DNA from: Pandoraea capi | Lineage (GTDB): Bacteria; Pseudomonadota; Gammaproteobacteria; Burkholderiales; Burkholderiaceae | Direction: 5' to 3' | DNA length: 64,000 nucleotides | Assembly (NCBI RefSeq): GCF_902459735.1 | Contig: NZ_CABPRV010000012.1 | Coordinates: forward strand, 124,001-188,000 | Part shown: piece after piece, positions 1 through 64,000 of the stretch | Layout of the letters: the number at the start of each line of letters is the position of its first letter | Numbering within the stretch: the first letter of the stretch is position 1 | Notes under the pieces: model-generated | The model's input: only the letters and a program-made list of their open reading frames with translations | Databases searched by the model: none | Told to the model about the DNA's origin: nothing | Made by a program: the position numbers and the translations under genes

Positions 1-1011
1 AAGGCCGATGGCACGATCGTGCCGATGGCGGTCGAAGATAACGATGCGCCGGGGCACCTGACGAAGAACGGACAGAACTTCAGTAACTACTTCTTCACGC
101 TGGCACAGGCGAAGCAGTTGAAGTTCCCGAAGATCTTCGGCGCGCGTGCGTTCGTGGCATTGGGTTCGCCGCTGTACATCAAGATCAACAAGGATGAGGC
201 CGGCAATCTCGGCTTTGCAGGTCCCGACCTGCGCAACCCGACGGATCCCAACATCGATGTGCTCTTCGACTGGTATGAATTCACGTACGGCGACAACGGT
301 ATGTGGTTCAACAACACGCAGGTCGACCAGTTCGGCTTCCCGCTGACGGAAGACCTGTACGGCAGCAACCGCACGACGCACGTTCGCTCGGGTATCACCG
401 AGTCGCGCGCTTCGATCTTCGCGGCGTACCAGAAGGAAGTGCCGGCAGAGTTCCAGCCGATCAACCCGTCGCCGCTGCGCATCGCCGCACCGAGCAAGGG
501 TGGTTTCGACGCGGGACAACCGAACGGCAAGTACTTCGACGGGTACATCGACAGCATGTGGGAGTACTACCGTACGCACACGCTGACGCTGTTGATGTGG
601 GGTAACGCCCGCAAGTTCGTCGGCCAGACGGTCGGCGACCAGTTGGTGTTCACCGAAGTCGATCAGGGCAACGGCGCCTTCGTGGGCGGCAAGTACTACG
701 TGAACCATCCGAACACGCAGGACATGCTCGAAGCGAAGGGTCCGCTGGCCTCCGGCAATGCGACGGAGCTGGCGATCGAAGCGCAGGTGGCGGCCGCACT
801 GAACCGCCACATCATGGAAGACGACACGCAGTGGGCCGCACCGTCGTCGACCTGGTATGCCAAGGCGCCTTACAACGCCTACGCGAAGTTCTGGCATGAC
901 CACAGCATCGATCGCAAGGCCTACGGTTTCTCGTATGACGACGTGTCGGACCAGAGTTCCACGCTGGTTTCGCCCACGCCGGAGCACCTGATTCTGGGGA
1001 TCGGCTTCTGA
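1..1011 (+). CDS. GH64 beta-1,3-glucanase, 5' end missing
   Basis: This is the 3' part (336 codons plus stop) of a gene that starts left of the window; the frame is open from base 1. The product resembles glycoside hydrolase family 64, secreted enzymes with a thaumatin-like fold that cut beta-1,3-glucan such as fungal wall or callose. The segment DWYEFT (Glu codon 277-279) is followed 16 residues later by the Asp of NTQVDQFG (codon 325-327). This is the spacing of the catalytic Glu/Asp pair known in the family (E154/D170 of laminaripentaose-producing glucanase). No signal peptide can be seen because the N-terminus is outside the window. A strong terminator follows at 1037, so the gene is transcriptionally separate from the sigma factor gene downstream. 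Family call is firm, substrate inferred. Confidence 0.85.
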   Translation, partial: KADGTIVPMAVEDNDAPGHLTKNGQNFSNYFFTLAQAKQLKFPKIFGARAFVALGSPLYIKINKDEAGNLGFAGPDLRNPTDPNIDVLFDWYEFTYGDNGMWFNNTQVDQFGFPLTEDLYGSNRTTHVRSGITESRASIFAAYQKEVPAEFQPINPSPLRIAAPSKGGFDAGQPNGKYFDGYIDSMWEYYRTHTLTLLMWGNARKFVGQTVGDQLVFTEVDQGNGAFVGGKYYVNHPNTQDMLEAKGPLASGNATELAIEAQVAAALNRHIMEDDTQWAAPSSTWYAKAPYNAYAKFWHDHSIDRKAYGFSYDDVSDQSSTLVSPTPEHLILGIGF

Positions 1012-1036
1012 CGATTTGAGGTTGTGTAGCAAATAG

Positions 1037-1074
1037 ACGACGGGATGCGCAGTCATGGCATCCCGTCGTTTTTT
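1037..1074 (+). terminator. Rho-independent terminator of the GH64 gene
   Basis: A 12-bp perfect stem (1037-1048 pairs with 1058-1069, arm ACGACGGGATGC) with a 9-base loop is followed by a run of Ts at 1069-1074. It lies 26 bases after the GH64 stop codon. Confidence 0.9.
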
Positions 1075-1234
1075 CTGTGAAACGCCCGTTTGCCGCATGG
1101 TCTGGTCATCTATACGTGGATGAGCCGTATTGCGGCCGGTATTGAAGGGAATTTGGAATGATTTCTATTCTTTCGATACACCGACTTGTGAATAATGCGA
1201 ATCTTTCAGCCTGTTGCCGTGGTGGTGAGTGAAC

Positions 1235-1792
1235 ATGATGCAGTTCGAGCACGATTCGGGGTTTGCACGTTTGCTGCTCCCCATGCTGCCGAAGCTGTGG
1301 ACGTTCGCGCTGCGGCTGACCGGCGATCGTCATGACGCCGAAGATCTCGTGCAACGCGCCTGCGTGCGTGCACTGGAGCGCGCCGACGCCCAACTGCGGC
1401 CCGACAGCGCACCGCTGAACTGGCTCTATTCCATCGTCCATTCCCTCTGGCTCAACGAACTGCGTGCGCGCAACGTGCGCAATCGCGGCGGTGTGGCCTG
1501 GGACGACGCGCTGCTCGAAAACATTGCCGACTCCGTGTCGGGATTGCCGGACGAGCACGTGGGGCACCGTCAGATCGTGGACGCCGTCGAGCGCTTGCCC
1601 ACGCCGCAGCGTGTGGCGTTGTTGCTCGTGGCCGTCGAAGGCTTCAGCTACCGCGAGGCCGCGCAGATTCTCGATGTCCCGGTCGCGACCGTCATGGGTC
1701 GCCTGTCCGCCGCCCGTCAGCGCCTCGGCGTGCAGTTCGATGTCGCGCCGCGCCGGCGCAGCGGCGTTGGCGTGGGTGAACCCCCCACGTAA
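1235..1792 (+). CDS. ECF-family RNA polymerase sigma factor
   Basis: A 185-residue protein with the two-domain layout of ECF sigma factors. Region 2 lies in the first half (motif DAEDLVQRACVRAL, where DAEDLVQ is typical of the -10-binding region). Region 4 lies in the C-terminal half (LPTPQRVALLLVAVEGFSY and the helix-turn-helix ILDVPVATVMGRL). It would redirect RNA polymerase to stress or envelope promoters. ATG at 1235 is chosen because GGTGAG at 1224-1229 gives good spacing; GTG at 1229 and ATG at 1238 are alternatives. The next gene starts 7 bases after the stop and looks like its membrane anti-sigma factor, so the pair is probably co-regulated. Target promoters are unknown. Confidence 0.85.
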   Translation: MMQFEHDSGFARLLLPMLPKLWTFALRLTGDRHDAEDLVQRACVRALERADAQLRPDSAPLNWLYSIVHSLWLNELRARNVRNRGGVAWDDALLENIADSVSGLPDEHVGHRQIVDAVERLPTPQRVALLLVAVEGFSYREAAQILDVPVATVMGRLSAARQRLGVQFDVAPRRRSGVGVGEPPT

Positions 1793-1799
1793 TGACGTA

Positions 1800-2936
1800 A
1801 TGGTGATCACCGACCAGACCCTCCTGTCTTACGTGGATGGCAGCCTGAGCGACGATGTGAACGCGAAGGTCGAAGCTGCCATTGCCCGCTCGCCCGCCCT
1901 CGCGGCGCGTGTGGCGGCGTTGCGCGCGTCCGATCTGCCGTTTCGCGCCGCGTATGACGACTGTTTTTCCGAACCGGTACCGCCCGAACTCGTGTCGACG
2001 TTGCGCACGCTGGTGCGCGGACGCACGACGCTCGATGTTCCCTCCCATGTGGCCAGTGCCAACGACGCGCGCTTCGCGCGTGCGCGGCATCGCGTGCACG
2101 TGCGCAGCCGCAGTGCAGTCCCACGTCGCAGCTCGCTCGATCGCGACCGCAACGGCGGCGAGCGCAGCGGGGCGAGCGCGCGTCGGCGCCCGGGCGCTAT
2201 CTGGTGGCAGATCGGTGGCTTCTCGGCCGGTGCGATGGCGTTTGCCGTACTCGTGGCCAGCGCCGGTGCGCGCTTCCTGACCGACGGCCCGGCACCGACC
2301 CCGTTGCCGCTCGCCCGGGCAATGGTGGCCGCCGGTAATCTGGACGTCGACAGTGTCGTGGCGTCGCCGCCGGAAGCCCCCAACGTGTGGCATGGCTCGT
2401 ACGAGCCGTGGGTGCGGGCGTTCGTGTCTTATCAGACGCTGATTGCACGTGCGACGCTCGACCCGCTCGACGACGAGCCGGCCGAGGCGATTGCCACGGT
2501 GCGTGCGATCCGTCATCGCGACGACATCCCGCTGATCGTGCCCGATCTGCGTCGCGCGAACATGGAGTTCAAGCGCCTGCAACGGTTGCAGTTCGACGGC
2601 CGGGCCGTCGTGCAGATTGCCTATCTGCCGCGCGAGGGACCGCCGGTGGCGCTGTATGTCGTCAAGGACACGCGTCTGGATCACGGGCCTTCCGCACAGG
2701 TCATTCCCCCGATGGACACGGTGACGTGGCGTCGCGATGGGCAGATGTTCGCTTTGGTCGCTCCCTCCGGGTCGAGCGATCTCCTGCCGATCGCCCGGGC
2801 GCTCGCCAACGACGTCGTGCCGGTGCTCTACGACGGTGGCGCTACGCCGCCGGGTCTGCAAGCCGGTGGTGTCTTGCAGCCGTTCACCGATGTGATGGCA
2901 GACTCCCCCCTTTCTCCGACTTATGAATCTCGTTGA
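1800..2936 (+). CDS. Probable transmembrane anti-sigma factor
   Basis: A 378-residue protein encoded directly behind the ECF sigma gene. The N-terminal ~50 residues (LLSYVDGSLSDDVNAKVEAA, then an Ala-rich helix) look like the cytosolic sigma-binding helices of anti-sigma factors, though no HxxxCxxC zinc motif is visible. Residues ~70-130 are Arg-rich and low in complexity. One membrane segment is near residues 137-160 (IGGFSAGAMAFAVLVASAGA), and about 215 residues follow that would be periplasmic. The open frame extends upstream to 1464, but that part overlaps the sigma gene in another frame, so ATG 1800 is used. The last 14 bases overlap the P450 gene, suggesting translational coupling. The role is inferred from position and topology. 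Confidence 0.7.
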   Translation: MVITDQTLLSYVDGSLSDDVNAKVEAAIARSPALAARVAALRASDLPFRAAYDDCFSEPVPPELVSTLRTLVRGRTTLDVPSHVASANDARFARARHRVHVRSRSAVPRRSSLDRDRNGGERSGASARRRPGAIWWQIGGFSAGAMAFAVLVASAGARFLTDGPAPTPLPLARAMVAAGNLDVDSVVASPPEAPNVWHGSYEPWVRAFVSYQTLIARATLDPLDDEPAEAIATVRAIRHRDDIPLIVPDLRRANMEFKRLQRLQFDGRAVVQIAYLPREGPPVALYVVKDTRLDHGPSAQVIPPMDTVTWRRDGQMFALVAPSGSSDLLPIARALANDVVPVLYDGGATPPGLQAGGVLQPFTDVMADSPLSPTYESR

Positions 2937-4122
2937 TTTTTCTTCCCCCGCATTTTTCGACAATCCCTATCCCGTCTACGAACGTTTGCGCCAGGCTGGC
3001 GATCTGGTCCCGATCGGCCCCTCGCTGATGATGACGGGGCGCTACGATCTGATCGAAGCGCTGCTGCACGATCGCCGCATGGGCAAGGCCTACATGCCGA
3101 GCGTGATCGCCCGGTACGGCCCGCTCGCGACTGAGCAGCCGGTGTTTCGCGCGATCAGCCGCATGTTCCTGATGGCGAACCCGCCGGAGCATACGCGTTT
3201 GCGCACGCTGTTGATGCATTCGTTCAATGCGCGGCGTATCGAAGACCTGTCGAACGACATGCACGAGCAGGCTGCGCGTCTCATCGAGGCGATGCCCGCG
3301 ACGGGGCCGGTCGATCTCATGTCGTCTTACTGCACGCCGCTGCCGTTGCGCATCATCTGCCGCATGCTCGACGTGCCCATCGAAGACGGTCAGGTCCTTG
3401 GCGAAAGCGCCGCGGCGCTGGTGCGCGCGTTCGATCTGGCGCCGCTTGACGAAGCCGGGCTGGCACAGGCCAACAAGGGCGCCGTCACGCTCGAATCGTA
3501 TTTCGACCGGCTGTTGCGCGTGCGCCGCCGGGCGCCGGGCGACGACCTGCTCTCTGCGCTGATCGTGGCGACGAGCGGCGAGGGCGGTCTGTCCGACGAG
3601 GAGATCGTCGCGAACATGTTGCTGCTGTTCGTCGCGGGCCATGAAACCACGTCGAACATGCTCGGCAACGCGCTGATTCACCTCTACCGCGATCCGGCCC
3701 AATGGCAGGCGTTGCGCAGCGATCCGTCGCTCACGCAGGCGGCCGTGGTCGAGGCAATGCGCTTCGACAGTTCGGTGCAGATGGTGGCCCGCACGGCGCT
3801 CTCGCCAGTGCGCGTCGGGGATGTCGCCATCGAGACCGGCACGACGGTGTTCATGCTGCTGGGCGCGGCCAACCGGGATCCGGCCAGATTCGAGGACCCG
3901 GATCGCTTCGACATCCGTCGCGAGAATCACGGTCGACTGATCTCGTTCAGCGCCGGCATTCACCACTGTCTCGGCGCGCGGCTCGCGACGGCGACGCTGC
4001 AAATCGCGCTCGACAAGCTGCTCGGCAGCTTCCCGAAGCTCGAGATCACCGGGCTCGACGACTTGCGCTGGCATCGTCGTCACAGCCTGCGCGGCGTGGC
4101 GTCGCTGATGGCGAATTACTGA
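2923..4122 (+). CDS. Cytochrome P450 monooxygenase
   Basis: A soluble bacterial P450 of 399 residues, the usual length for class I CYPs. Diagnostic motifs are all present: I-helix AGHETT (238-243) for oxygen activation, the K-helix ExxR pair (E277, R280), and the heme loop FSAGIHHCLG (342-351) with C349 as the axial thiolate. It would insert one oxygen atom into an unknown hydrophobic substrate using electrons from a ferredoxin. No ferredoxin or reductase gene is adjacent; a 7Fe ferredoxin gene lies near 61.4 kb but is unlikely to be specific. The start overlaps the anti-sigma gene by 14 bases, so the P450 appears to belong to a sigma-controlled operon, an uncommon arrangement. Confidence 0.93.
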   Translation: MNLVDFSSPAFFDNPYPVYERLRQAGDLVPIGPSLMMTGRYDLIEALLHDRRMGKAYMPSVIARYGPLATEQPVFRAISRMFLMANPPEHTRLRTLLMHSFNARRIEDLSNDMHEQAARLIEAMPATGPVDLMSSYCTPLPLRIICRMLDVPIEDGQVLGESAAALVRAFDLAPLDEAGLAQANKGAVTLESYFDRLLRVRRRAPGDDLLSALIVATSGEGGLSDEEIVANMLLLFVAGHETTSNMLGNALIHLYRDPAQWQALRSDPSLTQAAVVEAMRFDSSVQMVARTALSPVRVGDVAIETGTTVFMLLGAANRDPARFEDPDRFDIRRENHGRLISFSAGIHHCLGARLATATLQIALDKLLGSFPKLEITGLDDLRWHRRHSLRGVASLMANY

Positions 4123-4178
4123 GCGGTCGACCGCGACGCCGCGTGGCGTCGCGTCGTCTCTGACCCGCCTGTAATGCA

Positions 4179-4220
4179 AATCGGCCCGTCACGACAAAGC
4201 GTGACGGGCCGATTCGTTTT
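4179..4220 (+). terminator. Terminator between P450 and cupin genes, possibly bidirectional
   Basis: A 15-bp perfect stem (4179-4193 with 4200-4214, arm AATCGGCCCGTCACG) with a 6-base loop, followed by CGTTTT. It sits between convergent genes, so it may stop transcription from both sides, but only the plus-strand side has a clear T tract. Confidence 0.8.
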
Positions 4221-4286
4221 GGCGGGAGCACGCTCAGGCGCTCACGCGGTCTGCCCGGAATGTCCGGGGCTCACTCTCTTACGGTA

Positions 4287-4784
4287 TTACTGCCCGATAT
4301 GCGAAGGTGCGTCGGTGTCGTACACGGCATAGAGCTTGGTGTAGCCCTTGGACTCGAACACGCCGGTCCAGCCCTTGGGGAGCGTGACGGCTTCACCGGG
4401 GCCCGCCTCGACGACCGTGCCGTCGCTCGACGTGAACTTCGCGCCGCCGGTAAGGAAGACAAGCAATTCGGTGTACGGATAGCCGGGGGCCGAACGAATC
4501 TCCTCGCGCACCGGACCGGACTTGAACACGCCGGTCTGGAATGCCTTGTCGGGCGAGGTGAAGGTGGTCACATCGACGGTGTCGTTGCCGTCTTCATTCT
4601 CGTGCACGGCATCGGCGCGCTCGAACACCGGCCCCGCCAACTCCTGCTTGTTGACCTTGATGGGGTGCAGCGGTTGCGCGACGGCGCCGCCCGCGTAAAG
4701 GGCGAGCGTCATCAACGCGGCGGCCGCCAGGGATCGATTGGATCGATAAGGGCGGCGGGTTCGATGGGAACTGCGTTGCAGCAT
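4287..4784 (-). CDS. Exported cupin-domain protein
   Basis: A 165-residue protein with a basic N-terminus, a hydrophobic stretch and an AVA-Q signal peptidase site near residues 36/37, so it is probably periplasmic. The mature part carries a small single cupin barrel of the Cupin_3 (DUF861) type: ELLVFLTGGAKFTSSDG, then GPGEAVTLPKGWTGVFES, the usual glycine/tryptophan signature. Cupins of this type bind small molecules or metals, but the His ligands are sparse here. No enzymatic role can be assigned. It is followed on the same strand side by a response-regulator gene 94 bases upstream, with no sign of a shared operon beyond orientation. Confidence 0.7.
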   Translation of the reverse strand: MLQRSSHRTRRPYRSNRSLAAAALMTLALYAGGAVAQPLHPIKVNKQELAGPVFERADAVHENEDGNDTVDVTTFTSPDKAFQTGVFKSGPVREEIRSAPGYPYTELLVFLTGGAKFTSSDGTVVEAGPGEAVTLPKGWTGVFESKGYTKLYAVYDTDAPSHIGQ

Positions 4785-4877
4785 TGTCGTCGTCTCTGTT
4801 GTCTCTATTGTCGTGCGTGCGCCCGAGCCTGCTCCCGGCGGCCGCGAGCGTGGGCCGTGCGGCCGGGCGAGAGCATA

Positions 4878-5618
4878 TCAATCGCGCGGGGCTTCAGGCA
4901 AGGCTTGCACGCGCGGCGCGGCACGCGTGATCCGGCGCGGGCGCGCGCCAAGGCAGTAGCCCCCGCCGTACACTGCACGCAGCACGAGACCGTGTTCGCC
5001 GCGCAGACCGAGGCGATTGCGCAGGAGATAGACGTGCTGTTCGATGCTGCGCGCGGCCGCCGCTTCGTCGCTGCGCCAGATCAGCGACGCGATGCGGGCA
5101 CGGCTCACGCGCATGTCCGGCGCCGAGAACAGCAGCCACGCGAGTGCAAACTCGCGCGCCGTGAGCTCGACTTCGATGCCGTTCACTGCAACGGTGTCGC
5201 GGCCCCGGTCGAGCTGGTAGGCGCCGACTTCCAGCAGGTCGTCGCTGCGGGCCGCGTTGGCTGAGGCGCGCCGGTGGAGCGTCGTAGCCAGGCGGATCTG
5301 CAACTCGGCCACGTCGACGGGGAACGGCAGCACGTCGTCGCACCCGGCGCGAAACGACAGGTCGAGCATCCACGACGGCGTGCCGAAACCGATGACCGGC
5401 GCACCGGCACTGCGCGTGCCCCGACGGCGGGCGAGTACGCCGTGCAAGTCCAGAGGGCCGAGCGCCGCATCGACGAGTACCGCCGAATACGGAATGCGCG
5501 AGGCAGCCACAAGATACTGGGCGGCGTCGTCGAATCGCTGACAGTCGCCGTCGGCGCTGAGGCGGTTGCGAATGGCGTCGTAGAGCCCGATGTCTGACGT
5601 TAGAACTGCAAACTTCAC
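4878..5618 (-). CDS. OmpR-type regulator with degenerate receiver domain
   Basis: A 246-residue two-domain protein. Residues 1-115 have the fold pattern of a receiver domain. D50 sits where the phospho-accepting Asp should be, but the N-terminal acidic pair is reduced to TSD, the conserved Thr/Ser position (after P74) is Gly79, and the conserved Lys before Pro is F99 (LPFP in place of TKPF). Residues ~130-230 form a winged-helix DNA-binding domain ending in RAVYGGGYCL, the usual OmpR wing. No sensor kinase gene is adjacent. It is therefore probably an orphan regulator that works without classical phosphorylation. It lies next to and in the same direction as dctA, but 168 bases separate them. 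Confidence 0.8.
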   Translation of the reverse strand: MKFAVLTSDIGLYDAIRNRLSADGDCQRFDDAAQYLVAASRIPYSAVLVDAALGPLDLHGVLARRRGTRSAGAPVIGFGTPSWMLDLSFRAGCDDVLPFPVDVAELQIRLATTLHRRASANAARSDDLLEVGAYQLDRGRDTVAVNGIEVELTAREFALAWLLFSAPDMRVSRARIASLIWRSDEAAAARSIEQHVYLLRNRLGLRGEHGLVLRAVYGGGYCLGARPRRITRAAPRVQALPEAPRD

Positions 5619-5786
5619 TTCATGCTCCTATTGCCGAACTCAAATTCGTTGTTTCATGCATCTGGCGCGCCCGAAAGAGATGTTGTCGGGTTTCGCGTTG
5701 TCATGCTTAAAACACTTCAGTCCGCCAAAAGAAACTTGAGGATTTTGCATCGACCTGTTGAAAGCCTATCGTAATTGATAGGGGTG

Positions 5787-7139
5787 CTAGTTGACGGATT
5801 CCGATAATCCTGCGCCCAGCTTTGGTGCGTGGGTCGTCGATGCCTCCCCGGGTGCGATATTTTCCGCGTCCGGGTCGGTCGTCAATCGATGGCCGGCCAG
5901 TTCCGCATGCAACCGGTCGCGGTCCAGTTCGCCTTCCCAGGCGGCAATGGCAAGGGTCGCCACGGTGTTGCCGATGACGTTGGTCAGCGCCACGACTTCG
6001 CTCATGAAGCGGTTGATGCCGAGGATCAGCACGAGACCTGCTACCGGCACACCGGGAACGACGGCGAGCGTGGCGGCGAGAGTAACGAACGCTGCCCCCG
6101 TGACGCCGCTCGCGCCCTTGGATGTGACCATCGCCACGGCAAGAATCGTCAGTTGCTGTGCCCACGTCAGTTCGATGTTCGTCGCCTGCGCGATGAACAG
6201 CACCCCCATCGTCATATAGATATTGGTGCCGTCGAGATTGAAGGAGTAGCCGGTCGGAATCACGAGTCCGACGACCGGACGGGCACAACCGAGCCGTTCG
6301 AGCTTGCGCAGCAGCAAGGGCAGCACCGGCTCGCCGGAACTGGTGCCCAGCACGATCAGCAACTCTTCCTTGAAGTAGGCGAGCAGCCGGAAGATGTTCA
6401 CGCCAATGAGACGGGCGATACCGCCGAGCACCACGATCACGAACACGGCGGCTGTCAGGTAGAACGTGCCGATGAGCTTGAGCATCGGCAGCAGCGACCC
6501 GACACCGTACTTGCCGATGGTGAATGCAATGGCGCCGAATGCGCCGATGGGCGCGAGTCGCGTGATCATGTGCACGATGCCGAACAGGACATGCGAGACG
6601 CTGTCGACGAAGCGCGTGAACACCTGTCCCCGTTCGCCGCCGTGGGCGAGCGCGACCCCGAAGAGCATCGACACCAGCAGGATTTGCAGGATTTCGCCGC
6701 GAGCAAATGCCGACACGAGCGTATCCGGAATGATGTGCATGAGGAACCCGACGGCGGTTTGCTCATGCGCCACGTTCGCGTAGGCCGCGACGGCCTTGCT
6801 GTCGAGCGTGGCCGGATCGATGTCGAGTCCGGCCCCCGGGCGGAACAGATGTGTGGCCAGCAGTCCGAGCACCAGCGCGAACGTGGACACCACTTCGAAG
6901 TAGATGAGCGCCTTGCCGCCGACGCGGCCGATTTTCTTCAGGTCGCCGACACCGGCGATGCCGCTTACGACCGTACAGAAGATGACCGGCCCGATGATCA
7001 TCTTGATGAGTTTGATGAAAGCGTCGCCCAGCGGCTTCATGTCGATGGCGAGGGCGGGCCAGAAGTGGCCGAGCAGGACGCCCGCCGTGATGGCGGCGAG
7101 CACCTGGACATACAACTGTCGATGCAAGGGTTTGGTCAT
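5787..7139 (-). CDS. dctA: DctA-type C4-dicarboxylate/cation symporter
   Basis: A 450-residue inner-membrane protein of the DAACS family, which imports succinate, fumarate, malate or related dicarboxylates with protons or sodium. Features include the N-terminal [19 protein letters not shown], the re-entrant loop [16 protein letters not shown], and [12 protein letters not shown] in the substrate-binding region. The loop reads GEP where E. coli DctA has SES, so specificity may differ from true DctA. ATG 7139 is chosen over upstream in-frame codons because AGGAGA stands just before it. The C-terminal tail is long and hydrophilic. The amidase gene ends 95 bases upstream on the same strand, so the two may be co-transcribed under the divergent LysR regulator. 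Confidence 0.85.
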
Positions 7140-7234
7140 GATGTCTCCTGAGGATTCGGGGTGGCCGCGCTGGTCATGGGACGACGCGGTCTCGGGTTGT
7201 CTTTTGGGGCAGGCGGATACGGGGCGGCGCAGCG

Positions 7235-8497
7235 TTATGCCGTGCCGATATCCGCCAGACGGCGGGCTGCCGCGATGACGAGGGCGTCGTTGCCCCGGGC
7301 GCCGACCACGGACAGGCCGACGGGTGCCTCGCCGCCGGGGCCGTCCGAGGTGGCGACGCGTAGCCAGGGCAGGCTCACTTCGGGCAGTCCCGCCAGTCCG
7401 GCGATACATAGGTGGCGCTGCGCTCGGCTGCGATGCGTTTCCAGTGCGTCTTGCGTGGCATGTCGGGCGGGGGCTGCGCCGGGCGACGTCGGGAAGATCA
7501 GCACGGCGTGGGGATCGTCCAGCACCCGCGCCAGATGCTGCATCGCGTGTACGCGCGTGCGTTGCGCGCGAGAGACGTCTTGACGCGAGACCGCAGCACC
7601 TGCGAGAAAGCGCCGCAGGACATCGGGGGCGAGCGAGTGGCCGTGCTCGCGGACCCAGTGCCCGTGCTGTTGCCAGATTTCAGCGCCTTGCAGCCATCGA
7701 TGCGCCTTCGCCCAGTCGTCGAGCGGCAGTTCGCCTTCGGACAGTGTCGTGAGCGACATCGCCATACCTAGCCGGGCCAGCAAATCCGGTAGCGCGGCAC
7801 GCACGGCCGGGTCGCAATCGGCAATCGCATCGAGCACGATGTGGCAATTGAGCGACGTGGATGCCGTGTCTCTCAGGGGCGGCACGACCTCTTCCGTCAG
7901 CACGGTGAAGACGCTGGCGAGTGTGTCGGCATCTCGCGTGAACCAGCCGGCGGTATCGAAGCTATGCGCGAGCGAGAAGCCGCCGCGTCCCGCAATGCGA
8001 CCTTGCGTCGGGCGGATGCCCCACACGCCGCAATGACTGGCGGGAAGGCGACAGGAGCCGCCGCAGTCGGTACCCAGACCGATGTCGGCAAAGCCTGCTG
8101 CGACGGCGGCGGCCGAGCCGGACGACGAGCCGCCGACGATGCGTCCCGGGCTCGCGGCATTGTCCGGGGTGCCGTAATGCGTGTTGATGCCGAGCAGGCT
8201 GAAGGCCAGCTCATCGGTCACTGTCTTGCCGATCCATTGCGCGCCGGCTTCCAGCAAGCGGGCGACGATCAGTGCCGTCGAGGTGGCGGGCGTCTGCTGC
8301 CCGAGCCAGAGTGGGTTGCCTGCACCGAGGCGTTGGCCTTCGACGTCGAAAACATCCTTGACGGCCAGACGCAGGCCGCGAAGTTCGTCGCTCGACGCCA
8401 CCACGTGAGGCGCGATACCGAACCCTTCCGCCACGAACGCATTGGCGTGGCCGGGTTGGAGCAGCGTTGACTGGCGGGTGAGAGAGGCGGTCGGCAT
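7235..8497 (-). CDS. Amidase-signature family hydrolase
   Basis: A 420-residue cytosolic hydrolase of the amidase signature family. The Ser-cisSer-Lys triad can be placed: K47 in AVKDVF, cis-Ser S124 in GGSSSGSAA, and nucleophile S148 in [12 protein letters not shown]; the 24-residue S124-S148 spacing matches the family. These enzymes hydrolyse carboxamides to acids plus ammonia. The substrate cannot be read from sequence; GatA is unlikely because no gatCB neighbours are present. The gene is divergent from a LysR regulator (start 8795) and upstream of dctA on the same strand. This suggests a small inducible module for using an amide whose acid product is carried by the transporter. Confidence 0.88.
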
Positions 8498-8794
8498 ACG
8501 GGGAGTTCCTGCAAGGGCGTTGGGTGTGAGTGGTGCGACGCGGTGTGAGGGCCCGAATATCGACGATCTCTACGATCTCGAAGATGTCGGAATTGGCGCA
8601 TGAGCCCGGTGAGGGCCGCGTGCCCGAATGCGTTGAAGTATCGGAAAATAGGGGGCGACACAGAAGCGAGCATTGGCGAACGGAGCGTTCGGCACACACG
8701 AACGGTGGGTTTTGCCTCGACGTGCCGATGTCCTCATGCCCTGACGTCACGACTTCCTCAAACCCTTCCGATTCAGCGATCTGCGAGACCAGCG

Positions 8795-9691
8795 ATGCAC
8801 TACGACCTGCAAGACCTGCGTGTTTTTCTGGCGGTAGCCGAGGAGGGCAATGTGTCGCGCGGCGCCCGGCGCTGCCACCTCGCTCCGTCGTCGGTCAGCT
8901 TGCGCATTCGCGGGCTGGAGGAGGCGCTCGGCGTGACCTTGCTGGAGCGGCAGGCGCGCGGCGTCACGCTCACGCGGGCGGGCGTGGTCATGCTCGAACA
9001 TGTGCGCCGCTGTATCGCCCAGCTAGGGCAGATGCATGCGGATCTCCTGCCGTTCGCACAGGGCGCAGCGCAGCACATCACGCTCTTCGCGAACAACAAC
9101 GCCATTCACTCGCACCTGCCCGACGATCTCGCACGCTTTCTGAGCACGCACCCGCGTGTGCGTATCGCGATGGAAGAGCGACTGGGGACGGAGATTGGCG
9201 GTGCGGTCGCCGCCGGGCAGGCCGATCTGGGGATTGTGGCGCTGGGGCCCGATCATCCCGATCTGACGTATCTGCCGTACCGGGAGGACCGTTTTGTCGT
9301 TATCGCGTCAGCGCAAAAGCCCATGGCGCGCAAGGCACGTGTGCGTCTGGCCGATTGCCTCAAGGAACCCTTCATCGCGCTGCCGAACGGTACGGCGTTG
9401 CATACGTACCTGATGAACCAGGCGGACGCGCTGGGTGCCCGGCTCGACGTCTGCGTACAAGTCTCGGACTATCCGGCCATCGTGCGGCTGGTCGCCGCTG
9501 GGGTGGGCGTGAGTATCGTGCCGGTTTCGGTGATCGCGCCGTCGGATCGCGAGACGCTGGCCGTCATCGAATTCAACGAGCCGTGGGCCGAGCGACATCA
9601 CCGCATTTGCGTCAGACCGGAAACGCTCGCCCGGCACCCCGTCGTGCGTGCCTTCATCGAAACGCTGACCGGGGCGCCGCTGCCGGACTGA
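8795..9691 (+). CDS. LysR-family regulator, divergent from amidase
   Basis: A 298-residue LysR-type regulator. The N-terminal winged helix-turn-helix is clear (VAEEGNVSRGARRCHLAPSS, then LEEALGVTLLERQARGVTLT). It is followed by a two-lobed effector-binding domain with typical segments such as ADLGIVALG and VAAGVGVSIVP. ATG 8795 is chosen because the recognisable HTH starts there; the open frame runs up to 8600 but that part is not protein-like. The 297-base gap to the amidase start holds a shared divergent regulatory region with no gene in it. It contains short repeated CGATCTC elements around 8560-8580 that I cannot assign. It most likely controls the amidase and perhaps dctA. Confidence 0.88.
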   Translation: MHYDLQDLRVFLAVAEEGNVSRGARRCHLAPSSVSLRIRGLEEALGVTLLERQARGVTLTRAGVVMLEHVRRCIAQLGQMHADLLPFAQGAAQHITLFANNNAIHSHLPDDLARFLSTHPRVRIAMEERLGTEIGGAVAAGQADLGIVALGPDHPDLTYLPYREDRFVVIASAQKPMARKARVRLADCLKEPFIALPNGTALHTYLMNQADALGARLDVCVQVSDYPAIVRLVAAGVGVSIVPVSVIAPSDRETLAVIEFNEPWAERHHRICVRPETLARHPVVRAFIETLTGAPLPD

Positions 9692-9703
9692 GTCAGTGCC
9701 GCG

Positions 9704-10594
9704 TCAGTCGTCGAGCAACGCGATCATGCGCTGCTTCGTGTAGTCGACGAACGCCTGCGCGAGTCGCGACGGCGGGTGCTGTGTCGAGGTGACCAGCGAA
9801 AAGCCCGACATGACCATAGGCTCGAAGGGCTTGACGATGACGCGTCCGGCTGCGTAGCGCGCGGTGACCTGATCGATGATCGCCACGCCCGCTCCGTGCT
9901 GCACCAGCACGCAGATGGCGGCCGACAACTGCGACTCCGCGCTCATCACCCGGTCGATCTGCCGCTCCGCGAAGAGCCGGTCGATGTACATCCGGTTATC
10001 GAATTCCTTCGGGTAGGAGATGAACGACTCGCCGCTCAGATCCTCCGGGCGGATCACGTCGCGGTCCGCAAGCCGATGACCGAGCGGCAGGATGCACCGC
10101 ATCGGGGCGCGATGCAGCGTTTCTACATCCACGCCCGCATGCGTGAGGGGGTGCGCGATGAAACCGACGTCGCAGCGTCGGCCCACCACCATATCGACCA
10201 CGATGCTCGACGCATGAATCAGCAGCGTCGTGCTGATGCCCGGATGCTCCCGCATGAAGCCGGTCAGCGTCGTCGGCAGGAACTCCAGCGCGAGCGCGGG
10301 CGCCCCGGCGATATGCAGCGAGCCGCGCCGTAACGACTTGATCTGCTCTGCCGTCTGCGCAATGCGGTCGATGCCCGCAAACGAGCGCTCCACCTCCTCG
10401 AACAACACCATCGCCTCGGGCGTCGGATTGAGCCGACCGTTGCTTCTGTCGAATAAGGAAAACCCTACGTCGGCTTCCAGATCGTTGATCAGGCGCGTGA
10501 CCGCCGGCTGCGAAATATGAAGCATGTCCGCCGCGCGGGTGACCGTCTGGCGCAGGATCAGCGCACGAAATGCCTCCAACTGCCGGATCTTCAT
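9704..10594 (-). CDS. LysR-family regulator of the ABC/dehydrogenase operon
   Basis: A 296-residue LysR-type regulator with the HTH in MKIRQLEAFRALILRQTVTR followed by LHISQPAVTRLINDLE. The effector domain contains LLIHASSIVVDMVVGRRCDV and VQHGAGVAIIDQ. Start at 10594 has GGGAGACGAG upstream; an in-frame ATG at 10618 is possible. It is divergent from the ABC transporter / dehydrogenase / ridA operon starting at 10767. By the usual LysR logic it should activate that operon in response to the imported substrate or its oxidation product. The gene ends 12 bases from the convergent LysR gene at 9691 with no evident terminator between them. Confidence 0.88.
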   Translation of the reverse strand: MKIRQLEAFRALILRQTVTRAADMLHISQPAVTRLINDLEADVGFSLFDRSNGRLNPTPEAMVLFEEVERSFAGIDRIAQTAEQIKSLRRGSLHIAGAPALALEFLPTTLTGFMREHPGISTTLLIHASSIVVDMVVGRRCDVGFIAHPLTHAGVDVETLHRAPMRCILPLGHRLADRDVIRPEDLSGESFISYPKEFDNRMYIDRLFAERQIDRVMSAESQLSAAICVLVQHGAGVAIIDQVTARYAAGRVIVKPFEPMVMSGFSLVTSTQHPPSRLAQAFVDYTKQRMIALLDD

Positions 10595-10653
10595 CGAAGC
10601 CTCGTCTCCCTGCGCCATAACATTTACGTATGGCGGAGCAAAAAAATGTGATT

Positions 10654-10684
10654 TGACCCTGCGTGTGTCGAAAATGACCCTACG
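10654..10684. promoter_or_regulatory. Direct repeat in divergent promoter region
   Basis: TGACCCTGCG at 10654-10663 recurs as TGACCCTACG at 10675-10684. The centre-to-centre distance is 21 bp, two helical turns, so a protein could bind both on one face. The repeats lie in the 172-base gap between the LysR gene (10594, minus) and the ABC operon (10767, plus). It is a plausible binding site for the LysR protein. That role is inference. Confidence 0.4.
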
Positions 10685-10766
10685 AAAACCACGCAATAGT
10701 TTGATTTTTTTTCGTAATGCCGGGCCATAACATCACATAACACTGCATCACGCAAGGAGCTTCCCG

Positions 10767-11831
10767 ATGAAGACTGTTGTTCCCCAAACGTTTCGCAAGC
10801 TCGGTCGCACCGCTGTCGTTTGCGCTGCTGCCGGTCTCGTTTTTGGCGCTACCGCTGCGCACGCCGACACCACGCTGTACGTCGGCGCCTATGGCGGGTC
10901 GTTCGAGCAGATGCTCAAGAAGGACGTTATTCCCGGCTTCGAACGGGCCAACCCGGGCACCAAGGTGGTGATCGTGCCGGGCGATTCGACGACGACGCTC
11001 GCGAAGCTCCAGGCGCAAAAGGGCAAGGCCGGTATGGACGTGGTCTTCCTCGATGACGGTCCGATGTATCAGGCCATTCAGATGGGCTTCTGCGGCAAGC
11101 TCGCCGACGCGCCGGTCTATCAGGATCTGTACGACATTGCGAAGTTCAAGAACGGTAACGCCGTGGCGGCCGGGCTGATCGCCACGGGTATCGCCTACAA
11201 CACGCGTCTGTTCCAGGCCAAGGGCTGGCCGGCGCCGACGTCGTGGAAGGAACTGTCGGACCCGAAGTACAAGGGCAAGCTCGTGATGCCGAGCATCAAG
11301 AACACCTACGGTCTGCATGCCTTGCTCGTCGAGTCGAAGCTCAACGGCGGCAGCGACGCGAACATCGATCCGGGCTTCAAGGAGATGGAGAAGATCGCGC
11401 CGAACGTGCTGTCGTTCGATCCGTCGCCGGGCAAGATCGCCGAGCTGTTCCAGGCCGATGAAGTTGCGATCGCCGTGTGGGGCAATGGCCGCGTGCAGGC
11501 GCTGCGTCAGCAGGGCATTCCGGTCGAATTCGTCTATCCGAAGGAAGGCGCAGTCGCGCTCGGCATGGGTATGTGTGTGGTCGACAAGTCGGCCAACGAC
11601 GCACTCGCGCAGAAGTTCATCCAGATGATCCTCTCGCCGCAGACGCAGGCCGTGCTGGCGGAAAGCCAGGGCGTCGCGCCGTCGAACAAGAAGACGCAAC
11701 TGTCGATGGCCGTGGCCGCACGTGTGCCGTCGCCGGCGCAGATCGACAAGCTCGTGCGCGTCGACTGGGACGTGGTGAACGCCAAGCGTGCCGACTGGAC
11801 GCAGCGCTGGAATCGTCAGATCGAGCGTTGA
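10767..11831 (+). CDS. Periplasmic substrate-binding protein of PotD/PotF-type ABC importer
   Basis: A 354-residue secreted protein. A signal peptide with an AHA-D cleavage site near residue 33 is followed by the extracellular solute-binding fold of the polyamine/iron group: TLYVGAYGGSFEQMLKKDV at the start of the mature chain, then IATGIAYNTRLFQAKG and GNGRVQALRQQG. It should capture the substrate for the ATPase and two permeases encoded directly downstream. The family covers putrescine, spermidine, Fe3+ and various amino-acid-like amines. The downstream dehydrogenase genes argue for an amine or amino-acid-like ligand here rather than iron. AAGGAG precedes the start at good spacing. Confidence 0.88.
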   Translation: MKTVVPQTFRKLGRTAVVCAAAGLVFGATAAHADTTLYVGAYGGSFEQMLKKDVIPGFERANPGTKVVIVPGDSTTTLAKLQAQKGKAGMDVVFLDDGPMYQAIQMGFCGKLADAPVYQDLYDIAKFKNGNAVAAGLIATGIAYNTRLFQAKGWPAPTSWKELSDPKYKGKLVMPSIKNTYGLHALLVESKLNGGSDANIDPGFKEMEKIAPNVLSFDPSPGKIAELFQADEVAIAVWGNGRVQALRQQGIPVEFVYPKEGAVALGMGMCVVDKSANDALAQKFIQMILSPQTQAVLAESQGVAPSNKKTQLSMAVAARVPSPAQIDKLVRVDWDVVNAKRADWTQRWNRQIER

Positions 11832-11880
11832 GTCGTTGGTTGAGCCTTCATTTGAGCGTCCGTTGGAGAACACAAGCGTC

Positions 11881-12999
11881 ATGAGCACCCGCACCCCCAC
11901 AAGTACAACTGCGACGACGCCTTATCTGCGCGTCGAACAACTCGGCAAATGCTTCGGCGACACCGTCGCCGTCGAGGGCGTCGATCTTTCGATCGCGCAG
12001 GGCGAGTTCATCTCCTTGTTGGGGCCGTCCGGCTGCGGCAAGACGACCACGTTGCAGATGATCGCCGGCTTCGTGACGCCGACGTCCGGCCGGATTCTGC
12101 TCGAAGGCCGCGATCTGACGCCGGTGCCGCCGGAAAAGCGCGGGCTCGGGATCGTCTTCCAGAGCTACGCGCTGTTTCCGCACATGACCGTGGCGCAGAA
12201 CGTAGCGTTCGGTCTGGACATGCGGCGCGTTGATCCCGGCGAGAAGCAACGCCGGGTGAAGGACGCGCTGGAGCTGGTGCACCTCGGTCAGCACGCACAA
12301 CGCTATCCGCGCGAACTCTCGGGCGGGCAGCGTCAGCGTGTGGCACTGGCGCGCGCGATGGTCATCGCGCCGCCGGTGCTGTTGCTCGACGAGCCGCTCT
12401 CGAACCTCGACGCCAAGCTGCGCGAGCAGATGCAGGACGAGTTGCGCGCGATTCAGCGCAAGGTCGGTACGACCACCATCATGGTCACGCACGATCAGGC
12501 CGAAGCGCTCGCCATCAGCGACCGCGTGGTGTTGCTCAACGCCGGGCGTGTGGTGCGCATCGATACGCCGCACGACGTGTATGAAGACCCGCGCGCCACG
12601 TTTGCGGCGAGCTTCATCGGGCAGACCAATCTCATCACCGGTCAGCTCGACGTGCGCGGCGGTGTGGCGTTGCTCGAAGTGCAGGGGCTGCGGCTGGTGC
12701 TGTCGCCTGCGCAGGCGGGACTCGCGTCGGCGGAGGCCGCCAATGCTGCCAATGCTGCGGTCACGTTCTGTCTGCGTCCTGAACGGATCCGGCTGACGTC
12801 GGCCGCTGCCGGGCGCGTGCCGGGGCGCGTTGCACAGCGCAGCTTCCACGGCAACCACTGGCTGCTCACCGTGTCGACCGCGCTGGGCGATCTGCGCGTG
12901 CTCGTATCGAACGACGGCGTGGTCGCCGCCAATGACGGCGATGCCGTCGGGCTCGACTGGGCCGACGACGCCCTGCGTCTGGTACAGGAGAGCGCATGA
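11881..12999 (+). CDS. PotA/PotG-type ABC importer ATPase
   Basis: A 372-residue ATP-binding subunit. The Walker A motif GPSGCGKTT is at residues 48-56, the Q-loop is in VFQSYALFPHMTV, the ABC signature is LSGGQRQRVALARA, and Walker B is VLLLDEPLSNLD with the H-loop in VTHDQAEA. The C-terminal third is a TOBE-like regulatory domain (CLRPERIRL), as in PotA and PotG. The open frame begins at 11788, but ATG 11881 aligns with the family start. The stop overlaps the next permease start by four bases (ATGA), implying translational coupling. It energises uptake together with the permeases at 12996 and 13949. Confidence 0.92.
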   Translation: MSTRTPTSTTATTPYLRVEQLGKCFGDTVAVEGVDLSIAQGEFISLLGPSGCGKTTTLQMIAGFVTPTSGRILLEGRDLTPVPPEKRGLGIVFQSYALFPHMTVAQNVAFGLDMRRVDPGEKQRRVKDALELVHLGQHAQRYPRELSGGQRQRVALARAMVIAPPVLLLDEPLSNLDAKLREQMQDELRAIQRKVGTTTIMVTHDQAEALAISDRVVLLNAGRVVRIDTPHDVYEDPRATFAASFIGQTNLITGQLDVRGGVALLEVQGLRLVLSPAQAGLASAEAANAANAAVTFCLRPERIRLTSAAAGRVPGRVAQRSFHGNHWLLTVSTALGDLRVLVSNDGVVAANDGDAVGLDWADDALRLVQESA

Positions 13000-13934
13000 A
13001 CGCCGCGACGTCCACGCCACCGGGCGCGAGTGCCGTGCAAGCGGCGAAGCCGTCGACGGCGGTCTCCCCGGAGGTCGCCAGCCAGCGGCGTGCCGCCTGG
13101 ACGCTGGTCATGCCGGCCACGCTGTACTTCCTCGTCTTGCTCGCCGTCCCGCTCGTCCTGACCTTCGTGCTGAGTCTGCATGGCTTCGATCCGAATTCGG
13201 GGGGCATTCTGCCGACGGTGTCGTTGCAGCATTACCTCGACATCGTCACGGACAGCTACTTCTACGAGATCTTCCTGCGCACGTTGCTGTTGTCGGTCGG
13301 CGTCACGCTGCTGTGCGTGCTCGTCGGCGTGCCCGAGGCGTATTTCCTGTTCCGCATGCGTGACCCGTGGCGCTCGCTGTGCCTGGTGCTCGTGCTCGGT
13401 CCGCTGCTGATTTCGGTCGTCGTTCGCACGCTCGGCTGGTCGATTCTGCTCGGCCGTGAAGGGCTCATCAATACGGTGCTCACGAAGCTCGGTCTCGTCG
13501 ACCATCCGTTGCAGATGCTGTTCACGATGGGCGCGGTCACGGTGGCGCTGGTGCATGTGCTGGTGCCGCTGATGGTGCTCTCGGTGTGGACGTCGCTCAC
13601 GCGGCTAGACCCGGCCGTGGCCCATGCCGCACGCTCACTCGGTGCGGGGCGCGCGACGGTGATGTGGCGGGTGGTGTTGCCGCAGATCACGCCGGGCATT
13701 CTCTCCGGCAGCCTGATCGTGTTCGCCCTGACGGCCAGCGCGTTTGCCACGCCGGCACTGATCGGTGGCCGTCGTCTGAAGGTCGTGGCGACCACGGCGT
13801 ACGACGAATTCCTCGGCACGCTGAACTGGCCGCTGGGCGCGGCGATCGCCATCGTGCTGCTGATCGTCAACGTGCTCATCATCAGCGGTTACAACCGCGC
13901 ACTCGAGAAGCGCTTTACGCGCCGTCTCGGCTGA
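12996..13934 (+). CDS. ABC importer permease, PotB/PotH-type
   Basis: A 312-residue inner-membrane permease with a ~30-residue hydrophilic N-terminal extension and six predicted membrane segments. The EAA loop that docks onto the ATPase is AARSLGAGRATVMWRVVLPQ, followed by ITPGI. The paired permease follows after 14 bases, so the transporter is a heterodimer as in PotBC/PotHI. Its start overlaps the ATPase stop (ATGA). Substrate as for the binding protein: an amine-like compound is inferred from context. Confidence 0.9.
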   Translation: MNAATSTPPGASAVQAAKPSTAVSPEVASQRRAAWTLVMPATLYFLVLLAVPLVLTFVLSLHGFDPNSGGILPTVSLQHYLDIVTDSYFYEIFLRTLLLSVGVTLLCVLVGVPEAYFLFRMRDPWRSLCLVLVLGPLLISVVVRTLGWSILLGREGLINTVLTKLGLVDHPLQMLFTMGAVTVALVHVLVPLMVLSVWTSLTRLDPAVAHAARSLGAGRATVMWRVVLPQITPGILSGSLIVFALTASAFATPALIGGRRLKVVATTAYDEFLGTLNWPLGAAIAIVLLIVNVLIISGYNRALEKRFTRRLG

Positions 13935-13948
13935 CGGGAGGCCCTCAC

Positions 13949-14764
13949 ATGTCTTCGCAAGATTCTCAGTACGACCGCAACGGCCTCGGTGCGCTCGTGT
14001 TCCATGGGGTATTTCTCGTCTTCATCCTGGCGCCGCTGGTCGTCGTGTGTCTGGTGGCCTTCACGCCGGACAACTTCCTCTCGATTCCGACGCAGCACTT
14101 CTCGTTGCGCTGGTTCAAGTCGCTCATGGGCGACGAGGATTTCCAGTCGGCATTGCGCACCAGCCTCTGGCTGGGCGTGATGTCCGCCACGGTGTCGACG
14201 GTGCTGGCCGTGCCCACCGCGATGGGGCTCGCGCGCTATCGCTTTCCGGGGCGCGACGCGATCAACTCGTTCCTGCTCTCGCCGCTGATGATTCCGCCGG
14301 TGGTGCTGGGTATCGCCTTCCTGCGGCTGTTCACGCTGCTGGACATGGGCGGCTCGTTCGAAAGTCTGGTCGCCTGTCACGCGTTGCTCATCTTCCCGTA
14401 TGCCCTGCGTCTGATCATGGCGGCGCTCGTCGGTCAGGCGGATGAAGGCGAACGTGCGGCGCGCTCGCTCGGCGCGGGGCGCTGGACGACCTTCCGCCGG
14501 ATCACGCTGCCGGCGATCCTGCCGGGTGTGGCGGGCGGCTGGGTGCTGGCGTTCATCAACAGTTTCGACGAACTCACGGCGACGATCTTCGTGACTTCGC
14601 CCGAGACGATCACGCTGCCGGTGCGCATCTACATGAACATGAGCGAGACGGTGGACCCGAGCGTGGCAGCGATTTCGACGCTGCTCATCGGCCTGACGCT
14701 CGCCGTGATGCTGGTGCTCGATCGCATCTACGGATTGAACAAAGTTCTGGTTGGAAATCACTAA
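13949..14764 (+). CDS. ABC importer permease, PotC/PotI-type
   Basis: A 271-residue six-helix permease, partner of the preceding gene product. The EAA loop is AARSLGAGRWTTFRRITLPA. The family hallmark FDELTATIFVTSPETITLPV, typical of PotC/PotI, is present near the end. ATG 13949 follows GGGAGG at suitable spacing; the longer open frame upstream overlaps the previous permease. Only 3 bases separate its stop from the start of the FAD oxidoreductase, so transport and catabolism genes form one transcription unit. Confidence 0.9.
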   Translation: MSSQDSQYDRNGLGALVFHGVFLVFILAPLVVVCLVAFTPDNFLSIPTQHFSLRWFKSLMGDEDFQSALRTSLWLGVMSATVSTVLAVPTAMGLARYRFPGRDAINSFLLSPLMIPPVVLGIAFLRLFTLLDMGGSFESLVACHALLIFPYALRLIMAALVGQADEGERAARSLGAGRWTTFRRITLPAILPGVAGGWVLAFINSFDELTATIFVTSPETITLPVRIYMNMSETVDPSVAAISTLLIGLTLAVMLVLDRIYGLNKVLVGNH

Positions 14765-14767
14765 AAC

Positions 14768-15868
14768 ATGCAAAAGACATACGATATCGCCGTCATCGGC
14801 GGTGGCCTCGTCGGCATGGCGATTGCCTACGGGCTCGCCAAGCGCGGACAACGCGTCGTCGTTTGCGATGGCGAAGACAACTCGCTGCGTGCCGCTCGCG
14901 GCAACTTCGGGTTGGTCTGGGTGCAAGGCAAGGGAGGCACCTGCACCAACTATGCACGCTGGTCGCTGCACTCGGCGAACACCTGGCAGGGCATGGCCGA
15001 CGAGCTGTTTGCGCGTACCGGTGTGGACGTCGGCTTTCAACGGCCGGGCGGCTTCAACATCGCGCAGACCGCCGAGGAGCTTGCCGTGAAGGTCGAGAGC
15101 ATGCGCAAGCTCAAGGAAGCCGAGCCCGCGCTCGTCTACGAAGTGCTCGATCACGATGCACTGGCCGAACGTCTACCGGCTATCGGTCCCGACGTGCACG
15201 GCGCGATCTATTCCCCGAACGACGGCCACGTGAGCCCGCTGTACACGCTGCGTGCGCTGTTCGCCGCGTTCGAGCAGGCGGGTGGCGAGTATGCGCCCAA
15301 CGGCCGTGTGACCGACATCCGTCATCTGGGCAACGCCTTTCGCGTCAGCATGGGCGACGTGTCGTTCGAAGCCGGCCGCGTGGTGCTTGCCGCCGGACTG
15401 GGCAATCGCGATCTCGCACCGATGGTCGGGCTCAATGCCCCCGTCAAGCCGCTGCGCGGGCAGATTCTCGTGACCGAGCGTGTCAAACCGTTCCTCGACT
15501 ATCCGACCATCTATGTGCGTCAGACCGTTGAAGGCTCCGTCATGCTCGGCGACTCGGCCGAAGACGTGGGCTTTAACGATGGCGTCACGCCGGACGTGCT
15601 CGCCGACATCGCGCGGCGGGGCATTGCACCGTTCCCCATTCTCAAGAATGTGCGCGTGGTGCGCGCGTGGGGCGCGTTGCGCGTGATGACCGCCGACGGT
15701 CTGCCGATCTACGAGGAATCGGAAGCCTGTCCGGGCGCCTTCCTCGCGACCTGCCACAGCGGCGTGACGCTTGCCGCTGCGCATTGTGAAACCATCGCGC
15801 CGTGGATTCTCGGCGCCGAACGCCCCGCGCTTCTGGATCATTTCTATGCCAAACGTTTCGCTGCTTAA
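14768..15868 (+). CDS. FAD-dependent amino acid dehydrogenase subunit (DadA/OoxB/LhpB-like)
   Basis: A 366-residue flavoprotein with the Rossmann FAD motif VIGGGLVGMAIAYGLAKRG at the N-terminus and a DAO-fold body (RGNFGLVWVQGKGG, LRVMTADGLPIYE). It resembles the catalytic subunit of heterotrimeric dehydrogenases: opine oxidase OoxB, D-hydroxyproline dehydrogenase LhpB and HcnC. These oxidise an amine C-N bond to an imine and pass electrons to the FAD/FeS subunit. The next two genes encode the other two subunits (overlapping by 23 bases and then by ATGA), so a three-subunit complex is very likely. Substrate unknown; HCN synthase is unlikely given the ABC importer and RidA. Confidence 0.85.
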   Translation: MQKTYDIAVIGGGLVGMAIAYGLAKRGQRVVVCDGEDNSLRAARGNFGLVWVQGKGGTCTNYARWSLHSANTWQGMADELFARTGVDVGFQRPGGFNIAQTAEELAVKVESMRKLKEAEPALVYEVLDHDALAERLPAIGPDVHGAIYSPNDGHVSPLYTLRALFAAFEQAGGEYAPNGRVTDIRHLGNAFRVSMGDVSFEAGRVVLAAGLGNRDLAPMVGLNAPVKPLRGQILVTERVKPFLDYPTIYVRQTVEGSVMLGDSAEDVGFNDGVTPDVLADIARRGIAPFPILKNVRVVRAWGALRVMTADGLPIYEESEACPGAFLATCHSGVTLAAAHCETIAPWILGAERPALLDHFYAKRFAA

Positions 15869-16154
15869 GTCGCTGGCGCGCAAGGATGGCGCGACGGTGC
15901 GGATGTTTATCGAAGGGACGCCGGTCGATGTGCCGACGGACATGAACGTGGCGGCCGCCTTGCTCTTCGCGGGTGTGACGGCCTGCCGCACGACGCCCGT
16001 GACCGGCAGCGACCGCGCGCCGTTTTGCATGATGGGCGTGTGTTTCGACTGTCTCGTGGAGATCGACGGGGTACCGAACCGGCAGGGGTGCATGACGCCC
16101 GTGCGCGAGGGAATGCAGGTACGTCGCATGGATGGCGCAAGGAGTCTGGCATGA
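15846..16154 (+). CDS. Small (2Fe-2S) subunit of the heterotrimeric dehydrogenase
   Basis: A 102-residue ferredoxin-like subunit with a cysteine cluster: FCMMGVCFDCLVEIDG followed by RQGCMTPV. The pattern C-x4-C-x2-C-x11-C matches the small subunits of opine oxidase, D-hydroxyproline dehydrogenase (LhpF) and HcnA. It would relay electrons between the two flavoproteins. Its start lies 23 bases inside the preceding gene, and its stop overlaps the next start (ATGA), the tight packing expected for stoichiometric subunits. Confidence 0.85.
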   Translation: MPNVSLLKSLARKDGATVRMFIEGTPVDVPTDMNVAAALLFAGVTACRTTPVTGSDRAPFCMMGVCFDCLVEIDGVPNRQGCMTPVREGMQVRRMDGARSLA

Positions 16155-17584
16155 GCACGAAGCACGTGGATTTGTTGGTCGTCGGCGCCGGACCTGCGGG
16201 ACTGGCGGCGGCGCTCGAAGCGAAGCGTCATGGACTGGAGCCGCTGGTCGTCGATGAAAACGCGCTGCCCGGCGGTCAGATTTACCGCAGCGTGAACCGC
16301 TCGCCGCTCGCCGATCCGGGCGTGCTCGGGCCGGATTATCTGCGCGGACGCGCGCTCGTCGACGCGTTCACCGAAGCGAACATCGCCTACTGGCCGCAAA
16401 CGCTCGCCTGGCAGATCGGCGCGGACAAGCGCGTCTCGGTCACCCGCCAGAGTGCGGGCGGCGGCACGCTGCAAATCGAAGCGGGCGCGATCGTGCTCGC
16501 GAGCGGCGCACAGGAGCGCCCGTTCCCGATTCCGGGATGGACGTTGCCCGGCGTGATGGGTGTCGGGGCGGCGCAGACGTTGCTCAAGGCCTCGGCGCTG
16601 GTGCCGGATACCCCGGCCGTGCTGGCGGGCTGCGGCCCGTTGCTCTACCTGTTCGCGTGGCAGCTCATCAATGCCGGCGTGCCGGTGCGGGCGATTCTCG
16701 ACACGGCCGAGGCGAGCGCGCGCCGCGAAGCGCTGCGTCACGCAGGCGGCGCTTTGCGCGCGCCGTCCTATCTGTTCAAGGGCTTCAAGTTGCTGAGCGC
16801 GATTCGCGCGGCAGGCGTACAGCATGTCAAGCACGTGTCGTCGTTGCGCGTGCTCGGCAAAGCGCAGGCAGAAGCCATCGAATATGTCGTGGACGGCAAG
16901 ACGCAACGCATCGATACGGCCCTGGTGTTGCTGCATCAGGGCGTGATTCCGAATACGCAGGTCACGCGCTCGATCGGTTGCGATCACGTATGGGATGAGG
17001 CACAGCTGTGCTGGCGTCCGAAGACCGATAGCTGGGGCGAGACCAGTGTGCCGGGCATCTTCGTCGCAGGCGACGGCGCGGGCATCGGCGGGGCATTGGC
17101 GGCGGAGCCGTCCGGGCGTCTCGCCGCCGCTCAGGCCGCCATGAAGCTGGGCAGGCTCGATGCCGCCAAGCGCGACTCGCGGGCGTTGTCGCTGCGTCGC
17201 GAACTGGCCTCGCACACGTCGATCCGTCCGTTCCTCGACGCGCTGTATCGACCGGCCGACGGCTTTCGCGCGCCGGCTGACGACAGCACCATCGTGTGCC
17301 GTTGCGAAGAGGTCACCGCAGGCGACGTGCGCCGCATGGCAGGTCTGGGGTGCGTCGGACCGAACCAGACGAAGACCTTCTCGCGCTGCGGCATGGGCCC
17401 GTGTCAGGGCCGGTTCTGCGGCATGACCGTGGCCGAACTGCTGGCGCAGGCGCAGGGCTGCCCGGTGCCGGAAGTCGGCTACTACCGCATCCGTCCGCCG
17501 ATCAAGCCGGTCACGCTGGGTGAGCTGGCGTCGGCGATCGAAGCCCCCGAATTCCTGAGTGAACGCGCAGGTTTCCCCAAGTAG
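16151..17584 (+). CDS. FAD/BFD-type FeS subunit of the heterotrimeric dehydrogenase (OoxA/LhpE-like)
   Basis: A 477-residue protein with an N-terminal FAD/NAD-linked reductase fold (LLVVGAGPAGLAAALEAKRH, later TSVPGIFVAGDGAGIGGALA). The C-terminal BFD-like [2Fe-2S] domain starts near residue 383 (CRCEEV, then CGMGPCQGRFCG). This is the architecture of OoxA, LhpE and HcnB. With the two preceding genes it makes a complete alpha-beta-gamma dehydrogenase. Acceptors are probably quinones or another carrier rather than oxygen. It ends 55 bases before ridA. Confidence 0.87.
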   Translation: MSTKHVDLLVVGAGPAGLAAALEAKRHGLEPLVVDENALPGGQIYRSVNRSPLADPGVLGPDYLRGRALVDAFTEANIAYWPQTLAWQIGADKRVSVTRQSAGGGTLQIEAGAIVLASGAQERPFPIPGWTLPGVMGVGAAQTLLKASALVPDTPAVLAGCGPLLYLFAWQLINAGVPVRAILDTAEASARREALRHAGGALRAPSYLFKGFKLLSAIRAAGVQHVKHVSSLRVLGKAQAEAIEYVVDGKTQRIDTALVLLHQGVIPNTQVTRSIGCDHVWDEAQLCWRPKTDSWGETSVPGIFVAGDGAGIGGALAAEPSGRLAAAQAAMKLGRLDAAKRDSRALSLRRELASHTSIRPFLDALYRPADGFRAPADDSTIVCRCEEVTAGDVRRMAGLGCVGPNQTKTFSRCGMGPCQGRFCGMTVAELLAQAQGCPVPEVGYYRIRPPIKPVTLGELASAIEAPEFLSERAGFPK

Positions 17585-17639
17585 GTGAGACGGTAAACGC
17601 CTTTCATCTACTCTTTTTATTCCTTTTGGAGACGTGGTA

Positions 17640-17996
17640 ATGAGCGATATTCAACGTCATCACACGAATGCACGGATGAGCCGTGTGGTGGTGCATAACG
17701 GAACGGTCTACATCGGTGGCCAGACCGCCGACGACCGTAGTCAGGACATCACGGGTCAGACACAGCAGGTGCTCGCGAAGATCGACGGCTATCTGAAGGA
17801 CGCCGGTATCGACAAGTCGCGACTGTTGTCCGCACAAGTGTGGCTCAAGAATATCGAGTCGGACTTTGCCGGGATGAACGCCGTGTGGGACGCCTGGACG
17901 AGCCCGGGCAACACCCCGACGCGCGCGACGGTCGAGTCGAAGCTGGCCGCGCCGGACCTGCTCGTCGAAATCGCCGTGATCGCTGCGGCGAAATAA
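17640..17996 (+). CDS. ridA: RidA-family enamine/imine deaminase
   Basis: A 118-residue member of the YjgF/YER057c/UK114 (RidA) family, which hydrolyses reactive enamines and imines to ketones and ammonia. The conserved Arg that binds the substrate carboxylate is in NTPTRATVESKLA. Other family signatures are VYIGGQTADD and AQVWLKNI. ATG 17640 is preferred over GTG 17634 because GGAG lies about 10 bases before it. Its place as the last gene behind an amine dehydrogenase fits well: it would hydrolyse the imine made by that enzyme. A terminator follows at 18029. Confidence 0.9.
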   Translation: MSDIQRHHTNARMSRVVVHNGTVYIGGQTADDRSQDITGQTQQVLAKIDGYLKDAGIDKSRLLSAQVWLKNIESDFAGMNAVWDAWTSPGNTPTRATVESKLAAPDLLVEIAVIAAAK

Positions 17997-18028
17997 CAGG
18001 TACGGCATCGGCAGTACGAAAGACCCTG

Positions 18029-18056
18029 GGCCCGCAGATCATCTGCGGGCCTTTTT
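18029..18056 (+). terminator. Terminator of the ABC/dehydrogenase/ridA operon
   Basis: An almost perfect palindrome, GGCCCGCAGAT at 18029-18039 and ATCTGCGGGCC at 18041-18051, folds with a short loop and is followed by TTTTT. It lies 33 bases after the ridA stop. Confidence 0.85.
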
Positions 18057-18286
18057 CATCGGGCGCAGCCGCATCGTGACGCGGTCACCGCTGGAACTCT
18101 GTGAAACGGTCAACGCACTGGTGAATTTAATGCTTCCAATGAGCGTCGCGATGTTCGGCTGGAAGTCAGCGAGCGCAGGCATAATGCGCGAGCCGGCACA
18201 TTATCGGCAGCAAGTCGGCACATTTATCTCATTTTTCGAGCGAATTCGGCACGAACTACCGTGTATCCGCCGAAAGCTCAGGCGAC

Positions 18287-19387
18287 ATGACGGATCCATC
18301 GACAGACCAGCCCACGCGTACTCAGGCCCAGAAGGCGCGAGACTTCTCGCGCCATGTGCTGGGGCTGCGCAGTCTGGGATGTGTCCTGAGCGCTATCGCG
18401 GTATTCACGGCCATCCAGCGGGCCGGGGCGTCGCACGTCGGCTATGGGATCTGGGCGCTCAACGCGTTTCTCTGGCCTGCGTTCGCCCACGTCATCGCCA
18501 TGGCGTCGCCCGATCCGGTCAAGGCCGAGCGGCGCAATCTGCTGTGCGATTCGGCCTTCGGCGGCGGCTGGGTGGTCGCCATGCAGTTCAGCGGTGTGCC
18601 ATCCGCCGTGCTGGTGTCGGTGCTGCTCATGCACAACGCGTCCATTGGCGGGTACCGGATGTTGCGCGACGGCCTTCTGGCACTGATCGTCGGTGCGCTC
18701 CTGACCGGCACCGTGCTGGGCTTTACGGTGCAGACCCGCATTGAGCTCCGGGAGTTGGTGGCGAGCCTGCCGCTGCTGCTGATCTACCCGACGCTCGTCG
18801 GACTCGCGAGTTTTCGTCTGGCGAAGCGCTTGTCGAAAAGCGAGCGCACGCTGCGCCGCATCAGCGATCAGGACGATCTGACGTCGCTGCTCAATCGCCG
18901 ATCCTGGATGCGAGCGCTCACGAACTGCTTTGCGGACAAGCGACTGGGACGCACGGGCACCGCGAGCATCGCGCTGATCGATATCGATGGTTTCAAGGAA
19001 ATCAACGACCTGCACGGCCATCTTCAGGGCGACTCGCTGATCCGGATTCTGTCGGATGTCCTCTCGACCGAACTGGGCAGTCATGACGTCATCGGTCGAT
19101 ATGGCGGTGACGAATTCTGCGTACTGTTCGACGGGCAATCCGCCGAAAAGGCACGCCGCAAGCTGGAGAAGGTCTGTGCCGTGTTTTCGGATGCGACCCA
19201 AGGGCTCGACGCGTCACGCAATGTGACGCTGAGCGTCGGGGTGGCGAATTACACGGTCAATCTTGTGTCACCGACGTCGTGGCTGGCCATGGCCGATCAC
19301 GCGTTGTACACCGCCAAGCGCTCGGGGAAAGACCGGATCGTCATTGCCGATATCGACGGTGGTTTCGAAGGCGTGGTGCTCCGCTGA
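18287..19387 (+). CDS. MASE2-GGDEF diguanylate cyclase
   Basis: A 366-residue membrane-bound diguanylate cyclase that makes cyclic di-GMP from two GTP. Residues ~20-180 are a MASE2-type multi-helix sensor (HVLGLRSLGCVLSAIAVFTA, GGYRMLRDGLLALIVGALL), as in E. coli DgcC/AdrA. The catalytic domain has intact GGDEF at residues 273-277 and DQDDLTSLLNRRSW at its beginning. The RxxD inhibitory site is absent: the residues at that place are GSHD, so product feedback should be weak. The gene stands alone between a terminator and an orphan small gene. A role in biofilm or cellulose control is inferred from the family only. Confidence 0.92.
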   Translation: MTDPSTDQPTRTQAQKARDFSRHVLGLRSLGCVLSAIAVFTAIQRAGASHVGYGIWALNAFLWPAFAHVIAMASPDPVKAERRNLLCDSAFGGGWVVAMQFSGVPSAVLVSVLLMHNASIGGYRMLRDGLLALIVGALLTGTVLGFTVQTRIELRELVASLPLLLIYPTLVGLASFRLAKRLSKSERTLRRISDQDDLTSLLNRRSWMRALTNCFADKRLGRTGTASIALIDIDGFKEINDLHGHLQGDSLIRILSDVLSTELGSHDVIGRYGGDEFCVLFDGQSAEKARRKLEKVCAVFSDATQGLDASRNVTLSVGVANYTVNLVSPTSWLAMADHALYTAKRSGKDRIVIADIDGGFEGVVLR

Positions 19388-19632
19388 CAGCGGTGCCGTG
19401 CCGGGACACCGCGATTGACCCCGTCAAGCGGGGAGCAGGACGACGGCATACCGACGCCGCCCGTCGCCCATCTGCGTGTTCACCTGAGTGCAACTTTCGA
19501 ATCCGGTCGTGGCGCTTTTGATTGACGGATCACGAGTCGCAGTGATTCGGAAGTTTCTGTAACTCTTGTCGCGTGTTCTTCCGCATCATGAAGCCTCGCC
19601 CCGTGGGGGCCTTTCTTCAAAGGAGGCATGGA

Positions 19633-19953
19633 ATGACTGCGACACGTGTGGACTACCAGCGATGGATCTCGCTCAGACAGCGGGTGCCCGCTAACGAGTA
19701 CCCGGTGCATCCGCTTCCCGAGAAACTACCGCGACGCGGCTACGTCGTCTGGTTCTACTTTCGGAACGAGTTCTTCGGTTCGCAGTACGACCCAAAGTTG
19801 AATATCTATGTGAGCGATCACGTCAAGAATCCGTGGGAAGCGGCCTTTCTCGAAACGAAGACCGAGGCGCTGGACATCGCGCGCCGCATGATTTGTCCCT
19901 GTCTGGTGCTGTTTGCCGCCGGCCCGCTCGGCCCGGTGACCGCGGTGGCCTGA
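19633..19953 (+). CDS. Conserved-looking hypothetical protein
   Basis: A 106-residue protein I do not recognise. It is rich in aromatic and basic residues (GYVVWFYFRNEFFGSQYD, NPWEAAFLETKTEALDIARR) and ends in a hydrophobic tail with CPCLVLFAAG. That tail is too short for a confident membrane segment. The start at 19633 is supported by an excellent ribosome-binding site, AAAGGAGG at 19619-19626. A small hairpin GCCCC-GTG-GGGGC lies about 20-30 bases further upstream. The gene is flanked by intergenic DNA on both sides, so it is probably monocistronic. No function proposed. Confidence 0.6.
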   Translation: MTATRVDYQRWISLRQRVPANEYPVHPLPEKLPRRGYVVWFYFRNEFFGSQYDPKLNIYVSDHVKNPWEAAFLETKTEALDIARRMICPCLVLFAAGPLGPVTAVA

Positions 19954-20093
19954 TGATTGAGGCCTGAGCGTTGAAGCCTGACAGGCAGCAGGGAAGGCGG
20001 TCGATGCGCTGACGCCCGCCCTCAACGTACGTCATTCACTCAAGTCCTTCTGCCCTTTGACGCGAACGAGAGCGACTGGCAACGCCGACGGCC

Positions 20094-20504
20094 TTACGCC
20101 GCCGCACCACGCGCCAGTCGCTGTGCCAGCGCAGCTTTCACCTCGGGCCATTCGTCGTCGATGATGCTGAATCGCACCGAATTGCGCTTGCGGCCATCCG
20201 GCATGATGCGTTCGTGCCGGACAATGCCTTCCTGTTTCGCGCCGATGCGCAAAATTGCAGCGCGCGATTTCTCGTTGAGCTCATCCGTCGTGAATTGCAC
20301 GCGCACGCAACGCATCGTCTCGAACGCATAGGTCAGCAGCAAGGACTTGGCCTCGGTGTTGATGCTCGAGCGCTGTGCCGACGCACTGACCCATGTGTGC
20401 CCGCTTTCCTGCTTGCGGTGATGCCGTTCGAGGGGACGGAGTTCGACGCTGCTGCCGAGCCGCGTGGGCCGGAAATCGATGGCCGGGCAGGCAAGGGTAG
20501 ACAT
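20094..20504 (-). pseudogene. GNAT acetyltransferase with internal deletion
   Basis: The frame encodes 136 residues where family members (RimJ/RimL-like GNAT proteins) usually have about 190-200. The first ~28 residues match the family N-terminus (FRPTRLGSSVELRPLERHH). From residue ~34 the sequence jumps to the acetyl-CoA-binding half (GHTWVSASAQRSSINTEAKS, then MRCVRVQFTTDELNEKSR and GAKQEGIVRHERIMPDGR). The central strands and helices that form half of the active site are missing, without a frameshift. It is most likely a non-functional in-frame deletion remnant, although a shortened protein may still be made. It lies 26 bases downstream of the Crp/Fnr regulator gene on the same strand. Confidence 0.65.
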
Positions 20505-20530
20505 GGAACGCGCGGTTGGGGTGAGAAGGC

Positions 20531-21202
20531 CTACATGCCGAATTCGCGCAGGCCTTCGAGATCGAGAATCGTCAACACCCCGTAGTCTACCTTCACCAGC
20601 CCGGCCTGCTCCAGCACCTTGAGCGCGAGGTTCACGCGTTGCCGCGACACGCCGGCGAGATAGCTCAGCTCCTCCTGCGAAATCTGTACGGTGTTGTCGT
20701 CCGACGGATAAAGGTTCGGATTGAACATGGACGACAGCGAGCGTGCCACGCGGGCGTCCGTATCGAGCAGACGTTCGTGTTCGACCGCCGCAATGAACTG
20801 TCCCAATCGCTCATTGAGTTGCAGCGTGAGAAAGCGATTGAACGGGATGCTGGTGTCGAGCAGCCAGTCGAACGTTGCGATCGGCATATGCGCGAGAACG
20901 GAATCGCGCAACGCCATGACGTCGTATTTGCGAATCTCGTGCTTGAGCACGGACCCTTCGCCGAACCATGCCCCGGCCGGCACGCCGGTAAAGGTCACGG
21001 ACTTGCCGCTCGCCGAGGCCGTCGTAATCTTCACGAGCCCTTCGATCACGCCGAACCAGGCGTGCGTCGGGTCGCCCTTGCGGCACACGTAACCGCCGTT
21101 TTCGACCGGGCGCACGTGGATTTCCGCCATCACGCGCGCGCGTTGTTCCGGTGTCAGTCCTTGCGCCCACACGCTGCGCTGCAACAAGCTTTCGAGCGAC
21201 AT
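20531..21202 (-). CDS. Crp/Fnr-family transcription regulator
   Basis: A 223-residue regulator. Residues ~20-120 form a cyclic-nucleotide-binding-type beta roll (GGYVCRKGDPTHAWFGVIEG, VPAGAWFGEGSVL). A long dimer helix follows, and the winged HTH is near residues 175-205 (ISQEELSYLAGVSRQRVNLA). No N-terminal cysteine cluster is visible, so it is not an FNR-type oxygen sensor. The ligand is unknown. The gene is divergent from the acyl-CoA ligase / liv operon starting at 21549. A Crp-like palindrome lies 18 bases before its own start, pointing to autoregulation and probably control of the neighbouring operon. Confidence 0.9.
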   Translation of the reverse strand: MSLESLLQRSVWAQGLTPEQRARVMAEIHVRPVENGGYVCRKGDPTHAWFGVIEGLVKITTASASGKSVTFTGVPAGAWFGEGSVLKHEIRKYDVMALRDSVLAHMPIATFDWLLDTSIPFNRFLTLQLNERLGQFIAAVEHERLLDTDARVARSLSSMFNPNLYPSDDNTVQISQEELSYLAGVSRQRVNLALKVLEQAGLVKVDYGVLTILDLEGLREFGM

Positions 21203-21220
21203 ATAGGGACTTTCCCTTGA

Positions 21221-21238
21221 TTGTCATCCTGGTGACAA
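21221..21238. promoter_or_regulatory. Crp-type palindromic operator
   Basis: TTGTCA at 21221-21226 and TGACAA at 21233-21238 form a perfect 6-bp inverted repeat with a 6-base spacer, the geometry of Crp/Fnr/CooA sites (TGTCA-N6-TGACA is CooA-like). It lies 18 bases upstream of the Crp/Fnr gene start, on the side facing the ligase/liv operon. The rest of the 346-base gap up to 21549 shows no further gene or strong signal. Confidence 0.55.
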
Positions 21239-21548
21239 ACCCGTCGTGAGCCATGCGGTATCTTGGCCCTGCCTGGTAAGCGAGACAAGCATTCACGGTG
21301 CTCTGAAACGGCGCCGAAACACAAGTATAGAAGCTGAAATTTACCCGGCATATCGGTAGTCGCCGTAGTCGCTTGTTGATGACATTTGCTTTATTGCTGT
21401 ACGCGCTGTATGGCATTCCAAATCAAAAAATAGCGTCGGACGAAGACGCTGCGAGCCACAAGTCGCGTGCCGCAAGCACGCGAGCCGACCGAGCCACGCC
21501 ACTCCCCCTCGACTGACGTCGAAATGTGGCGAGACACAGGAGACTGGC

Positions 21549-23522
21549 ATGCAGGAGCGGACTACCTTCCCGCGATTGTTGCTGGCGCATGCCGCGACAC
21601 GGGGCGCCCGCACGGCGTATCGGGAAAAGGATCTCGGAATCTGGCAAAGCTGGAGCTGGCAGGAGGCTGCGCAGGAAGTGCGCATGCTCGCCTGTGCGCT
21701 CGCGGCTGCCGGGTTCAAACGGGGTGACAATCTGGCCATCGTCGGTAACAACCGCGTACGACTGTACTGGGCGATGACGGCCGCGCAGGCGCTCGGCGGT
21801 GTCGCCGTGCCGCTGTATCAGGACGCCGTTGCCGCAGAAATGGCGCACGTGCTCGAAGACGCGGAGATCGACTTCGTCATCGTCGAAGATCAGGAGCAGG
21901 TCGACAAGATGCTGGAGCTGCGCGAGCAGGTGTCGCGGCTGTCGCACATCATCTTCGAAGACCCGCGCGGTCTGCGCAATTACCACGCCGCAGGCTTGCA
22001 GTCTTACGATGCCGCCCTGGAGCTGGGGCGCACGTTCGACGCGAAGCATCCGCGGTACTTCGACGACGCCGTCGCCGGTGTGGACCCCGACGATACGGCC
22101 ACCATCCTCTACACCTCGGGCACGACGGGAAAGCCCAAAGGCGTGTGCCACTCTCACGCGGGGCTGATCGGCGCGGCGTATCACGGCAGCACCTTCGACC
22201 GGCTCGGCCCGGGCGACGAAGTGCTGTCCTATCTGCCGATGGCCTGGGTCGGCGACCACCTCTTTTCCTACGCACAGGCGCTCGTGGCGGGCTTTACCGT
22301 GAACTGCCCCGAATCGCCCGACACGATTTCGACGGATATGCGCGAAATCGGCCCGACCTACTACTTCGCGCCGCCGCGTGTGTACGAAAACGTGCTCACG
22401 CAGGTCATGATCCGCATGGAGGACGCGAGTCGTATCAAGCGCAGGATGTTCGCGCATTTTATGAACGTGGCGAACCGCTGTGGCGCCGCCGTGCTCGACG
22501 GCCGGCCCGTGCCGGTGCTTGACCGGCTGCAATACGCGCTCGGCAATCTGTTCGTGTACGGCCCGCTGCGCAACACGCTCGGCATGAGCCGCATCCGCAC
22601 GGCGTACACCGCAGGCGAAGCCATTGGCCCGGACCTGTTCCGTTTCTATCGCGCCATCGGCATCAACCTGAAGCAGTTCTACGGGCAGACCGAAACGTGT
22701 GCTTACGTCTGCCTGCAACCGGATCGTCAGGTGCGCTTCGACAGCGTGGGACCGGTTGCGCCGGGCATGGAGATCAAGATCGCCGAGAACGGCGAGGTGC
22801 TCGTGCGCGGTGTGGGGCTGCTCAAGGAGTATTACAAGCGCCCGGACGCCACGCGCGAAGCGCTCGACGAAGCGGGCTACTTCCGCACGGGCGACGCCGG
22901 CATCATCGACGCCGACGGGCATCTGCGCATCATCGACCGCGCCAAGGACGTCGGCAAACTCGCCTGCGGATCGCTGTTCGCGCCCAAGTACATCGAGAAC
23001 AAGCTCAAGTTCTTCTCGTATATCAAGGAAGCGGTGGCGTTTGGCGATGGCCGCGACGGTGTCTGCGCGTTCATCAACATCGACATGGATGCGGTCGGCA
23101 ACTGGGCCGAGCGGCAGAACCTCGCCTATGCCGGCTACCTCGATCTGGCCAGCAACCCGCTCGTGGCGGATCTGATCCTCGGTTGCATCGAGCAAGTCAA
23201 TGCCGATCTCGCGAAGGAATCGGCCTTCGCCGCGGCGCAGATTCAGCGCTTCGTGATTCTGCACAAGGAACTGGACCCGGACGACGACGAACTCACGCGC
23301 ACGCGCAAAGTGCGGCGCGCATACATCGCACAGAAGTACGACGTGCTGATCGACGCGTTCTACACGGGTAAGGCGTCGCAGTTCATCGAGACGCGGGTGA
23401 AATTCGAGGACGGACGCGAGGGCAGCGTGAGCGCCACGCTGACGATTCATCCGGCGCGCGTGGTCGGGGTGCGAGCCCCGGTCGACGACCCTGCGCCTGC
23501 GACATTGCGCTGTGCGGCCTGA
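21549..23522 (+). CDS. Long-chain acyl-CoA ligase-like AMP-forming enzyme
   Basis: A 657-residue adenylate-forming enzyme, the length of long-chain acyl-CoA synthetases. The P-loop is TILYTSGTTGKPKGV, the A5 motif is YGQTETC, and YFRTGDAG carries the ATP-ribose Asp. It would activate a carboxylic acid as acyl-AMP and then acyl-CoA. The operon context (Liv-type importer plus a PaaK-like ligase) suggests an aromatic or branched acid more than a fatty acid, but the sequence does not decide this. GGAG lies 6-10 bases before the ATG. The Crp/Fnr gene is divergent upstream and livG follows after 101 bases. Confidence 0.85.
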   Translation: MQERTTFPRLLLAHAATRGARTAYREKDLGIWQSWSWQEAAQEVRMLACALAAAGFKRGDNLAIVGNNRVRLYWAMTAAQALGGVAVPLYQDAVAAEMAHVLEDAEIDFVIVEDQEQVDKMLELREQVSRLSHIIFEDPRGLRNYHAAGLQSYDAALELGRTFDAKHPRYFDDAVAGVDPDDTATILYTSGTTGKPKGVCHSHAGLIGAAYHGSTFDRLGPGDEVLSYLPMAWVGDHLFSYAQALVAGFTVNCPESPDTISTDMREIGPTYYFAPPRVYENVLTQVMIRMEDASRIKRRMFAHFMNVANRCGAAVLDGRPVPVLDRLQYALGNLFVYGPLRNTLGMSRIRTAYTAGEAIGPDLFRFYRAIGINLKQFYGQTETCAYVCLQPDRQVRFDSVGPVAPGMEIKIAENGEVLVRGVGLLKEYYKRPDATREALDEAGYFRTGDAGIIDADGHLRIIDRAKDVGKLACGSLFAPKYIENKLKFFSYIKEAVAFGDGRDGVCAFINIDMDAVGNWAERQNLAYAGYLDLASNPLVADLILGCIEQVNADLAKESAFAAAQIQRFVILHKELDPDDDELTRTRKVRRAYIAQKYDVLIDAFYTGKASQFIETRVKFEDGREGSVSATLTIHPARVVGVRAPVDDPAPATLRCAA

Positions 23523-23623
23523 GATGCACGGATTCACGACACTCGTGCGCGTCGTGAACCCCAGGCCGCAGCGTTTGCGCCGACCCGCACTGACTTCAGC
23601 CCGGCATTGCCGCAGGAGACGGT

Positions 23624-24430
23624 ATGAGTGAGCCCCGCAAGACTGGCGACGTTTTACTCGATTTGCAGCACATCAGCTTGTCGTTCGGCGGCGTGAAGGC
23701 GTTGACGGACATTTCGTTCAACGTGATGGCGCACGAGATCCGCGCCATCATCGGCCCCAACGGCGCCGGCAAGAGTTCGATGCTTAACGTCATCAACGGC
23801 GTCTATCACCCGCAGCAGGGGACGATCGTCTTTCGCGGCGAGGTTCGTCAGCGCATGCATCCCACGGCGGCCGCGCGGCAGGGGGTGGCGCGCACGTTCC
23901 AGAACATTGCGTTGTTCAAGGGCATGTCCGTGCTCGACAACATCATGACGGGACGCAACACCCGCATGCGCGCCGGACTGCTCGCCAGCGCGATCTGGTG
24001 GGGCAAGGCGCGGCAGGAGGAAATGGCCAATCGCGCGAAGGTCGAAGCGATCATCGACTTCCTTGAAATCCAGCACATCCGCAAGACGCCGGTCGGCCGG
24101 TTGCCGTATGGCCTGCAAAAGCGCGTCGAACTCGCGCGCGCACTGGCTGCCGAGCCCGAGCTGCTGCTGCTCGACGAGCCCATGGCCGGCATGAACCTCG
24201 AAGAGAAGCGCGACATGTGCCGCTTCATCCTGGAAGTGAACGAGGAGTTCGGCACGACGATCGTGCTGATCGAGCACGACATGGGGGTGGTGATGGACAT
24301 CTCCGATCGCGTGGTGGTGCTCGACTACGGCAAGAAGATCGGCGACGGCACACCGGCTCAAGTGCGCACCGACCCCGAGGTCATTCGCGCGTATCTCGGC
24401 GCGTCACATGGCATGCCGGCGGCTGCCTGA
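23624..24430 (+). CDS. livG: Liv-type ABC importer ATPase (LivG)
   Basis: A 268-residue ATPase of branched-chain amino acid-type importers. Walker A is GPNGAGKSS, the signature region is PYGLQKRVELARAL, Walker B is LLLLDEPMAGMN, and EHDMGVVMDISDRVVVLDYG follows, all typical of LivG. The signature motif reads YGLQKR where LSGGQ is canonical, as is usual in LivG. AGGAGA precedes the start. It pairs with LivF at 28067 to energise the LivHM permeases. Confidence 0.9.
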   Translation: MSEPRKTGDVLLDLQHISLSFGGVKALTDISFNVMAHEIRAIIGPNGAGKSSMLNVINGVYHPQQGTIVFRGEVRQRMHPTAAARQGVARTFQNIALFKGMSVLDNIMTGRNTRMRAGLLASAIWWGKARQEEMANRAKVEAIIDFLEIQHIRKTPVGRLPYGLQKRVELARALAAEPELLLLDEPMAGMNLEEKRDMCRFILEVNEEFGTTIVLIEHDMGVVMDISDRVVVLDYGKKIGDGTPAQVRTDPEVIRAYLGASHGMPAAA

Positions 24431-24471
24431 CGGTAGACCGCTGCCGACGCATAGGTAACCTGGAGACATCG

Positions 24472-25386
24472 ATGCAGTTCTTTTTCGAAATCCTTATCGG
24501 CGGTCTGCTCTCGGGCGTGATGTATTCGCTCGTGGCGCTGGGCTTCGTGCTGATCTTCAAGGCGTCCGGGGTCTTCAACTTCGCGCAGGGCGCGATGGTG
24601 TACTTCGCGGCGTTGTCGGTCGTCGGTCTCATGGAGCGCGGCCTGCCGCTGTGGGCGGCAGCCGTCGGCGCGTTCGTCGTCATGGTGCTCATGAGCATGG
24701 CCACGGAACGCTTCGTGTTGCGCAAGCTCGTGAACCAGTCGCCCATCACGCTGTTCATGGCGACGATCGGCCTGTCGTTCTTCCTCGAAGGCCTCGCGCC
24801 GCTGCTGTGGGGCAACGAGGTGCGTCCGCTGTCGCTGGGCATCGTGGACGAGCCCATCGCCTCGATCATGGACTCGACCGGCGTGCTGGTGAGCAGCTTC
24901 GACCTCGCCGCCGCCGGTATCGCCGCCGTGCTGGTCGCACTGCTGGCGTTGTTCTTCAAGGCGACAAGCATCGGCCGCGCGCTGCGCGCGGTGGCCGACG
25001 ACCATCAGGCGGCGCTCTCGCTGGGCATTCCGTTGCAGCGTATCTGGGTCGTGGTGTGGAGCGTGTCGGGCTTCGTCGCGCTGGTGGCGGGCATGCTGTG
25101 GGGCTCGCGTAACGGCGTGCAGTTTGCGCTCACGATGACGGCGCTCAAGGCGCTGCCCGTGCTGATTCTCGGCGGCTTCACGTCGATTCCGGGCGCCATC
25201 GTCGGCGGGCTGATCATCGGCGCCGCGGAGAAGCTCGCGGAAATTTACGTGCCGCAGTTGTTGCAAGCCCAGTTCGGTGGAAATTTCGGCGGCATCGAGG
25301 GCTGGTTCCCGTACGTGTTCGCGTTGCTGTTCCTGCTGGTACGCCCGGAAGGGCTGTTCGGCGAGCGGCACATTGACCGCGTCTGA
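24472..25386 (+). CDS. livH: Liv-type ABC importer permease (LivH)
   Basis: A 304-residue polytopic permease (FEILIGGLLSGVMYSLVALG, FNFAQGAMVYFAALSVVG), a LivH-type signature start. It has about eight membrane segments and the coupling region LRAVADDHQAALSLGIPLQR. ATG 24472 follows TGGAGAC; the longer open frame overlaps livG and is not used. It forms the channel together with LivM. Substrates of Liv systems outside true amino-acid operons include aromatic acids, which would suit the ligases at both ends of this operon. Confidence 0.9.
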   Translation: MQFFFEILIGGLLSGVMYSLVALGFVLIFKASGVFNFAQGAMVYFAALSVVGLMERGLPLWAAAVGAFVVMVLMSMATERFVLRKLVNQSPITLFMATIGLSFFLEGLAPLLWGNEVRPLSLGIVDEPIASIMDSTGVLVSSFDLAAAGIAAVLVALLALFFKATSIGRALRAVADDHQAALSLGIPLQRIWVVVWSVSGFVALVAGMLWGSRNGVQFALTMTALKALPVLILGGFTSIPGAIVGGLIIGAAEKLAEIYVPQLLQAQFGGNFGGIEGWFPYVFALLFLLVRPEGLFGERHIDRV

Positions 25387-25441
25387 GCGGTGAGCGATCC
25401 ATCCGGAATGTCCGCGTAAGCATTCATTGCAGAGGCCACAC

Positions 25442-26518
25442 ATGTTCTATCGCGAAGCTGGGCAGTTCAAGACGTCTTACGTTGCCGACAGCCAGATTTT
25501 CCCGATCCGGCAGGACCGCATCGCCGTGAGCGCCGTGCTCGTGGCGGCGTTCGGGGTGCTGCCATGGATTGCCTCCGAATACTGGCTCACCGCCATCCTC
25601 GTGCCGTTTCTCGTGTTCTCGCTCGCCGCGCTTGGCCTGAATCTGCTGACGGGCTACGCGGGGCAGTTGTCGCTCGGCACGGCGGCATTCATGGCCGTGG
25701 GCGCTTACGCGTCATACAACTTCCAGTTGCGCATCGAGGGCATGCCGATTCTGGCGTCGTTCGCGTTGGGCGGCGTGTGTGCCGCGCTCGTCGGCATTGC
25801 GTTCGGGCTGCCGTCGCTGCGCATCAAGGGCTTCTATCTGGCGGTGGCGACGCTGGCCGCGCAGTTCTTCGTGCTGTGGGTGCTGACGAAATTTCCCTGG
25901 CTGTCGAACAACAGTTCGTCGGGCGTGATCACGGCGCAGAAGATCTCCGTGTTCGGCGTAGACGTCGACACGCCCGTGCGCAAGTACCTGTTCGTGCTGG
26001 GCGTGGTGACGGTGATGGCGCTGATCGCCAAGAATCTCGTGCGCTCGCATATCGGTCGCGCCTGGATGGCCGTGCGCGACATGGACGTCGCTGCCGAAGT
26101 GATCGGTATTCCGCTCATGCGCGTGAAGCTGCTCGCGTTCGCGGTGAGCTCGTTTTACTGCGGCGTGGCCGGCGCACTGTACGCGTACTGCTATCTCGGC
26201 TCCGTCGAGCCGGACGGCTTCTCGCTCGACCTGTCGTTCCGGATTCTGTTCATGATCATCATCGGTGGCGTGGGCAGCATTCTCGGCAGCTTTCTGGGCG
26301 CGGCGTTCATTCTGCTGCTGCCGATCCTGCTCGACAGCACCTTGCCGAGCATCGCCACTTTCCTGCATCTGCCGTTCACCAACGCGACGGTTTCGCACAT
26401 CCAGATGATGGTGTTCGGCGGTCTCATCATCTTCTTTCTGATTGTCGAGCCGCATGGGCTGGCGCGGCTGTGGCAGATCGCCAAGGAGAAACTTCGCATC
26501 TGGCCCTTCCCGCATTGA
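25442..26518 (+). CDS. livM: Liv-type ABC importer permease (LivM)
   Basis: A 358-residue permease with an N-terminal hydrophilic lead of ~35 residues, then membrane segments including LLTGYAGQLSLGTAAFMAVG, the LivM hallmark. The coupling loop is IGRAWMAVRDMDVAAEVIGI. It follows livH by 55 bases and precedes livK by 78 bases. Start 25442 is the ATG nearest to the family start; an upstream in-frame ATG at 25427 is possible. Confidence 0.9.
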   Translation: MFYREAGQFKTSYVADSQIFPIRQDRIAVSAVLVAAFGVLPWIASEYWLTAILVPFLVFSLAALGLNLLTGYAGQLSLGTAAFMAVGAYASYNFQLRIEGMPILASFALGGVCAALVGIAFGLPSLRIKGFYLAVATLAAQFFVLWVLTKFPWLSNNSSSGVITAQKISVFGVDVDTPVRKYLFVLGVVTVMALIAKNLVRSHIGRAWMAVRDMDVAAEVIGIPLMRVKLLAFAVSSFYCGVAGALYAYCYLGSVEPDGFSLDLSFRILFMIIIGGVGSILGSFLGAAFILLLPILLDSTLPSIATFLHLPFTNATVSHIQMMVFGGLIIFFLIVEPHGLARLWQIAKEKLRIWPFPH

Positions 26519-26596
26519 GGTTCGCCAAGCCGGCACGTATTCACGTATTGCCGGTGCAAGTTCGGGCATACACAAAACCACAGATGGAGACACAGC

Positions 26597-27931
26597 ATGA
26601 ACACGAAACGGTTGACGACATCGTTGGGCCTGGCGCTGGCGCTCGGCACGGGGGCGATGGGAGTGGCAGGGACGTCGTTCGCGCAGTCGAACGAGCAGTT
26701 CATCGCGCTGGCGGACTATCGCGTCGGTCCGTATGGCGCCAACGGCCAGTCGTTCTATGGCGGGTTCATCGACTATCTTCAATACGTCAACCTCAAGAAC
26801 GGCGGGGTGAACGGCGTCAAGCTCACGTGGGAAGAGTGCGAGACCGAGTACAACAACGCCAAGGGCGTGGAGTGCTATGAGCGTCTGAAGGGCAAGAACC
26901 CCGTGACGAAAGGCACCGCCTATCACGTGATGGCGACGGGCATTTCGTATGCGCTGATCGACAAGACGGCCACCGATCAGGTGCCGCTCGTGATGATGGG
27001 CTACGGGCGCACCGACGCCGTGGACGGCAGCGTATTCCCGTGGGCGTTCCCGCTGGTGACGACGTACCAGATGCAGGCGTCGGCCATCATCAAGTTCCTC
27101 GCCGACAAGAACGGCGGATCGCTCAATGGCAAGAAGATCGTGTTCCTGTATCACGACTCGGCGTACGGCAAGGAGCCGATCGTCGCCATGCAGGCCGAAT
27201 CGAAGATTCACAAGTTCAACCTGATCGAGATCCCGGTGGCGCATCCGGGTAACGAGCAGGGCGCGCAGTGGCTGCGGATTCGTCAGGAGAACCCCGACTA
27301 CGTGGTGTTCTGGGGATGGGGGGTGATGAACCAGACGGCGCTCAAGGCGGCCCAGAAGGTCGGCTATCCGCGCGAGAAGATCATCGGTAGCTGGTGGGCT
27401 GGCTCGGAGGAAGACACGATCCCGGCCGGTCCGGCGGCCAAGGGCTACATGAGCGCGACGTGGAACGTGGCGGGCAAGCAGGTGCCGCTCATCGCCGACA
27501 TCGAAAAGGTCGTGTACGGCGCGGGCAAGGGGAATATGCAGGACCCGTCGAAGGTCGGCTCGGTCCTGTACAACCGTGGCGTGTCGGCTGCCGTGGCGAC
27601 GGTCGAGGCGCTCAACACCGCGCAGAACAAGTTCGGTAAAGGCAAGGTCTCCACGCCGGTGCAGGTGCGCTGGGCGCTCGAGAACCTGAACATCGATGCC
27701 GCCCGTCTCAAGGCGCTCGGCGCAACGGGCCTGCTGCCTGACATCAAGACGAGCTGCGAAGACCACGAAGGCTCGGGCAAGGTGCGTATTCAACAATGGG
27801 ACGGCGCCAAGTGGGTCATGGTGTCCGACTGGATCGAGGGCAATCGTCGTCTGATCCACCCGCTGTTCGAAGCGTCGGCCAAGCAATACGCCAAGGAAAA
27901 GGGCATGACGCCCGCCTGCTTCAAGGGGTAA
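26597..27931 (+). CDS. livK: Liv-type ABC importer substrate-binding protein (LivK-like)
   Basis: A 444-residue exported binding protein with a signal peptide ending near SFA-Q (residues 29/30). The mature chain is a type I periplasmic fold (SFYGGFIDYLQYVNLKNGGV, KIVFLYHDSAYGKEPI). It is larger than LivJ/LivK (~370), like the binding proteins of aromatic-acid or amide-type Liv importers, so leucine is not an obvious ligand. A GC-rich hairpin follows the stop at 27933; such structures often stabilise the abundant binding-protein message relative to downstream genes. Confidence 0.87.
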   Translation: MNTKRLTTSLGLALALGTGAMGVAGTSFAQSNEQFIALADYRVGPYGANGQSFYGGFIDYLQYVNLKNGGVNGVKLTWEECETEYNNAKGVECYERLKGKNPVTKGTAYHVMATGISYALIDKTATDQVPLVMMGYGRTDAVDGSVFPWAFPLVTTYQMQASAIIKFLADKNGGSLNGKKIVFLYHDSAYGKEPIVAMQAESKIHKFNLIEIPVAHPGNEQGAQWLRIRQENPDYVVFWGWGVMNQTALKAAQKVGYPREKIIGSWWAGSEEDTIPAGPAAKGYMSATWNVAGKQVPLIADIEKVVYGAGKGNMQDPSKVGSVLYNRGVSAAVATVEALNTAQNKFGKGKVSTPVQVRWALENLNIDAARLKALGATGLLPDIKTSCEDHEGSGKVRIQQWDGAKWVMVSDWIEGNRRLIHPLFEASAKQYAKEKGMTPACFKG

Positions 27932-27932
27932 G

Positions 27933-27950
27933 GAGGGGGCAATGCCCCTC
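27933..27950 (+). other. Intercistronic hairpin between livK and livF
   Basis: GAGGGGGC pairs with GCCCCTC across a 3-base loop, with one bulged G. No T tract follows. It lies 1-2 bases after the livK stop, in a 135-base gap inside an otherwise compact operon. It may act as an mRNA stability or attenuation element; this is inference. Confidence 0.4.
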
Positions 27951-28066
27951 GCTGATGCGGCATGACCGTACGTAGCAAGGGCGAGGGGCGCATCGAGACA
28001 TCGGACGATCCGGCGGGGGGATGCCACCGCCCGCCGGTCCCGGCAGCAACGATTGCGGAGTCACGC

Positions 28067-28879
28067 ATGGAAGCGAGTTTGCGCGTCAATAACATCGAAG
28101 TCATTTACGACCACGTCATTCTGGTGCTCAAGGGCGTGTCGCTGATCGTGCCGGAGGGCAAGATCGTGGCGCTGCTGGGGGCCAACGGCGCGGGCAAGAG
28201 TACGACGCTCAAGGCCATCTCGAACCTGCTGCATGCCGAGCGGGGCGAAGTGACGAAGGGGACGATCGACTATCGCGGCGAGCGGGTCGAGAAGCTCACC
28301 CCGAACGGGCTCGTCAAGCGTGGTGTGATTCAGGTGATGGAGGGGCGTCACTGCTTCGGCCATCTGACCATCGAAGAGAATTTGCTGACCGGCAGCTATG
28401 TGCGCCACGCGTCGCGCGGTGCGCAGCAGCACGCGCTGGAGCGCATCTACGCCTATTTCCCGCGTCTGAAGACGCGCCGCAAGTCGCAGGCGGGATACAC
28501 GTCGGGCGGCGAGCAGCAGATGTGCGCAATCGGGCGCGCCATGATGGCGCAGCCGTCGATGATTCTGCTCGACGAACCGTCGATGGGCCTGGCGCCGCAG
28601 ATCGTCGAGGAGATCTTCACGATCGTGCGCGATCTGAACCAGCGCGAGAACGTCAGTTTCCTGCTGGCCGAGCAGAACACCATGGCGGCGCTGCGCTATG
28701 CCGACTATGGCTACATCCTCGAGAACGGTCGCGTCGTGATGGACGGCGACGCCGACGTGCTGCGCGATAACGAGGACGTCAAGGAGTTCTATCTCGGCAT
28801 CGCCAAGGACGGCGCGAGCAGCGCGGGGAGTTTCCGTAACGTCAAGAGCTACCGGCGTCGCAAGCGCTGGATCGCCTGA
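28067..28879 (+). CDS. livF: Liv-type ABC importer ATPase (LivF)
   Basis: A 270-residue ATPase, partner of LivG. Walker A is GANGAGKST, the signature region is YTSGGEQQMCAIGRAMMAQP, Walker B is MILLDEPSMGLAP, and AEQNTMAALRYADYGYILEN is the LivF-type H-loop region. The C-terminal ~35 residues (SSAGSFRNVKSYRRRKRWIA) extend beyond a typical LivF (~235) and are basic, a feature of Liv systems linked to aromatic catabolism. The open frame from 27962 is not used upstream of the aligned start. Confidence 0.9.
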   Translation: MEASLRVNNIEVIYDHVILVLKGVSLIVPEGKIVALLGANGAGKSTTLKAISNLLHAERGEVTKGTIDYRGERVEKLTPNGLVKRGVIQVMEGRHCFGHLTIEENLLTGSYVRHASRGAQQHALERIYAYFPRLKTRRKSQAGYTSGGEQQMCAIGRAMMAQPSMILLDEPSMGLAPQIVEEIFTIVRDLNQRENVSFLLAEQNTMAALRYADYGYILENGRVVMDGDADVLRDNEDVKEFYLGIAKDGASSAGSFRNVKSYRRRKRWIA

Positions 28880-28990
28880 GCGGATAGACAAACCCACCCG
28901 AACGCACCCGAAAGAACGCCGGCATGTCCAGACGCTGCCAGGGGCATGGCCGTGCGCGGGTCCCTGAATCCTGATCGCCTCATCGTGGAT

Positions 28991-30229
28991 ATGAACCAAT
29001 ACTTCGATACGCTGGAAACGCGTGCGCCGGCGCTTCGCGAGCAGGCGCTGCTCGCCGCGCTGCCCGGGCAGGTGGCCCACGCCCGCACGCATGCGGCCTA
29101 CTTTGCCGAGACGCTGGGCGACGTCGATGCGAGCCAGATCGGTTCGCGCGACGCACTGGCCGGCCTGCCCGTCACGCGCAAATCGGATCTGTCGACCTTC
29201 CAGCAGCGGCACCCGCCGCTGGGCGGTCTGAACGCGACGCCGGTCAGCGGGCTGGCTCACGTCTATCAATCGCCCGGTCCGATCTATGAGCCGGACGGGC
29301 GCGGCAGCGACTGGTGGCGCTTCGCGCGGGCGATGTTCGCGGCCGGATTGCGCGCGGGCGATCTCGTCTACAACACGTATTCGTATCACTTCACCCCGGC
29401 GGGCATGATGATCGAGACGGGGGCGACGCGTCTGGGCTGTTGCGTGTTTCCGGCGGGTGTCGGGCAGACGGAGCTGCAACTGGAAGCGATTCGTCATCTG
29501 CGGCCGGTGGCGTACGCGGGCACGCCGTCGTTCCTGAAGATTCTCATCGAGAAGAGCGAGGCGGCAGGGGCGGACATCAGCAGCATCCGGCGCGCGACGT
29601 TATCCGGCGAGGCGCTGCCGCCATCGTTGCGCGAGTGGTTCAATGGGCGGGGGATTACGGCGCGTCAGTTGTACGGCACGGCGGATCTCGGGCTGATCGC
29701 GTTCGAGAGCGACGCGCAGGCGGGGCTGATCGTCGACGAGAACGTGCTCGTCGAGCTGGTGGAGCCGGGCGGCACGAAGCCGGTGGCGGACGGCGAAGTC
29801 GGCGAGGTTGTGGTCACGAACTTCAATCCGGACTATCCGTTGATCCGGTTCGCGACCGGCGACCTGTCGGCGATCGAGGCGGGCATCAGTCCGTGTGGGC
29901 GAACGAACGTGCGCCTGAAGGGCTGGCTGGGGCGCGCCGATCAGACCGTCAAGGTGCGGGGCATGTTCGTGCATCCGGGGCAGATCGGCGAGATCGGCAA
30001 GCGCTATCCGGAGTTGGTTCGCGTGCGTCTGCGGGTCGAGGGGCGTGTCGGCGACGACCGGATGCGACTGCTCTGCGAGACCACCGATACGCCGCCGGAA
30101 GGGCTCGCCGCGCGGGTTCAGGAGACGTTGCGCGACGTGACGCGTTTGCGCGGCGAAGTCGACTTCGTCGCCGCAGGCTCGCTCCCGGCGGACGGGAAGC
30201 TGGTGGAGGACGCGCGGGCTTACGACTGA
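28991..30229 (+). CDS. PaaK-like phenylacetate-CoA ligase family protein with altered P-loop
   Basis: A 412-residue adenylate-forming enzyme related to phenylacetate-CoA ligase (~430 residues). Family elements include LPVTRKSDL near the N-terminus, YGTADLG (A5-like), RFATGDLSAIE, and the C-terminal RADQTVKVRGMFVHPGQIGE. The nucleotide-binding loop, normally SSGTTGxPT, is replaced by HVYQSPGPIYEPDGRGSDWW, so the canonical Gly/Ser/Thr P-loop is missing. It may still bind ATP in a modified way or have lost ligase activity. It is the last gene of the ligase-liv operon and ends before a strong terminator. Confidence 0.82.
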   Translation: MNQYFDTLETRAPALREQALLAALPGQVAHARTHAAYFAETLGDVDASQIGSRDALAGLPVTRKSDLSTFQQRHPPLGGLNATPVSGLAHVYQSPGPIYEPDGRGSDWWRFARAMFAAGLRAGDLVYNTYSYHFTPAGMMIETGATRLGCCVFPAGVGQTELQLEAIRHLRPVAYAGTPSFLKILIEKSEAAGADISSIRRATLSGEALPPSLREWFNGRGITARQLYGTADLGLIAFESDAQAGLIVDENVLVELVEPGGTKPVADGEVGEVVVTNFNPDYPLIRFATGDLSAIEAGISPCGRTNVRLKGWLGRADQTVKVRGMFVHPGQIGEIGKRYPELVRVRLRVEGRVGDDRMRLLCETTDTPPEGLAARVQETLRDVTRLRGEVDFVAAGSLPADGKLVEDARAYD

Positions 30230-30262
30230 TTGACCCCGAACGACACTGACGTCTTTCATCGA

Positions 30263-30303
30263 CAAGGCGCGCGAGGTATGAGCCTCTGCGCGCCTTGGCA
30301 TTT
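30263..30303 (+). terminator. Terminator between convergent operons
   Basis: A long hairpin: outer stem CAAGGCGCGC (30263-30272) with GCGCGCCTTG (30288-30297), and inner stem GAGG (30273-30276) with CCTC (30283-30286). GCATTTT follows. It ends the liv operon and faces the aromatic-acid operon on the other strand. Confidence 0.85.
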
Positions 30304-30337
30304 TCGGGCGGCGTGGCATAGCGCCACGCCGCTTCGA

Positions 30338-31720
30338 TCACAACTTCGCTAAGGCTGCCGGCGCTTGCTGGCCGACGGGCGCGTCCGCCGGCACGGTCTT
30401 GCGATGCGTCGACCCGGCCAGCAGGATACCGAGTGCGGCGAGTATCGCGGGAAGGGCGAGCAGCGAGAACAGCCCCGCGTTGCTCCAGCCGGCGGCCAGC
30501 AGAATGGCGCCGCCGAACGACCCCGCGACCGCGCCGATCCGACCGATGCCGAGCGCCCACGCCACGCCCGTCGCCCGGTTGGAGGTCGGGTAATAGGCCG
30601 AGGCGATGACGTTCGCACAGACCTGAGAGCCGCTGACGCAGAAGCCCGTCACGAAAATGCCGATGGCCAGCCAGGTGGCGCTGCCCGCGACCGCCAGCGA
30701 GGCCAGCGAAATGGCGCCCAGCACGTACGCCGCCGCCACCACCTTGTATGGATGGAACCGGTCGATCAGCACGCCGAGCACAATCGCCCCCAGCACGCCG
30801 CCGCCTTGCAGCAAACCGGCAAACATCGACGCCTGCTTGAGCGTGAGCCCGCTACGCTGGGCGAGAATCGGCAGCCAGTTGATGAGCAGATACAGCAGCA
30901 ACAGGCTCATGAAGAACGCCAGCCAGAGCAACAACGTGCCGCGTCGGTAATCGCGATGAAACAGTTGCACCACGGGCGAAGACGGCAGGCGGTCGTCGGC
31001 GGCGACGAAATGCAGACCGGCGTGCATGCGCCCCGGCGCGACGCGCGAGAGAATCGCTGCGATCCGGGCCTGCGTCCCACCGCGAATCGCGAGAAAGCGC
31101 ACCGATTCCGGTAACGTGAACCAAAGCACGGGCACGAGCGCGAGGGGCAGCAGCCCACCGAGCGCGAGCAGGCCGCGCCAACCGATGCCGGCCACCAGAT
31201 ACGCCGTGACCACGCCGCCGAGCGCCGAGCCGAGCGAGAAGCCGCAGAACATGAGCGTGAGCAGCGTGCCGCGACGCCGTTCGGGGCTGAATTCCGAGGT
31301 GAGGGTGATGGCGTTGGGCATCGCACCGCCGAGGCCCAGTCCCGTCAGAAAGCGCATGGCTATCAGCCATTCGAGGTTGGGCGCCAGCGCCGCGCCCACG
31401 CTCGCGGCCCCGAAGCCTGCTACGGACAGGATCAGCACCAGGCGGCGTCCGATGCGATCGGCCGCCGGGCCGCTACAGAACGCCCCGACCATCAGGCCCA
31501 GCAGCCCGGCGCTGAATAGCGGCCCGAGCGAGACCATCGACAACTGCCACTCGCTTCTGATGTGTGGCGCGATGAAGCCGATGATGGCGATGTCGAAACC
31601 GTCGAGCGCGACGATCAGAAAGCACATCGCGCTGATCATGATCTGAAAGCGCGAGACGGGACTCGCGTTGATGAAGTCCCGCACGTCGACGGGCGAGGAT
31701 CTGCTGGTCGGCTGTTCCAT
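30338..31720 (-). CDS. AAHS-family aromatic acid MFS transporter
   Basis: A 460-residue, 12-helix major facilitator of the aromatic acid:H+ symporter family (PcaK/BenK type). The hallmark DGFDIAIIGFIAPHI occurs in helix 1, and the loop 2-3 motif is GPAADRIGRRLVLI. It should import a benzoate-like acid. It is the last gene of the minus-strand aromatic operon, 59 bases after the monooxygenase, with CAGGAGAC before the ATG. A hydroxybenzoate such as salicylate is the best guess from the neighbours; transport has not been shown. Confidence 0.9.
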   Translation of the reverse strand: MEQPTSRSSPVDVRDFINASPVSRFQIMISAMCFLIVALDGFDIAIIGFIAPHIRSEWQLSMVSLGPLFSAGLLGLMVGAFCSGPAADRIGRRLVLILSVAGFGAASVGAALAPNLEWLIAMRFLTGLGLGGAMPNAITLTSEFSPERRRGTLLTLMFCGFSLGSALGGVVTAYLVAGIGWRGLLALGGLLPLALVPVLWFTLPESVRFLAIRGGTQARIAAILSRVAPGRMHAGLHFVAADDRLPSSPVVQLFHRDYRRGTLLLWLAFFMSLLLLYLLINWLPILAQRSGLTLKQASMFAGLLQGGGVLGAIVLGVLIDRFHPYKVVAAAYVLGAISLASLAVAGSATWLAIGIFVTGFCVSGSQVCANVIASAYYPTSNRATGVAWALGIGRIGAVAGSFGGAILLAAGWSNAGLFSLLALPAILAALGILLAGSTHRKTVPADAPVGQQAPAALAKL

Positions 31721-31779
31721 GAAAGTGTCTCCTGTCTGTGCTTTTTTGCTTTGTCGTGGGCTTGTGAGGGCAACCGCCG

Positions 31780-32931
31780 CTACGCGGCGTGCCCGTGGAG
31801 CGAGGTGGCGCCGCTCGCTTCCACTTGCGCGACGAACGCTGGATCGCGCTCGCGCAGGTCCTCGTGCGTCACACGTCCGGTGCGCAGCATGTAGTCGTAG
31901 GCGAAGCTCACCGGGTCGAGGTGCATGCGTCGATCGACCGATTCGTACCAGTCGAGGCTTCGCCGGGCGGCATCCTGAAAGCGATCCGACGCGCTGCGGC
32001 GGCTCCGCTCGAACGCCGCGAAGGCCGCCGGTACGTCGTTGCGATTGGCGCAGATCGCCTCGAACAGCGCGATGGCGTCCTGCATCGCCATGCGGGTGCC
32101 GGAGCCGAGCGAGAAGTGCACGCTACGCAGCGCATCGCCGAGCAGCACGACATTGCCGTGCGACCAGCGGGCATTGCTGACCACGCGTGCCTGAAACCAG
32201 TGGGAGCGGTTCGTCAGCAACGGGTGACCGCCCAGTTCCTCCGCGAAGGTCTGCTCGCACAAGGCGCGGCTTTCGTCCTCGGTCGCGGTGTCGAGGCCAC
32301 ACCGTGCCCACGTCTCGGGATCGACCTCGACGAGGAACGTCGAGCGCTCCGGGCTGTATTGGTAGGCGTGCGCCATGAATACGCCGTGCGGCGTTTCGCG
32401 GAAGATCAGCGACACCGGATGGAACAACTGCGAGGTGCCGTACCACGCGAACTTGTTGCGGCGTTCGTCGAAGCTCGGTGAGAAGTGCTCGGCCATGCGC
32501 GTGCGCACTTCGCTGTTCACGCCGTCGGCCGCGATGATGACATCGGCGTCAGGGAGTTGTGCGGGGTCCATGATGTGGCTCTGATAACGCACGTCCACAC
32601 CGGCGTCTTCACACGCCTGTTGCAGCACGCGCAGCATGTCGATGCGGGAGGTGCGCGAGAAATGGTTGTTGCTCAGGCGTACCGGCACGCCCTGATGCAC
32701 GATTTCCATGTAGTCGCAGCGGGTGTGGTGCGCGGTGAACTTCCGGAAGAAGGCTTCGTCGGCTTCCTTCAGAAACGCGAGCGCGATGTCGGAGAAGACA
32801 ACGCCCCAGCCATAGGTCGCGTTCGCGGCATTGCGTTCATGGACGACGATCTCGTCTTCCGGATGACGCTGCTTCATGAGCAGCGAGAAATACAGGCCGG
32901 CGGGCCCGCCACCGATGACGGCGATTTTCAT
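31780..32931 (-). CDS. FAD monooxygenase related to salicylyl-CoA / anthraniloyl-CoA 5-hydroxylase
   Basis: A 383-residue flavin monooxygenase. The FAD Rossmann motif is IGGGPAG (6-12), followed by YGWGVVFSD. The second FAD motif is VVLLGDALRSVHFSLGSGTR. The pattern WGVVFSD...HFSxGSGT is that of salicylyl-CoA 5-hydroxylase (SdgC) and of the N-terminal domain of 2-aminobenzoyl-CoA monooxygenase/reductase. Here the protein is only the ~380-residue monooxygenase part; the long reductase domain is absent. It would hydroxylate an aryl-CoA thioester para to the existing hydroxyl or amino group, giving gentisyl-CoA if salicylyl-CoA is the substrate. The CoA ligase and thioesterase genes upstream support this. 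Confidence 0.82.
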   Translation of the reverse strand: MKIAVIGGGPAGLYFSLLMKQRHPEDEIVVHERNAANATYGWGVVFSDIALAFLKEADEAFFRKFTAHHTRCDYMEIVHQGVPVRLSNNHFSRTSRIDMLRVLQQACEDAGVDVRYQSHIMDPAQLPDADVIIAADGVNSEVRTRMAEHFSPSFDERRNKFAWYGTSQLFHPVSLIFRETPHGVFMAHAYQYSPERSTFLVEVDPETWARCGLDTATEDESRALCEQTFAEELGGHPLLTNRSHWFQARVVSNARWSHGNVVLLGDALRSVHFSLGSGTRMAMQDAIALFEAICANRNDVPAAFAAFERSRRSASDRFQDAARRSLDWYESVDRRMHLDPVSFAYDYMLRTGRVTHEDLRERDPAFVAQVEASGATSLHGHAA

Positions 32932-32973
32932 GAGAATCTCCTCTAAGGGGGATGCAGATCGATGGAGTGAGGC

Positions 32974-33753
32974 TCAGGCCGCTTGCACGCGTCGGGATGC
33001 GTCGGTGTCGGCCAGCAGCGCGCCCGCATTCGGCACGACCGGCGCCAGCCCCAGGTGATCGAGCATCTGGCGCACCGTGCTCACGGCCGTCGACGTGACG
33101 GGCAGCCCGATGCGGTCCTGTGCGATCTGGATGGCAGGCAGCGAGGGCATTTGTACGCAGGCCGAGAGCACCACGGCGTCGGCGTTCGCGGTGTTAAGTC
33201 GCTTCACGTCGTCGAGCAACTGCATCGGGTCGCGTTGCCCGACGGCGAGGTTGTCGGGAATCTCGAACGACAGGGCGTCGAGGACTTCGATGCCTTCATG
33301 CTCGATGTACTCGACCACGGCTTGCGTGAGCGGCTTCATGTAGGGCGCCATGAGCGCGATCTTGCGGGCGCCGAGCGTCTTCAGCCCGGCGACGAGCGCG
33401 CCTGCCGAGGTCATGATGGCGGCGTCGCAATGGTTCTCCCGGGCCACCTGCTGCAAGTCGGCTTCGACCTGACGGTGATAGCCCGGTCCCATGGCCATGA
33501 TGGCGACGAGGCAGGCCGTGCTCATCACGTCGACGCGAGCGTCGGCCAGTTCGGCCGCGCAGCGCAGACCCTGACGATTCATAGCCTCCAGTTCCTCTTT
33601 CACCACGCGGTGCATGCGCATCCGGCTTGCGTGGAACGTGAAGCGCTCCGGCAGCATTTGCTCGCGTGCGCGCAGCATCGCGGGAATTTCGGTTTCCATC
33701 GTGGTGTTCGAGCTGGGCACGATCTGGCCGATGCGGAAAGGGCGTTGCGTCAT
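32974..33753 (-). CDS. Maleate cis-trans isomerase (NicE/Iso-like)
   Basis: A 259-residue member of the Asp/Glu racemase superfamily, very close to maleate isomerase of nicotinate degradation (NicE/Iso). The N-terminus RIGQIVPSSNTTMETEIPAM is the family signature. The two catalytic cysteines fit: C81 in TACLVAIM and C199 in SACVQMPSLP (82 and 200 in Pseudomonas Iso). The enzyme turns maleate into fumarate without cofactor. Its presence means the operon is expected to produce maleate. The start overlaps the stop of the thioesterase gene (ATGA), so expression is coupled. Confidence 0.9.
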   Translation of the reverse strand: MTQRPFRIGQIVPSSNTTMETEIPAMLRAREQMLPERFTFHASRMRMHRVVKEELEAMNRQGLRCAAELADARVDVMSTACLVAIMAMGPGYHRQVEADLQQVARENHCDAAIMTSAGALVAGLKTLGARKIALMAPYMKPLTQAVVEYIEHEGIEVLDALSFEIPDNLAVGQRDPMQLLDDVKRLNTANADAVVLSACVQMPSLPAIQIAQDRIGLPVTSTAVSTVRQMLDHLGLAPVVPNAGALLADTDASRRVQAA

Positions 33754-34262
33754 GTCGGGTCTCCGGCGAATGTCGGGAAAGTGGGGGCGGATGCCGCGAC
33801 GCCAGGGGTGCCGGCGGCGCAGTCGGTCCGGTATCGTTCGAGCGCCGTGCGCAGCACGGGCGGCATGTCAATGGACTCGCGCGCGCCCCGCTGGATGCAG
33901 ATCGGCGTGAGCTTCGCGATGAACGCGACATCGCCCTCGGCTTTGCGTGCGGTCATCTGCAAGGTGAAGGTTCTCGTGCGGATGTCGGCGACCTCGACCG
34001 TGACGTCGAAGACATCGTCGGGCCACAGGGAGCGGCGGAAATCGAAGTCAAGTGCGCGCGTGGGCGTGCCGAAGCCATGCCGGTTCTTGACGGCTTGGGG
34101 CGTGCCGCCGAACAGCGAGCCGTAGAACAGTTCGGCAATCGAGATGACGTAGTCAGAGAAGGTCGCGGTATAGACCACGCCAGCCGGATCGCACTCGCCC
34201 CATCGCACCTGTCGGCGCACCACGAACGGTTGCTCGCTCACCACGTATTCGGTGCTGATCAT
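33750..34262 (-). CDS. 4-hydroxybenzoyl-CoA-type thioesterase
   Basis: A 170-residue hot-dog-fold thioesterase. The motif VRWGECDPAGVVYTATFSDY contains the catalytic Asp (D25) of the 4-hydroxybenzoyl-CoA thioesterase type. It should release the free acid from an aryl-CoA, here probably the hydroxylated product of the monooxygenase. Both gene ends overlap their neighbours by four bases (ATGA), the ligase upstream and maleate isomerase downstream. The C-terminal ~25 residues are Ala/Thr/Pro-rich and not conserved-looking. Confidence 0.88.
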   Translation of the reverse strand: MISTEYVVSEQPFVVRRQVRWGECDPAGVVYTATFSDYVISIAELFYGSLFGGTPQAVKNRHGFGTPTRALDFDFRRSLWPDDVFDVTVEVADIRTRTFTLQMTARKAEGDVAFIAKLTPICIQRGARESIDMPPVLRTALERYRTDCAAGTPGVAASAPTFPTFAGDPT

Positions 34263-35971
34263 GCGCCCTCCCTAGCGGGCTGGCCGGCGCTCTCGTGCGG
34301 GGATGTCTCAGCCGCGATCCGGGCGGCAATGGCCGCGCGCAGCGACGCCTTGTCGACCTTGCCGACACGCGTGACCGGGAACTCGTCGACGATTTCGATG
34401 CGCTCGGGGCACTTGAACTTCGCCAGTCCGTGGCCGACGAGAAACGCGACGAGTTCGCCGACCGTCGGCGCCCGCTGCCCGGGGCGGAGAATGAGATAGA
34501 CGCAGCCACGCTCGCCGTAGACCGGGTCCGGCATGGCGACCAGCTTGGCGTCCGCAACGGCGGGGTGATGGCTGACGAACGCCTCGACTTCCTCGCACCC
34601 GATCTTCTCGCCGCCGCGATTGATGTTGTCGCGAAGGCGTCCCTCGAAGGCAAAGCAGCGCACGCCGTCGACGATCCGCTCCGTCACCATGTCGCCGGTG
34701 CGCACGAAGCCGTCGGGCGTGAGCGTCTGCGACGTGGCTTCGGGGGCGTTGTAGTAACCGCGCAGGCTCGACGGGCCGCGAAAGCAAAGCTCGCCCGGCG
34801 TGCCCGGGGCGACGGCCGTGTCGCTGCCGGGAAACAGCACGCGGATCTCGTCGTCCTCACAGCCGGAATGCCCTTGCGTGTGGTGCCGCAAATTCGCCGA
34901 CAGGCGTGCGCCAGCGCCCATGAGCAACCCTTCGGTCGTGCCGTAGAGGTTGAAGCACGGCACGCCCAGATGCGCTTCGAGCGAGTCGGCACGGCTCATC
35001 GTGCCGAAGAGTTGCAGTGAGGACAGGTCATGTCGGGCGACATCCTTGTACGCGATCATCTGCGGCGCGACCGGACCGATCGACAGCCCGTGCGTCACGC
35101 GATGGGTCTCGATCAGCGTGAGCATGCGGGCGATGTCGACGCGCGGCATCAGTACGGTCGTCATGCCCGCGACGACGGTCGAGACGAGCACGTAAAGCTG
35201 ACCGGCGTTGTGCAGCAACGGCAGCGACCAGATCATGCGGCTGTGCTCCGTCATGCCGATGTGCTGCATCCACGCGAGCGAATGGCCGATGTACTCGGCA
35301 TGAAAGCGCGGGATGATTTTGGGAACCCCGGTCGTGCCGCCGGAAAGCTGAAAGCTCAGCACGTCTTCGCTGCCGATCGTCACACCCGCCAGTACCGCGC
35401 GGGCTTGCTCGATCGGCATGGCGTCGATCAGCCGGTCGATGGCGGCGTATCCGGCCACGCCTGCGTGTGCCGTCGTGCCACGGGCGACGAGCAAATGCCG
35501 CAGCGAAGCATGGCGATCCATCATCTGACGGGCGAATCCGACGAGATCGAATGCCGAGAAATCGGCCTGCACGAAGTAAGCGCGCGCGTCCGATTGGGTC
35601 GCCAACTGGCCGATCTCGACTTCCCGGTATTGCGGCACCGCGCATACCGGAACGACGCCCGCTTTGTATGCGCCCATCAGGGCGACGACGGTGTCGATGG
35701 TCGTTCCCATCTGAAAGATCGCGCGATCGCCGGGGCGCAAGCCCACTTCGAGCAGGGCCGCGCCGAGCCGTTCGCTGCGATCGTCCAGCTCGGCAAAGGT
35801 GAGGGTGGCTTCGTCACTGAGGTAGGCCGGGCGTTCGGGCACGCGCGCGGCGGTGGCGCGCAAGGCGTCGCCGAGCGTGGTGTCGCGCCATGCGTTCGAC
35901 GCGAAGTACCGCCGCGCCAGATGCGGCGGACAGTAGGTGACGCCGTCGATAGGGTGATAGATACCGCTCAT
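34259..35971 (-). CDS. EntE/DhbE/SdgA-like aryl-acid AMP ligase
   Basis: A 570-residue adenylating enzyme of the 2,3-dihydroxybenzoate/salicylate ligase type. Evidence is the P-loop QLSGGTTGVPKIIPR, where SGGTTG is characteristic of EntE/DhbE. Further motifs are NLYGTTEGL, the hinge region RLRDNINRGGEKIGCEEVE, and the catalytic Lys near the C-terminus in RVGKVDKASLR. In siderophore systems such ligases load carrier proteins. Here no NRPS or isochorismatase gene is near, so CoA is the likely acceptor, as for salicylyl-CoA formation in the Sdg pathway. AGGAGACAAC precedes the ATG. The ~25-residue C-terminal tail is extra. Confidence 0.87.
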   Translation of the reverse strand: MSGIYHPIDGVTYCPPHLARRYFASNAWRDTTLGDALRATAARVPERPAYLSDEATLTFAELDDRSERLGAALLEVGLRPGDRAIFQMGTTIDTVVALMGAYKAGVVPVCAVPQYREVEIGQLATQSDARAYFVQADFSAFDLVGFARQMMDRHASLRHLLVARGTTAHAGVAGYAAIDRLIDAMPIEQARAVLAGVTIGSEDVLSFQLSGGTTGVPKIIPRFHAEYIGHSLAWMQHIGMTEHSRMIWSLPLLHNAGQLYVLVSTVVAGMTTVLMPRVDIARMLTLIETHRVTHGLSIGPVAPQMIAYKDVARHDLSSLQLFGTMSRADSLEAHLGVPCFNLYGTTEGLLMGAGARLSANLRHHTQGHSGCEDDEIRVLFPGSDTAVAPGTPGELCFRGPSSLRGYYNAPEATSQTLTPDGFVRTGDMVTERIVDGVRCFAFEGRLRDNINRGGEKIGCEEVEAFVSHHPAVADAKLVAMPDPVYGERGCVYLILRPGQRAPTVGELVAFLVGHGLAKFKCPERIEIVDEFPVTRVGKVDKASLRAAIAARIAAETSPHESAGQPAREGA

Positions 35972-36025
35972 GTTGTCTCCTGCACCACGGTTTTCATTGT
36001 GTTGTGACGTGTTGACGGTGCCCGT

Positions 36026-36310
36026 TCAGCGGCCCGGCGATTCCGCGGACCCGGCGCGTGGTGCAATGCGTACGGTGTCGCGTCCGTAGCTCTCGATCTG
36101 GCCGTCGAGCCCGCCGGTGAAGAGGCCATACCAGACGGCGGGTTTCAGACCGAGCGCGCGGCGCTCGAACGCGATCGGTACGTCGCTCGAAATCACCGTG
36201 TAGTCGCCCGCGGTCTCCACGCGGCAAGACGCCATCTCGCGAGCCGTCTGCGCGAACGTGGCGAACTCGGGAACGTTCAATACAAAGATATGCAATGCGC
36301 GTGCGTTCAT
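36026..36310 (-). CDS. Small unknown protein of the aromatic operon
   Basis: A 94-residue protein that I do not recognise. It has an alternating hydrophobic pattern suggesting a small alpha/beta fold (ALHIFVLNVPEFATFAQTA, then WYGLFTGGLDGQIESYGRD), and no signal peptide or membrane segment. ATG 36310 overlaps the stop of the VOC gene by four bases (ATGA), so it is translated together with that protein. This tight coupling, and its position inside a catabolic operon, point to a subunit or accessory protein of the VOC enzyme or to a small enzyme. It is probably cytoplasmic. No function is claimed. Confidence 0.7.
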   Translation of the reverse strand: MNARALHIFVLNVPEFATFAQTAREMASCRVETAGDYTVISSDVPIAFERRALGLKPAVWYGLFTGGLDGQIESYGRDTVRIAPRAGSAESPGR

Positions 36311-36954
36311 GACTGGCGCTCCGGGCGAAGGGCGTTGAGGTGGTGTTGCGCCTTGCGCTGCCACACGGTGTCGATGCAGGTATTGGGCTGACCGCTCGCC
36401 AGCCCTTCGTCTTCGATCTCCATGGCGGCTTCAAGCGTGAGCGCGGCGTCGCGGGCGTCGATATCGGCCAGCGGGCGAAGCTTGCGCGTGATCTCGATGA
36501 AATAGCCGTTGGGGTCGCGGAAGTAGATCGATTCGATGACTTCGTGGGCGGTCTCCGCCGAGACTTCGACGCCGCGCGCTTCCAGTCGCGTTTTCCACGC
36601 GTGGAGTTCGTCCTGCGAGTCGACGAGCCATGCGGTGTGCGTCGCATCGAATACGTGATCTTCCGGCAGCGGGGCACGTCCGGGCCGCTCGCTGAGCGAC
36701 GCCGGTTCTTTGGCGCCGAGGTAATAGAAGAACGCAATCGTGCTGCCGTTGCCGCTGTCGAAGAAGAAGTGCAGGAAGTCGGGGTGCGTTGCCGGCCCCC
36801 AGCCCCGGGCGGAGATGGTGTGGGTCAACGGCAGGCCGAGGACGTCGCGGTAGAACTCGACGGTTTGCCGCAGCCGCCAAGTCGGGCGGGCAGTGTGGTC
36901 GACGCCGTGCAGGCGCAGGGCGAGATCGGTCGCCGGAATGTCGTTCAGTTTCAT
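36307..36954 (-). CDS. VOC-superfamily protein, candidate ring-cleavage dioxygenase
   Basis: A 215-residue vicinal-oxygen-chelate protein with two beta-alpha-beta-beta-beta modules: RLHGVDHTARPTWRLRQTVE at the start and DATHTAWLVDSQDELHAWK at the second. YFRDPNGYFIEITRKL closes the second module. Candidate metal ligands are H16 or H20, H106 and E154, the 2-His-1-Glu set of type I extradiol dioxygenases. The C-terminal ~55 residues are extra. In an operon that appears to make a gentisate-like diol and later consumes maleate, but has no gentisate dioxygenase, this is the best candidate for ring opening. Glyoxalase or isomerase activity is also possible. Confidence 0.75.
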   Translation of the reverse strand: MKLNDIPATDLALRLHGVDHTARPTWRLRQTVEFYRDVLGLPLTHTISARGWGPATHPDFLHFFFDSGNGSTIAFFYYLGAKEPASLSERPGRAPLPEDHVFDATHTAWLVDSQDELHAWKTRLEARGVEVSAETAHEVIESIYFRDPNGYFIEITRKLRPLADIDARDAALTLEAAMEIEDEGLASGQPNTCIDTVWQRKAQHHLNALRPERQS

Positions 36955-36998
36955 AGCGGGTTCAGTAGAGGCATTGGGGCGTCAGGGAAGACGTCGAT

Positions 36999-38285
36999 TC
37001 ATGACGGGAACGTTTCGCGCAGCCAGTCCCGGAGCAGTCGGCCGGCAACATAACGCCCGGCTTCCTCTCCTTCGGCCAGCGCACGACCGTGATGGTCGCC
37101 TCGCACGCGGCGATGCGATTTATGCGACGTGCCGAGGCGCTCGTAGATTTCGGTGATCACGCTGGGAAAGCACGCCTGATCGCCGGTGTACTCGATCAGC
37201 AGCGTGGGTTGCACGATGGCGGGGGCGGTCTTCGAGAGCAGGGCATTTGACGACAGGCCGGACCACGTCGAGAGCCAGGCCTCGGGGGAACACACACGGC
37301 CAAAGCCGACGGAGCCGTAATTCGACGTGAAGGGGTCGCTGCCCCACAGCGAGCCATAGCGCCGGTCTGACGGATCGAGCGTCAGATCGAAGCAGCGCAG
37401 GTCGGCATCGGTACGCCAGATCGTCATCAACGGCGTGTGCGCGGCCATGCGGTGCAGGCGTGCGTCGGTATTGCCGGGGGCGCGCTTCAAACGCTCGCGT
37501 GCGCCCTGACGTGCAGCGATCAGGTCGCGCGCGGTGGCGTCGAGTCGGGCAACGCGCGCGGCCTGTGCTGCGCGATAACGCGTGACAAAGTCGTCGGTGT
37601 AGCGGGTCTCGGTGGCACCGTCGGCGCGACGGGGGGCATAACCGTTGGCGGTGTCGAATGGATCGAGCGCCGGATCGACGCTCAACGCGTCGTGCTCGTT
37701 GGTCACCGAGGGATCGATGCACGTTTGCAGCAAAGCGCCCTGACCGGGGTGCGGCGCGACGAACACCACGCCATCGATCTGCGGCATGTCGAGCGCAGCC
37801 AGACGCGTCGGGCGTCCGCCCGGGGTGCGTTCGATGCGCTCGGTCGGCGCGAGATTGGACTGCTGCACGTATAGCGCATACAGGCCGCTGCCGCCCGAGT
37901 TACCGAGCAGCACGATCTTCCTGAACCCCGCCTCGCGCAGAAACTGCATACCGGCGGCGACGTCGTAGAGCGCGAATTCGTGTTCGAGCCGCATGTCGTT
38001 GCCGACCGAACGCGGCGCCTGCGTCCAGGCGGCGAATCCGGCCTCGACGATGTCCGGAATCAGGTAATGGCAGGCCATGAATTCACGCGGATGCATGATG
38101 CACACCACCGTATCGGCCGAGCCTGCCCCGTAAAGCGAACCGCTTGTGGCCGCGCCGTCTGCCGTGCGCAGCACGACGTTGCGTGTCGTCGTGCCGAGCG
38201 GCAGATCGCGCGGGTTCCAGTCCGTGTTCAGAAATCCTGCCGTCGCGGCCTGTCCTGCGGCGCGAGCCGGTTGTTGATGACTCAT
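36999..38285 (-). CDS. Alpha/beta hydrolase, first gene of the aromatic operon
   Basis: A 428-residue alpha/beta hydrolase, longer than most. The nucleophile elbow is VLLGNSGGSG with S130. VVCIMHPREFMACHYL forms an oxyanion-side strand. EYTGDQACFPS probably carries the acid, and VRGDHHGRAL near the C-terminus the catalytic His. The ~120 residues between the elbow and the acid contain a lid-like insertion rich in Arg/Ala. It may hydrolyse a C-C bond or an ester formed in the pathway, for instance maleylpyruvate to maleate plus pyruvate; this step is inferred only from the maleate isomerase downstream. An AAAGGAGG site precedes the ATG. Confidence 0.8.
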   Translation of the reverse strand: MSHQQPARAAGQAATAGFLNTDWNPRDLPLGTTTRNVVLRTADGAATSGSLYGAGSADTVVCIMHPREFMACHYLIPDIVEAGFAAWTQAPRSVGNDMRLEHEFALYDVAAGMQFLREAGFRKIVLLGNSGGSGLYALYVQQSNLAPTERIERTPGGRPTRLAALDMPQIDGVVFVAPHPGQGALLQTCIDPSVTNEHDALSVDPALDPFDTANGYAPRRADGATETRYTDDFVTRYRAAQAARVARLDATARDLIAARQGARERLKRAPGNTDARLHRMAAHTPLMTIWRTDADLRCFDLTLDPSDRRYGSLWGSDPFTSNYGSVGFGRVCSPEAWLSTWSGLSSNALLSKTAPAIVQPTLLIEYTGDQACFPSVITEIYERLGTSHKSHRRVRGDHHGRALAEGEEAGRYVAGRLLRDWLRETFPS

Positions 38286-38300
38286 CTCTCCACCTCCTTT

Positions 38301-38368
38301 TTTTACATGCTAGTCCAAATTTTTACAAAGTAGTAAACATTTTTGACGAAATTTGACGTTTACGTAAA
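38301..38368. promoter_or_regulatory. TTTAC/GTAAA operator-like repeats, probable TetR sites
   Basis: In the 182-base gap between divergent genes, TTTTACATGCTAGT (38301-38314) is repeated as TTTTACAAAGTAGT (38321-38334), exactly 20 bp apart. The second copy forms an inverted repeat TTTAC-N6-GTAAA (38322-38337). A third element, TTTACGTAAA (38359-38368), is a perfect 10-bp palindrome of the same half-sites. These are good candidates for the TetR regulator encoded at 38468, overlapping the promoters of both the aromatic operon and tetR. Binding is inference. Confidence 0.6.
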
Positions 38369-38467
38369 AACCCGGAGATGCCGAGGTGTAGTGCTTTTCT
38401 GGTGAATAGGATTCGGTTATCGTGGGTGCTTCTGACACAAGCGTCAAAAATTGAACGGACATTGGCC

Positions 38468-39151
38468 ATGAGCAAGACGCAGACGAAAAGCGACGCGCTG
38501 CGGGAGAACATCCTGGATGTCGCGACGAAGCTGTTCATCGAGCGCGGGTTCGACGGCACGAGCTTCAACGACATTGCCGACGTTGTCGGCGTGACCCGCC
38601 CTGCGCTCTACTACTACTTCAAGAGCAAGGAAGCGATCCTTGAAGTGCTGACGGCGGTCGTCACGCGCGCCGCCGGCGATCTGGTGTCGGAGGCATTGCC
38701 CGAAAATCTGCGGCAACCATCGGCCATGCTGAGGCATCTCGTGCTCCGGCATGCGCATCTCATCCTCACGCACCCGCTGCAATTCCGGGTCGTGGAGCGC
38801 AATGAAGACAACCTTCCGCCGGAGCAGCGAAAGCTGGCGGAGCAGTCGCGGCGCGCGGTGCTGGAGCAATTCCGGCACGCCATCGAGCTGGGCATCGAGC
38901 GCGGTCAGTTTCGCGTGATGGATGCGAGGGTCGCGGCGTTCTCGATCATCGGGATGTGCAACTGGACAGCGTGGTGGTTCACGCCGACGGGCTCGCGAAA
39001 CGCCGGGGAAATCGCAGAGCAGATTGCCGACATGGCGTTGCGTTCGGTCGAGCAGGAAGCGGGACGTCAGTTGAGCGAGCAGAGCGCAGCGGGCGTGTTG
39101 AAACTGCTGCGCGACGATATCGATCTGCTTGAAAGGCACATCAAGTCGTAG
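38468..39151 (+). CDS. TetR-family regulator of the aromatic operon
   Basis: A 227-residue TetR-type regulator. The HTH is near residues 20-60 (TKLFIERGFDGTSFNDIADV, then VTRPALYYYFKSKEAILEV). The rest is an all-helical ligand domain with a C-terminal half reminiscent of the TetR_C group used in aromatic and acyl-CoA catabolism. The start at 38468 is where the family sequence begins; no strong Shine-Dalgarno is visible. Divergent position and the TTTAC-type repeats in between suggest it represses the eight-gene operon until an aryl-CoA or similar intermediate binds. Confidence 0.9.
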   Translation: MSKTQTKSDALRENILDVATKLFIERGFDGTSFNDIADVVGVTRPALYYYFKSKEAILEVLTAVVTRAAGDLVSEALPENLRQPSAMLRHLVLRHAHLILTHPLQFRVVERNEDNLPPEQRKLAEQSRRAVLEQFRHAIELGIERGQFRVMDARVAAFSIIGMCNWTAWWFTPTGSRNAGEIAEQIADMALRSVEQEAGRQLSEQSAAGVLKLLRDDIDLLERHIKS

Positions 39152-39431
39152 GCATTCCGTCGTCGTTTCTCGTAGTCTCGACAGGCAAAACACGAAGCGA
39201 AAATCCCGCTAACGTTATCTCCCTCGTGCGCATTTGCATGCGCGCGCCCCGCATTCATCCAAAGCGCAAATCGTTGGTTCCCCCGGCGTCGTCCGATGCC
39301 TCGGATGGGCTCGCCCGCCTGCGTTGCCAGTGCTACGGCTTCTGCGCAACGACACCCACAACAGTCATCAGGCGGTGCACTCAGGCCATCGTTCATACGT
39401 CACGTAACACGTACTTTTGGGGGAATGCGTT

Positions 39432-39625
39432 ATGGCGGAAGCCACCACTACACCGCAGCCGACGGCGCTGCCGTAGCCGGTGGCGCGATCACCGAAGCGC
39501 TGATGGCAGACGGTATCGGCAAGCTCGCCGCCGTCTACGTCATCAGCCTGTTCGGTTTCGTGATCTGGGTCGGATTGCTGATCTCGTGGCTGTTCTTCCA
39601 CGGCGTGAAGCCGCCGTTGGCCTGA
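39432..39625 (+). pseudogene. Small single-membrane-segment protein, apparently frameshifted
   Basis: GGGGG at 39419-39423 stands 8 bases before ATG 39432. That start gives MAEATTTPQPTALP and then a TAG at 39474. One frame over, the sequence continues as VAGGAITEALMADGIGKLAA followed by a strong membrane segment (YVISLFGFVIWVGLLISWLF) and a stop at 39625. A single missing G in CCGTAG would join the two into a sensible ~64-residue protein. ATG 39425 in the second frame is open throughout but sits only 1 base from the G-run. Either the gene is frameshifted here or it starts at 39425 or at 39503. It is followed by a second small membrane protein. Confidence 0.5.
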
Positions 39626-39677
39626 CACTGTGCCACCCTTTACTGATTCGCCGTCTTATTCGAGGAGTCCTATTCGT

Positions 39678-39839
39678 ATGTCCGATCTCAACGAACTGTC
39701 GAAAAGCATTGCCGAAATCCCGGAAGAGCCGTTGCTCCCCATCGAAAAGAAACTGATTGCGGGCAGCCTCACGCTCGGCATCGTCTTGCTGATCGTGCTC
39801 GGCATCGTGAATCACTTCCTGCCTGTCGCCTCGGTCTGA
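39678..39839 (+). CDS. Small single-pass membrane protein
   Basis: A 53-residue protein: an acidic amphipathic N-terminal half (SDLNELSKSIAEIPEEPLLP), a KK pair, then one hydrophobic helix (AGSLTLGIVLLIVLGIVNHF). GAGGAG at 39662-39667 lies about 10 bases before the ATG. It is the second of two consecutive small membrane-protein genes and ends before a terminator. I do not recognise the family. It may be an accessory subunit of a membrane enzyme or transporter; nothing in the sequence decides this. Confidence 0.6.
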   Translation: MSDLNELSKSIAEIPEEPLLPIEKKLIAGSLTLGIVLLIVLGIVNHFLPVASV

Positions 39840-39857
39840 TCACGCTGTTCTGAATCG

Positions 39858-39907
39858 CCGCCCCGAAACGGTGCATGCAGCACCGTGTTTCGGGGCGGTT
39901 TGCTTTT
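39858..39907 (+). terminator. Terminator after the small membrane-protein genes
   Basis: A long stem: CCGCCCCGAAACGGTGC (39858-39874) pairs with 39880-39898 with a 2-base bulge, and TTTGCTTTT follows. The remaining bases up to 40137 are intergenic, AT-richer around 39950-39995, and presumably hold the promoter of the next gene. Confidence 0.8.
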
Positions 39908-40136
39908 GGGGCTGCCGGCGAGGTGTAGTGAGGTGTACGAAGGGACGATGCTGACAAAAACGCATCACCCGATAATTTAATGTTGCTTTACCGCTGGCGC
40001 CGGGTGTCCGAATAATACGCGACCCTCTTTGCGGCTCGCACACGCAGGTCAAAGATCCAGGCTTCGGCCAATAACACTTCGCAGTCGACGAAGAGGGGGA
40101 TAACAGGTTCCGAAAACATCACCCCCGGAGACAATG

Positions 40137-41488
40137 ATGTCGGAGTTGAATCATTCGCAAGACAAATCCCGTCAGGCGCGTCGCGCCGCCCTCGGCGCCT
40201 TCATCGGCACGACCATCGAGTGGTACGACTTTTACGTCTACGGTACCGCTGCCGCATTGATCATCGGCAAACTGTTTTTCCCCTCGGACGATCACCTCGC
40301 ACAGACGCTGCTCGCGCTCGGCACGTTTGCGTTCGGCTTTTTGCTGCGTCCCATCGGGGCGATCGTCTTCGGGTACATCGGCGACAAGATCAGCCGCAAG
40401 TCGTCGCTGCTCATCACTCTGCTGTTGATGGGCGGATCGACGATGTGTATCGGTCTGCTGCCGACGTACCAGTCGATCGGCATCTGGGCGCCGGTACTGC
40501 TCGTGCTGCTTCGTCTGGCGCAAGGCCTGTCCGTCGGCGGCGAGTGGGGCGGAGCGGTGCTCGTGGCTTCGGAGGCGGCGCCGCCGCATCGCAAGGCGCT
40601 TGCCGCATCGATGGCACAGATGGGCTCGCCGGCCGGTTCGTGCCTCGCGACGTTGACGTTCATGGCCATGAGCGACAACTTCCTGATTAACGGCGGATGG
40701 CGAATCCCGTTCCTGCTCAGCGGCGTGCTGCTGATCGTGGGGTTGTTAATCCGCATGACGCTCGAAGAGAATCCGGAGTTCATCGCCGCTCGCGAGCGGC
40801 AGAAGAAGATGAAGGAAGCGAGCGCGCCGCTCACCAATGTGCTCCGACAGTTTCCGCTGACGAGCCTTTGTGTGTTCGTCGGTTCGTTTGCCGTGGCGGG
40901 TGTTTATTTCCGCAACATCTTTGCGCTGAACTGGGCGACGGGCACGTTGGGCATCGACAAGAGCCTGTTCCTGAGTGCGTTGCTGGCGGGCGCTTTCGTG
41001 CAGATTTTCGTCACCCCTTGGCCGCGATGATCGCCGACAGGATTTCCGTACAACGGGCACAGATCATCTTCACGGTGTTGTACCTCGTTTGTGTACCGGT
41101 GCCGCTCATCGCGCTGATCAAGGACGGTAGCGCGGTCAGCGTGTTTGCGGGCGTGATTCTCTCGTATGTCGGGCACGGCCTGTATTACGCCACGCTCTCC
41201 GGATTCTTTACGACGTTGTATCCGGTCGAGTTGCGTTTCACCGGCATCTCGTTCGGGTATCAGCTCTCCGGTGCCTTGGTGTCGGGCATCGTGCCTTTGG
41301 GGGCCGTTGCGCTGGTGAGCGCCTATTCACCGAGCATCCTGCCGATCCAGCTTTTCTACTCGGCGTTGATTCTCGTCAGCCTGGTGGCTGTCTGGTACGG
41401 TCCTCGGGTCGCGCGCAGGGAACTGCGTAATCGCCAGTTGCCGGAAGTCTCGTCTGTCCCTGTCATGGACGCGGTGAAAGGGCGCTAA
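40137..41488 (+). pseudogene. MHS-family MFS transporter, disrupted by one-base frameshift
   Basis: Two reading frames together make one 12-helix metabolite:H+ symporter of about 450 residues. Frame 1 (40137-41030) covers GAFIGTTIEWYDFYVYGTAA through GAFVQIFVTP and then runs into WPR-stop. Frame 2 resumes exactly there as PLAAMIADRIS and continues to VMDAVKGR at 41488. The break is at the CCCC run 41014-41017; five Cs would restore TPLAAMIADRIS without loss. Codon use and GC look the same on both sides. It is either a recent inactivating deletion or a sequencing error in a homopolymer. MHS members carry alpha-ketoglutarate, citrate, proline, shikimate or aromatic acids; the substrate here is unknown. 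Confidence 0.85.
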
Positions 41489-41607
41489 CGCGCCGTCCAA
41501 TCGACGGAAGGCTTGCTATGCGGGGACCGTGGTGAGCCTTCCCATCCCCATTCCTCTCATTTGAAACATATGAAGTTGCGTGATGGGGTTGCTGTGCTCT
41601 ATCATGT

Positions 41608-41620
41608 AACTTTAAAAGTT
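41608..41620. promoter_or_regulatory. Short inverted repeat upstream of the flavoprotein gene
   Basis: AACTT-TAA-AAGTT at 41608-41620 is a perfect 5-bp inverted repeat with a 3-base centre, 58 bases before the start at 41678. This is the size expected for MarR/HxlR-type redox regulators, but no regulator gene is adjacent. It is a weak candidate operator. Confidence 0.3.
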
Positions 41621-41677
41621 TCTTGTGTGGGGTGATGTCGCTCGATTTCATCCCGTTGCTTAATGGGAGAAATGCGA

Positions 41678-42583
41678 ATGCAGGAACCATTCGAAGTGAT
41701 CATCGTGGGCGGCAGCTTTGCTGGCCTGTCTGCGGCGATGCAGTTGGCGCGTGCGCGTCGTCGTGTGCTGATGATCGACGCCCGTCTGCCTCGCAACCGC
41801 TTTGCACCGCATTCGCACGGTTTCTTTGGACTTGATGGGGTCTCGCCGTCGGAGATCGTCGCGACGGCGACAGCGCAGTTACTGAAGTATCCGACAGTGA
41901 CAGTGATCGAGGCCGAGGTGCGAAAGGTCTCCGGCGCGCTTGGGTGTTTCCGCGTTGCGCTGGCCGACGGCGCGCAGCGTGAAGCGAGTCGCCTGATTCT
42001 CGCAACTGGGGTGAGGGACGTGTTGCCGCCGATACCGGGGATTGAATCGCGATGGGGTGTCGGTGTGTTGCATTGTCCGTATTGTCACGGCTTCGAAGTG
42101 GCAGGCCGACGACTGGGCGTGCTGGCGACGCATTCATTGTCGGTGCATCAGGCGATGCTGATCCCTGATTGGGGGCCGACGACGTGGTTCACGCAAGGCA
42201 TCGTCGAACCCGATGCGCAAGAGGCGGCGCTGCTGACTGCGCGCGGTGTCGTTGTCGAGCGCACGCCGGTGGCCGAGCTGCTTGGCGAGGTGCCGCACAT
42301 CGAAGCGGTGCGCCTGGTCGATGGCCGCGTTGTGCCTGTCGACGCGTTATTCATCACCCCCCAATCCGCTATGGCGAACGATCTCTCCGTGCAACTCGGT
42401 TGTGCGATCGACGAAGGGCCGCTGGGCCCGTTGATTCGTGTGGGCGACTGGAAGGAGACCACTGTGCCGGGCGTCTTTGCCGCGGGCGATGCGTCGAACG
42501 CCATGACGAACGCCACGTTCGCGTCAGCGGCAGGCGTGGCGGCGGGCGTTGGTGCGCATCGATCCTTGATCTTTGGTCGCTGA
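41678..42583 (+). CDS. Thioredoxin-reductase-like FAD/NAD(P) oxidoreductase
   Basis: A 301-residue flavoprotein of the thioredoxin reductase fold. The FAD motif is VIIVGGSFAGLSAAMQLARA, the redox-active pair is in HCPYCHGFEVAG, and the C-terminal FAD motif is VPGVFAAGDASNAMTNATFA. The NAD(P)-binding glycine motif is weak: RLGVLATHSLS replaces GxGxxA. This is usual in the short TrxR-like group that lacks tight NADPH binding (thiol oxidases, gliotoxin/holomycin type or bacillithiol-type reductases). ATG 41678 is preferred for its spacing to GGGAGA (41665-41670); in-frame ATGs at 41663 and 41672 are alternatives. It converges with the exonuclease gene 17 bases away. Confidence 0.82.
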   Translation: MQEPFEVIIVGGSFAGLSAAMQLARARRRVLMIDARLPRNRFAPHSHGFFGLDGVSPSEIVATATAQLLKYPTVTVIEAEVRKVSGALGCFRVALADGAQREASRLILATGVRDVLPPIPGIESRWGVGVLHCPYCHGFEVAGRRLGVLATHSLSVHQAMLIPDWGPTTWFTQGIVEPDAQEAALLTARGVVVERTPVAELLGEVPHIEAVRLVDGRVVPVDALFITPQSAMANDLSVQLGCAIDEGPLGPLIRVGDWKETTVPGVFAAGDASNAMTNATFASAAGVAAGVGAHRSLIFGR

Positions 42584-42600
42584 ACTCGATCAAGCCCCGG

Positions 42601-43215
42601 TCAGGTGTCCTGTGCAAGCGATCTGAGCAGCGTCGGCACTTTGTCCTTGCTTGTGCTCTGCACGCGAGAGATGAGGGCGTGGTCCACTCGCTTCAGGCCG
42701 TAGGTGCGCGAGATGTCGTCGTGCATACGACGCCAGAGGTGGGTCGTCATTTCCGCATCGACCATGGCCCGGTGGGCACGGCCGGTCTTCGGGAGTGCGA
42801 GCAGATCCGCGAGGCTGGAGAGCCGGTGATTCGGTGCGTTCGGATAGAGGCGCCGCGCGGTCAGCATCGTGCAGGCGAACGCATGATCGGCGCGTGTGCC
42901 CAGCATGGCGAGTTCGGCTTGCCAGAAGCGTTTGTCGAACCCGGCATTGTGAGCGACGACCGGGCATCGACCGACGAACGCGGCCGCCTCGCGCATCACC
43001 TGCGCCACGGGCGGTGCCGACGCGATCATGTCGTTCGTGATGCCGGTCAGTGCTGCGACGTCCGACGGAATGCGCCGTCCGGCGTTCATCAGGCTCTGAT
43101 AACGGTCGACGATCTGCCCGTCGCGCAGGAGGATAACGGCGATTTCCGTTGCCCGGTCGCCTTGAGTGGGCGAGAGGCCGGTGGTTTCGAAGTCGAGGAT
43201 CGCTACTGTCTGCAT
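42601..43215 (-). CDS. DEDDh 3'-5' exonuclease (DnaQ-like)
   Basis: A 204-residue exonuclease with the Pol III epsilon fold. Exo I is ILDFETTG (D8, E10), Exo II is VVAHNAGFDKRF, and Exo III is GRAHRAMVDAEMT with the His of the DEDDh class. No polymerase or GIY-YIG domain is attached, so it is a stand-alone nuclease such as those acting in DNA or RNA turnover rather than the replicative proofreader. The open frame extends to 43251, but ATG 43215 gives the family N-terminus. It ends 17 bases from a convergent gene, with no terminator visible. Confidence 0.9.
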   Translation of the reverse strand: MQTVAILDFETTGLSPTQGDRATEIAVILLRDGQIVDRYQSLMNAGRRIPSDVAALTGITNDMIASAPPVAQVMREAAAFVGRCPVVAHNAGFDKRFWQAELAMLGTRADHAFACTMLTARRLYPNAPNHRLSSLADLLALPKTGRAHRAMVDAEMTTHLWRRMHDDISRTYGLKRVDHALISRVQSTSKDKVPTLLRSLAQDT

Positions 43216-43424
43216 GCCGCTTCTCAAGCGGGGCCGCCGCAATGGCGGCACCGTGGTTCAAGGTCGAAATTTGTTTGCGATTCTACAGCGCTTCTGCCGC
43301 CGGTCCGAACTTCGATGGCGCGGGCAAACTCCGCAGAAACTCCACGATTTGTCCATAGCGCCGAGCGCGACGGCATCTACCATCTCCCGGGATATTCGTC
43401 GACAACGGTAAATTCGCTCACGTA

Positions 43425-44291
43425 ATGAAAACCCTCAAAGTCCTGTCCCGTGTCACCGCTGCGTTGTTCTGTGCTGCATTTCTGTCCGATGCGTCGGCGT
43501 CCACCGTGCCCGTTGCCATGATTGCAGCTAGTCCTGTGAAGGCCGCGCCGGCGAATGTGCCTGCACACTGGACACCTCATGTTTCCGACACCTGGCAATG
43601 GCAGCTTCGGGGCAAGATCGATACGTCGTACGACGTGAAGATTTACGACGTCGACCTGTTCGATGTGGACCCGTCGACCATCGATGCGCTCAAGCGCGCG
43701 GGCCGCAAGGTCGTGTGCTACTTCTCTGCGGGAAGCTCGGAGGACTGGCGGCCGGATTTCCCGCAGTTCAAGGCGGCGGAGATGGGCAAGCGTCTTCACG
43801 AATGGAAGGGCGAGCGCTGGCTGGACATTCGCTCGGAGAACGTTCGGAGGATCGTTAAGCAGCGCCTGGACCGGGCGGCGGCGAAGGGGTGTGACGGTGT
43901 CGAGCCCGATAACGTCGACGGTTATGCGAACGACACGGGGTTTTCGCTGACGGCGCGCGATCAGCTCGACTTCAACACCTTCATTGCCAATGAAGCCCAT
44001 TGGCGAGAGCTCGCCGTCGGACTCAAGAACGACGTGGGCCAACTCGCCGCGCTTGAGCCGTGGTTCGATTTCGCCGTCAACGAGGAGTGCAACGGGCACA
44101 AGGAGTGCGAGGGCTATGCCGTCTTCACGGCGAAGAACAAGCCAGTGCTCAATGCGGAGTATTGGCTGCCGTATCGAACGCCGGCATTGCAACGCACGCT
44201 GTGCGACGCGGCGAGCCAGTCCAATTTGCGCACGCTGGTGCTGGCCAGGGAACTCGATAACAGCTATCGATTTAGTTGCGACGGCCGTTGA
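43425..44291 (+). CDS. Secreted GH114 family glycosidase (endo-alpha-1,4-polygalactosaminidase type)
   Basis: A 288-residue protein with an N-terminal signal peptide (LSRVTAALFCAAFLSDASAS) and a TIM-barrel domain of glycoside hydrolase family 114. Signatures are WQWQLRGKIDTSYDVKIYDV, VVCYFSAGSSEDWRPDFPQF, WLDIRSENV and GCDGVEPDNVDGYANDTGF, the last containing the acidic pair typical of the family. The enzyme type cuts alpha-1,4-linked galactosamine polymers, as found in exopolysaccharides of fungi and of Pel-like bacterial matrices. The gene is single, with a shared terminator at its end. Confidence 0.85.
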   Translation: MKTLKVLSRVTAALFCAAFLSDASASTVPVAMIAASPVKAAPANVPAHWTPHVSDTWQWQLRGKIDTSYDVKIYDVDLFDVDPSTIDALKRAGRKVVCYFSAGSSEDWRPDFPQFKAAEMGKRLHEWKGERWLDIRSENVRRIVKQRLDRAAAKGCDGVEPDNVDGYANDTGFSLTARDQLDFNTFIANEAHWRELAVGLKNDVGQLAALEPWFDFAVNEECNGHKECEGYAVFTAKNKPVLNAEYWLPYRTPALQRTLCDAASQSNLRTLVLARELDNSYRFSCDGR

Positions 44292-44316
44292 TGCATCTCT
44301 GTGATCAATAAAAAAA

Positions 44317-44350
44317 CGCCGCTAGCCATTGGCCAGCGGCGCTTTTTTTT
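44317..44350 (+). terminator. Bidirectional terminator between GH114 and acnB genes
   Basis: The stem CGCCGCT (44317-44323) / AGCGGCG (44335-44341) has inner pairing of CC with GG. It is preceded by a run of As on one side and followed by eight Ts on the other, so it can terminate both convergent genes. Confidence 0.85.
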
Positions 44351-44395
44351 CATCAGGCTACGGCGTAACGATCACGCCGCAGTCCGACAGCACAC

Positions 44396-46981
44396 TTAGA
44401 TCTGCACCGTGTCGGCGACTTCCTTGAAGTCTTCGATCTGGTCGAAGTTCATGTACTTGTAGATCTTGTCGCCGTTGCTGGCGAGCACACCCATGTCGGC
44501 CATGTACTCTTCCTTGGTCGGGATCTTGCCCAGACGCGAGCAGATCGCTGCCAGTTCCGCCGAGCCGAGGTACACGTTCGTGTTCTTGCCCAGACGGTTC
44601 GGGAAGTTACGGGTCGACGTCGACATGACCGTGGCGCCCTCGCGCACTTGTGCCTGGTTACCCATGCACAGCGAGCAGCCCGGCATTTCGGTGCGGGCAC
44701 CGGCCGTGCCGAACACGCCGTAGTGACCTTCTTCCGTCAGTTGCTTCTGGTCCATCTTGGTCGGCGGCGCGACCCACAGCTTGACCGGAATGTCGCGCTT
44801 GCCTTCGAGCAGCTTGGACGCAGCACGGAAGTGACCGATGTTTGTCATGCACGAACCGATGAACACTTCGTCGATCGTGGCGCCGGCAACGTCGGAGAGC
44901 GTCTTCACGTCGTCCGGGTCGTTCGGGCAGGCAACGATCGGCTCATGGATGTCCGCCAGATCGATTTCGATGACAGCGGCGTACTCGGCGTCGGCATCCG
45001 GCGACAGCAGTTGCGGGTCGGCCAGCCATTGCTCCATCGCCGCGATACGGCGTTGCAGGCTGCGCGGATCCTGATAACCCTGCGCAATCATCCACTTGAG
45101 CAGCGTGACGTTGCTGTTCAGGTACTCGATGATCGGGTCCTTGTTCAGGTGCACCGTGCAACCGGCAGCCGAACGCTCGGCGGAGGCATCCGACAGTTCG
45201 AAGGCTTGCTCGACCTTCAGGTCGGGCAGGCCTTCGATTTCCAGAATGCGGCCCGAGAAGATGTTCTTCTTGCCTTGCTTGGCGACCGTCAGCATGCCTT
45301 GCTTGATGGCGTACAGCGGGATCGCGTTGACGAGGTCACGCAGCGTGACGCCCGGCTGCATCTTGCCCTTGAAGCGGACCAGCACCGATTCCGGCATGTC
45401 CAGCGGCATCGTGCCGGTGGCGGCGGCGAAGGCGACCAGACCCGAACCTGCCGGGAAGCTGATGCCGATCGGGAAGCGGGTGTGCGAGTCGCCGCCGGTG
45501 CCCACGGTGTCGGGCAGCAGCATGCGGTTCAGCCACGAGTGGATCACGCCGTCGCCCGGACGCAGGGCGATGCCGCCGCGGTTGCTGATGAAGTTCGGCA
45601 GCGTCTGGTGCGTCTTCACGTCCACCGGCTTCGGATAAGCGGCGGTGTGGCAGAACGACTGCATGACGAGGTCGGCCGAGAAGCCGAGGCAGGCCAGATC
45701 CTTGAGTTCGTCGCGGGTCATCGGGCCGGTGGTGTCCTGCGAGCCGACCGAGGTCATCTTCGGTTCGCAGTACGTGCCAGGGCGAATGCCCTGACCTTCC
45801 GGCAGACCGCAGGCGCGACCGACCATCTTCTGTGCCAGCGAGAAGCCACGGCCGTTGTCGGCCGGTTGCTGCGGCAGGCGGAACAGCGTCGAGGGGGCGA
45901 GGCCGAGGGCTTCGCGTGCCTTGGACGTCAGGCCACGACCGATGATCAGCGGAATACGGCCGCCAGCGCGCACTTCGTCGAACAGCACGTCGGACTTGAC
46001 CTGGAATTCGGCGATCACGGCGCCGTTCTTCAAGGCCTTGCCTTCGTACGGACGCAGTTCGACCACGTCACCCATTTCCATCTGCGACACGTCGAGTTCG
46101 ATCGGCAGGGCGCCGGCGTCTTCCATCGTGTTGTAGAAAATCGGAGCGATCTTGCTGCCCAGACACACGCCGCCGAAGCGCTTGTTCGGAATGAAGGGGA
46201 TGTCTTCGCCCGTGAACCACAGCACCGAGTTGGTGGCCGACTTGCGCGACGAACCCGTGCCGACCACGTCGCCGACGTAGGCGACCAGATGGCCCTTTTC
46301 CTTGAGCGATTCGATGAACTTGATCGGGCCGCGCTTGCCGTCTTCTTCCGGCGTGATGCCGGGACGCGCGTTCTTGAGCATGGCCAGCGCGTGCATGGGG
46401 ATGTCCGGGCGGGTCGTGGCGTCCGGTGCCGGCGACAGATCGTCGGTGTTGGTTTCGCCCGTGACCTTGAACACGGTGATGGTCAGGCTTTCCGGCACTT
46501 CCGGACGGCTCGTGAACCATTCGGCGTCCGCCCAGCTTTGCAGCACGGCCTTCGCGTTGGCGTTGCCCTTGTCGGCGAGTTCCTTGACGTCATGGAACTG
46601 GTCGAACATCAGCAGGGTTTTCTTGAGCGCATCGGCCGCGACGGCGCCGACTTCGGCGTCCGGCAGCAGTTCGATCAGCGGCGCGATGTTGTAACCGCCC
46701 AGCATCGTGCCGAGCAGTTCGGTGGCGCGTGCACGCGAGATCAGCGCGCAAGCCGTTTCGCCCTTGGCGACGGCGGCCAGGAAACCGGCCTTCACGCGGG
46801 CGGCTTCGTCCACGCCGGCGGGCACACGGTTCGTGATGAGGTCAAGCAGGGTTTGTTCTTCGCCGGCCGGCGGATTCGTCAGCAACTCGACCAGTTCGGC
46901 GGTCTGCTGGGCCGTCAGCGGCAGGGGCGGGATACCAAGCGCGGCGCGAGCGGCCACGTGAGCACGATAGTTTTCAAGCAT
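44396..46981 (-). CDS. acnB: Aconitate hydratase B / 2-methylisocitrate dehydratase
   Basis: An 861-residue AcnB, the normal length. It begins with the HEAT-like domain ([20 protein letters not shown]) that is unique to AcnB. The swivel domain follows, then the catalytic domains with the FeS cysteines ([32 protein letters not shown]). It interconverts citrate and isocitrate in the TCA cycle and can act on 2-methyl-cis-aconitate from propionate. The gene stands alone; a perfect 14-bp palindrome 116-129 bases upstream may be a regulator site. Confidence 0.97.
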
Positions 46982-47096
46982 GAGGAGACCTGCTGATGTT
47001 GCGTTTCGGGGGAGGTTTTGAGGCCTCCAAGGCTCGTTCCAGTACTGCTTTTGGCGAGATTTTAGTCCCTATGGCAGGTAAGGTCAAATGTCTTAT

Positions 47097-47110
47097 GTCT
47101 TATATAAGAC
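47097..47110. promoter_or_regulatory. 14-bp perfect palindrome upstream of acnB
   Basis: GTCTTATATAAGAC at 47097-47110 is a perfect palindrome. An extra copy of the left arm, GTCTTAT, occurs at about 47090-47096. It lies in an AT-rich part of the 232-base gap between acnB (start 46981) and the AraC gene (end 47214). Size and AT-rich centre resemble GntR/FCD-type operators of central carbon genes. The regulator is not in this window. Confidence 0.55.
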
Positions 47111-47213
47111 TTAAAAGCGACAAGGCGGTCGATGCGGTATCGGGCGACGGCATGCGGTGCTGGTGAGCCGGGTTGCCGGTTCGGGCGCAGCGCCTATCGG
47201 TTAAGCGGCGAAT

Positions 47214-47999
47214 TCAGGCGAAATACTGACCGGGCGTGCGCCCGAGCGACTTGCGGAACATTTCGATGAAGCCGGTCGTGCTCTCGTAGCCGAGTTCGTT
47301 GGCCACCGCCGAGACCGCGCGGCCTTCGGCCAGTCGGTAGAGCGCTTCCTGCAGGCGGACATGTCGCCGCCATTCGTCGAATGTGAGGTTGAGTTCGCGC
47401 GTGAACAGGCGCGACAGCGTGCGGGCGCTCGCCCCGACATGATCGCCCCATTCCTGCAAGGTGCGATTGTCCGACGGCTCGCGCAGAAACTCGGTGCACA
47501 GTCGCGCGAGGCGGCGCTCGCGGGGAATCTCCAGCGAAAGCGGCATTTCGTCGATGAATTCGAGTTCGTCGCGAATGATCTCGAAGAACTTGTCGACGTG
47601 GCGTTTGCGCAGCAACGGTTCTTCGGTGGAAGCGGCGCGCAGGATCAGTTCGCGCATGAGGTTCGAGACGACCAGCGGTTCGCACGTCTTGGGCAGATCG
47701 GCGACCGCGTGCGGAGAGATCAGCAGATTATGCATGCCGAACGAGGCCCGCCCCCGCACAGCGTGCAAGGTCATCGGCGGAATCCAGACGGCGCGCTGCG
47801 GGGGCACGACCCACGTGCCGCGCGGGGTGTCGACGCACATGATGCCGTCGCCGCCGAAGAGCACCTGACCGTAGGGATGCACGTGCGGCTCGACGCCGCC
47901 GCCTGACGGGAACTCGAACGCGAGCCCCACCATGGGGGCTGGCGAGATGCGGGACTCGAAGAACTCGACATCCTGCGCGGTAATGATCCGGGTCTGCAT
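47214..47999 (-). CDS. AraC-family regulator with cupin sensor domain
   Basis: A 261-residue regulator. The N-terminal half is a cupin (GGGVEPHVHPYGQVLFGGDG, GTWVVPPQRAVWIPPMTLH). The C-terminal ~100 residues hold the double HTH (EWGDHVGASARTLSRLFTRE; VANELGYESTTGFIEMFRKS). This is the AraC type that controls nearby transporter or catabolic genes. ATG 47999 begins the recognisable domain; ATG 48011, ATG 48041 and TTG 48059 are in-frame alternatives. The MHS transporter gene upstream on the same strand may be its target, but a 247-base gap separates them. Confidence 0.88.
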   Translation of the reverse strand: MQTRIITAQDVEFFESRISPAPMVGLAFEFPSGGGVEPHVHPYGQVLFGGDGIMCVDTPRGTWVVPPQRAVWIPPMTLHAVRGRASFGMHNLLISPHAVADLPKTCEPLVVSNLMRELILRAASTEEPLLRKRHVDKFFEIIRDELEFIDEMPLSLEIPRERRLARLCTEFLREPSDNRTLQEWGDHVGASARTLSRLFTRELNLTFDEWRRHVRLQEALYRLAEGRAVSAVANELGYESTTGFIEMFRKSLGRTPGQYFA

Positions 48000-48096
48000 G
48001 ACTTGCCCCATGGCCGAAAGGGAGAGAGATGCCCGTTTCATTTTTTCTCGAACCCTCAACGCTGGACATGGGGGTAAACATGGGGATGGCGGGGTG

Positions 48097-48116
48097 AAGC
48101 GAGGTCAAGCGAGGTC
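48097..48116. repeat. Tandem decamer
   Basis: AAGCGAGGTC occurs twice in tandem at 48097-48116 and is followed by a degenerate third unit. It lies in the intergenic region between the AraC and MHS genes, which otherwise shows no gene. Meaning unknown. Confidence 0.5.
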
Positions 48117-48245
48117 AAGCAGGGTGACGCGAGATAAAGCACGCAACGCGGGAAATGGCGAGTTTATGCAAATGGCGAATCAGGGCCAGGTCAGGTGAGA
48201 CGGGCGGTCCCGCGCCGGCGGGCCGCCCGGTGAGTCGTTGCGGGC

Positions 48246-49547
48246 CTATTCGAGCGGCTGGCCGCGGGTTTCGGGCATGCGCAATACTGCTACGACCGTG
48301 AGCAGGTTGAGCGCGATCAGGTAGGCGGCGAACCATCCCAGATGGCCGTGATCCGCGAGCCAGTTTTGCAGATAGGGGGCTGTGCCGCCAAAGATCGCCA
48401 CCGTCAGCGAGTAGGGGATGGCTACGCCCGTGGCGCGAATGCGCGTTGGGAACAGCTCGGCGTAGACGGCCGGGGCGATGGCGGTCCATGCGGCGAGCAC
48501 GACCAGCCCGCCGCAGATGGCAAGCGTCAACCGGGCAAACGAGTTATCGATGAGCAGCAGCAACGGCACGATGACGAGCGCCGAGCCCCCCGCGCCCAGC
48601 AACAGGTTGGGCTTGCGGCCGATGCGGTCCGAGAGCGCCCCCCACAGCGGTTGTACCGCCATATAGACCAGACACCCGATGGTGAGCGCCCACAACCCCT
48701 GCCGGGCGTCGACTCCCTTGAAATGGGTGCCGAACGTGATCGCCCCCGACATCCAGGTATTGAACGTGAGCGTGGGCCCGGCGGTCAGCGCAATGATCCG
48801 CAGCACCGACGTGCGGTGTTCCCAGATGGCCTGCACCATCGTTTGCTCGTGCGTGCCCGAGCGCGCGTCATGTTGTTCCTGCTCGAAGGCCGACGTCTCC
48901 TTGAGTCTGCCTCGCAGGAAGAGCGCATACACGCCGAGCGCCGCGCCGAAGAAGAACGGGATCCGCCAGCCGTAGCGGGTCATCTCGTCTGCGGAAAAGA
49001 CTTCCGTGAGGATGAGTCCGACCGCAGTGGCCAGCAGCGAGCCGCCGGTAATCGCAATGAACATGCTGCTCGACCAGAGTCCCCGACGTTGGACGGGGGC
49101 GCTTTCCACGAGGAACGTGAACGAAGCGCCGATTTCGCCGCCCAGGCCGAAGCCTTGCAGCAGACGGCCGAAAACGAGCAGGGCGGGCGCCATGACGCCG
49201 ATCGACGCGTACGTGGGCGCGACGGCGATCACGAGACAGCCGGCGGCCGTCACGGCCATCGAGGCGACCATGGCGAGGCGTCGTCCCCGGCGATCCGACA
49301 GCCAGCCGAAATAAATGCCGCCGATCGGGCGCAGCAGAAAGCCGACGGCGAAGACGGCCAGTGTCGAGAGGAAGGCGGCGGTCGGGTCCTCCGCGTGGAA
49401 GAACTGGGTCGAGAAGTAGCGGGAAAAGAGCACGAACGACGCAAAGTCGTACCACTCCAGCGCGTTGCCGATACCCGCGCCCAGAATGACCGATTTCGCG
49501 GGCGACGCACGTTCGTTGTGCGGCACGGCTCGCAGGGTCGCATCCAT
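48246..49547 (-). CDS. MHS-family MFS transporter
   Basis: A 433-residue, 12-helix transporter of the metabolite:H+ symporter family. The signature NALEWYDFASFVLFSRYFST is in helix 1, FGWLSDRRGRRLAMVASM in loop 2-3, and GALSDRIGRKPNLLLGAG in loop 8-9. The family carries organic acids and osmolytes such as alpha-ketoglutarate, proline/betaine and shikimate. It is divergent from the flavoprotein/FeS/CCG operon at 49857, with 309 bases between; that gap contains no convincing gene, only the ribosome-binding site and presumably both promoters. A link in function to that operon is possible but not shown. Confidence 0.88.
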   Translation of the reverse strand: MDATLRAVPHNERASPAKSVILGAGIGNALEWYDFASFVLFSRYFSTQFFHAEDPTAAFLSTLAVFAVGFLLRPIGGIYFGWLSDRRGRRLAMVASMAVTAAGCLVIAVAPTYASIGVMAPALLVFGRLLQGFGLGGEIGASFTFLVESAPVQRRGLWSSSMFIAITGGSLLATAVGLILTEVFSADEMTRYGWRIPFFFGAALGVYALFLRGRLKETSAFEQEQHDARSGTHEQTMVQAIWEHRTSVLRIIALTAGPTLTFNTWMSGAITFGTHFKGVDARQGLWALTIGCLVYMAVQPLWGALSDRIGRKPNLLLGAGGSALVIVPLLLLIDNSFARLTLAICGGLVVLAAWTAIAPAVYAELFPTRIRATGVAIPYSLTVAIFGGTAPYLQNWLADHGHLGWFAAYLIALNLLTVVAVLRMPETRGQPLE

Positions 49548-49856
49548 GGTGTTGTCTCCTGTTGGCTGATCGTTGTCGTAGGGGATTGAAGGCCCACCTC
49601 AACGTACCGCTTCCCGGGCATGGCGGACACCGCTGCCGGGACAACACATATCGCAAAGCGGACAAAACCAACGCTTTCGATGCTTCCCGTCCTCCTGCAC
49701 TTCAAGCACATCCAGCGCTTCAATCGCTTCAACCGCCGCCGTCACCTTGGCCGGATTGGTGGACCGCGTGTCCCGATGGCTGCATTGCCCCAGCGCGCGG
49801 CTGCCGACAATGAAGGTATTGCGGTTCACTACCAGCCCAAGGAGGGCGCTGCTCCG

Positions 49857-51608
49857 ATGAGAGTGATCGAGTGCGATGTCGTGGTTGTGGGCGGGGGAGG
49901 CGCCGGCACCTATGCGGCGCTGCGTCTGCACGCCCTGGGTCTGAAGCCAATGCTGATCTCCAAAGGGCTCGTAGGCAAGAGCGGCGCGTCGATCATGGCC
50001 GGCGCCGTGATCGTCGGCTCGAAGATGCTGGGCGGTACCGAGGAGAACGCGGCCAGCTCGCTCGAATTCTTTGCCAAGTACTACAGTCACTTTCTCGTCG
50101 ATCAGTCTTATCTGGCGGCGGCGGGGCAGTGGATCGAGAACACGTTCTATCCGGAGATGGAGTCGCTCGGCTTGCTGTTCTCGCGCGACGACAACGGCAA
50201 TATCGCCATGAGCCATTCGCCGGTGCGGTGGGCCGTTGCGCCCATGCAGGGGCAGACCGGCATTCTGCTCATGGATATCCGGCGCAAGCAGTTGCAGGCG
50301 CTGGGCATTCCGATTCATGAAGAGTGCGTGGTCACCTCGCTGCTACGCAATGCGAATGGCGACGTTTGCGGGCTGGTGGCCCTCGACTACGTGCGTGGCG
50401 AGTTGTTCGCCGTGCAGGCCAAGGCCGTCGTCATGGCGACGGGGCATGCCGACCGGCTGGTGCGTCGCTCGACCGGCACGCGCGAGCAGACCGGCGACGG
50501 CATTGCGCTGGCGCTGCGCGCCGGCGCCGAGATGACCAATCTGGAGATGCAGTTCTGGCACATCAGCGACTTTGCGAATCCGCCGACGTGGCAGCGTCTG
50601 CACATCTATCCGAATCCGCTGGTGGGCACCGATCAGAGTTCGCGCGTGTACAACGCGCAGGGCGAGTGCTTTTTCGAACAGTCGCGCGATGCGCCGGCCG
50701 CGCTCGCCCCCTACACGCTTCAGGTCAAGCGGCTCACGCAACAGGTGCTGGCAGGAAAGGCGCGCTTTAGCGGCGGGTATTTCACGTCGTACAGCCACGT
50801 CGATGCCGATGTGCTGCGGCGCTATCAATATGCAGGCTCGGCGTTCGAGAAGCTGGGGCTCGACATCACGCGAGACAAGGTTGAAGCACGCACGACCATG
50901 CACTACCGGCAAGGCGGGATCGAGTCCGATCCGCACTCAATGCGCACGAGCGTTGCGGGGTTGTGGGTGGCCGGAGGCGTGGGGGCGCATGTCACTGGCA
51001 GTCTGGCCGTCGCGATCTACGACGGGGGGCTCGCCGCAGAGTCGGTCGCCGGCAATCTGCCGACCGGACACCGTCACGACGAATTCACTGCGCAGCAAAT
51101 CCGCGACGAGGCGCACCGGGTGGAGGGACTTCGGGTCGGGGCCAGCGCAGGCGGCAGCGCCGCACAGGCGGCGGGTCAACCGGGCATCGCGCCCATGCAC
51201 GTCAAGACGGCCATCTGGGACGTGATGGGCGAGGCGTACGGCCTCATCAAGAGCGGACAGACGATGCGCGACGGACTGGCGCAGCTCGATGCGCTTCGCA
51301 AGCGCGAGTTGCCGCGCATGACGCCGCCGAGTGCCTCGCGCTGCTTCAACACTGCGTGGCTCGACGCACTGGACGTGCACAACCTGATCGACGTCTGCGA
51401 CGTCACGCTGCGCAGCGCGCTGCGGCGCGAGGAGAGTCGCGGCAGCTTCTATCGCACCGACTTCCCTTACGTCGACAACACCGAGTGGCAGTGCAAGAAC
51501 ATCGTGGCGCGCGACGGCGCTGATTACCGGTTCCGCAAAGCGTCGTATCCGGCGGGCACGATTGCCCCCGACTTCGCGCGGCAGGAGTACTTCAGCGTGC
51601 CGTGGTGA
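49857..51608 (+). CDS. Flavoprotein subunit related to succinate dehydrogenase/fumarate reductase
   Basis: A 583-residue FAD-binding protein. The FAD motif is VVVVGGGGAGTYAALRLHAL, and the C-terminal FAD site region is HYRQGGIESDP...GLWVAGGVGAHVTGSLAVAI. The layout is that of FrdA/SdhA, but key motifs differ. The fumarate-site segment usually read as HPT is QFWHISDF, and the conserved HGANRLGGNSL is replaced by HVTGSLAVAIYDGGL. So succinate or fumarate may not be the substrate. ATG 49857 follows AAGGAGGG; the upstream open frame to 49620 is not protein-like. Two FeS-protein genes follow at 32 and 9 bases and probably encode partner subunits. Confidence 0.8.
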   Translation: MRVIECDVVVVGGGGAGTYAALRLHALGLKPMLISKGLVGKSGASIMAGAVIVGSKMLGGTEENAASSLEFFAKYYSHFLVDQSYLAAAGQWIENTFYPEMESLGLLFSRDDNGNIAMSHSPVRWAVAPMQGQTGILLMDIRRKQLQALGIPIHEECVVTSLLRNANGDVCGLVALDYVRGELFAVQAKAVVMATGHADRLVRRSTGTREQTGDGIALALRAGAEMTNLEMQFWHISDFANPPTWQRLHIYPNPLVGTDQSSRVYNAQGECFFEQSRDAPAALAPYTLQVKRLTQQVLAGKARFSGGYFTSYSHVDADVLRRYQYAGSAFEKLGLDITRDKVEARTTMHYRQGGIESDPHSMRTSVAGLWVAGGVGAHVTGSLAVAIYDGGLAAESVAGNLPTGHRHDEFTAQQIRDEAHRVEGLRVGASAGGSAAQAAGQPGIAPMHVKTAIWDVMGEAYGLIKSGQTMRDGLAQLDALRKRELPRMTPPSASRCFNTAWLDALDVHNLIDVCDVTLRSALRREESRGSFYRTDFPYVDNTEWQCKNIVARDGADYRFRKASYPAGTIAPDFARQEYFSVPW

Positions 51609-51640
51609 GCCGGACCCAATCATTCTTACCGAGGGGACAC

Positions 51641-52636
51641 ATGTATTCGGACGTCAGGCAATTTCAGGGAGAAGTTGGCAAGACCGGCGGCAAATGCGAC
51701 GGCAATTGCAGTGGCAGCGAGCTGACTATGGTGACGCTGCACGTCTCGCGTTTCGATCCGCAGACGGATGCTGCGCCGTACGTACAGACCTTTCAGGTGC
51801 CGCACGTGCCGCACATGCGCATTATCGATGCGCTGAACTATGTGCAGGAAACGCTCGGCGTCGACATCGGCTACCGCTGGTATTGCGGTACCAAGAAGTG
51901 CGGCACTTGCGCGGTGCGCATGAATGGCAAGGAAGTGCTCGCCTGCTGGGAGGCGGCCGAGGCGGAGATGTCTCTTGAACCGCTGCGGCACTTGCCGCGC
52001 ATTCGGGATCTCGCGGTGGATCGTGGGCCGGCCGAGGCGAAGCTGGTGTCGCTGCAAACCTGGCTTCAACGCGCGCGTCCGTATGGCGGCTTTCCGGAGC
52101 CGGTCGATGCGGCCAACGCGGCGAGCCTCAGATCGACGATGGATTGCCTGAGCTGTCTCGCGTGCTATTCGGCGTGCCCCGTGCTCGATTTCCCGGACGA
52201 AATCGCGTTCGCGGGACCGGCCCCGCTGGTGCACCTCGCTCGCGTGGCGCTCGACGCTCGCGACGACGCCTCGCGTGTGTCGACGATTCTGAAAGAGGCG
52301 CACGTGCACCACTGCGTGAGCTGTTACCAGTGCGAGGCGGTGTGCCCCGCGCATATTCCGATCGTCAGCGCGGCCATCGAGCCGCTCAAGCGCATGGCTT
52401 ACGCGAGCGATCCGCAGGCGTCATCGCACACGCGCACGTTCATGGAGATCGTTTCGCGACGGGGGCGCATCGAGCCCATGCTGCTCGTGCTGGGCACGCG
52501 CGGCTGGCGTGCGGTGTTGCAACGTCCGGCGCGCACGCTCAGGTTACTGCTGCGCGGCAAGGTCCGCCCGATGGCGGCGCTGCTTCGCAGGCCGGTGGCG
52601 GGCATCGAAAAGATCCGGCAAATCTTCTTCCGTTGA
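51641..52636 (+). CDS. Iron-sulfur subunit (SdhB/FrdB/TfrB-like)
   Basis: A 331-residue FeS protein. An N-terminal [2Fe-2S] domain has YCGTKKCGTCAVRMNGKEVL and ACWEA. A C-terminal bicluster ferredoxin domain has CLSCLACYSACPVLD and CVSCYQCEAVCPAHIP, enough Cys for [4Fe-4S]/[3Fe-4S] centres. The C-terminal ~70 residues are basic and helical, perhaps for membrane contact. GAGGGGACAC precedes the ATG. With its neighbours it would pass electrons from the flavoprotein to the CCG-domain protein. Confidence 0.87.
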   Translation: MYSDVRQFQGEVGKTGGKCDGNCSGSELTMVTLHVSRFDPQTDAAPYVQTFQVPHVPHMRIIDALNYVQETLGVDIGYRWYCGTKKCGTCAVRMNGKEVLACWEAAEAEMSLEPLRHLPRIRDLAVDRGPAEAKLVSLQTWLQRARPYGGFPEPVDAANAASLRSTMDCLSCLACYSACPVLDFPDEIAFAGPAPLVHLARVALDARDDASRVSTILKEAHVHHCVSCYQCEAVCPAHIPIVSAAIEPLKRMAYASDPQASSHTRTFMEIVSRRGRIEPMLLVLGTRGWRAVLQRPARTLRLLLRGKVRPMAALLRRPVAGIEKIRQIFFR

Positions 52637-52645
52637 GGGATGGTC

Positions 52646-53527
52646 ATGCGAATTGCTTTTTATCCGGGGTGCAGCGCCCGAACGACGTGCGGCGAGTTGC
52701 TGCTGGCGACGCAAGCGGTAGCCGATCGTCTCGACATCGAGCTGGTCGCGCTGAGTTCTGCGACGTGTACCGGCAGTCGTGAGATTCGCGCCGCCGATGT
52801 CGAGCGTTTCGTGGCGCTCAACGTGCGCATCATCGCGATGGCCGAGGCGCAGGGGCTGGATCTGATGACGATCTGCAACACCTGCACGTTGAATCTGATC
52901 GAAGCGAAGCAGCGGGTGGACGACGACCCCGCATTGCGCGAGCGTGTGAATGCCAGGCTGGCGCAGGAGGGGCTCACGTACCGGGGCACGGCGCGCATCA
53001 CGCATTTTCTCTGGTATCTGCTCGAAGCGGTCGGCGAGGCGAGGCTGCGTTCGTTGGTCAGAACGCCGCTGAGCGAGCATCGGATCGCGGCGTTCTACGG
53101 TTGTCATATCGTGCGCCCGCCCTCGCTGTATGGCGATACCGACGCGCGGGAGGTGCGCTCGATCGAGACGCTGGTGCAGATTCTCGGGTGCTCGACCGTC
53201 GAGTATTCCGGCAGAACGTCGTGCTGCGGCTTTCACTGCTCAGCCCAGAGCGACGTGATCCCCGTCAAGCTGAGCGGCCGTCATGTGGCCTCAGCCAAGG
53301 CCGCAGGGGCCGAGGCGATCGTGACGCCATGCCCGCTGTGCCATACGGTGCTCGATACCTATCAGGACGACATGGCAAAGGATCTGGGCCAGTCGCTGGA
53401 CCTCCCGGTGCTGCATTTGCCGCAATTGGTCGGGCTCGCCCTGGGGCTCGACGCCGAGGCGCTCGGGCTGGGACGGCACGTGGTGCCGGTAAAGCCGATT
53501 CGATGGGCGCGTGAGCAGGCGTCATAA
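52646..53527 (+). CDS. CCG-domain (HdrB/SdhE-like) subunit
   Basis: A 293-residue protein with two cysteine-rich CCG-type domains, as in heterodisulfide reductase HdrB, SdhE of class E succinate dehydrogenases and TfrB. The first motif set is C9, C41, then CNTC (77-80), but CCG is reduced to CTG at 41-43. The second set is complete: YGCHIVRPP, SCCGFHC, and CPLCHTVLD. Such subunits bind a non-cubane FeS centre and react with quinones or thiols at the membrane surface. GAGGGA lies 5 bases before ATG 52646; ATG 52640 is possible. It completes a three-gene operon. Confidence 0.82.
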   Translation: MRIAFYPGCSARTTCGELLLATQAVADRLDIELVALSSATCTGSREIRAADVERFVALNVRIIAMAEAQGLDLMTICNTCTLNLIEAKQRVDDDPALRERVNARLAQEGLTYRGTARITHFLWYLLEAVGEARLRSLVRTPLSEHRIAAFYGCHIVRPPSLYGDTDAREVRSIETLVQILGCSTVEYSGRTSCCGFHCSAQSDVIPVKLSGRHVASAKAAGAEAIVTPCPLCHTVLDTYQDDMAKDLGQSLDLPVLHLPQLVGLALGLDAEALGLGRHVVPVKPIRWAREQAS

Positions 53528-53579
53528 CCCCGGGCCGTCCCCGGCCGCTCGGCGGGCTACGGAGATTTCGTCATGGGAT

Positions 53580-53606
53580 GTAACCGGCGGGAAGGCTGGA
53601 ACGAAC
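53580..53606 (+). promoter_or_regulatory. SigF-type ECF promoter of the YkgJ-family gene
   Basis: GTAACC (53580-53585) and CGAAC (53602-53606) are separated by exactly 16 bases. This equals the -35/-10 pair described for the ECF factor SigF of Caulobacter. The -10 element lies 42 bases upstream of the next start codon. The identical arrangement occurs before the sigma/NrsF operon at 54458. Confidence 0.7.
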
Positions 53607-53648
53607 TGAGTCTTACTTTGCCTTTCCTGCCGCCCGCGCGGCATCCCC

Positions 53649-54428
53649 ATGACATCGACTCACCATTTTTCCTGCACGATGTGCGGCAAGTGTTGCCATG
53701 ATCTGCGATTGCCCGTCGATACCGGCGAGGCGCTGCAATGGATCCGCAACGGCGGCGAGGTGCAGGTGCTGTGCGAGGCGATTCCGTGGCCGGCAGACCC
53801 GGAGAACCTCGACGGGATGGCCGGGTACAAGCGCGAGCGGTCCGTTGCTGCGATCAGCGGCGGGTTGCCGGTGCGCGTGGTGATTACGCTGGTGGCGGCG
53901 TTCGAGGGGGCGTGTCCGCATCTTGAGCCCGATATGAAGTGCGGCGCGTACGAGGTGCGTCCACGCGTCTGTCGCATCTATCCGGCAGAGGTGAATCCGT
54001 TCGTGCCGTTCGTACCGATGGAGAAGGCGTGCCCGCCGCAGGCGTGGGCGCCGTCGATGCCGCGCCTGATGACCGACGGGACACTGGTCGATGCGCCGAC
54101 GGCGGCGCTGGTGGTGCGCTCGCGTCAGGCGAGCGTAGAGGACATGGGGCGCAAGGCCTGGTTGTGCCATCGTCTCGGCGTGTTCGTAGCGTCGCTGGCG
54201 AACGAGGGCTTCGCGGTGCATACGCCGCCCTCGCACGCGTTGGAGTCGGCACTCGTCGAAGTGCAGGGGATGGGCATCGACGCCGATTCGATCCATCAGG
54301 AATGGATCTTCCTGACGAACCGGTCGCCCACGCGGGATGTCCTTCAGGCCGCCGGGGCGCTGGCTGTGCTGCCGGGCGACGGTCTGCCGGACACCATCGG
54401 CTATCTGCCGTTTCATCCGGCGGGGTGA
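53649..54428 (+). CDS. YkgJ-family cysteine-cluster protein
   Basis: A 259-residue protein of the YkgJ/CxxCxxCC (zinc/iron-chelating) family. The N-terminal cluster is FSCTMCGKCCHDLRLPVDTG; further Cys occur in GACPHLEPDMKCGAYEVRPR, VCRIYP and KACPP, together the family's metal-binding set. No signal peptide. The function of the family is not established; a metal-binding or methylation-related role is often guessed. No clear Shine-Dalgarno precedes the ATG, but a SigF-type promoter lies 43-69 bases upstream. This places the gene in the regulon of the neighbouring sigma factor, so it may help to cope with metal or oxidant stress. Confidence 0.82.
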   Translation: MTSTHHFSCTMCGKCCHDLRLPVDTGEALQWIRNGGEVQVLCEAIPWPADPENLDGMAGYKRERSVAAISGGLPVRVVITLVAAFEGACPHLEPDMKCGAYEVRPRVCRIYPAEVNPFVPFVPMEKACPPQAWAPSMPRLMTDGTLVDAPTAALVVRSRQASVEDMGRKAWLCHRLGVFVASLANEGFAVHTPPSHALESALVEVQGMGIDADSIHQEWIFLTNRSPTRDVLQAAGALAVLPGDGLPDTIGYLPFHPAG

Positions 54429-54457
54429 TCCGCCGGACGATATTTTTCTCAGGCGAT

Positions 54458-54484
54458 GTAACCGGGGGAGGTTTTCCAGCGAAC
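54458..54484 (+). promoter_or_regulatory. SigF-type autoregulatory promoter of sigma/nrsF operon
   Basis: GTAACC (54458-54463), 16-base spacer, CGAAC (54480-54484), the same elements and spacing as at 53580. The leader to the start codon at 54689 is long (about 200 bases). It includes a short tandem TTCCGGCTGA-like repeat near 54510-54530 but no gene. The sigma factor probably transcribes its own operon. Confidence 0.7.
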
Positions 54485-54688
54485 TTACCGAATTGTGGCG
54501 TTATAAGATTCCGGCTGATTTCCGGCTGACGTCGGGTGTGAGCGACCGCTCGCCTGGCGGTGGCCGTGGCGTTGAGGTCGATGCATGCGATATGTCCGAT
54601 ATGCACGACCGGCGACGTCGCAAGTTCGCCCCTGTCGGGCGGCCATGGACCGGGAATCGACGCATGCCGTGATTCTGGAGGCTGGACC

Positions 54689-55234
54689 TTGTATTCCGCA
54701 GAGCCGCGCCTGAAAGCCCTGTTTGCCAGCGGGCTTTCCGGTAATTCGGCCGACTATCGCTCGTTCCTCATCGAGCTGACCCGACACTTGCGTGGCTATC
54801 TCCGCAAGCGGATTCCGCATTTTCGCGACGATACGGAGGATCTCGTTCAGGAGATCCTGCTGGCCGTGCACAACGCCCGTCATACGTTCCGCCCGGACGA
54901 GCCTTTGACGGCGTGGGTCCATGCGATCGCCCGCTACAAGCTGATGGACTTCTTTCGCGCCCATTCGAGACGCGACGCCCTGCATGAACCACTGGACGGC
55001 GACGAGGACATCTTCGCGTATGCCGACGATGAGCCAGCGGAGGCGCGGCGTGACATTGGCGCGCTGCTCGCGCGGTTACCGGACAAGCAGCGGTTGTCGA
55101 TCGAGCATGTGAAGTTGCAGGGGCTGTCGGTGGCGGAGGCCGCGCATCTGACAGGATTGAGCGAGTCGGCGGTAAAGGTCAGCATCCATCGCGGGCTGAA
55201 GGCGCTGGCGGCATTGGTGAGGGGCGCGATATGA
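54689..55234 (+). CDS. ECF sigma factor, SigF-like, TTG start
   Basis: A 181-residue ECF sigma factor. Region 2 includes DDTEDLVQEILLAVHNARHT and WVHAIARYKLMDFFRAHSRR. Region 4 includes LPDKQRLSIEHVKLQGLSV and the HTH LTGLSESAVKVSIHRGLKAL. The start is assigned to TTG 54689 because GGAGG (54677-54681) precedes it at ideal spacing and the family sequence begins there. ATG 54560 in frame would add 43 residues of unlikely sequence. The stop overlaps the start of nrsF (ATGA). Pairing with NrsF and the GTAACC/CGAAC promoters point to the Caulobacter SigF group, which answers heavy-metal and oxidative stress. Confidence 0.87.
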   Translation: MYSAEPRLKALFASGLSGNSADYRSFLIELTRHLRGYLRKRIPHFRDDTEDLVQEILLAVHNARHTFRPDEPLTAWVHAIARYKLMDFFRAHSRRDALHEPLDGDEDIFAYADDEPAEARRDIGALLARLPDKQRLSIEHVKLQGLSVAEAAHLTGLSESAVKVSIHRGLKALAALVRGAI

Positions 55235-55872
55235 GAACGGATGAATTCGTGAACCTCCTCGCGGCAGGGGAGTCGCCTGTGCCGCGCGGTGTGGCGGCCC
55301 GACGGTTTTCCGTGGCGATTGCCGTTGCGCTGGTGGGCGGGGCGGTGCTGATGCTGGCGCTCTACGGGATTCGGCCGGACATCGGTCTGGTGGCCTGGAC
55401 GCCGATTTTCTGGGCGAAGGTGGCGTTCCCGATGAGTCTGGCCGTCGGCGCGGCGATTGCCGTCGGCCGACTTGCGCGACCGGCAGCGCGTGTGGGCATG
55501 GGGCTGCCGTTGATGAGCGCGCCGGTGCTCGTCGTCTGGCTGGCTGCCGCAGCGGTGGTGGCGACGGCGGTGCCGGAGGCGCGCCTTGGCCTGCTCCTCG
55601 GGCAGACGTGGCGCTCGTGCCCGTTCAACATCCTGCTGCTGTCGACGCCGGGCTTCGTCGCCATGATCTGGGCGATGCGAGGGCTGGCGCCGACGCGCCC
55701 GCGTCGGGCGGGCGCTGCGGCGGGATTGCTGGCGAGCGCCATCGGCACGTTGGTCTATTGCCTGCATTGCCCGGAGATGAGCCCGGCGTTCTGGGGCCTG
55801 TGGTACGTGCTCGGCCTGTCGCTGCCCACGCTCATCGGTGCGCTGCTCGGGCCGAGGTTGCTGCGTTGGTGA
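55231..55872 (+). CDS. nrsF: NrsF (DUF1109) membrane anti-sigma factor
   Basis: A 213-residue inner-membrane protein with about six helices, of the DUF1109/NrsF family. Conserved cysteines are C130 in WRSCPFNILL and C177/C180 in YCLHCPEMSPAFWG; two Cys at equivalent places in Caulobacter NrsF are needed for sensing. It holds the sigma factor inactive until metal or oxidant stress alters these Cys. It is coupled to the sigma gene by an ATGA overlap. The usual DUF2282/DUF692 partners of this locus type are absent; the YkgJ-family gene upstream seems to be the other member here. Confidence 0.87.
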   Translation: MRTDEFVNLLAAGESPVPRGVAARRFSVAIAVALVGGAVLMLALYGIRPDIGLVAWTPIFWAKVAFPMSLAVGAAIAVGRLARPAARVGMGLPLMSAPVLVVWLAAAAVVATAVPEARLGLLLGQTWRSCPFNILLLSTPGFVAMIWAMRGLAPTRPRRAGAAAGLLASAIGTLVYCLHCPEMSPAFWGLWYVLGLSLPTLIGALLGPRLLRW

Positions 55873-55894
55873 GGGAGGCACCGGTCAACACCCG

Positions 55895-56797
55895 TCAACG
55901 TGCATTGGCGCGAGGCTTGAGCAAACCCGACAGCCCGACGCGATGCAGCATTTCGGCACGAAGGCGATCGAGTACGGTGAAGCCGACGTCCGCACCGTCT
56001 TCCGACGGATCGATATGCACGCGAAACGGACGTTTGCCGAACGCGGTGTCGACCACTTTTACGATGGCGTCGGCCACGAGGCTGGCGTCGGCGTCTTCGG
56101 GCACGATCTCGGCGAAGGCCTTCTGGACTTGTTCGCCGAACCCGGCATAGGGGCCGGCTTCGTATTCGGCAACGCGCGCCTGATCGGCTGGCGTCGTCGA
56201 ATGGGCGAAGTGGTTTGTCCCGTGGGTGAAGGCGCCCGGCACGATGATCGATGTCTCGATGCCCCAGCGAGAGAGTTCACGGGCGTACTGCACGGCAATC
56301 GCATCCATGGCCGCCTTCGCCCCGAAATACGGCGCCAGATAGGGCGGCGTGCCACCGGCAGAACTGCTGCTGGACACCCAGACCAGCAGCCCCTGACCCT
56401 GCGCGCGCAGTTGCGGCAGCACGGCGCGGTTGACCCGCTGGGCGCTCAGGACATTGACGTCATAGAGTTGCGCGTACTGCTCCGGCGTGAACGCCTCGGC
56501 TGGGCCGAACACCATGTGACCGGCGTTGTGCATCACGACGTCGATGCGGCCGGTGTCGGCGATGACCTGGGCGACGGCGGCGTCCACCGAGGCCTGGGAT
56601 TGCACGTCCATGTCGACGGTGCGCAGGTCTGCGCCGTTGCGCTTCGCAAAGTCGGCCATCTGCTCGACGACCGGGGCGTTCCGGCCTGTCGTGTTGCGCA
56701 TCGATGCGTAGACGGTGTGGCCGGCCCGGGCGAGCGCTTCAGCGCTAAGGCGGCCGAAGCCGCTCGATGCGCCCGTAATGAGGATGATCTTGCTCAT
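55895..56797 (-). CDS. Short-chain dehydrogenase/reductase
   Basis: A 300-residue SDR oxidoreductase. The cofactor motif is ITGASSGFGRLSAEALARAG, NAG is in VVMHNAGHMVFG, and the catalytic Ser and YxxxK are in VWVSSSSSAGG and YLAPYFGAKAAM (Tyr-x3-Lys). It prefers NAD(P)(H); the substrate is unknown. AAGGAGAATCACC precedes ATG 56797. The related SDR gene 56868-57605 ends 70 bases upstream on the same strand. Both are divergent from a LysR gene that may control them. Confidence 0.9.
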   Translation of the reverse strand: MSKIILITGASSGFGRLSAEALARAGHTVYASMRNTTGRNAPVVEQMADFAKRNGADLRTVDMDVQSQASVDAAVAQVIADTGRIDVVMHNAGHMVFGPAEAFTPEQYAQLYDVNVLSAQRVNRAVLPQLRAQGQGLLVWVSSSSSAGGTPPYLAPYFGAKAAMDAIAVQYARELSRWGIETSIIVPGAFTHGTNHFAHSTTPADQARVAEYEAGPYAGFGEQVQKAFAEIVPEDADASLVADAIVKVVDTAFGKRPFRVHIDPSEDGADVGFTVLDRLRAEMLHRVGLSGLLKPRANAR

Positions 56798-56867
56798 GGT
56801 GATTCTCCTTGGCTGATTAGGTAGTCGGTGACGAGGTTTCGGTATTCGATAGCAAGGCGGACGGCAC

Positions 56868-57605
56868 TCAGACCATGCCGCCGTTGGCGCGCAGCACCTG
56901 CCCGTTGATCCAGCTCCCGACAGGGCTGGCAAGGAAGGCAACGGCGTGGGCGATGTCGTCGGGGGTGCCGAGGCGTTCCAGCGGGTTCATCTTCGCCAGC
57001 CGGTCGATCAGTTCGGGCGACTTGCCGTTGAGGAACAGGTCGGTGGCGGTCGGGCCGGGGGCCACGGCATTGACCGTGATCGAGCGGCCGCGCAGCTCTT
57101 TCGAGAGGATGGCCGTCATCGTCTCCACCGCCGCCTTCGTTGCCGCATAGACGCCATACGTCTCCGGCTTCAGCCCGACCACACTGGTGGACAGATTGAT
57201 GATCCGGCCGCCGTCGCGCAGTCGGCGCGAAGCCTGACGCAACGTGTTGAACGTGCCTTTCAGATTGATGGCGATCTGGCTGTCGAACAGGCTGTCGTCG
57301 CTGTCGGCAAGCGTGGCGAGCTTCATGATGCCGGCGTTGTTGACCAGAACGTCGACGCCGCCGTAGGCCGCTTCGGTGGCGTCGAACAGGCGCGCGACGT
57401 CGGCGGGCTTGCTGACGTCGGCCTGCGCGCTGATGGCGCGGCCACCGGCGGCTTCGATGTCAGCGACGAGGCGTTCCGCTTCTGCGGTGCTGCCTGCGTA
57501 GTTGACGACGACGGTGAAGCCGTCGCGCGCCAGATGACGCGAAATGGCGGCGCCGATACCGCGCGACGCGCCGGTGACGATGGCAACTTTGGTGAGGGAA
57601 GTCAT
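56868..57605 (-). CDS. Short-chain dehydrogenase/reductase, FabG-like
   Basis: A 245-residue classical SDR. The cofactor motif is VTGASRGIGAAISRHLARDG, NNAG is in VLVNNAGIMKLA, the active site is INLSTSVVG with YGVYAATKAAVET (Tyr-x3-Lys), and the C-terminus is GQVLRANGGMV. It belongs to the 3-oxoacyl-ACP reductase-like group often induced by quinones or carbonyls. The substrate is unknown. It is the first gene after the divergent promoter shared with the LysR gene at 57740 (134-base gap). Confidence 0.9.
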   Translation of the reverse strand: MTSLTKVAIVTGASRGIGAAISRHLARDGFTVVVNYAGSTAEAERLVADIEAAGGRAISAQADVSKPADVARLFDATEAAYGGVDVLVNNAGIMKLATLADSDDSLFDSQIAINLKGTFNTLRQASRRLRDGGRIINLSTSVVGLKPETYGVYAATKAAVETMTAILSKELRGRSITVNAVAPGPTATDLFLNGKSPELIDRLAKMNPLERLGTPDDIAHAVAFLASPVGSWINGQVLRANGGMV

Positions 57606-57739
57606 GGCAGTTCTCCGATTGAGACCGCGGGATCGCGGCGTTGAGAGCACTATGCGATCTTTCGGTTCAGAGATAATCGGTGTACATTGCACGTCACTGT
57701 TTCCTTGTGGCGAACAATAACGGATCGGGAGAACGCGTC

Positions 57740-58639
57740 ATGGACCGTCTGGATGCCCTGCGGCTTTTCGTCCGAATCGTGGAGCGGCGCAGTTTCACCC
57801 TGGCCGCGAACGATCTGGAGATTCCCCGCTCGACGGCGACCAAAGTGATCGCGGAGATGGAGACGCGACTGGGCGTGAGGCTGCTTCAACGCACGACGCG
57901 TGTGGTGCGTCCGACGCTTGACGGCGAGGCATTCCACCTGCGGTGTGTGCGTATCCTTGACGATCTGGAAGACGCCGAAGGGGCATTTCGGGGCGCGCAC
58001 CCCACGGGGCAGTTGCGCGTGGAAGTGCAGGGCACGCTGGCGCGTCATTTCCTGATGCCGGGCCTGCCCGCGTTTCTTGAGCGCTATCCGCAAATCGAGT
58101 TTTCAATGAGCGAAAGCGATCGATGGGTGGATCTCGTGCACGAAGGCGTGGATTGCGCGGTGCGATATGGACATCTCCCGGACAGCGATCTCGTGGCGCG
58201 GCGTGTCGCGACGTTGACGCGACTGACCTGTGCAACACCCGGCTATCTGGCGAAGTTCGGCACGCCTGCCAGCATCGATGCGCTCGATGGGCACCGCATG
58301 GTGGGGCTGCGCTCCATTACGACGGGGCTGGTGACGCCTCTGGAGTTTGAGCACGCGAACGGATTGCAGACGCTGTCGCTCAAAGGGCCGCTCATCGTGA
58401 CCGGCACCGAGAGTTATCTCGCCGGAATCCGGCTGGGCCTTGGGATTGCGCAGGTCCCGCGTTTCCATGTCGAGGACGATCTGAAAACCGGCAAGCTGAT
58501 CGAAATTCTGGCGGATGCACGACCCCCGTCTGCCCCGGTGTCGCTGCTCTATTCGCGCAAACGTCAACTGTCGCCGCGTGTTCGCGTCTTCCTGGAGTGG
58601 GCGGGCGACGAATTCAAATCGAGAAACGTGTCGCTTTGA
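57740..58639 (+). CDS. LysR-family regulator, divergent from SDR genes
   Basis: A 299-residue LysR regulator of the CrgA/PtxR subgroup. The HTH is in MDRLDALRLFVRIVERRSFT, LAANDLEIPRSTATKVIAEM and TRLGVRLLQRTTRVVRPTLD. The effector domain contains VHEGVDCAVRYGHLPDSDLV, typical of this subgroup. It is probably the regulator of the two SDR genes on the other strand, as is common for LysR-SDR pairs reacting to aldehydes or quinones. Confidence 0.9.
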   Translation: MDRLDALRLFVRIVERRSFTLAANDLEIPRSTATKVIAEMETRLGVRLLQRTTRVVRPTLDGEAFHLRCVRILDDLEDAEGAFRGAHPTGQLRVEVQGTLARHFLMPGLPAFLERYPQIEFSMSESDRWVDLVHEGVDCAVRYGHLPDSDLVARRVATLTRLTCATPGYLAKFGTPASIDALDGHRMVGLRSITTGLVTPLEFEHANGLQTLSLKGPLIVTGTESYLAGIRLGLGIAQVPRFHVEDDLKTGKLIEILADARPPSAPVSLLYSRKRQLSPRVRVFLEWAGDEFKSRNVSL

Positions 58640-58713
58640 CTCGGCGGGAGCATGCCCGCCCGTCAATGCTTCCCCGGTGTGCTGCCGCTGTTCTGAAATT
58701 TCCGTTTGCAACA

Positions 58714-58747
58714 TTTCCATATTTCGACTAAATTCGAAATATGGAAA
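58714..58747. promoter_or_regulatory. ArsR operator
   Basis: TTTCCATATTTCGA (58714-58727) and TCGAAATATGGAAA (58734-58747) form a perfect 14-bp inverted repeat around a 6-base centre. The right arm covers the arsR start codon at 58741. Length and AT-rich arms fit an ArsR dimer site, so the repressor should block transcription or translation initiation of its own operon until arsenite binds. Confidence 0.8.
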
Positions 58748-59082
58748 CTAACAACGTACTCACTGCCCTGGCGGCGCTCGCGCATTCCGTCCGACTTACG
58801 GTCTTCCGCTTGCTGGTCCAGGCGGGCCCCGAAGGGTTGCCCGCCGGCCGCATTGCGGAACTGATGGAGATGCCGGCGTCGTCTTTGTCGTTCCATCTCA
58901 AGGAACTGCATCGCGCCGATTTGCTGACGAGCCGTCAGGAAGGCCGCTCCATCATCTACATGGCGCACTTCGAGACCATGAACGGATTGCTCGGCTACCT
59001 CACGGAAAACTGCTGCGGCGGTGTGCCGTGTTTGCCTGATGCCGCCTGCAAGGTTGGCGAAACGGCCGGGAAGTCGCGATGA
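58741..59082 (+). CDS. arsR: ArsR-family arsenite-responsive repressor
   Basis: A 113-residue winged-helix repressor: ALAHSVRLTVFRLLVQAGPE, recognition region MPASSLSFHLKELHRADLLT, wing SRQEGRSIIYMA. Cysteines C91, C92, C97 and C103 are near the C-terminus (ENCCGGVPC). They resemble the C-terminal As(III) site described for Acidithiobacillus ferrooxidans ArsR rather than the alpha3 site of E. coli ArsR. The stop overlaps acr3 (ATGA). A 14-bp inverted repeat covers the start codon. Confidence 0.92.
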   Translation: METNNVLTALAALAHSVRLTVFRLLVQAGPEGLPAGRIAELMEMPASSLSFHLKELHRADLLTSRQEGRSIIYMAHFETMNGLLGYLTENCCGGVPCLPDAACKVGETAGKSR

Positions 59083-60143
59083 GCCTTTCGCAAAAGGCGG
59101 TCGTCGCGCCGCCACCGCCAGCCATCGGATTTTTCGAGCGCTACCTCACGGTGTGGGTCGCATTGTGCATCGTCGCAGGGGTCCTGCTCGGTCAATGGCT
59201 GCCGGGGCTTTTCCAGACCATCGGCACGATGGAAGTCGCGCAGGTCAGCTTGCCGGTCGGGCTGCTGATCTGGGTCATGGTCATTCCGATGCTCATCAAG
59301 ATCGACTTCAGCGCGATGGGGCAGGTGGCCGGACATTGGCGCGGCATCGGCGTCACGCTGTTCGTGAACTGGTTCGTCAAACCGTTTTCGATGGCGCTGC
59401 TGGGCTGGATCTTCATTCGCCATCTGTTTGCCGGGTGGCTGCCTGCGAATCAGCTCGATAGCTACGTTGCCGGATTGATCCTGCTCGCGGCGGCGCCATG
59501 CACGGCGATGGTTTTCGTCTGGGCGCAGTTGTGCAAAGGCGATCCCTATTTCACGCTGTCGCAAGTCGCGCTCAACGACGCCATCATGATTGTGGCCTTC
59601 GCCCCTGTCGTGGCGCTGCTGCTCGGGTTGTCGTCGATTACCGTGCCCTGGGATACGTTGGTGATCTCGGTCGGGCTGTACATCATTGTGCCGGTCGTGA
59701 TCGCGCAGGTCGTTCGCAAAGCGTTGCTCGCGCGCGGCGAGGCCGCCTACCAGCGAGTCGTCGGCGCACTGGGGCCGTATTCGGTTGCTGCATTGCTTCT
59801 CATGCTGGTGCTGCTGTTCGGCTTTCAGGGCAATGCCATCGTCAAGCAACCGCTGATCATTGCGCTGCTGGCGATTCCGATCCTCATTCAGGTGCTGTTC
59901 AATTCCGCGCTGGCCTACTGGCTCAACCGAAAGTTGGGGGTCGTCCATTGTGTGGCGGGGCCGTCGGCGTTGATCGGCGCCAGTAATTTCTTCGAGCTGG
60001 CGGTCGCCACGGCGATCAGTCTGTTCGGTTTCCAGTCCGGCGCTGCGCTCGCCACCGTGGTGGGCGTGCTGATCGAGGTCCCTGTGATGCTGCTGGTCGT
60101 CGGCGTCGTCAATCGATCGCAACGCTGGTATGAATCGCCATGA
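59079..60143 (+). CDS. acr3: Acr3-family arsenite efflux permease
   Basis: A 354-residue, ten-helix arsenite exporter of the Acr3/BART group. The essential Cys is C141 in LLAAAPCTAMVFVWAQLCKG, and the conserved helix 9 segment is GASNFFELAVATAISLFG with its Glu. It extrudes As(OH)3 from the cytoplasm using the proton gradient. The N-terminus carries a short Pro-rich lead (VVAPPPPAIGFFERYL). It is translationally coupled to arsR and followed by arsC after 17 bases. Confidence 0.95.
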   Translation: MSLSQKAVVAPPPPAIGFFERYLTVWVALCIVAGVLLGQWLPGLFQTIGTMEVAQVSLPVGLLIWVMVIPMLIKIDFSAMGQVAGHWRGIGVTLFVNWFVKPFSMALLGWIFIRHLFAGWLPANQLDSYVAGLILLAAAPCTAMVFVWAQLCKGDPYFTLSQVALNDAIMIVAFAPVVALLLGLSSITVPWDTLVISVGLYIIVPVVIAQVVRKALLARGEAAYQRVVGALGPYSVAALLLMLVLLFGFQGNAIVKQPLIIALLAIPILIQVLFNSALAYWLNRKLGVVHCVAGPSALIGASNFFELAVATAISLFGFQSGAALATVVGVLIEVPVMLLVVGVVNRSQRWYESP

Positions 60144-60160
60144 GGCAATGAGAGAGCATC

Positions 60161-60583
60161 ATGTCCGTCACTATTTATCACAATCCCGATTGCGGGACGT
60201 CGCGTAACACGCTGGCGATGATTCGCAACGCCGGTATCGAGCCCACGGTGATCGAGTATCTGCGTTCGCCGCCGGACCGCCAGACCTTACAGTCGATGAT
60301 TTGCGATGCGGGCCTGACGGTGCGCGACGCCATTCGGGAAAAAGGCACGCCTTACGCCGAGTTAGGGCTGGGTGATCCGTCGCTGTCCGACGATGCGCTG
60401 CTCGCCGCCATGCTCGCGCATCCGATCCTCATCAACCGGCCCTTCGTGGTGACGGCGCTGGGCGTGCGGCTGTGTCGCCCGTCGGAAGTGGTGCTCGACA
60501 TTCTGCCGTCGCCGCAGAACGGGGCCTTCGTCAAAGAGGATGGTCAGCCGGTGGTGGACGCCGACGGCCGGAGGATTGCGTGA
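60161..60583 (+). CDS. arsC: Glutaredoxin-type arsenate reductase
   Basis: A 140-residue ArsC of the E. coli plasmid R773 type, which reduces arsenate to arsenite with glutaredoxin and glutathione. The catalytic Cys is C11 in [13 protein letters not shown], with arginines in VIEYLRSPP and LINRPFVVT as in the family. The stop shares a base with the start of arsH (TGATG), giving coupled translation. Confidence 0.95.
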
Positions 60584-61353
60584 TGTCCGACATGCTGAAT
60601 ATGCCGAACATCAGGGAGTCCGTCTTCGATATGCCGGACCTTTCCAAGCTCAATCCGGTGACCCCCAGCGCCCATCCGCCGCGAATTCTGCTGCTTTACG
60701 GCTCGTTGCGGGCCACGTCGTACAGCCGGTTGTTGGTGCAGGAAGCGGAGCGAATCCTCCGTCGTTTCGGTGCGCAGACGCGCATTTTCGATCCCGCAAG
60801 TTTGCCGATGGCCGATAGCGTGTCGGCGGATCATCCCAAGGTGGTGGAGCTGCGCAAGCTCTCCGAGTGGTCCGAGGGGCAGGTCTGGTGCAGTCCGGAG
60901 CGTCACGGCACGTTGACGGCGGTCTTCAAGAATCAGATCGACTGGTTGCCGCTGGAGATGGGCGGGGTGCGCCCCACGCAAGGCCGCACGCTTGCCGTCA
61001 TGCAGGTCAGCGGCGGTTCGCAGTCGTTCAACTCGGTGAATGCGCTGCGCGTGTTGGGGCGGTGGATGCGGATGGTGACGATCCCGAATCAGTCGTCCGT
61101 GGCCAAGGCGTATCAGGAGTTCGATGCGGATGGTCGCATGAAGCCGTCGCCGTATTACGACCGGGTGGTCGACGTCATGGAAGAGCTCTACAAGTTCACG
61201 CTGCTGGTCAGAGACCGGAGCGAATATCTTACGGACCGGTACAGCGAACGCAAGGACGCAGCGCCTGCGGTTGCGGCGTCGCTGGCCGCAGCCGCCATGC
61301 GTCATGAGGCTGCCGCGCAAGCGAGCGACGCTGGCGCAAGCGACGCCGAATAA
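60583..61353 (+). CDS. arsH: ArsH NADPH-dependent FMN reductase
   Basis: A 256-residue ArsH, normal for the family. Signatures are [20 protein letters not shown] (FMN phosphate loop), [20 protein letters not shown], and [20 protein letters not shown]. ArsH oxidises trivalent methyl- and aryl-arsenicals to the pentavalent forms. GGAGG lies shortly before the ATG inside the arsC end. It closes the arsR-acr3-arsC-arsH operon. The C-terminal ~35 residues are Ala-rich and probably disordered. Confidence 0.95.
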
Positions 61354-61388
61354 CGCACCCGTGCGGCCGCGACAGAGATGGCGCCGCG

Positions 61389-61724
61389 CTATTTGCCCGG
61401 TGGCGTCGCGAGCCATGCTTTCTTGTCCGTCCTGAGCGCCCACGCTTCGGCATCGGGCAGCGGTGTGACCGGTTCGTCGGCTTGCGGATAGACGCCGGCG
61501 AGCCGGGCGTTTTCCTCGGCAAACCATCTCTGATCGGGGCGCAGCTCATAGTCCGGCACGATCGCGCCTACCGGGCAGACGATGACGCAAGTCGTGCAAT
61601 TGACGCACACGGCGGGGTTGATCACCACGAATTCCGGCCCGACGTGAAAGGCGCCGACGGGGCATGCGAAAACGCAGTCCCCGAAGCGGCATTTGATGCA
61701 GGGTTCCGTTACGACGCAAGTCAT
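61389..61724 (-). CDS. fdxA: FdxA-type 7Fe ferredoxin
   Basis: A 111-residue ferredoxin. The N-terminal cluster motif is EPCIKCRFGDCVFACPVGAF (C-x2-C-x4-C-x3-CP, the FdxA pattern with a [3Fe-4S] site), and the second is CVNCTTCVIVCPVGAI for [4Fe-4S]. A C-terminal ~45-residue tail is typical of FdxA. ATG 61724 gives the family start MTCVVTEPC; the longer frame to 61769 is not used. It converges with arsH, 35 bases away, and has no operon partner, so its electron donor and acceptor cannot be named. Confidence 0.93.
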   Translation of the reverse strand: MTCVVTEPCIKCRFGDCVFACPVGAFHVGPEFVVINPAVCVNCTTCVIVCPVGAIVPDYELRPDQRWFAEENARLAGVYPQADEPVTPLPDAEAWALRTDKKAWLATPPGK

Positions 61725-61854
61725 TGCGTGTCTCCTCATTCGCGCGGCGCACGAGTGGCGCGCACGCAAGCGCTAACGCGATGGCCGTCGCAATCGACGG
61801 ACCATCGCAGGCGGTTCGTCTGCCAGCGCCATCTGGTCAGCGTTCCCCGATCAC

Positions 61855-63198
61855 TTACGGCGTTTCCGAAAGATTCTCCTGATAGGTTTCACGCGCGGCC
61901 CACGTGGCGACCAGCGTGATCAGCCCGAGCGCTGCCATGAGTGCGGCGACGGATTCGATGTGTCCGGTCCTGGCGAGCAGCCAGGTGGCGGCCATCGGCG
62001 TGAGTCCCCCGCCCAGCGCGGCGGCGATCTGCACGCCCAACGAGGCGCCGCTGCATCGCACACGCGTGCCGAAGAGCTCCGGAACGAAGGCCGCTTGCGG
62101 CCCGAATAGCGTGGCGTGCCCCAGACTCATGCAGACGGCCATCGTGACGATGACGGCCGTATGGCTGCCCGTCTGAACGAAATAGAAGAGCGGCAGCGAA
62201 GCGACGATCGTGGAGAAGGCGCCGAAAAAGTACAGCGGACGCCGGCCGATCCTGTCGGAGAGCCATCCGGCGAGCGGCACCGTCACGAACTCCAGCACGG
62301 CGGCGATGAGCACGCCGTTGAGCATGACGTCACGCGGAATGCCCACGACCTGCGAGCCGTACATCACGACGAATACGGACAGCAGGTAAACCCACGCCAC
62401 TTCCGACACCTTCAGTCCGATGGAGATGAACAGGCTGCGCTTGTACGACCGGAAGACTTCGACCAGCGGGAGCTTGATGGCGTGTTCGTCCTTCATGGCA
62501 CGCAGAAATTCGGGGGATTCGGTCACGCGCAGACGGATCAGCAGACCGACGAAGACGAGCGCGATACTGACCATGAACGGCAGGCGCCAGCCCCAGGTGA
62601 GGAACTGCGCGTCGGGCAATCGGCTCACGAGCGCGAATGCGGCGGTCGATAGCACGATGCCAAGCGGAAAGCCCACCTGCACGATGGCGCCGTAGAGTCC
62701 GCGCCGCCCGGGCGGGGAATGCTCGATCACCATCAGCGCCGCACCACCCCATTCGCCACCGAGCCCGATACCCTGAATCACTCTGAGGAAGACCAGCGCG
62801 AGCGGCGCCCAGACGCCGATGTGATCGTACGTCGGCAGCAAGCCGATCAGAAACGTGGCGCCGCCCATCATGAACATGGTGATGACGAGCATGGTCTTGC
62901 GCCCGAGCTTGTCGCCGAAATGGCCGAAGATCGCGCCACCCAGCGGGCGTGCGACAAAGCCGGCGGCGAAGGTCGCAAGCGCCGCAATCGTCCCCACCAG
63001 CGGATCGAACGCGGGGAAGAACAGTTTGTTGAAAATCAGGGCCGCTGCTGCGCCGTAAAGCAGAAAGTCATACCACTCCACCGTCGTGCCGATCACGCTC
63101 GACAACATGATGGTTCGCATTCGAGATCGCTCGGCGGCGGCCGTCCGGCTGGCTGCCGTCTGTAGCGAGTCCAGGTGTTCTACGCCCGTAAGTGCCAT
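61855..63198 (-). CDS. MHS-family MFS transporter
   Basis: A 447-residue, 12-helix member of the metabolite:H+ symporter family: SSVIGTTVEWYDFLLYGAAA in helix 1, GHFGDKLGRKTMLVITMFMM in loop 2-3, and RVIQGIGLGGEWGGAALMVI in helix 4-5. It resembles the ShiA/KgtP-like group; the substrate is unknown. GGAGAAGGGAA precedes ATG 63198. It is divergent from a cupin gene at 63417. The 218-base gap between them is strikingly AT-rich around 63285-63350, consistent with two facing promoters. Confidence 0.9.
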   Translation of the reverse strand: MALTGVEHLDSLQTAASRTAAAERSRMRTIMLSSVIGTTVEWYDFLLYGAAAALIFNKLFFPAFDPLVGTIAALATFAAGFVARPLGGAIFGHFGDKLGRKTMLVITMFMMGGATFLIGLLPTYDHIGVWAPLALVFLRVIQGIGLGGEWGGAALMVIEHSPPGRRGLYGAIVQVGFPLGIVLSTAAFALVSRLPDAQFLTWGWRLPFMVSIALVFVGLLIRLRVTESPEFLRAMKDEHAIKLPLVEVFRSYKRSLFISIGLKVSEVAWVYLLSVFVVMYGSQVVGIPRDVMLNGVLIAAVLEFVTVPLAGWLSDRIGRRPLYFFGAFSTIVASLPLFYFVQTGSHTAVIVTMAVCMSLGHATLFGPQAAFVPELFGTRVRCSGASLGVQIAAALGGGLTPMAATWLLARTGHIESVAALMAALGLITLVATWAARETYQENLSETP

Positions 63199-63416
63199 TT
63201 CCCTTCTCCAAAAAATGAATGCGCCGTCTTGACGCGGGACTTCGGTCCTGCCCGAGGAACACAAACATGAAACAAGCGTAGCCCTGATAAAAAACAAATC
63301 AAAAATAGTTTCATAATCGTAAACACTGATGTCTTGTTAGGAAACACGGACGTACAGTGCAGCTAACCCCCCGTCGGCACAGGCGGGGCGATTCATCCAG
63401 TCAAGGAAACGAAGCT

Positions 63417-63857
63417 ATGGACACGAATGAAGCGATGGCAGAGAACACTCCTGCGAAACATTTCAACCAGCGGTTGCAGGGAAAGCTGGAGCCGACGAAG
63501 GGCGGGTCCGTGTACGTCGACCCGAAGTCGATGGAGTGGCAGAAGTCCCAGTTCGACAAGATCTGGATGAAGGTGCTGTACCGCAACGATCAGGAGGGGG
63601 AGATGACGGTGTTGCTGAAGTGGGAGCCGGGCGCGACGCTGCCGTTTCACCGTCATCCGGAAATCGAGCAGAGTTTCGTGCTCGAAGGGTCGTTTTACGA
63701 CCACGACGGGATCTGCCGGGCAGGTGAGTATGTGTATCGCGTGCCGGGGTCGTTGCACGAGACCCATTCCGACGAAGGGTGCTTGCTTCTCGCCGTCTAC
63801 CGCAAGCCGAATACGTTCTTCAATGCGGTCGCTGGTTTCGAGAACAAGAAGTACTGA
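63417..63857 (+). CDS. ChrR-like single-domain cupin
   Basis: A 146-residue cupin. Metal ligands can be placed in GATLPFHRHPEIEQSFVLEG (His-x-His and Glu) and in GSLHETHSDEG (His), the full 3-His/1-Glu set. The rest resembles the ChrR cupin/acetylacetone dioxygenase-like group. It could be a small dioxygenase or hydrolase acting on a compound carried by the divergent MHS transporter. AAGGAAAC precedes ATG 63417. A GCACC-AGTGT-GGTGC hairpin without a T tract lies a few bases after the stop. Confidence 0.75.
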   Translation: MDTNEAMAENTPAKHFNQRLQGKLEPTKGGSVYVDPKSMEWQKSQFDKIWMKVLYRNDQEGEMTVLLKWEPGATLPFHRHPEIEQSFVLEGSFYDHDGICRAGEYVYRVPGSLHETHSDEGCLLLAVYRKPNTFFNAVAGFENKKY

Positions 63858-63985
63858 TCGGAAACATCAGCACCAGTGTGGTGCCGAGAGTTTCCCAAAA
63901 GGGTTACAATCGGGGTGTTGAACGGTGCACCTTCGAGACAGGGTGTGCCGTTCGCGCTTCCTGGAATCCGGGCACACACTGGAAT

Positions 63986-64000
63986 ATGACCAAGAAACAG
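63986..64000 (+). CDS. Possible first codons of a gene running out of the window
   Basis: ATG at 63986 begins MTKKQ and stays open to the edge. TACAAT at 63905-63910 could be a -10 element for it. An imperfect inverted repeat, AACGGTGCACC / GGTGTGCCGTT, lies at about 63920-63952 in the leader. Only five codons are visible, so the product cannot be identified. Confidence 0.3.

Follow-up and report, generated by a model that had tools for sequence, protein, structure and literature searches.

The window (the whole stretch of 64,000 nucleotides of Pandoraea capi DNA that was analysed) contains eight open reading frames that, according to their coordinates and to family searches, follow each other on the minus strand from 38285 to 30338, next to a divergent regulatory gene:

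30338..31720, minus strand: aromatic-acid MFS transporter of the AAHS/PcaK kind, from matches below curated cut-offs
31780..32931, minus strand: single-domain FAD monooxygenase (FMO) of the salicylyl-CoA 5-hydroxylase / VioD family, from model score, PDB matches and tree
32974..33753, minus strand: maleate cis-trans isomerase, with Cys81 and Cys199
33750..34262, minus strand: hot-dog thioesterase (TE; PF13279), proposed gentisyl-CoA thioesterase
34259..35971, minus strand: EntE/PchD-like aryl-acid activating ligase (LIG), salicylate-type by its best PDB matches
36026..36310, minus strand: 94-aa protein, a detached C-terminal domain of VOC, from the ATGA overlap with VOC and fusion in relatives
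36307..36954, minus strand: VOC protein (PF00903), catalytic part of a proposed ring-cleavage dioxygenase
36999..38285, minus strand: 428-aa alpha/beta hydrolase (ABH), proposed hydrolase of the ring-cleavage product maleylpyruvate, from residues and model
38322..38338, no strand assigned: candidate operator, inverted repeat TTTAC-N6-GTAAA, from intergenic comparison
38468..39151, plus strand: divergent TetR/AcrR regulator (TetR_C_24), from a family match

The sequence-only reading had described a minus-strand operon with ATGA overlaps. The eight frames and their coordinates agree with that description, but overlaps are found at only three of the seven junctions (VOC/94-aa protein, ligase/thioesterase and thioesterase/isomerase), the other four having gaps of 42 to 59 bp. 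The families then named (MFS/AAHS-type, 4HBT_2 hot-dog, AMP-binding EntE-like, VOC and Amdase/maleate isomerase) were recovered, as were both catalytic cysteines of the isomerase, since Cys81 and Cys199 align with the maleate cis-trans isomerase 4fq7 (E 6e-81); with PF01177, the isomerase stays below the cut-off and is not among the six matches listed. Both 4fq7 and NicE of the nicotinate pathway are maleate isomerases of this family; the protein has both cysteines in common with them, although its operon neighbours are not nicotinate genes.

The search of the gene set across genomes, which had been suggested as a check, was run on 80 loci selected for their similarity to VOC (the best 80 of 188), and the set is conserved among them: the ligase is present in 80, ABH in 79, the monooxygenase in 78, the thioesterase in 56 and the maleate isomerase in 51, some loci being cut by contig ends. 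For the 29 loci without a local isomerase (best 80 of 188), a homologue is encoded elsewhere in 28 of 28 genomes. The genome of the window also has a second isomerase homologue (60% identical, C8:70224), near an FAD hydroxylase (C8:68830). Among 299 genomes of Burkholderiaceae, the hydrolase is found at 60% identity or more in 27, which are exactly the 27 that have the monooxygenase at 59% or more; as the two co-occur in 27 of 27, the arrangement goes far beyond what chance would produce. In addition, there is a paralogous operon, type B, with all functions present at 34-68% identity, and types A and B can share one genome (G243). What the sequences show is the set of genes with their families and putative catalytic residues, their conservation, and an exchange of lower modules.

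The upper half of the operon is the more familiar one. In the sdg cluster of Streptomyces sp. WA46 and the ceh cluster of Rhizobium sp. X9, a ligase, an FAD monooxygenase acting on the CoA ester and a thioesterase lead to gentisate, whose ring is opened in the sdg pathway by the gentisate 1,2-dioxygenase SdgD. Compared by gene roles, these clusters resemble the operon in having an aryl-acid ligase, a single-domain FAD monooxygenase and a hot-dog thioesterase; by contrast, SdgD opens the ring there, while here the set is accompanied by VOC, the serine hydrolase ABH and the isomerase, with no cupin in the operon. Thus, the ligation, hydroxylation and thioesterase half is a known route, and only the lower half is new. 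Of the papers on this route, Zhou 2021 is cited, with one sentence, in PMC11335346 and Ishiyama 2004 is cited in PMC13215587. Neither this operon nor a gentisate dioxygenase of the VOC type was recognised as the subject of any paper among the matches listed from the open-licence PubMed Central literature. The best PDB matches of LIG are salicylate-AMP and 2,3-dihydroxybenzoate-AMP ligases, and its His254-Asn255 pair is conserved without exception among type A (78 of 78) and type B ligases (7 of 7). FMO matches positions 1-383 of the bifunctional salicylyl-CoA 5-hydroxylase model, which has 768, with 416.5 bits, below the full-length cut-off of 1078, and its best PDB match is VioD; actinobacterial loci have an FMO of a different branch, an FMO fragment or no FMO. 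A separate cluster of the same genome (L129) encodes a bifunctional enzyme of ~780 aa, which is over the cut-off for the NCBIfam bifunctional salicylyl-CoA 5-hydroxylase, together with a ligase, a thioesterase, an acyl-CoA dehydrogenase and an enoyl-CoA hydratase. No salicylate 1-monooxygenase over the cut-off was found in the window's own genome.

In the lower half, residues, model and structural neighbours agree in giving VOC the fold of its family with a 2-His-1-Glu metal site; the putative ligands (His20, His106 and Glu154) are present in the window protein and unchanged in all 31 fused relatives compared. The 94-residue protein had been taken for a separate gene of unknown role. It is instead the C-terminal domain of VOC, as both form one open reading frame in 66 of the 80 loci (best 80 of 188), which also rules out an independent enzyme. 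In the model of the fused L045 protein, residues 216-259 of this domain are predicted to form strand-helix-strand-strand-strand. Profile comparison of the domain with the two VOC halves gave no match, and neither did a control in which these two halves were compared with each other. The nearest solved sequence is 9u42 from Acinetobacter (29% identity), titled homogentisate 1,2-dioxygenase, which is alike in its VOC family, its aligned His/His/Glu ligands and a 2,5-dihydroxy aromatic substrate (proposed here), and unlike in being 182 aa long, without the C-terminal 94-aa domain. It superposes poorly on the VOC model (TM 0.39, rmsd 18.6), is absent among the 50 structural neighbours listed for that model, and owes its function to the depositors' title. 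A 9u42-like VOC homologue on an A. baumannii plasmid adjoins hppD, maiA and fahA, that is, it stands beside maleylacetoacetate isomerase and fumarylacetoacetase. The 2,6-dichlorohydroquinone 1,2-dioxygenase PcpA (4huz) and LinE differ from the operon protein in that they are longer VOC enzymes and act on chlorinated hydroquinones.

The large alpha/beta hydrolase of the sequence-only reading is borne out by a predicted structure with the standard fold (mean pLDDT 86.3), though there is no family match at the curated cut-off. Its putative catalytic residues (Ser130, Asp369, His398 and His399) are invariant in 33 of 33 aligned sequences. A sequence search of the PDB gave no credible relative (best E 0.0065, an inositol monophosphatase), while the modelled fold is nearest to esterases and lipases, among them feruloyl esterases. 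ABH does not match the FAA_hydrolase family; HbzF, by contrast, is of the fumarylacetoacetate hydrolase type. According to a passage of PMC5658364, HbzF of Pseudomonas alcaligenes NCIMB 9867 converts maleylpyruvate directly into maleate and pyruvate, which by analogy is the reaction proposed for ABH.

We consider, with a probability of about 0.58, that these genes form a catabolic operon, complete in itself, for salicylate or a 2-hydroxybenzoate close to it, with VOC, ABH and the isomerase as its lower half; all reactions, their substrate and whether the thioester is released before or after ring opening are inferred. In this model, the MFS protein would import the aromatic acid, and TetR would regulate the operon. 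LIG would convert a salicylate-type acid to its CoA thioester, FMO would hydroxylate it para to the 2-hydroxyl to give gentisyl-CoA, and TE, or another thioesterase, would release gentisate. VOC, with its detached C-terminal domain, would then cleave the C1-C2 bond of the 2,5-dihydroxy ring, the resulting maleylpyruvate would be cleaved directly by the serine hydrolase ABH into maleate and pyruvate, and the isomerase would turn maleate into fumarate. An order of this kind, from ligation to fumarate, had already been put forward, and comparative evidence favours it, namely the upper module beside cupins and the operon genomes without a match to the classical family (see below), together with 9u42 and the presence of the isomerase in the locus or genome. 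Against it count the classical dioxygenase over the cut-off in most operon genomes and in the window's own, the low scores of several of those cupins, the loci without TE (24 of 80) or without the isomerase (29 of 80; best 80 of 188), the nearness of ABH to esterases and lipases, the distant match to 9u42 and the deviating FMO of actinobacterial loci. In addition, salicylyl-CoA, going by the NCBIfam name, could be the substrate of the bifunctional enzyme of the L129 cluster.

The absence of a classical gentisate dioxygenase, also claimed before, holds for the operon, as none of the eight proteins, VOC included, matches TIGR02272 (the cupin gentisate 1,2-dioxygenase), but not for the genome, where one over the cut-off is encoded at G000:C17:36809, clustered with a 3-hydroxybenzoate 6-monooxygenase, an FAA hydrolase and a GST. 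In other bacteria, cupin homologues of this dioxygenase lie near FMO and a ligase (L133, L138, L139, L140 and L142, the last identified by tblastn alone) or near FMO alone (L134), and L141 has an FAA hydrolase and no cupin. The cupins of L139 and L140 are over the gentisate_1_2 cut-off; those of L133, L134 and L138 score well below it (226-274 bits vs 442) and may therefore open the ring of another acid. The FMO tree, read without L146 and its very long branch, places the cupin-associated rows with type B (96/93), inside a clade of 36 rows to which type A belongs as well (98/97). In the ligase tree, the L139 ligase and 19 type A ligases form a 20-row clade (100/100). The finding of a similar upper module in the operon and beside cupin homologues suggests a gentisate-type pathway. 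This sample is not systematic, as the plasmid records were chosen by eye (seven of 179 for FMO and ten of 54 for VOC); one of the chosen FMO records, L136, represents a cluster with the bifunctional enzyme. A LeuC/LeuD-like pair that follows the dioxygenase in L139 would suit a maleate hydratase, but was left out of the argument because it scores as 3-isopropylmalate dehydratase and an IS5 transposase gene comes next.

Among the alternatives, a substituted 2-hydroxybenzoate or a 2-hydroxy-heteroaromatic acid, degraded by analogous chemistry to maleate or a substituted maleate, is a possibility to which we give clearly less weight than to the reading above. It would fit the divergence of the ligases (type B 34-38% and type A down to 58% identical to LIG), the coexistence of both operon types in G243 and the variety of peripheral genes, such as an aldehyde dehydrogenase cluster found in 15 of the 80 loci (best 80 of 188) and a GMC oxidoreductase cluster found in 5; as NCBIfam gives these genes broad names only, they do not fix the substrate. 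By contrast, the invariant His-Asn pair, the closeness of LIG to salicylate-AMP ligases and that of the isomerase to a maleate-acting enzyme speak against it.

It is rather unlikely that the ring is opened as a CoA thioester, that is, that VOC acts on gentisyl-CoA by means of a CoA-handling C-terminal domain, with the thioester cleaved later by TE, by the hydrolase or spontaneously. Free gentisate would then not be obligatory before the hydrolase releases maleate, and the module would have evolved apart from the cupin route and replaced it, or vice versa, in several bacterial groups. However, the closeness of VOC folds does not reveal the substrate, TE is present in 56 of the 80 loci (best 80 of 188), and L139 pairs a 4HBT_2 thioesterase (just over the Pfam cut-off) with a cupin gentisate dioxygenase, the expected user of the free acid.

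Still more doubtful is the idea that the upper genes make gentisate for the chromosomal cupin, with ABH an esterase that frees the acid from esters and VOC otherwise employed. The classical dioxygenase of the window's own genome and the predicted nearness of ABH to feruloyl esterases would agree with it, and gentisate_1_2, counted in the 69 genomes that hold 71 of the 80 loci (best 80 of 188; nine metagenome-assembled loci left out), is over the cut-off in 54 and below it in 9; nevertheless, the classical family gives no match in 6 of the 69, and VOC and ABH pair even without ligase and FMO (L122, L123 and L148). An anthranilate (2-aminobenzoyl-CoA) operon is very improbable, and was rejected as the main reading because of the separate L129 cluster of the bifunctional enzyme. 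FMO does resemble the N-terminal half of that enzyme, a type known for 2-aminobenzoyl-CoA, but the tree separates the two, and no amidase or deaminase family match occurs in the eight proteins.

If the pathway proposed here is correct, gentisate would be ring-opened by a second, unrelated protein family in Proteobacteria, and probably in Actinobacteria too, and a serine hydrolase and maleate isomerase would stand in for the isomerase/fumarylpyruvate hydrolase pair. Two unnamed protein families would gain a testable function, with salicylate-like plant compounds as probable substrates of the gene set. Such operons are presently annotated as 'VOC family protein', 'alpha/beta hydrolase' and 'Asp/Glu racemase', so salicylate turnover of this kind in soil and root bacteria would escape a search based on nahG, nagGH or cupin dioxygenases. 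As salicylate is a plant defence hormone, the module may also bear on root colonisation.

With regard to regulation, a TetR homologue is found in 78 of the 80 loci (best 80 of 188), and the candidate operator occurs in none of the 34 non-Pandoraea intergenic regions scanned and in seven of nine from Pandoraea. Uptake genes differ by locus, for instance an ABC-type binding protein in L064, TTT in L143 and TRAP in L144.

The genome carrying the window (5.85 Mb, 31 contigs) contains an operon of eight genes on the minus strand, with ATGA overlaps at three of its seven junctions and gaps of 42 to 59 bp at the others. The operon and its surroundings are as follows:

38285 to 30338, minus strand, eight genes in this order:
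alpha/beta hydrolase (ABH), 428 aa
VOC protein, the proposed ring-cleavage dioxygenase, 215 aa
94-aa protein
AMP-binding ligase, 570 aa
hot-dog thioesterase, 170 aa
maleate isomerase, 259 aa
FAD monooxygenase (FMO), 383 aa
MFS transporter of the aromatic-acid kind, 460 aa
38468 (start), divergent from the operon: TetR gene
25427 to 30229, plus strand, convergent with the operon: ABC transporter genes of the branched-chain amino acid type (named by eye), then a PaaK-like ligase gene
about 30300 to 30335, minus strand: GC-rich inverted repeat directly 3′ of the transporter stop codon, without a T run (by eye)

The pathway that the sequence-only reading had proposed for these genes (ligation, 5-hydroxylation, thioester release, opening by the VOC protein, hydrolysis and isomerisation) is supported by comparative evidence. 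In this scheme, salicylate, ATP and CoA would yield salicylyl-CoA, which the FMO would convert to gentisyl-CoA; the thioesterase would act on the latter, after the FMO and before the VOC enzyme, which would produce maleylpyruvate. The hydrolase would then release maleate and pyruvate, and the isomerase would convert maleate to fumarate. The upper steps (ligation, hydroxylation and thioester release) are already known from other bacteria as sdg and ceh; the new part is the proposed lower half, in which a serine hydrolase joins a VOC enzyme that carries a C-terminal domain. Excerpts of two papers, PMC13215587 and PMC11335346, cite the CoA-dependent salicylate route, the former also describing a salicylate-induced sdgC gene in a Massilia strain; an SdgC homologue in Alcaligenes and direct maleylpyruvate hydrolysis by HbzF appear in excerpts of PMC6460240 and PMC5658364, respectively.

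With regard to the upper module, the operon ligase is closest to the salicylate-AMP ligases PchD and 5wm2, and its His254-Asn255, the aryl-acid contacts going by the DhbE structure, is invariant in 78/78 and in 7/7 sequences. For the FMO, matches are to VioD and to the N-terminal portion of the model for bifunctional salicylyl-CoA 5-hydroxylase.

Within the window's family, the hydrolase is matched (E <= 1e-10) in 51 of 299 genomes, and the 27 genomes with an ABH of at least 60% identity are exactly those with an FMO of at least 59%. When named genomes were scanned with the VOC protein, 188 relatives emerged, and the best 80 of these, kept as loci, span Pandoraea, Caballeronia, Cupriavidus, Achromobacter, Bordetella, Pusillimonas, Variovorax, Pigmentiphaga, Azospirillum, Pseudomonas, Chelatococcus and others. 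All of these best 80 of 188 have the ligase; ABH occurs in 79, FMO and a TetR homologue in 78 each, the thioesterase in 56 and the isomerase in 51. The uptake genes differ between loci, and an AAHS homologue is found anywhere in the stretch in 35 of the same 80. A PaaK homologue lies within the stretch in four of eight named Pandoraea loci (L037, L039, L042, L043). The products of the transporter and PaaK-like genes at 25427 to 30229 perhaps take up and activate a related acid.

Additionally, a paralogous operon (type B; L117, L118, L120, L121, L125) has the full gene set at lower identity to the window (type A): 54-58% for ABH, 57-61% for VOC, 34-38% for the ligase, 39-40% for FMO (45% in one partial ORF), 44-50% for the thioesterase and 64-68% for the isomerase. 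L052, L053 and L058 have type A-level identity for VOC, ABH and ligase and an FMO merely 41% identical to that of the window, and the L052 FMO groups with type B in the FMO tree; these three loci are putative mosaic operons.

The operon isomerase gives an alignment with maleate cis-trans isomerase at E 6e-81 and has both Cys. The 29 loci where it was not found represent 28 genomes, all of which have a homologue outside the stretch examined (best at 59-76%), and at contig ends an isomerase gene could still adjoin beyond the end. In the window's family, a homologue (E <= 1e-60) occurs in 48 of 51 genomes with ABH versus 62 of 248 without, a contrast inflated by relatedness and physical linkage. 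Maleate isomerases of this kind also serve nicotinate pathways.

Although the gene set and coordinates of the earlier description of the operon were maintained, its 94-aa gene is here reinterpreted. In 66 of the 80 loci, a single VOC ORF of 287-316 aa ends in the sequence of this protein, while the two parts are separate genes in 14 of the 80 (seven of eight Pandoraea, five of five Cupriavidus, L112 and L114). Consequently, these sequences identify the 94-aa protein as the VOC enzyme's C-terminal domain, and gene fission or fusion has occurred here repeatedly. The split genes overlap or abut, and they are fused in close relatives (L044-L048 versus L037-L043, L049, L057, L073, L076, L090). As modelled by AlphaFold (mean pLDDT 87.4), residues 216-259 of the fused L045 protein form strand-helix-strand-strand-strand, the succession of elements in a VOC half-module. 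A profile comparison for such a half-module in the 94-aa domain gave no confirmation, and the control comparison failed as well.

The absence of a classical dioxygenase, also part of that description, had to be corrected at genome level, as one cupin gentisate dioxygenase exceeds the cut-off. Since this gene clusters with those for FAA hydrolase, GST and 3-hydroxybenzoate 6-monooxygenase, it has another job. No salicylate 1-monooxygenase over the cut-off was found in this genome. A roughly 780-aa enzyme does exceed the cut-off for the NCBIfam bifunctional salicylyl-CoA 5-hydroxylase/oxidoreductase and, going by that name, is a possible second salicylyl-CoA enzyme; its gene lies in a cluster with acyl-CoA dehydrogenase and enoyl-CoA hydratase genes, and we take it to be of the 2-aminobenzoyl-CoA type. 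Among 69 operon genomes, mostly drafts, the cupin is over the cut-off in 54 and below it in nine, and six give no gentisate_1_2 match (L061, L062, L066, L068, L094, L114); the first three of these belong to Azospirillum or Paraburkholderia strains. The VOC protein is the candidate at hand for ring opening in these six, in a comparison that covered the cupin family alone.

Distant VOC and ABH homologues (30-41%), adjoining or near each other, are found without ligase and FMO in L119, L122, L123 and L148, the L122 pair adjoining an MhpA-like hydroxylase; further ring-cleavage pathways seem to make use of this pair. In L147 (plasmid NZ_CP076815.1, 5004-5552), a VOC homologue lies inside a homogentisate cluster and is apparently a VOC-type homogentisate dioxygenase, as titled for 9u42, its stretch as shown having no cupin homogentisate dioxygenase.

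FMO and ligase also occur near a cupin dioxygenase homologue in L133 (Rhizobium), L138, L139 and L140 (Variovorax) and L142 (Sinorhizobium), with just the dioxygenase and FMO present in L134 (Rhizorhabdus); L138 and L139 derive from two short-frame FMO matches, among the matches listed, in genomes without an ABH match. The cupins of L139 (475.9 bits) and L140 (461.3) exceed the gentisate_1_2 cut-off of 442.1, those of L133, L134 and L138 fall under it (226-274 bits), and that of L142 is matched by tblastn only. The FMO tree joins the seven rows labelled GDO to type B (96/93), both lying within a 36-row clade that includes type A (98/97); one row so counted, L141, has an FAA hydrolase, no cupin, and FMO and ligase as one CDS. 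The L139 ligase forms a clade with 19 type A ligases (100/100), beside rather than within them (81/94). From these groupings, therefore, related upper modules are coupled to either lower module, and the upper-module product should be gentisate wherever a true gentisate dioxygenase follows. Both lower modules adjoin each other in L132 (Streptomyces). Counter to a simple picture, two actinobacterial FMOs (L137 and L145) cluster on long branches with the bifunctional type, the FMO match of L131 is limited to 48 residues, L132 has no FMO match, and L133, L141 and L142 carry ligases of the benzoate-CoA ligase kind.

Two of these loci show further genes. L139 (G290:C2, 5258-13377) has ligase, thioesterase, FMO, cupin gentisate dioxygenase and FAH-type hydrolase genes, then a LeuC/LeuD-like pair that could be a maleate hydratase, as is reportedly used in the HbzIJ route; its LeuC is 91% identical to a second copy in the genome. 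L140, on a Variovorax boronicumulans plasmid, combines FMO and gentisate dioxygenase with genes for acyl-CoA dehydrogenase, hydratase and 3-hydroxyacyl-CoA dehydrogenase; together these look like a route that shortens the side chain of a 2-hydroxyphenyl acid by beta-oxidation and so supplies salicylyl-CoA.
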